Positions 1 through 18,046 of a stretch of DNA of 18,046 nt are shown piece by piece (within the stretch, counting starts at the first letter, position 1; each line of letters begins with the position of its first letter). A model generated the notes under the pieces. The model had not been told where the DNA came from, made no database searches, and worked only from the letters and a program-made list of their open reading frames with translations. The stretch lies in assembly GCA_944380625.1 (NCBI GenBank), contig CALWIE010000139.1, forward strand, positions 1-18,046, read 5' to 3'. This DNA comes from an uncultured Clostridia bacterium (GTDB lineage Bacteria > Bacillota_A > Clostridia > Oscillospirales > Acutalibacteraceae). The position numbers were made by a program, and so were the translations under genes.

Positions 1-512
1 AGTCGCGGACAAACAGCTACAATGCCTTTACCAGCCCGAACTTCCCGGACCTTGCCAGCGTCCACGAGCGCCGGGCGGAGCGCTCCATCGCCTACGAGCG
101 CCCGGGGGAGCCGGTGTTCTACCGCAAGCTGAACACCCGGGTGTTCCTGTTAAAGCTGACCCCGGGCATGGACCCCGCCGCTTTTCCCGCCGCCGGGCAG
201 CTGTGCGACGGGCTTAGCATCGAAAGCTACGGCATGGGGGGCATCCCCGAGGTGTATTTGGAGGAGCTGGACAAACTGATCCAGGCGGGGAAGACCGTCA
301 TCATGGCCACCCAGGTGCCCCAGGAGGGCAGCGACCTCTCCGTTTACCAGGTGGGAAAGCACGTGAAGGAGCGCTACCGCCTGCTGGAAACCTACGACAT
401 GACCTTGGAGTCCACCGTCACCAAGCTGATGTGGGCCATGGGCCAGTCCCAAGACCCCCAGGAGATCCGGAAGCTCTTCTGCCAAACCGTCAACTACGAC
501 ATGCTGTTTTAA
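1..512 (+). CDS. ansA: L-asparaginase, type I (C-terminal part; 5' end outside the window)
   Basis: The frame is open from base 3 to a TAA at 510-512 and gives 169 residues without a start, so the gene begins upstream of the window. The family hydrolyses L-asparagine to aspartate and ammonia in the cytoplasm; type I enzymes are about 340 residues, so roughly the C-terminal half is present. Visible family features are the SYNAFTSPNFPDLA segment near the start, which matches the (H/Y)NAFxSPNxPxL stretch of asparaginases, and GLSIESYGMGGIP about 65 residues later, which matches the conserved ESFGxGGIP segment of the C-terminal domain. The catalytic N-terminal threonines lie outside the window. 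The next gene starts 26 bp after the stop with no visible promoter between, so co-transcription with the iron-uptake genes is possible. Assignment to the asparaginase family is firm; substrate preference is inferred. Confidence 0.87.
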   Translation, partial: SRTNSYNAFTSPNFPDLASVHERRAERSIAYERPGEPVFYRKLNTRVFLLKLTPGMDPAAFPAAGQLCDGLSIESYGMGGIPEVYLEELDKLIQAGKTVIMATQVPQEGSDLSVYQVGKHVKERYRLLETYDMTLESTVTKLMWAMGQSQDPQEIRKLFCQTVNYDMLF

Positions 513-538
513 CTCCCCCACCCCAGAAAGGACTTGCT

Positions 539-1534
539 ATGAAACGGATTTTGCCCTTTTTCTTAACGCTTTCCCTGCTGCTCGCCGGCTGCTCCGCCGC
601 ATCCACCACGGAGTCCGCCAGCCAGGCCGTCTCCCAGGGGGGCAGCTCCTCCCAAGGGAGCGCCCCGGAAAGCGCCGGGGAGGTGGCCATCACCGATTCC
701 ACCGGGCAGCAGCTCACCCTCGCCACGGAAAGCCCCCGGGTGGCGGCCTGCTACGGCTCTTTTGCCGAGGCCTGGCTCCTGGCCGGGGGAGAGCTTGTGG
801 GCGTCACCCAGGACGCGGTGGAGGACCGGGACCTGGGCCTGCCCGAGGACATTGCCGTGGTGGGCACGGTAAAGGAGCCCAACGCCGAGGAGATCATCGC
901 CCTGGAGCCGGATTTGGTGCTTTTGGCCCAGGACATCGCCGCCCAGGCGGACATCCGGGCCCTGCTGGAAAACGCCGGGCTCCGCTGCGCCACCTTCCAG
1001 GTGGACACCTTCGAGGACTACGCCTTTATGATGGGGGAGTTCTGCCGGATCACCGGCCGGGAGGACCTGGATGAGGAAAACGTGGAAAAGCCCCGCGGGC
1101 AGATCGAGGAGGCCCGGGACACCGCCGCCCAGGCGGGCGCCCGGCCCCATGTGCTGCTGATCCGGGCCTTCTCCACAGGGATCAAGGCCAAGACCGACGA
1201 CGAGCTGGCCGGGGCCATTTTACAGGACTTGGGGGCTCACAACATCGCCGACGACCACCCCTCCATGCTGGAGGACTTGAGCCTGGAAGAGGTCATCCAG
1301 GCGGACCCGGACTACATCTTCGTCACCACCATGGGGGACGAGCAGAAAGCCCTGGACTACTTAAACGGCCTCATCCAAGAGAACCCCGCCTGGTCCGGCC
1401 TCTCCGCCGTAAAGGGGGGCCGGTACGTCGTGCTGCCCAAGGACTTGTTCCACTACAAGCCCAACCACCGCTGGGGGGAGAGCTACCAGTACCTGGGGGA
1501 GATCCTCTACCCGGAGGCCTTCCATGCAGGGTAA
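539..1534 (+). CDS. Iron-siderophore/heme/cobalamin ABC transporter substrate-binding lipoprotein
   Basis: A 331-residue protein starting at ATG 539, chosen because an AAAGGA ribosome site lies about 8 bp upstream and the N-terminus is then a textbook lipoprotein signal: MKR, a hydrophobic stretch, and the lipobox LLAGC with the lipidated cysteine at residue 18. A Ser/Gly/Ala-rich linker (about 19-48) tethers the mature domain outside the membrane. The rest resembles the periplasmic-binding-protein type 2 fold (FhuD/BtuF/FeuA class): 'VGTVKEPNAEEIIALEPDLVLL' type segment around residues 112-133 (given here only as family landmark), and an EEVIQADPDYIFV segment in the second lobe. It captures a ferric siderophore, heme or corrinoid; sequence alone does not separate these. 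It overlaps the permease start by 11 bp, which indicates one operon and coupled translation. Confidence 0.88.
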   Translation: MKRILPFFLTLSLLLAGCSAASTTESASQAVSQGGSSSQGSAPESAGEVAITDSTGQQLTLATESPRVAACYGSFAEAWLLAGGELVGVTQDAVEDRDLGLPEDIAVVGTVKEPNAEEIIALEPDLVLLAQDIAAQADIRALLENAGLRCATFQVDTFEDYAFMMGEFCRITGREDLDEENVEKPRGQIEEARDTAAQAGARPHVLLIRAFSTGIKAKTDDELAGAILQDLGAHNIADDHPSMLEDLSLEEVIQADPDYIFVTTMGDEQKALDYLNGLIQENPAWSGLSAVKGGRYVVLPKDLFHYKPNHRWGESYQYLGEILYPEAFHAG

Positions 1535-2540
1535 GACGGGTTGGGGGCTCTTGGGACTGGGGCTGCTGGTGCTGGTAAGCGCGGCCCTGGGGGCGGCAGC
1601 GGGCTCCACGACCATCGACCTGCCCGCCGCCCTCTCGGAGCTGCTGGCCGGCCGGGCCGCCTCCCCGGACGCCCGCATTTTGCTCCATGTGCGGCTGCCC
1701 CGGGTGTGCGCCAGCCTTCTGTGCGGGGCGGCTTTGGCGGTCAGCGGAATGCTCATCCAGGCGGTGCTCTCCAACCCCTTGGCCTCCCCCAACGTGATCG
1801 GCGTCAACGCCGGGGCGGGGTTTTCCACCTTTTTGGCATTGGCCCTGGTCCCGGGCTCGGCAGGGGCCGCCCCGGTGGGGGCCTTCCTGGGGGCGCTGTG
1901 CGCCACCCTCATCGTCTACGCCGTGGCGGCGGGGGCTGGGGCGGGAAAGCTCACCATCATCCTGGCAGGGGTGGCGGTATCCAGTGTGTTCACCGCGGGG
2001 ATCAACACGGTGAAGACCTTCTTCCCCGACACCCTCTACAACGGCAGCACCTTTTTGATCGGGGGATTTTCCGGGGTGGGCTTTTCGGACATCTCCCCGG
2101 CCTGGATGATGATCCTGCCCGCCCTTTTCCTCGCCTTCCTGCTGGCCCGCCCCACAGACGTGCTCTGCCTGGGGGAGGAGACCGCCCACAGCCTGGGCCT
2201 GCGGGTAAACGCCACCCGCTTCGGGCTGCTCCTCATCGCCTGCGTGCTGGCGGGGGCGGCGGTGAGCTTTTCCGGCCTTGTGAGCTTTGTGGGGCTTTTG
2301 TGCCCCCACATTGTCCGCAGGCTCTTCGGGGAGGGGCGCCACCGGGTGCTGCTGCCCGGAGCGGCCCTTTTGGGGGCCAGCTTTGTCACCCTGTGCGATT
2401 TGCTCAGCCGGGTGCTCTTCTCCCCCTACGAGATCCCCGTGGGGATCCTCCTGAGCTTTTTAGGGGGCCCCTTCTTCCTGTTTCTGATCATCCGGCAGCG
2501 GCGGCGCCCCGCCGGGAAAGGAGGCGCCCGCCATGGTTGA
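1524..2540 (+). CDS. FecCD/BtuC-family ABC transporter permease
   Basis: A 338-residue, very hydrophobic membrane protein with about nine to ten apparent transmembrane helices. Family landmarks are NPLASPNVIGVNAGAGF at residues 84-100, the cytoplasmic GEETAHSLG coupling segment near 217-225, and VSFVGLLCPHIVRRL at about 253-267, all characteristic of FecCD/BtuC permeases. The ATG at 1524 is preceded by GGAGG at 1513-1517 and lies inside the end of the binding-protein gene. The 3' end overlaps the ATPase start by 8 bp. Only one permease gene is present, so it should act as a homodimer carrying the substrate through the membrane, driven by the ATPase that follows. The ligand (siderophore iron, heme or cobalamin) cannot be told from the permease. 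Confidence 0.93.
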   Translation: MQGKTGWGLLGLGLLVLVSAALGAAAGSTTIDLPAALSELLAGRAASPDARILLHVRLPRVCASLLCGAALAVSGMLIQAVLSNPLASPNVIGVNAGAGFSTFLALALVPGSAGAAPVGAFLGALCATLIVYAVAAGAGAGKLTIILAGVAVSSVFTAGINTVKTFFPDTLYNGSTFLIGGFSGVGFSDISPAWMMILPALFLAFLLARPTDVLCLGEETAHSLGLRVNATRFGLLLIACVLAGAAVSFSGLVSFVGLLCPHIVRRLFGEGRHRVLLPGAALLGASFVTLCDLLSRVLFSPYEIPVGILLSFLGGPFFLFLIIRQRRRPAGKGGARHG

Positions 2541-3297
2541 GCTGAGACGCCTTACCGCCGGCTATCCGGGCCGCCCTGTGCTGCATGACGTGAGCCTCTC
2601 CTTCCCCCAGGGGCAGGTCACCGCCCTGATCGGCCCCAACGGCTGCGGCAAGACCACCCTTTTGCGGGCGGCCTGCGGGCTGCTGGCCCCCGCCTCGGGG
2701 CAGATCCTCTACGGGGGGCGGGAACTGCGCTCCTTTGGGCGCAAGGAATTCGCCCGGCTGGTATCCCTGCTGCCCCAGGTCCGGGACGTGCCTAACCTGC
2801 GGGCAGGGCAGCTGGTGGCCCACGGGCGGTATCCCCACCTGGGCTTTGGCCGGGAATTGGGAAAAGCCGACCGGGAGAAGATCGCCTGGGCCCTGGAGAA
2901 AACCGGCACCACCGCCCTTCGGGACAAGGAGCTCTCCCAGCTCTCTGGCGGGGAGCGCCAGCGGGTGTACCTGGCCATGACCCTGGCCCAGGACACCCAG
3001 GTCCTCTTTTTGGACGAGCCCACCACCTACCTGGATGTGGGCCAAAAACACGAGATGCTGGACCTGGTGCGCCAGGTGAACCGCCTGGGCAAAACCGTGG
3101 TGATGGTCCTCCACGACCTGGAGCTGGCCTTCTCCTACAGCCACCGGGTGGTGGTGCTGGAAGAGGGCAGGGTGGCCGCCCAGGGGGCGTCCCCAGCCGT
3201 TTTCGACAGCGGCGTCCCCGCCCAGGTGTTCGGGGTCAAATCCAAGGCCCTGGAGATCGACGGCCAAAGGGAATACCTCTTCTACCAGCGTCCGTGA
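2533..3297 (+). CDS. FepC-like ABC transporter ATP-binding protein (iron-chelate uptake)
   Basis: A 254-residue cytoplasmic ATPase that powers the preceding permease. All nucleotide-binding motifs are present: Walker A GPNGCGKTT (34-42), Q-loop around LLPQ (79-82), signature LSGGERQR (137-144), Walker B VLFLDEPT (157-164), D-loop YLDVGQ, and the switch histidine in VLHDLE (H194). The GRYPHLG segment at 98-104 is typical of FepC/FhuC/BtuD ATPases of iron-chelate importers. The ATG at 2533 overlaps the permease stop by 8 bp, so translation is probably coupled. No intrinsic terminator follows; instead the repeat element starts about 5 bp after the TGA stop. Family assignment is firm; the transported chelate is unknown. 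Confidence 0.95.
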   Translation: MVELRRLTAGYPGRPVLHDVSLSFPQGQVTALIGPNGCGKTTLLRAACGLLAPASGQILYGGRELRSFGRKEFARLVSLLPQVRDVPNLRAGQLVAHGRYPHLGFGRELGKADREKIAWALEKTGTTALRDKELSQLSGGERQRVYLAMTLAQDTQVLFLDEPTTYLDVGQKHEMLDLVRQVNRLGKTVVMVLHDLELAFSYSHRVVVLEEGRVAAQGASPAVFDSGVPAQVFGVKSKALEIDGQREYLFYQRP

Positions 3298-3301
3298 CCG
3301 C

Positions 3302-3918
3302 GGCGCGTGGCCGCGCAGGACTAGTCGCGCCGTCGCTCGTTCCACTCGCTCTCTACTGCGATTGGAAAACTCAGCAGCGCGGTTTTTGCTTTTTCTGTAA
3401 AACGGTAGTTTCCTACTCGCCGGAAGTTGGCGTAGTACGGGCCCGCGAACGCGCGCTGCCGACCCACACAGCCCGAGCGTAAGCGAGCGGCCCAAAGCGC
3501 GAATTGTCCAGCGGGGCCACCCGCCGCAGTTGTTGCTTTTCTGTAAAACGGCAGTTTCCTACCCGCCGCGAACGCGAGGATACTACTCACACAGCCCGAG
3601 CGTAAGCGAGCGGCCCAAAGCGCGAATTGTCCAGCGGGGCCACCCGCCGCAGTTTTTGCCTGTTCCGTAAAACGGTAGTTTTCTACTCGCCGGAAGTTGG
3701 CGTAGTACGGACCCGCGAACGCGCGGTTGCGACTTGCACAGAGCGGGCGCTAAGCCCGCCGCCCCAAGCGCGAATTGTCCAGCGGGGCCACCCGCCGCAG
3801 TTGTTGCCTTTTGCAAAACGGCAGTTTCCTACCCGCCGCGAACGCGAGGATACTACTCACACAGCCCGAGCGTAAGCGAGCGGCCCAAAGCGCGGCTCGT
3901 CCTGTGCGGCCACGCACC
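3302..3918. repeat. Repeat element with terminal inverted repeats, copy 1 (expanded, four units)
   Basis: This fills most of the 711-bp gap between the ABC ATPase and proC; no gene is supported in it. The left end (3302-3329) and the reverse complement of the right end (3891-3918) match at about 24 of 28 positions, with the shared core GCGTGGCCGC. Each end holds a small perfect hairpin: GCGCG-TGGC-CGCGC at 3303-3316 and GTGCG-GCCA-CGCAC at 3904-3917. Between them lies a flank (3330-3394) nearly identical to one at 16257-16319, then four related units. A shorter copy sits at 16229-16430. The element starts about 5 bp after a stop codon. No transposase or target-site duplication is visible, so a mobile origin (MITE-like) is inference; a structured extragenic repeat (REP/BIME-like) is the alternative. 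Confidence 0.82.
3395..3918. repeat. Four alternating repeat units (A-B-A'-B') inside element copy 1
   Basis: Units begin at the shared TAAAACGGYAGTTT block at about 3395, 3541, 3665 and 3812, giving spacings of 146, 124 and 147 bp. Units 1 and 3 share a GGAAGTTGGCGTAGTACGG insert that units 2 and 4 lack; units 2 and 4 instead share CGCGAGGATACTACTCACAC. The array is therefore a duplicated pair of about 270 bp, not four equal units. Units 1-3 end with a degenerate version of the element's right end, carrying the hairpin GCGGG-GCCA-CCCGC at 3511-3524, 3634-3647 and 3782-3795. Unit 4 ends in the true right end. The many short open frames here on both strands are repeats of one another and carry no recognisable domain. 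Confidence 0.82.
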
Positions 3919-3940
3919 CGCCAAAAGGCAAGGAGGCTTC

Positions 3941-3978
3941 GGGAAGGTCTTCCCATTGGGCCCACCGTGGTGTATACT
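3941..3978 (+). promoter_or_regulatory. Candidate proC promoter region
   Basis: A TATACT hexamer at 3973-3978 lies 30 bp before the proC start and is the best -10 match in this stretch. The position 17 bp upstream (3950-3955, TTCCCA) is a poor -35. A perfect small inverted repeat, GGGAAG-GT-CTTCCC at 3941-3954, overlaps that -35 position and could be a binding site. This is a weak call based on spacing and one good hexamer. Confidence 0.4.
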
Positions 3979-4008
3979 GGGGGAAAACACAGGAGAGGGT
4001 GCTGCGCT

Positions 4009-4794
4009 ATGACGGTAGGATTTATCGGTTTTGGAAATATGGCCCAGGCCATGGCCCGGGGGTTTTTGCGGGGCGGGGCGCTGGGGCCCGGGGAGATCTT
4101 CGCCTGCGCCCGGCGCTGGGAAAAGCTGCAAACCGCCGCCGGGGAGCTGGGGGCCGTCCCCTGCCGGGACGCCCAGGAGGTGGCCGCCCGTTCGGAGGTG
4201 GTGATCCTGGCGGTAAAGCCCCACTTGATCGAGGAGGTCCTCGCCCCCTTGAAAGAGGCCCTTTCCGGCAAGGTGCTCCTCTCGGTGGCGGCGGGCTGGC
4301 CCTTTTCCCGGTTCGAGGGGGTCCTCCTCCCGGGGACCCACCACCTGAGCCTCATGCCCAACACCCCCGTGGCTGTGGGGGAAGGGGTTGTCCTGCTGGA
4401 GGAGGAGCACTCCCTCTCCCCGGAGGAGCTGCAAAAGGTGCGGGGGCTCCTCTCCAGCCTGGGCACCGTGGAAAGCGTGCCCTCCTCCCAGATGGGCATT
4501 GCGGGGACCCTCGCGGGCTGCGGCCCCGCCTGGGCCGCCATGTTCCTGGAAGCCCTGGGGGACGCCGGGGTCCTTCACGGCCTGCCCCGGGACCTCTCCT
4601 ACCGGCTGGCCGCCCAGATGCTGGCGGGCACGGGCAAGCTCCAGCTTCTGACGGGGGCCCATCCCGGGGCCTTGAAGGACGCGGTGTGCTCCCCGGGCGG
4701 GACCACCATTGCGGGGGTGGCCCAGCTGGAGCGGGAAAATTTCCGGGCCGCGGTGATCGACGCTGTGAACGCCGCCCAGGGGAGAGGGCAGTGA
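4009..4794 (+). CDS. proC: Pyrroline-5-carboxylate reductase
   Basis: A 261-residue cytoplasmic enzyme that makes the last step of proline synthesis, reducing 1-pyrroline-5-carboxylate with NAD(P)H. The ATG at 4009 follows AGGAGAGGG (3991-3999) at good spacing and begins with the dinucleotide-binding motif VGFIGFGNMAQAM (residues 3-15). Further landmarks are AVKP (68-71), LSLMPNTPVAVGEG (113-126), GCGPAWAAMFLEAL (170-183) and the C-terminal signature HPGALKDAVCSPGGTT (218-233), which is the active-site and dimer region. Length matches the usual 260-275. An open frame continues upstream into the repeat element, but nothing there resembles the family, so the shorter start is used. It is the only proline-synthesis gene in the window. 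Confidence 0.95.
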   Translation: MTVGFIGFGNMAQAMARGFLRGGALGPGEIFACARRWEKLQTAAGELGAVPCRDAQEVAARSEVVILAVKPHLIEEVLAPLKEALSGKVLLSVAAGWPFSRFEGVLLPGTHHLSLMPNTPVAVGEGVVLLEEEHSLSPEELQKVRGLLSSLGTVESVPSSQMGIAGTLAGCGPAWAAMFLEALGDAGVLHGLPRDLSYRLAAQMLAGTGKLQLLTGAHPGALKDAVCSPGGTTIAGVAQLERENFRAAVIDAVNAAQGRGQ

Positions 4795-4813
4795 GAGAAT
4801 TTTTCCTTTATTC

Positions 4814-4838
4814 TCTAAAAAAGGATGGTTTTTTTAGA
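4814..4838. promoter_or_regulatory. 9-bp perfect inverted repeat upstream of the polyphosphate kinase promoter
   Basis: TCTAAAAAA (4814-4822) and TTTTTTAGA (4830-4838) are perfect complements separated by seven bases. The repeat is AT-rich in a GC-rich setting and covers the place where a -35 would sit for the TATAAT at 4848. It could be a repressor or activator site, or a weak terminator after proC; its AT stem makes a strong terminator unlikely. Confidence 0.5.
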
Positions 4839-4847
4839 AAAAATTGG

Positions 4848-4853
4848 TATAAT
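4848..4853 (+). promoter_or_regulatory. -10 box of the polyphosphate phosphotransferase promoter
   Basis: A perfect TATAAT lies 53 bp before the start codon. No good -35 hexamer is found 16-18 bp upstream, where the AT-rich inverted repeat lies, so the promoter may depend on an activator. The leader between it and the gene holds a small hairpin, CCCGG/CCGGG, at 4870-4886. Confidence 0.6.
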
Positions 4854-4906
4854 AGGGGTAATCTAAATTCCCGGGCTTTTTCCGGGACTCACTGAGGTGA
4901 CTGTCA

Positions 4907-6376
4907 ATGCTGAAAAATTGGATACGCCCAGAAAAACCCTCCGGGGAAGAGATGAAACAGCGCCTGAAGGCGGCCCAGGAGAAGCTGGAAATTCAGCAGA
5001 TGAAGCTCAAGGAGCGGAAGCTCCCGGTGCTGGTGCTCATCGAGGGCTGGGGCGCCGCCGGCAAGGGCAGCTCCATCGGCCAGATCATCAAGAACATCGA
5101 CCCCCGTTTCTTCAAGGTGTTCTCCATGCCCGCCCGCCCCTCGGAGGACGAGAGCCGCAAACCCTTTTTGTACCGCTTTTTCGAGAAGATCCCCGAGGCG
5201 GGCAAGTTCACCTTTTTGGACTCCGGCTGGATGAACCAGATCATGGAGGAGCGCCTGGCGGGAGAGCTGGACGACAAGGCCTACGGCCAGCGGGTGGACA
5301 GCGTCAAGCACTTTGAGCGCACCCTCACCGACAACGGCTACCTGGTGCTGAAGTTCTTCTTCCACATCAGCAAAAAAGAGCAGGAAAGCCGCATTGAAAA
5401 CCTCCTGGCGGACAAGGACACCGCCTGGCGGGTGAGCAAGGGGGACATTTGGCAGAACCGCCATTACGACAAGTGCCTGGACGCCTTCGACCGCTACCTG
5501 GACGACACCAACACCCCCAGCGCCCCCTGGTACATTGTGGACTCCAAGTCCAAAAAATTCGCGGAGCTCCAGGTGCTGGAGACCATGTGCGTGGGCATTG
5601 AGACCGCCTTGCACAACGAGAGCCTGGCAGTGCCCCTGCTGCAAAACGTCTTCCCCCTGGTGAAGATGCCCAAACTCAAGGACGTGCCCCTGGACAAGTC
5701 CATCCCCGAAGCGGAGTACAAGCAGCAGCTCAAAGAGCTTCAGGGAAAGCTGGGCCAGCTCCACAACCGGCTCTACCGCAAGCGGGTGCCCGTGGTCATC
5801 GTCTACGAAGGCTGGGACGCCGCCGGCAAGGGGGGCAACATCAAGCGGGTCACCGGCGCCCTGGACTCCCGGGGCTTTGAGGTGCACCCCATCGCCAGCC
5901 CCGAGCCCAAAGAGAAGGCCCGCCACTACCTGTGGCGCTTCTGGACCAGGCTGCCCAAGGACGGGCACATCGCTATTTTCGACCGCAGCTGGTACGGCCG
6001 CGTCATGGTGGAGCGGCTGGAGGGCTTCTGCTCGGAAAACGACTGGCAGCGGGCCTATTACGAGATGAACGAGTTTGAGCAGGAGCTCCACAACTGGGGC
6101 GCGGTCATCCTGAAGTTCTGGGTGCAGATCGACAAGGACACCCAGCTGGAGCGCTTTACCGACCGGCAGAACACCCCCGCAAAGCAGTGGAAGATCACCG
6201 ACGAGGACTGGCGCAACCGGGAGAAGTGGGACCAGTACGAGCAGGCCATCGACGAGATGCTGCAAAAGACCAGCACCACCTACGCCCCCTGGCACATCCT
6301 GGAGTCTGTGGACAAGAAGTACGCCCGCATCAAGGCGCTGCAAATCGTCATCGACGCCCTGGAAAAGGCCCTGTGA
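4907..6376 (+). CDS. pap: Polyphosphate:AMP phosphotransferase (two-domain PPK2)
   Basis: A 489-residue cytoplasmic protein made of two tandem PPK2 domains, the architecture of polyphosphate:AMP phosphotransferases, which use inorganic polyphosphate to convert AMP to ADP. The start at 4907 follows GAGGTGA (4894-4900). The N-terminal domain has Walker A GWGAAGKGSS (47-56), but its Walker B region reads LDSGWMN (104-110) in place of the canonical FDRSWYGR. The C-terminal domain is canonical: EGWDAAGKGG (301-310) and IFDRSWYGRVMVERL (357-371). Catalysis therefore most likely resides in the C-terminal half, as known for this class, with the first domain structural. A strong hairpin terminator follows the stop. 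AMP rather than ADP as acceptor is inferred from the two-domain form. Confidence 0.92.
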   Translation: MLKNWIRPEKPSGEEMKQRLKAAQEKLEIQQMKLKERKLPVLVLIEGWGAAGKGSSIGQIIKNIDPRFFKVFSMPARPSEDESRKPFLYRFFEKIPEAGKFTFLDSGWMNQIMEERLAGELDDKAYGQRVDSVKHFERTLTDNGYLVLKFFFHISKKEQESRIENLLADKDTAWRVSKGDIWQNRHYDKCLDAFDRYLDDTNTPSAPWYIVDSKSKKFAELQVLETMCVGIETALHNESLAVPLLQNVFPLVKMPKLKDVPLDKSIPEAEYKQQLKELQGKLGQLHNRLYRKRVPVVIVYEGWDAAGKGGNIKRVTGALDSRGFEVHPIASPEPKEKARHYLWRFWTRLPKDGHIAIFDRSWYGRVMVERLEGFCSENDWQRAYYEMNEFEQELHNWGAVILKFWVQIDKDTQLERFTDRQNTPAKQWKITDEDWRNREKWDQYEQAIDEMLQKTSTTYAPWHILESVDKKYARIKALQIVIDALEKAL

Positions 6377-6420
6377 CCCGGCCTTGAAAAGAGAAAAGAA
6401 AAAGCCGCCCCCGGGCAGCA

Positions 6421-6453
6421 AAAAGCGGAAGGGCAAAACCCTTCCGCTTTTTT
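6421..6453. terminator. Bidirectional intrinsic terminator
   Basis: A perfect 13-bp stem, AAAAGCGGAAGGG (6421-6433) pairing with 6439-6451, closes a CAAAA loop and ends in a T-run on the plus strand. On the minus strand the same hairpin ends in a T-run as well. It lies between the convergent stops of the PPK2 gene and the DUF134-NifX gene and should end both transcripts. Confidence 0.92.
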
Positions 6454-6468
6454 GCGTTTTTTGGCATC

Positions 6469-7233
6469 TCAGTGGCAGGAGTGGCTCCCGCCGCAGCCCT
6501 GCTCCCCGCAGGAGTGCTCCCCGCAGGAGTGGCCTTCCCCGTGGTCGTGGTGGCTGCAAAGCACGTCCGGCTGGAACAAAAGCTTCCCAGCCAGCAGGTC
6601 CGCCACAGCCTGGTCGGCGCTGCCGGAGACGCCCCCGTACAGCTGGATCCCCGCCTGGGCCAGGGCCGTTTTGGCCCCGCCGCCAATGCCTCCGCAAACG
6701 AGGGTGTCCACCCCTTGGGCCTGCAAAAAGCCTGCCAGGGCCCCATGGCCGGAGCCCTTGGTGTCCACCACCTGGGAGGAAGCCACCTGGCCGTCCTGCA
6801 CCTGGTAGATTTTAAACTGCTGGGTGTGGCCAAAGTGCTGGAACACCTGGCCCTCTTCGTAGGTTACCGCGATCTTCATAAAAACCTCTCCTTCGCTGTT
6901 CTGCCTGGGGCAGCGGGGGCAGCACTGCTGGGGCCCCGGGCCGGAGCAGAGCTCATACTGCCCGCCGCCGATGCGCAGCTCCTGGCCTTGCACCAGGCAC
7001 TGGGCCACCTTTTTCCGGGCGTTGTTGTAAATGACCTGCACGGTGGCGCGGGCCACGCCCATGCGCTGGGCAGCCTCCTCTTGGGTCAGCCCCACCCAGT
7101 CCACCCAGCGGATGGCCTCGAACTCGTCTACGGACATCTCCAGGGCCTCTTGGGAACAGGTCCCCTCCAGGCTGCCAAACCTGCGGCAGGCAGGCATGGC
7201 GCACACCCGGCGGCGCTTGCAGGGCCTGGGCAT
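6469..7233 (-). CDS. DUF134 HTH domain fused to NifX/NifB-type iron-molybdenum cofactor-binding domain
   Basis: A 254-residue protein. The ATG at 7233 is preferred over the upstream in-frame start because GGAGG sits just before it and the protein then begins MPRPCKRRRVC, the typical DUF134 N-terminus. Residues 1-100 are DUF134 with a helix-turn-helix at about 48-70 (GLTQEEAAQRMGVARATVQ). A Cys-rich linker follows (C96, C104, C105, C108). Residues 119-225 match the dinitrogenase iron-molybdenum cofactor family: MKIAVTYEEGQVFQHFGH and DTLVCGGIGGGA. The last 29 residues hold five Cys and seven His, a likely metal-binding tail. A role as a metal-responsive DNA-binding protein is inference; no nitrogenase genes are near. 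An internal start at 6879 may also yield the second domain alone. Confidence 0.9.
   Translation of the reverse strand: MPRPCKRRRVCAMPACRRFGSLEGTCSQEALEMSVDEFEAIRWVDWVGLTQEEAAQRMGVARATVQVIYNNARKKVAQCLVQGQELRIGGGQYELCSGPGPQQCCPRCPRQNSEGEVFMKIAVTYEEGQVFQHFGHTQQFKIYQVQDGQVASSQVVDTKGSGHGALAGFLQAQGVDTLVCGGIGGGAKTALAQAGIQLYGGVSGSADQAVADLLAGKLLFQPDVLCSHHDHGEGHSCGEHSCGEQGCGGSHSCH
6877..6893 (-). promoter_or_regulatory. Strong internal ribosome binding site and start inside the DUF134-NifX gene
   Basis: On the minus strand AAGGAGAGG (6893-6885) is followed after five bases by ATG (6879-6877), in frame with the fusion. The product would be 136 residues starting MKIAVTYEEG, exactly where free-standing NifX-like proteins begin. 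The site thus marks the domain boundary and may allow separate synthesis of the metal-binding domain. Confidence 0.65.
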
Positions 7234-7250
7234 GGTCTCGCCTCCGTTTC

Positions 7251-7262
7251 TGGCATATGCCA
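7251..7262. promoter_or_regulatory. 12-bp perfect palindrome, candidate operator
   Basis: TGGCATATGCCA is a perfect palindrome in the first bases of the minus-strand transcript, just past its -10 box and ahead of the DUF134-NifX ribosome site. Its place over the initial transcribed region is suited to repression, perhaps autoregulation by the HTH protein encoded by this transcript. Confidence 0.5.
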
Positions 7263-7274
7263 TTTATTGATTCC

Positions 7275-7302
7275 AGTATACCACATTCCCCGGCAAAGTC
7301 AA
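7275..7302 (-). promoter_or_regulatory. Promoter of the DUF134-NifX gene
   Basis: On the minus strand TTGACT (7302-7297) and TATACT (7280-7275) are 16 bp apart, a near-consensus housekeeping promoter. Transcription should begin near 7268, giving a leader of about 35 bases. Confidence 0.8.
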
Positions 7303-7316
7303 GCCCGCAGGGGCTG

Positions 7317-7346
7317 TTGACAAAGGCCCCGGCCCTCCTGTACAAT
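7317..7346 (+). promoter_or_regulatory. Promoter of the Eis-like acetyltransferase gene
   Basis: TTGACA (7317-7322) and TACAAT (7341-7346) are separated by 18 bp. Transcription should begin near 7353, and AAGGAGGT at 7363-7370 gives a near-perfect ribosome site 7 bp before the ATG. Confidence 0.85.
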
Positions 7347-7377
7347 TTGGGGGAACGACTTTAAGGAGGTACAGCCT

Positions 7378-8565
7378 ATGCCCGTGCGCGAAATCACAGA
7401 GAAAGAGGAGCTTTTGGAGTGCCAGCGGATCCAAAGCATCGCCTTTGTCTCCCCCTGGGACCGGGAGGAGGCCGGAAAGAACTTGGAATTCCCTTCCAAG
7501 GACCCCATGCTGGGCCACTTTGACAGGGAGGGCCGGCTCACCGCCTGCCTGGCCCTGCCGGCGTACACCGCCTGCTACCAGGGCCGGGACGTGGCCCTGG
7601 TGGGGGTGGGAGGGGTGGCTTCCCTGCCGGAGCACCGCCGGGGCGGGGCCGTGCGCAGCCTGTTCCAAACCTCCCTGGAGCAGATGTGGCAAAAGGGCGC
7701 GGCGTTCGCCGCCCTGTACCCCTTCTCCCACAGTTACTACCGGAAATTCGGCTTCGAGCTGTGCCAGAGCGCCCTGTGCGTCAAGGTACCCGTCCAGGCC
7801 CTGGAGGGCTTTTCCTGCACCTGCCAGGTGCGGCAGGTGCTGCCGGGGGACCCCACCGCCCCTCTGGAGGAGGTCTACGGCGCCCGCCTGGGCCGCTACA
7901 ACCTGGCCATCCGGCGGGAGGCCCGCCACTGGCAGGGCCTTTTGGGCAAAGCCCCCCTCAAAGAGCGGCGCTACACCTACCTGCTGGAGGACGGGGAAGG
8001 CCCTCTGGCCTACGTGGTCTTCACCGCCCGGGAGGAGGCCCCCTATTCCAAGGCGGGCTACGTGCGGGAGCTGGCCTACAAGACCCCCGGGGGCCTTGCC
8101 CAGGCCCTGGGGTTCCTCCACCGGCTGGCGGCCCAGTACGAGTGCTTTTACCTGGAAAACCTCCCGGGGGACGTGCCCCTGGCGGCCCTGGTCCCCGGGT
8201 GCTACGACCTAAAGGCCTACTGGAAAGAGCTGCCCATGGCCCGGATCGTCCGGGTGGAGGAGGCCCTTCTGGCCAAGGACCCCGGGGAAGGGCGCTCCTA
8301 CACCCTGGCGGTGGAGGACCGGGAACTGCCCCAGAACAACGGCCTGTTCCAGGTGGCGAACCGGGCGGGGAACGTGGCGGTGGAAAAGCTCCCCGCCGGG
8401 CAGGCCGACCTCTCCCTGGACATCGGCACCCTGACCCAGCTGTGCCTGGGCTACCTCTCCCTGGAGCAGGCCCTCTACAAGCCCCAAACCCGCCTGAGCG
8501 CCGGGGAGGAAGCCCTGCGGGAGGCCTTCCCCCAGGGCCAGGTGTTCCTCACGGAATACTTCTAA
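7378..8565 (+). CDS. Eis-like GNAT N-acetyltransferase with C-terminal sterol-carrier-like domain
   Basis: A 395-residue cytoplasmic protein of the length and layout of the Eis family: an N-terminal GNAT domain, a second GNAT-like domain and a C-terminal SCP2-like domain. Landmarks are GGVASLPEHRRGG (78-90), which is the acetyl-CoA pyrophosphate-binding loop, and LYPFSHSYYRKFGFEL (113-128), a segment highly typical of Eis relatives. The protein ends in a free carboxylate after EYF, as in Eis, where the C-terminus takes part in catalysis. Eis proteins acetylate amines, including aminoglycosides and protein lysines in other bacteria; the substrate here is unknown, and it should not be called a resistance gene on this evidence. 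It is a single-gene unit with its own promoter and terminator. Confidence 0.88.
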   Translation: MPVREITEKEELLECQRIQSIAFVSPWDREEAGKNLEFPSKDPMLGHFDREGRLTACLALPAYTACYQGRDVALVGVGGVASLPEHRRGGAVRSLFQTSLEQMWQKGAAFAALYPFSHSYYRKFGFELCQSALCVKVPVQALEGFSCTCQVRQVLPGDPTAPLEEVYGARLGRYNLAIRREARHWQGLLGKAPLKERRYTYLLEDGEGPLAYVVFTAREEAPYSKAGYVRELAYKTPGGLAQALGFLHRLAAQYECFYLENLPGDVPLAALVPGCYDLKAYWKELPMARIVRVEEALLAKDPGEGRSYTLAVEDRELPQNNGLFQVANRAGNVAVEKLPAGQADLSLDIGTLTQLCLGYLSLEQALYKPQTRLSAGEEALREAFPQGQVFLTEYF

Positions 8566-8575
8566 AGGCGCCCTT

Positions 8576-8606
8576 GCCGCCCTCCCCCGGGAGGGCGGCT
8601 TTTTTT
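8576..8606 (+). terminator. Intrinsic terminator of the acetyltransferase gene
   Basis: GCCGCCCTCC pairs with GGAGGGCGGC (stem 8576-8599) and is followed by seven T at 8600-8606. It overlaps the last codon of the convergent DUF2961 gene. Confidence 0.9.
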
Positions 8607-9702
8607 ACCGGGGCCAGCGGTACTCCCGCTCTGGCAGGGCCGGAAAGGCCCCGTGGGGCTCCGCCTGATACCAGTAGGCCACGGTGGCCACGTCGTCCTG
8701 GCGCTCGAACATGCCCCGGTGGCCGATGCCGATCTGCTGCAAGGTCACCTTCAGGTCCTGCTCAAAGCAGATGGGATCCGGGATGTGCCAGCGGTAAAAG
8801 CCCCGCATGGGCGGGCAGTCGTCGTTGTGGTAGTCGTTGTGGACCGAGCCGTCGTGGTGGGAGTAGAAGGGGTATCCCATAAAGGGCGTGCAGTAGGTCT
8901 GCTCCACGGACCGTCCCCCCTCCTGGCGGGTAAAGCTCCAGGCGCCGCCGAAATAATCCTCGGTGCCGGTGCCGCAGATGGTGGGGTAGTCCCTGTCCCC
9001 GTCGATGTAGAACTTCATCTCCCCTTCGCCCCACCAGTAGCGCTCCAGGGTGGTCAGGGCCAGGTAGGTGCCCACATACTGCCCCCGGCCCCGGACGTTG
9101 TCCAGCACCACGTAGTCCTGCCCCTTCTGGGTCAGGCGCTGGCGCCGCCACTGGGCGTGGAAGTACCCGGCCTCCTCCGTCACCGGCCGCAGGCAGTAGT
9201 CGATCTGATAGAAGAAGGCGGGCACGGGGTTTTTGTGCTGGCTCTCCAGGGTGATCTTAGCCCCCTTGCGGAAGGGCATGGGGAAGTAGCAGTTAAAGCC
9301 CCGGTTGGGGTTTACGGCGATGGGCAGGGAGTTCACCTGGCACCCCACCCCAAAGCCGCAGCAGAAGAAGTCCCCCAGGGGGCACTCCACCGAGGGAGTC
9401 TCTTCCCCGTCCCAGTACATGCGCAAAACCAGGTCCCGCAGGACGAAACACTCCCCCTCGCTGGTCTTGTCCGTGACAGTGATCCAGATGTGCTGGATCA
9501 CCCCAGAGCCCGCAATCTCCCCCAGCACCACGGTCTCCCCGGGCTTTATCTCACCCAGGCAGGGGGAACCCTTCCGGGAGGGCCCCAGGGCCCCGGCGGC
9601 CATGCCGCCCCTCCCCTTTTCCCCCCGGGGGTTTTCCTGGTTGATCGCCCGGCTCTGGCCGCCGGAAAGCAAAAAGAGGGAATCCCATCCAAATCCAAAC
9701 AT
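8605..9702 (-). CDS. DUF2961 / GH172-family glycoside hydrolase
   Basis: A 365-residue protein covering the full DUF2961 domain, now placed in glycoside hydrolase family 172, whose characterised members act on alpha-fructofuranose and arabinofuranose linkages. No signal peptide is visible, so it is probably cytoplasmic. Landmarks are the N-terminal IAGSGVIQHIWITVTD (63-78), WDGEETPSVECPLGDFF (97-113), the GTGTEDYFGGAW motif (244-255) whose Glu248 is a likely catalytic acid, and FYRWHIPDPICFEQDLKV (302-319). The ATG at 9702 follows GGAGGT at 9716-9711. No sugar transporter or regulator adjoins it, so the natural substrate cannot be inferred. Its stop codon lies in the T-run of the terminator of the convergent gene. 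Confidence 0.9.
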   Translation of the reverse strand: MFGFGWDSLFLLSGGQSRAINQENPRGEKGRGGMAAGALGPSRKGSPCLGEIKPGETVVLGEIAGSGVIQHIWITVTDKTSEGECFVLRDLVLRMYWDGEETPSVECPLGDFFCCGFGVGCQVNSLPIAVNPNRGFNCYFPMPFRKGAKITLESQHKNPVPAFFYQIDYCLRPVTEEAGYFHAQWRRQRLTQKGQDYVVLDNVRGRGQYVGTYLALTTLERYWWGEGEMKFYIDGDRDYPTICGTGTEDYFGGAWSFTRQEGGRSVEQTYCTPFMGYPFYSHHDGSVHNDYHNDDCPPMRGFYRWHIPDPICFEQDLKVTLQQIGIGHRGMFERQDDVATVAYWYQAEPHGAFPALPEREYRWPR

Positions 9703-9773
9703 ACATCTATACCTCCATCCTGTAAGCTGTAGGCCGGGCGCCCCCCGCTGGAAGGGCCCCGCCCTTTTCCCGC

Positions 9774-9783
9774 ATTATAGCAC
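9774..9783 (-). promoter_or_regulatory. Extended -10 promoter of the GH172 gene
   Basis: On the minus strand TGC precedes a perfect TATAAT (9779-9774), an extended -10 element. The -35 position 17 bp upstream reads TGGCTT and is weak, as allowed for extended -10 promoters. It lies about 70 bp before the start codon. Confidence 0.7.
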
Positions 9784-9819
9784 ACCCTCGGGGACAAAGC
9801 CATCTTTTTCGGCTGGGGC

Positions 9820-9848
9820 TTGCGAAAATATCCGGCCCGTGGTATGCT
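9820..9848 (+). promoter_or_regulatory. Promoter of the metallo-beta-lactamase-fold gene
   Basis: TTGCGA (9820-9825) and TATGCT (9843-9848) are 17 bp apart. The start codon is 49 bp downstream of the -10. It is divergent from the GH172 promoter, with about 40 bp between the two -35 and -10 regions. Confidence 0.65.
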
Positions 9849-9897
9849 GGACGAAAGCTTCCTTCGGGACGCACTTTTCGGAAAGGGGAATCCTCAC

Positions 9898-10686
9898 ATG
9901 AAACTCACCGTACTGGGCAGCTGCTCCGGCACCGAACCCCAGCCCCGGCGCCACCACACCTCCGTTGCCGTGGAGACCGGCGGCAGGCTCTTCTATGTGG
10001 ACGCGGGGGAAAACTGCGGCTACTCCTCTTATTTGGCAGGCATCGACCAAAGCCGCACCCAGGCCGTGTTCATCACCCACACCCACATGGACCACGTGGG
10101 CGGCCTGCCCCACCTCCTCTGGAACCTGCGCAAGCTGTGCACCATCTCTCCCGAGGCGGAGAGGGCCATGGCGGGCCGGGTGATCCCGGTGGTCATCCCC
10201 GACCTCTCCTCCTACGAAGGGGTGAAGGCCATGCTGCTGGCAAGCGAGGGCAACTACGAAACGGTGTTCCAGCTGGAGCCCCGCCTGCTCCGGGACGGGG
10301 TCGCCTACTCCCAGGATGGGGCGGTACTGACCGCCTTCCACAACCTGCACCTGGGAGACCCGGGCCCGGGCAAACCCTGGCGAAGCTACTCCTTCCTCTG
10401 GGAGGCAGAGGGCAAAAAGGTCCTCTTCTCCGGGGACTTCCGGGACATGGCCGAGCTCTCCCCCCACCTGGACGGGGTGGACCTGGCCTTTTTCGAGACC
10501 GGCCACCACCGGGCCGCCGCCCTCTGCCAGGAGCTCCGGGACTGCGGCGCCCAGGTGGGCAAGGTGGTGTTCTACCACCACGGGGTGGAGATCCTGGGGG
10601 ACCCGGAAGGGGAGCTGGAGGCCGCCCGAAAGGTCCTGGGGGACCTGGTGGAATTTGCCCAGGACGGCTCTGTCTACCAGCTGTAA
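9898..10686 (+). CDS. Metallo-beta-lactamase-fold hydrolase (RNase Z-like)
   Basis: A 262-residue cytoplasmic protein. The ATG at 9898 is chosen because the protein then begins MKLTVLGSCSG, the normal first strand of the fold, and AGGGG lies 9 bp upstream; the longer open frame reads through the promoter. Metal ligands are visible: THTHMDHVGG (60-69, the HxHxDH motif), His148 and/or His151 in AFHNLHLG, Asp180 in LFSGDF, and a distal His in FYHHG (225-229). This is the two-metal site of the RNase Z/AHL lactonase/phosphodiesterase superfamily. It lacks an obvious RNase Z exosite arm, so I do not assign tRNA processing. It is a single-gene unit ended by a hairpin terminator; the substrate is unknown. 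Confidence 0.87.
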   Translation: MKLTVLGSCSGTEPQPRRHHTSVAVETGGRLFYVDAGENCGYSSYLAGIDQSRTQAVFITHTHMDHVGGLPHLLWNLRKLCTISPEAERAMAGRVIPVVIPDLSSYEGVKAMLLASEGNYETVFQLEPRLLRDGVAYSQDGAVLTAFHNLHLGDPGPGKPWRSYSFLWEAEGKKVLFSGDFRDMAELSPHLDGVDLAFFETGHHRAAALCQELRDCGAQVGKVVFYHHGVEILGDPEGELEAARKVLGDLVEFAQDGSVYQL

Positions 10687-10696
10687 AAGGGGACAA

Positions 10697-10727
10697 AAAA
10701 GGCAGGCGCTCGGGGCGCCTGCCTTTT
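10697..10727. terminator. Bidirectional intrinsic terminator
   Basis: AAAAGGCAGGCGC (10697-10709) pairs with GCGCCTGCCTTTT (10715-10727) around a TCGGG loop, 13 bp in all. It separates the convergent MBL-fold gene and ABC exporter operon, and has a T-run on each strand. Confidence 0.9.
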
Positions 10728-10755
10728 CCCGTTTTGGGGCCTTGCAGAGAGGCTG

Positions 10756-12663
10756 TCACTCCAGCTCCAGGGCGCCGGTGTACAGCTGGTAATAGGTGCC
10801 GTGCTGGGCGATGAGCTGGTCGTGGGTGCCCCGCTCGATGATCCTGCCGTGGTCCAGCACCATGATGGCGTCGGAGTTCTACACGGTGGAGAGCCGGTGG
10901 GCAATGACGAACACGGTCCGGCCGGTCATCAGGGCGTCCATGCCCTTTTGGACAATGGCCTCGGTGTGGGTGTCGATGGAGGAGGTGGCCTCGTCCAAGA
11001 TCATCACCGGGGGGTCGGCCACAGCGGCCCGGGCGATGGACAGCAGCTGCCGCTGGCCCTGGGACAGGTTGGCCCCGTTGCCGGAAAGGGGCGTGTCATA
11101 GCCCTGGGGCAGCCGGGTGATGAAGTCGTGGGCCCCGGCCAGCTTGGCGGCAGCGACGCACTCCTCGTCGGTGGCGTCCAGGCGGCCGTAACGGATGTTG
11201 TCCATCACGGTACCGGTGAACAGGTTGGTGTCCTGCAGCACCATGCCCAAAGACCGCCGGAGGTCCGCCTTTTTGATCTTATTGATGTTGATGCCGTCGT
11301 AGCGGATTTTCCCGTCGGCGATGTCGTAGAAGCGGTTGATCAGGTTGGTGATGGTGGTCTTCCCCGCGCCGGTGGAGCCCACAAAGGCGATCTTCTGGCC
11401 GGGCTTGGCGTAGAGGCTGATGTTGTGCAGCACCATCTTGTCCGGGTTGTAGCCGAAGTCCACGTCGTCCAGGACCACTTCCCCCTGAAGTTTTGTATAG
11501 GTGACGGTGCCGTCCGCCTGGTGGGGATGCTTCCAGGCCCAGATGTTGGTGCGCTCCTGGCACTCGGTCAGGTTGCCGTCCTTGTCCTCCTTGGCGTTGA
11601 CCAGGGTGACATAGCCCTCGTCGGTTTCAGGCTTCTCGTCGATGAGGCTGAAGATCCGCTGGGTGCCGGCCATGCCCATGATGACCATGTTCAGCTGGTT
11701 GGACACCTGGCTGATGTTGCCGGAGAACTGCTTGGTCATGTTCAAAAAGGGCACCACAATGCTGATGCCGAAGGCCATGCCGGAAATGCTCAGGTTGGGG
11801 GCGCCGGTCATCATCAGGATGCCGGAGACGATGGCCACCACCACGTACAGCACGTTGCCGATGTTGTTCAAAATAGGCATGAGCATGTTGGCGTAGATAT
11901 TGGCCTGCTCCGCGTTGTGGAAGAGCTCGTCGTTGACCTTGTCAAAGTCCGCCTGAGCCTCTTTCTCGTGGCAGAAGACCTTGATGACCTTCTGGCCGTT
12001 CATCATCTCCTCCACCACGCCTTCGGTGGCGGCAATGGACTGCTGCATGCGGATGAAGTACTTAGAAGACCGGCCGCCCACCTTTTTGGTGACCAGCACC
12101 ATGAAGCACACGCCCAGCAGCACCACCAGGGTCATCCAGACGCTGAAGTAGAGCATGATGCCCAGCACCGTGAGGACGGTGACCGTGGAGATGATCAGCT
12201 GGGGAATGGACTGGGAGATCATCTGCCGCAGGGTGTCGATGTCGTTGGTGTAGTAGCTCATCACATCCCCGTGGTTGTGGGTGTCGAAGTACTTGATGGG
12301 AAGGTCCTGCATCCCGTTGAACATCTTCTCCCGCATCTTGGCCAGGGACCCCTGGGTGATGATGGCCATCAGCTGGTTGAAGAGGGCGCCCGCCGCCAGG
12401 CTGAGCACGTAGAGCACCACAAGGATCAGCACAAAGTGAAGGATCTGCCCCCCCACAGCGTCCCAATCGCCGCTTTTCCAGCTCTGCTCCACCAGGGAGA
12501 TCACATTCTGCATGAACACCGAGGGGATGGAGCTGATGATGGCGTTGAAGAGGATGCAGCACAGGGTCACCGGCAGCAGCACCGGGTAAAAGCTAAAGAG
12601 CATTTTGATCAGGCGCACCAGGATCGGGGCGCCCTTTGTGACAGAGGGCCTTTTCTCAGCCAT
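10756..12663 (-). CDS. ABC exporter half-transporter with canonical ATPase site, interrupted by an in-frame TAG
   Basis: A 635-codon gene for a multidrug-type half-transporter: six transmembrane helices (about 30-320), then an ATPase domain with Walker [10 protein letters not shown] (429-437), an unusual signature LSQGQ (533-537), Walker [10 protein letters not shown] with Glu558, and switch His589. Codon 595 is TAG (10881-10879), directly after AHRLSTV; the same frame then continues [17 protein letters not shown] and on to a TGA at 10756-10758, as expected for the family. Read as a stop, it removes 41 C-terminal residues but leaves all ATPase motifs. ATG 12663 is preferred to the in-frame GTG at 12672 for its spacing from AGG. 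It overlaps the partner gene by 8 bp. Whether TAG is a mutation, an error or a sense codon is open. Confidence 0.9.
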
Positions 12664-14416
12664 TTTCAGCACCTGCCTTTTCCTGAGAGTTCACGCGGTT
12701 CTGGGAGGTGTAGATCTCCCGGTAGGTCTGGCTCGAAGCCATCAGCTCCTCATGGTTGCCCATGGCCTCGATCTCCCCGTTTTTCATGAGGATGATCCGG
12801 TCGGCATCCTGGACGGAGGCCACCCGCTGGGCAATGATGATCTTAGTGGTCTCGGGGATAAACTTCCGGAAGCCCTGGCGGATCAGGGCGTCGGTGCGGG
12901 TGTCCACCGCGCTGGTGGAGTCGTCCAGGATGAGGATTTTCGGCTTTTTCAGCAGGGCCCGGGCAATGCACAGCCGCTGCTTCTGCCCGCCGGACACGTT
13001 GGTGCCCCCCTGCTCGATGTAGGTGTCGTACTTCTGGGGGAACTGCTGGATGAACTCGTCCGCCTGGGAGAGGCGGCAGGCCTCCTCCAGCTCCTCGTCG
13101 GTGGCGTTGGGGTTGCCCCAGCGCAGGTTGTCCTTGATGGTGCCGGAGAACAGCTCGTTCTTTTGCAGCACCACGGCCACCTGGTTCCGGAGGGTCTCCA
13201 GGTCGTAGTCCCGCACGTCCACGCCGCCCACCTTCACGGCGCCCTCGGTGGCGTCGTACAGCCGGGGGATCAGCTGGATCAGAGAGGTTTTCGAAGAGCC
13301 CGTGCCCCCCAATATGCCCACGATCTCCCCGCTTTTTATATGCAGGTCAATGTTCGACAGGGCGTTGCGGCTGGCCTTTTTGGAGTATTTAAAGTTTACG
13401 TGGTCGAAGTCGATGGAGCCGTCCTTGACCTCCATAACCGGGTTCTCCGGGTTTTGCAGGGTGCTCTCTTCAGACAGCACCTCCACAATCCGCTCGGCGG
13501 ACTCCAGGGACATGGTGACCATGACAAAGATCATGGAGACCATCATCAGGCTCATGAGGATCTGGAAGGAATAGGTGAGCAGAGAGCTCATCTGGCCCAC
13601 ATCCAGGTCCAGGCCCTGGCTGGTGATGACGGTGTAGGAGCCAAAGGCCATGACGAAGATCATCACCACGTAGATGCAAAACTGCATCAGGGGGTTGTTC
13701 AGGGCCAGGATGCGCTCGGCCTTTGTAAAGTCCTTCTGGACGTCCTCGGCGGCAAAGTCAAACTTCTTCTTCTCGTAGTCCTCCCGGACATAGGCCTTCA
13801 CCACCCGCATGCCCCGGATGTTCTCCTGGACAGAGGCGTTTAAGGCGTCGTACTTGCGGAACACCCGGCGGAACAGGGGCATGGTCTTCCGGGTGACGAA
13901 AAACAGCCCAATGCCCAAAACCGGAATGGTAAAAAGGAAGATGAAGGCCATCTTCCCGCCCATGACAAAACCCATCACAAAGGAGAAGATGAGCATTAAA
14001 GGGCTGCGCACCGCAGTGCGGATGATCATCATGTAGGCCATCTGCACGTTGGTGATGTCCGTGGTCAGCCGGGTGACCAGGCTGGAGACGGAAAACTTGT
14101 CGATGTTCTCAAAGGAGTAGCCCTGGATCTTGTAGAACATGTCCTTGCGCAGGTTGCGGCCAAAACCGCAGCTGGCGGTGGAGCAGGCCTTGCCCGCCAG
14201 GGCGCCAAAGGCCAGGGAGAGCCCTGCCATCAGCACCAAAACGCCGCCGTAGCCCAGCAGCGTGGGCAGGGCGATGCCCGCCTTGATCTCGTTGACCAGG
14301 TTGGCGATGATAAAGGGGATGATGCACTCCATGACCACCTCCCCCGTGACGAATACAGGAGCCAAAATCGAAGGCTTTTTGTACTCCCGTATGCTTTTCG
14401 CCAGAGTTCTAATCAT
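12656..14416 (-). CDS. ABC exporter half-transporter with degenerate ATPase site (partner subunit)
   Basis: A 586-residue half-transporter, first gene of the exporter operon. ATG 14416 follows AGGAAGG at good spacing, and the protein begins MIRTLAKSIREYKKPS. Six transmembrane helices occupy about 15-310. In the ATPase domain Walker A is GGTGSSKT (370-377), the signature VSGGQ (474-478) is canonical, but Walker B reads ILILDDST with Asp499 where catalytic Glu is usual, and the switch histidine is Gln530 (IIIAQR). These are the hallmarks of the inactive site in heterodimeric exporters such as TM287/288, BmrCD and LmrCD. The partner has the catalytic Glu and His but a non-standard LSQGQ signature, which faces this degenerate site. 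Substrates, probably drugs or lipids, are not known. Confidence 0.94.
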   Translation of the reverse strand: MIRTLAKSIREYKKPSILAPVFVTGEVVMECIIPFIIANLVNEIKAGIALPTLLGYGGVLVLMAGLSLAFGALAGKACSTASCGFGRNLRKDMFYKIQGYSFENIDKFSVSSLVTRLTTDITNVQMAYMMIIRTAVRSPLMLIFSFVMGFVMGGKMAFIFLFTIPVLGIGLFFVTRKTMPLFRRVFRKYDALNASVQENIRGMRVVKAYVREDYEKKKFDFAAEDVQKDFTKAERILALNNPLMQFCIYVVMIFVMAFGSYTVITSQGLDLDVGQMSSLLTYSFQILMSLMMVSMIFVMVTMSLESAERIVEVLSEESTLQNPENPVMEVKDGSIDFDHVNFKYSKKASRNALSNIDLHIKSGEIVGILGGTGSSKTSLIQLIPRLYDATEGAVKVGGVDVRDYDLETLRNQVAVVLQKNELFSGTIKDNLRWGNPNATDEELEEACRLSQADEFIQQFPQKYDTYIEQGGTNVSGGQKQRLCIARALLKKPKILILDDSTSAVDTRTDALIRQGFRKFIPETTKIIIAQRVASVQDADRIILMKNGEIEAMGNHEELMASSQTYREIYTSQNRVNSQEKAGAENG

Positions 14417-14554
14417 AGCAAAACCTTCCTTTCCCTGTGTCCTGCCGTCAAAAGGCCGTCCTCCGGCCCGCAAAAAAGGAAGAACCGCCCTGGCCGGTCC
14501 CTCCCGGCCGGACTGTTCCCGGCAGCGCCCCTGCGGGGCTTTTCACATATTTTG

Positions 14555-14570
14555 TTAGGTAACGAACTAA
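14555..14570. promoter_or_regulatory. Candidate MarR-type operator over the ABC exporter start point
   Basis: TTAGGTAACGAACTAA has TTAG/CTAA ends in the imperfect palindrome style of MarR-family operators. It abuts the minus-strand -10 box and covers the likely transcription start. Exporter pairs of this type are often controlled by an adjacent MarR gene, but none is present here, so a regulator would have to be encoded elsewhere. Confidence 0.45.
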
Positions 14571-14598
14571 TTTTACGGCAAAATACTTTTTTTGTCAA
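14570..14598 (-). promoter_or_regulatory. Promoter of the ABC exporter operon
   Basis: On the minus strand TTGACA (14598-14593) and TAAAAT (14575-14570) are 17 bp apart, close to consensus. The leader to the first gene is about 145 bases and can form two GC-rich hairpins, at 14527-14539 (GCCCC/GGGGC) and 14492-14509 (GGCCGG/CCGGCC). Neither is directly followed by a T-run, so I do not call an attenuator. Confidence 0.85.
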
Positions 14599-14631
14599 GT
14601 GGTCTTCCCAAGAAAAACGTCCCCCAAAAGC

Positions 14632-14662
14632 CGGGAAAAATCCCCTTTTCCCGCCCTTTTTT
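14632..14662 (+). terminator. Terminator-like hairpin between the divergent promoters
   Basis: CGGGAAAA (14632-14639) pairs perfectly with TTTTCCCG (14646-14653) around six bases, followed by CCC and six T. It lies upstream of the MATE promoter and downstream of no plus-strand gene. It could insulate the MATE gene from antisense transcription or simply be an inverted repeat. Confidence 0.45.
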
Positions 14663-14689
14663 GACCCCGGGGGAGAAAAATGGGGAATC

Positions 14690-14718
14690 TTGACAAAAGA
14701 AGGGTTCCATGTTAAAAT
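14690..14718 (+). promoter_or_regulatory. Promoter of the MATE efflux gene
   Basis: TTGACA (14690-14695) and TAAAAT (14713-14718) are 17 bp apart. The hexamers and spacing are the same as in the divergent ABC exporter promoter. Transcription should begin near 14725, leaving a leader of about 96 bases. Confidence 0.85.
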
Positions 14719-14762
14719 TAAAGAAACTATTTTCACGGAATAGGGCCTTTTTGCAGGATTTC

Positions 14763-14789
14763 GGAACAGCGGCGGCTGTTCCCTTTTTT
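14763..14789 (+). terminator. Intrinsic terminator in the MATE leader (attenuator)
   Basis: GGAACAGC (14763-14770) pairs with GCTGTTCC (14775-14782) around GGCG, followed by C and six T. It lies between the promoter and start codon of the MATE gene, and no gene upstream reads into it, so it should cut short MATE transcripts. About 38 bases of leader precede it; they contain a CTATT/AATAG hairpin near 14727-14743. No known riboswitch class is recognised. Confidence 0.75.
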
Positions 14790-14820
14790 CGTCCTTTTCC
14801 CGCTTTCAGGAGGTATGGCC

Positions 14821-16209
14821 ATGGAAGACGCCCAAAAGACCAAACTGTTTGAAACAATGCCCATCCCCCGGGCGGTGATGAAGCTGGCTGTCCCCACGGT
14901 GCTCAGCTCCCTGGTGATGGTCCTTTACAACCTGGCGGACACCTATTTTGTGGGCATGCTCAACAACGCCGTGCAAAACGCCGCCGTCACCCTGGCCGCC
15001 CCCCTGCTACTGGCCTTCAACGCTGTGAACAACCTCTTCGGGGTGGGCTCCTCCAGCATGATGAGCCGGGCCCTGGGCAGCAAGGATTACGACACCGTCT
15101 ACCGCAGCTCTGCCTTTGGCTTTTACTGCTCGGTGATCGCCGGCCTGGTGTTTTCCCTGGCCTACACCCTGTTCCAGACCCCCCTGCTGACCCTGTTGGG
15201 GGCCAACGACGAGACCATGGCCGCCACCGTGGGCTACGCCCGCTGGACGGTGACCTTCGGGGCGGTGCCCTCCATCTTAAACGTGGTGATGGCCTACCTG
15301 GTCCGGGCGGAGGGCTCCGCCATGCACGCCAGCATCGGCACCATGAGCGGCTGCTTTTTGAACATTGTGCTGGACCCGGTCTTCATCCTGCCCTGGGGCC
15401 TCAACATGGGCGCCGAGGGGGCGGGCCTTGCCACCTTCCTCTCCAACTGTTGCGCCTGCCTGTACTTCTTTGTGCTCCTCTACATCAAGCGGGGGCGCAC
15501 CTACGTGTGCGTCAACCCCAAGATGTTCTCCTTTAAGAAGAAGATCGTCCTGGGGGTCTGCGCCGTGGGGATCCCGGCCTCTATCCAGAACCTTTTGAAC
15601 GTCACCGGCATGAGCGTTCTGAACAACTTCACCGCCTCCTTTGGCTCCAGCGCCGTGGCCGCCATGGGCATCGCCCAAAAGATCAACTCCGTCACGGTCC
15701 AGATCGCCCTGGGCCTCTCCCAAGGCATCATGCCCCTGGTCAGCTACAACTACGCCAGCGGCAATGTGAAGCGCCTGAAGAAAGCCTTCTTCTTCACCGC
15801 CCGCATCGCCATGGTGTTCCTGGTCCTTATGCTGGCTGTCTACTACGTGGGCGCCCAGCTGTGGGTGAGCCTGTTTATGCAGGACCAGCAGATCATCGCC
15901 TATGGCGCCAGCTTCCTGCGGGGCTTCTGCCTGGGCATGCCTTTTATGGCCATCGACTTCCTGGCGGTGGGCGTGTTCCAGGCCTGCGGCCTGGGGAAGA
16001 ACGCCTTCCTCTTCGCTGTGCTGCGCAAGGTGGTGTTGGAGATCCCCGCCCTGTTTATCCTCAACGCCCTGTTCCCCCTCTACGGCCTGGCCTACGCCCA
16101 GTGCACCACCGAGGTGGTCCTCTGCGCTGCGGCGGTGATCGTCCTGGCCCGGCTCTTCCGCAAGCTGGAGCGCCGTTACCAGAAAAAAGAAGAACTCCCC
16201 AGGCCGTGA
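14821..16209 (+). CDS. MATE family multidrug/Na+-H+ antiporter
   Basis: A 462-residue membrane protein with about twelve helices in two six-helix halves, the length and pattern of MATE (NorM/DinF/MepA-like) exporters. Landmarks are PIPRAVMKLAVPTVLSSLVMVLYN near the start (two-part landmark, residues 12 onward), NLADTYFVGM shortly after, and the second-half motif ALGLSQGIMPLVSYNYASGN. It is expected to export cationic compounds using an ion gradient. ATG 14821 is preferred to ATG 14815 because AGGAGG (14808-14813) is 7 bp from the former and only 1 bp from the latter. Expression is probably limited by the terminator in its leader. It is divergent from the ABC exporter operon, so two efflux systems share one control region. 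After its TGA the second repeat element begins within about 20 bp. Confidence 0.93.
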   Translation: MEDAQKTKLFETMPIPRAVMKLAVPTVLSSLVMVLYNLADTYFVGMLNNAVQNAAVTLAAPLLLAFNAVNNLFGVGSSSMMSRALGSKDYDTVYRSSAFGFYCSVIAGLVFSLAYTLFQTPLLTLLGANDETMAATVGYARWTVTFGAVPSILNVVMAYLVRAEGSAMHASIGTMSGCFLNIVLDPVFILPWGLNMGAEGAGLATFLSNCCACLYFFVLLYIKRGRTYVCVNPKMFSFKKKIVLGVCAVGIPASIQNLLNVTGMSVLNNFTASFGSSAVAAMGIAQKINSVTVQIALGLSQGIMPLVSYNYASGNVKRLKKAFFFTARIAMVFLVLMLAVYYVGAQLWVSLFMQDQQIIAYGASFLRGFCLGMPFMAIDFLAVGVFQACGLGKNAFLFAVLRKVVLEIPALFILNALFPLYGLAYAQCTTEVVLCAAAVIVLARLFRKLERRYQKKEELPRP

Positions 16210-16228
16210 CCGGCCGGGACGAGCCGCA

Positions 16229-16430
16229 GGCGCGTGGCCGCGCGGGACTAGTCGCGCTGTCGCTCGTTCCACTCGCTCTCTAGAGTGGATGGCTAGAGCA
16301 GCGGCGCGGTTTTTGCTTTTTCTGTAAAACGGCAGTTTCCCACCCGCCGCGAACGTGAGGGTGCTATTCGCACAGGCGCGGCGCTAAGCCGCCGCCCCAC
16401 AGCGCGAACCGTCCTGTGCGGCCACGCACC
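16229..16430. repeat. Repeat element with terminal inverted repeats, copy 2 (single unit)
   Basis: About 200 bp with the same left end (16229-16256), flank and internal TAAAACGGCAGTTTCC block as the element at 3302-3918, and the same right end (16403-16430, reverse complement matching the left). Hairpins are GCGCG-TGGC-CGCGC at 16230-16243 and GTGCG-GCCA-CGCAC at 16416-16429. Only one internal unit is present, so this is the minimal form; the length difference of 415 bp equals the three extra units of copy 1. A second, weaker right end follows at 16443-16470 (hairpin loop GTCA). A partial end-like piece, GGGACGAGCCGC, precedes the left end at 16217-16228. No gene is supported here. Confidence 0.82.
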
Positions 16431-16483
16431 CGCAGGCAAGAAGGCGGCTTGTCCTGTGCGGTCACGCACCGGGCCGTGGGACA

Positions 16484-16519
16484 AAGATCCCCCAGGCTGA
16501 AACCAGCCTGGGGGATCTT
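16484..16519. terminator. Strong 16-bp hairpin, probable terminator of the pyrophosphatase gene
   Basis: AAGATCCCCCAGGCTG (16484-16499) pairs perfectly with 16504-16519 around AAAC. On the minus strand it ends in CTTTGT, a short T-run, about 115 bp after the pyrophosphatase stop. On the plus strand it could stop MATE read-through. I see no gene or other clear feature between 16520 and 16634. Confidence 0.65.
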
Positions 16520-16634
16520 CCTATGTCCGTGTAAAATTGTCAGCAGGCGCCCCTCTCCGCAGCCGGGAGGAGGCCGCCTCTCTCCAAGGCGGGCCGCCCC
16601 GTTTGGCAGGGGCACAGGGCCCGGCCCCGGCAGG

Positions 16635-17918
16635 TTAGCCGAAGAAGGAGAACATCACAAACACAGAGGAGAGCAGGGAGGAGACCAAGCTCACCACGGT
16701 GATCTGGGTGTTGATAGAGGGGCCGGCGGTGTCCTTAAAGGGATCGCCCACGGTGTCGCCGATGACAGCGGCCTTGTGGGAATTGCTGCCCTTGCCGCCC
16801 TCGGCGCCGGCCTCAATGTACTTTTTGCAGTTGTCCCACAGGCCGCCGGCGTTGGACATGAACAGGGCCAGCAGCAGGCCGCTGACGATGTTGCCCAGCA
16901 GGAAGCCGCCGCTGGCGGAGGGCCCGCCGATAAAGCCCACGATGACCGTGGCCACAATGGTCATCAGGCCGGCGGGGATCAGTTCCCGCAGGGAGCCGGA
17001 GGTGGCGATGTCGATGCACTTGTCGTACTCGGGTTTGACCCCCGCCTTGCCTTCCCGCAGGCCAACAATTTCGTTGAACTGCCGGTGGATTTCGGCCACC
17101 ATGCGCTGGGCGTTTTTATCCACGCCCAAAATCAGCATGGCGGAGAACACAGCGGGCACCACGGCGCCCACCAGCACCCCGAAGAACACTGTGGGGCTCA
17201 TGATGTCAAAACCGGTGATGAGCTCCCGCCCGGCGGCGGCCAGGGCGTCGTTGGCCTCGGACATAAAGGCCCCCAGCAGGGAGATGACCGTAAGGCCCGC
17301 GGCGCTGATGGAGAAGCCCTTGGTGACAGCTTTTACCGTGTTGCCGGCGCTGTCCAGCTCGTCGGCGATGCGGATGGTCTCTTCACCCAGTCCGCCCATC
17401 TCCGCAAGGCCCCGGGCGTTGTCCACAATGGGGCCGTAGGCATCGTTGGAGATGATCATGCCCACAATGGAGAGCATGCCCACAGCGGCCATGGAGATGC
17501 CGAAAATGGCGTAGCCCTCGCCCACGGGCTCGCAGAGCTAGTAGGCCACCAGGGCGGAGATGGCAATGCCCACCATGGCGGGCAGGGCGGAGATAAAGCC
17601 GTAAGAAATGCCGGAGAGCACCGTAAACGCCGGGCCGGAGGAAGAGGCCTTGGCCACCTTCTTCACAGGGGGCTTGGAGTCATCGGTAAAGTAGTCGGTG
17701 GTGATGCCGATAATGACGCCCACCAAAAGGCCCACGGCGGCAGCGCCCCAAATGCGCCAGGAGAAGCCCGGGAACACTGCGGTGGCAATGGCCGTCAGCA
17801 CCAGGTAGATGGCGGTGGTCACATAGGTGGAGGAGTTCAAAGCGCGGGTAGGGTCGCCGTTTTTGCCCACCCGGGCGGTGGCGATGCCCACAATGGAAGC
17901 AAACAGGCCCAAAATGGT
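16635..17918 (-). CDS. hppA: Membrane-bound proton-translocating pyrophosphatase (C-terminal part, with in-frame TAG)
   Basis: The frame gives about 427 residues of a protein normally near 700. Family signatures are clear: DAYGPIVDNARGLAEMGG, GVDKNAQRMV with acidic neighbours, YDKCIDIATSGSLRELIP, and the C-terminal GDTVGDPFKDTAGPS. The segment GNTVKAVTKG has Lys and Thr where potassium-dependent enzymes have Ala and Gly/Ala, so it belongs to the potassium-independent type, which pumps H+. It couples PPi hydrolysis to ion export across the membrane. Two defects occur. A TAG at 17540-17538 interrupts the frame between VAY and LCEPVGEGYAIFG. At about 17919 the sequence switches to AT-rich DNA, so the N-terminal 270 or so residues, including the DDPRNPATIADNVGD loop, are missing. 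Stop is TAA at 16637-16635. Confidence 0.9.
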
Positions 17919-18046
17919 TTAGTTATTTTTAAATTCATCAGATATAAACTCATCATTCTTGTATATTTCATCTAATCTCTTCTGTAAAGATATTAAAAGA
18001 TTTATTCCATTATTAAAAATATTATTTACATATTTAATATTATTAC
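17919..18046 (-). other. AT-rich tail, end of an unrelated open frame (probable chimeric join)
   Basis: G+C falls from well above 60% to 21 of 128 bases within a few bases. On the minus strand one frame is open from the window edge to a TAA at 17921-17919 and gives about 41 residues rich in Asn, Ile, Lys and Glu (ending DEFKNN), as expected for a low-GC genome. It happens to be in the same frame as the pyrophosphatase, with the TAA directly before it. I do not recognise the protein. An assembly or library chimera is the simplest reading; a real recombination or insertion is the alternative. Confidence 0.75.

Follow-up and report, generated by a model that had tools for sequence, protein, structure and literature searches.

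Tagged REPs, which PMC3733652 defines and sorts into the GTAG and CGTC superfamilies, are described in the portions of that paper available to us as palindromes of 20–40 nt with an unpaired tag on one side, alternative complementary residues in the stem and short loops. They lie mostly behind genes, single, paired or clustered, and GTAG termini often give the flanking gene its TAG stop; the words Firmicutes and Clostrid are absent from the main text as available. In the accessible parts of PMC12306157 (RepRanger), REPs are predicted in many genomes, as palindromes near stop codons, and E. coli REPs at most 15 nt from the stop are reported to stall ribosomes. A table in those parts lists predicted REPs in three Bacillota genomes, so that REP-like repeats as such have precedents in this phylum, and the same parts hold no clostridial family with the tag and loop described below. 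A REP transposase, according to the available part of PMC8266576, uses the tag and the palindrome of the single-stranded REP.

Here, we analysed an 18,046-nt stretch of DNA from an uncultured Clostridia bacterium (the window) together with genomes of its relatives. We computed from them a family of short hairpins, the PUs, the covariation of their stems, their docking and orientation at stop codons, and their presence or absence at orthologous gene ends. Genomes (G), contigs (C) and loci (L) bear our own numbers.

The repeat copies of the window and their hairpin unit

Two loci of the window carry the same repeat, as the first-pass annotation had proposed: positions 3302–3422 and 16229–16349 are direct repeats of 121 nt with 87% identity, and a shared 110-nt block recurs at 3416, 3539, 3809 and 16320 (74, 100, 91 and 63% identity, respectively). 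The inverted-repeat ends seen in copy 1 were also confirmed, with 3302–3329 matching the reverse complement of 3891–3918 at 24 of 28 positions. The idea of one element bounded by this pair did not hold, since its two ends are one hairpin, the PU, which is also found alone, in internal positions and in direct tandem arrays. What stands is thus a dispersed repeat family whose unit is smaller than the element first drawn.

Copy 1 (3298–3922) is a stack of units with five PUs, the left one inverted and four direct ones spaced 122–148 nt, as delimited by alignment and by the covariance model R1, and not one two-ended element. It follows the stop codon TGA (3295–3297, plus strand) of an ABC-ATPase gene (2533–3297; domain match to PF00005). 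The model edge of PU 1 (3298–3335, minus strand; stem GCGCG/CGCGC; R1, 51.0 bits) is the first base past this stop, and its canonical stem starts 6 nt past it. PUs 2, 3 and 4 (3492–3529, 3615–3652 and 3763–3800, all on the plus strand; tandem pattern and R1) share the stem GCGGG/CCCGC, and PU 5 (3885–3922, plus strand; GTGCG/CGCAC; R1, 54.5 bits) forms the right end of the copy.

Copy 2 (~16197–16474) consists of a single internal block flanked by four PUs, two inverted and two direct, three of them found by the covariance model and the fourth by pattern. The latter, PU a (16197–16234, minus strand; GGCCG/CGGCC), which R1 did not recover at E ≤ 0.001, overlaps the stop codon TGA (16207–16209, plus strand) of a MATE gene (14815–16209; PF01554), the stop lying within the TGAC loop of this inverted PU. 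PU b (16225–16262, minus strand; GCGCG/CGCGC), PU c (16397–16434) and PU d (16437–16474), the last two on the plus strand with the stem GTGCG/CGCAC, all match R1. A perfect 14-bp inverted repeat followed by TT (16486–16519), terminator-like by sequence reading and with its pairing checked, is kept 3′ of the copy. The folding of copy 1 (3298–3922; z −4.66) is better than that of every one of 20 dinucleotide shuffles, and the folding of copy 2 (16205–16474; z −6.47) better than every one of 200; note that each copy folds as one long rod because the inverted PUs at its two ends pair. The ORFs within the repeat, which appear only in the mechanical ORF list, were rejected as genes.

The PU core spans ~22–25 nt and comprises an unpaired tag TGNCC, one base, and a 5-bp stem with a GNCA loop. 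In gene sense, the unit reads as a hairpin GNNNG-TGNC-CNNNC, one base and GGNCAAG, followed either by a second hairpin, of type A (49-nt tandem period) or type B (periods of ~57–148 nt), or directly by the next PU (25 nt). GTCC adjoins the stem in the window PUs; with the second tag base left free, full-stem matches carry mainly GTCC, GGCC or GCCC, these searches required G-N-CC and would not have detected a different class of tag.

We examined stem covariation in the window and 26 loci from relatives with a search anchored on the tag GTCC and the loop GYCA only, which returned 107 matches. With a GCG flank, 66 of 69 matches pair at all three free stem positions, 65 of these 66 being fully Watson–Crick, and seven fully Watson–Crick stem types occur. 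Complementarity at all three positions is found in 15 of the 38 matches that lack the flank; we read 11 of these as tandem PUs and the other 4 as chance matches. In a set of 35 non-redundant PUs, whose selection fixed the tag, most of the loop and both closing pairs, all 175 cells pair, including 105 of 105 for the three free pairs. Both partners of the pair are changed in 32 cells, compared with 8.8 in shuffles (none of 500 shuffles reached this number), while controls slid along the sequence give 17–65% pairing. Judged by sequence comparison, this covariation shows a structure that is maintained, by selection or by hairpin-templated repair, which could also account for the perfect stems; it does not distinguish the DNA from the RNA level.

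Orientation is largely uniform, as 28 of the 30 multi-PU clusters run one way and only the two window copies are mixed. Paired inverted ends are peculiar to the window copies, and the gain at gapA described below amounts to one PU.

In G175 (L253–L259), and also at L274 of G168, the tag base and a loop base covary, producing an overlapping palindrome TGNCC-N5-GGNCA. It is present in 31 of the 33 full-stem matches of G175 (17 G-C and 14 C-G), in 2 of 22 in G160, in none of 56 in G001 and in none of the window's nine; being confined mainly to G175, it is not a family feature.

Position of the hairpin relative to stop codons

Genes were called with a home-made codon-score caller in 64 loci that had been fetched for their PUs (coding fraction 0.78). 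We used 143 of the 147 model matches, leaving out two matches at L112 that repeat matches of L111, and a partial match found in both loci. These 143 PUs form 80 clusters, of which 37 lie between tandem genes, 19 between convergent and 7 between divergent genes, with 9 called genic and 8 at locus edges.

Counting gene-sense hairpins with their tag within 150 nt, and taking offset 1 as the first base after the stop, we observed that the hairpin starts at offsets 0 to 4, i.e. from the last stop base to the fourth base after it, at 17 of 44 gene ends. At four more, including the MATE gene of window copy 2, the stop TGA lies inside the hairpin loop, and at the other 23 the hairpin sits at +14 to +116. 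At some of these distal ends a further PU-like hairpin, missed by the tag pattern, is present at the stop, and some of the distal hairpins are probably there by chance. The 17 docked hairpins comprise 10 canonical PUs, five related ones with a TGC loop and two with an alternative pairing (window copy 1 and L123), whose canonical stems start 6 and 8 nt past the stop, respectively. In the opposite orientation, none of 12 gene ends is docked, the nearest PU being at +17. At 219 tagless gene ends, hairpin starts at bases 1–4 total 7 and the peak lies at bases 7–10; the 65 gene ends with a tag give 24 hairpin starts in bases 1–4 (starts, not ends, are counted here).

Docked ends use all three stop codons, and by eye no longer motif common to the sequences before the docked hairpin was seen. 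The 20 docked-gene proteins that we scanned are unrelated, with CysS, MetG, FeoB, MnmE, GapA, NrdR, HydG, LarB, AraD, ROK, MATE and ABC proteins among them. In clear cases (gapA and window copy 2) the PU lies ahead of the terminator; with its body against the stop, the hairpin would there be transcribed first after the stop codon. The PU array 3′ of an ABC gene in G001 sits after the terminator, not before it. PUs also lie within the last codons of genes (AraD of G001, PotD of G160, and CysS).

At L243 (G001:C5), the 13 C-terminal residues of AraD are read from two PUs; AraD of six relatives ends 2–4 residues past the same NAYYGQ. Another repeated block, TTTCTTGAAAGAAAGCTTGGCAAAGAACTTT, borders PU arrays at L112, L115, L120 and L124 of G001 and, at L112 and L124 at least, supplies a called gene end with its TGA. 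A 5′ placement shared by two species was observed at L233 (G160) and L245 (G001): the same gene, which by eye we take to be carboxynorspermidine-synthase-like, has a PU immediately before its ribosome-binding site in both genomes; the labels proC and agmatinase are likewise our assumptions, given by eye. A polyamine riboswitch was suspected from the PotB-like, PotD-like, presumed agmatinase and presumed carboxynorspermidine-synthase-like genes adjoining PUs, and was dropped because the docked genes are of many unrelated kinds.

Relatives with and without the hairpin

Relatives were reached through one window protein, presumably of the DUF2961 kind, with matches that include Neglecta, Neglectibacter and Acutalibacter. 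A DNA search with copy 1 gave 46 matches in G001, 8 in G002, one each in G004 and G005 and none in four other genomes; it gave matches in 9 of 29 genus genomes and, with up to three candidates scored per genome, in 3 of 150 family genomes (G001, plus G092 and G149 with a single short match apiece). Scanning the 29 related genomes with model R1 (up to 150 candidates scored per genome), we found 9 to 74 PUs in each of eight: 74 in G001, 57 in G175, 33 in G004, 26 in G005, 25 in G160, 17 in G002, 11 in G174 and 9 in G168. G157 has one marginal match (E 0.0048), and 20 of the 29 have no PU at E ≤ 0.01. These counts are probably low because no fewer than five PUs sit 130 nt or less from a contig end (G001 C54; G002 C11; G160 C61, C100 and C188). 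The expectation of many copies per genome thus holds in the relatives, most clearly in G001. An order-level R1 search over 295 genomes, with up to 22 candidates scored per genome and stricter filters, gave one weak match each in 11 genomes besides G001 (best E 7e-5), and the other seven PU genomes are all absent from the matching set; note that it gave 25 matches in G001 against 74 otherwise, so that weak families can be missed at this level.

In a tree of 27 rows built on the protein of 4907–6376, which we take to be a polyphosphate kinase, the window stands beside G001 (93% identity, support 100/98) within a set of eight rows (98/96) that comprises the window, G001, G160, G168, G002, G169, G004 and G005, and G174 and G175 form a separate pair. 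G169 has DNA matches and a docked unit 3′ of PotB, yet no R1 match. Within the genomes searched, the PU family is restricted to a clade.

Presence and absence at orthologous sites of relatives, which had also been predicted, were found. At the site of copy 1, the gap 3′ of the ABC gene lacks the element in G001 and G168, and another gene is there in G002, G160 and G169; model R1 found no PU in these five orthologous loci. For copy 2, the MATE orthologs of G160, G001, G004 and G005 have no PU behind them and have other neighbours. The reverse case is an ABC gene (10879–12672 in the window) that is followed by a PU array in G001 but not in the window. Two side observations concern these sites: 3′ of the MATE gene at L224 (G005), a different tandem repeat of 96–97 nt period lies where the window has copy 2, and the window's ABC transporter gene at 10879–12672 (minus strand) has an in-frame stop followed by 40 more homologous codons, with an intact copy in G001.

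We then compared 12 genes, chosen because one ortholog carried a docked unit, and judged presence by eye. The unit is present in 1 of 7 genomes for MetG, LarB, NrdR, DUF362 and AraD, 2 of 7 for PotB-like, 2 of 6 for GapA and PotD-like, 3 of 7 for HydG (two more genomes with a variant hairpin are uncounted), 3 of 6 for MnmE, 4 of 6 for CysS and 2 of 2 for FeoB. A docked or related unit is thus found at 23 of 75 orthologous ends, or at 11 of 63 once the 12 starting genes are subtracted. FeoB in five genomes, MnmE in G169 and CysS in G160 do not enter the comparison, their match being partial or absent; GapA and PotD of G005 (contig ends) and further MetG-like matches of G004 are excluded, NrdR of G002 has only 55 nt visible 3′, and PotB of G168 is counted as not docked. 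Directly behind MetG and NrdR of G160 the unit carries a TGC loop; that of FeoB in G001 begins with a broken hairpin.

The same C-terminal end is found with and without the unit for MetG, MnmE, GapA, HydG, LarB and PotB-like. In four unit-free genomes 31 or 32 nt separate the gapA stop from the terminator arm, compared with 57 in G001 and 143 in G004; the 25–26 extra bases of G001 are a single PU. Some docked loci (CysS, and HydG with its two variants) look inherited. The stem seen at the HydG end of G160 (L262) is split at this site in G001 (L123), where another PU stem interrupts it. We saw no insertion between close strains; because the relatives differ by ~11–29% at the genes compared, PU junctions and any target duplications are not base-precise.

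Explanations and known systems

Three candidates for a common mover were rejected, as their distributions do not track the PUs. The Y1 family of REP transposases (RAYTs; PF01797) is found in 1 of 8 PU genomes (G160) versus 8 of 21 others, with no match in G001, G002, G004 or G005, although these genomes may be incomplete; reverse transcriptase (PF00078) is in none of the nine genomes formed by G169 and the eight PU genomes (12 of 29 overall); and IS110 (PF01548) exceeds the cut-off in 4 of these 9 and in 12 of 29 overall. A phage or plasmid origin was also rejected: the repeat has no match in phage and plasmid collections, and the exact 19-nt core was not found in the viral contigs of IMG/VR. 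Rfam gave no match at gathering score in the window and, at E ≤ 1, two matches in four loci, both below gathering score and neither at PUs, on which grounds we rejected a known RNA family. Together with the open-licence literature searched, where the family was not found, these searches agree with the first impression that no named family applies.

In our view, the PU repeats are probably a REP/BIME-like mosaic family of non-coding palindromic repeats. PUs and their partner hairpins make up units that pile head to tail, with periods of 25 and 49 nt or of ~57–148 nt; in the window PUs also face each other, hence the inverted ends. We infer mobility, a moving factor and an effect on gene expression: the PUs would be non-autonomous DNA, spread by a factor that recognises the tag and loop of the single-stranded hairpin, for which the REP transposase (PMC8266576, in its available part) is the model, and a docked PU may modulate expression at termination, by analogy with what is reported for E. 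coli REPs no further than 15 nt from the stop.

We give some chance, if a small one, to a mobile hairpin of ~22–25 nt that targets the stop codon itself. It would insert directly behind TAA, TAG or TGA, hairpin first, by means of a factor that is neither Y1 nor reverse transcriptase, and would provide uniform structured mRNA ends acting on terminating ribosomes across a gut clade.

A cis-regulatory 3′-UTR RNA, selected at particular genes, rarely copied, and acting on termination, decay or ribosome release, is an unlikely alternative reading. Stop-codon docking, the orientation lock and stem covariation would all be expected of it, as would the placement before the terminator at gapA and copy 2 and the orthologous retention at CysS, HydG and PotB. 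However, the docked genes are unrelated, five of the 12 gene ends have the unit in a single genome of seven and three more (GapA, PotB, PotD) in two of six or seven, copy number varies from 9 to 74 between relatives, and no Rfam match at gathering score was obtained in the window or in the four loci.

The picture first drawn from the window, a MITE derived from an IS by deletion, bounded by terminal inverted repeats and moved by a DDE transposase, appears distinctly improbable. The window copies do show inverted ends (24 of 28) and enclose no known gene, and intergenic sites do differ between species, but the end unit is also found on its own, within the element and in direct arrays, inversion is absent from 28 of 30 multi-PU clusters, and the net gain of 25–26 nt at gapA is that of one PU. 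A known tagged REP moved by a Y1 RAYT is very improbable: the short palindrome, unpaired tag, compensated stems and location behind genes are those described in the available portions of PMC3733652, but the tag is not GTAG, and the Y1 domain is found in one PU genome of eight, with the caveat of completeness given above. Finally, hairpins that arise and are perfected without mobility, through template switching of the polymerase and unequal recombination where intergenic DNA is GC-rich, would suit the tandem arrays and the G001 stem set into the stem seen in G160 at HydG, but can practically be dismissed, as they leave unexplained the same tag, loop and orientation behind unrelated genes and the clustering of PU genomes on the tree.

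A REP/BIME-like family of this kind bears on how REP families without RAYTs spread. Described here is a clade-restricted Bacillota family with compensated stems and orientation-locked docking at stops, in which gene ends occur with and without the hairpin. If the reading is true, these paired ends would be a natural experiment on how a hairpin after the stop affects termination, and PU-rich and PU-free sister species would offer a route to the mover.

Like bacterial MITEs and BOX elements, the PU family is intergenic, non-coding, and modular or inverted-ended; unlike a MITE, it has no fixed terminal inverted repeats, its end unit being also internal, single or in tandem. Compared with the E. 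coli REPs near stops described in the available part of PMC12306157, docked PU hairpins begin no more than about four bases from the stop, in one orientation only. With BIMEs and REPINs, as the consulted parts of PMC2817692 and PMC3116915 present them, the family shares several PUs close together and, in the window copies, opposite orientations. Unlike them, seven of the eight PU genomes have no Y1 match and all 28 multi-PU clusters outside the window run one way; mixed orientation, to be set beside the alternating PUs of BIMEs, is seen in 2 of 30, both in the window.

As in REPs, the PU is a short palindrome in many copies, mostly extragenic, with an unpaired tag on one side of the stem and alternative complementary stems. 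Unlike the tagged REPs in the available portions of PMC3733652, it combines a TGNCC tag, a 5-bp stem closed by G-C, a GNCA loop and partner hairpins. It differs from GTAG REPs, which go with a Y1 RAYT, in lacking the GTAG tetranucleotide (in searches anchored on G-N-CC) and in the single Y1-bearing genome among eight possibly incomplete ones. As to the tag of CGTC REPs (CGTC or TGTC), TGTC or CGTC is present in many PUs, although G175 has mainly TGGC or TGCC; the CGTC REP has, in the same portions, a stem of 8–9 bp beginning with two A-T pairs, a loop of 4–5 and a tail CCA, as against the 5-bp stem closed by G-C of the PU. Overall, and as far as these portions describe the two named superfamilies, the PU family is of the tagged-REP kind but fits neither GTAG nor CGTC.
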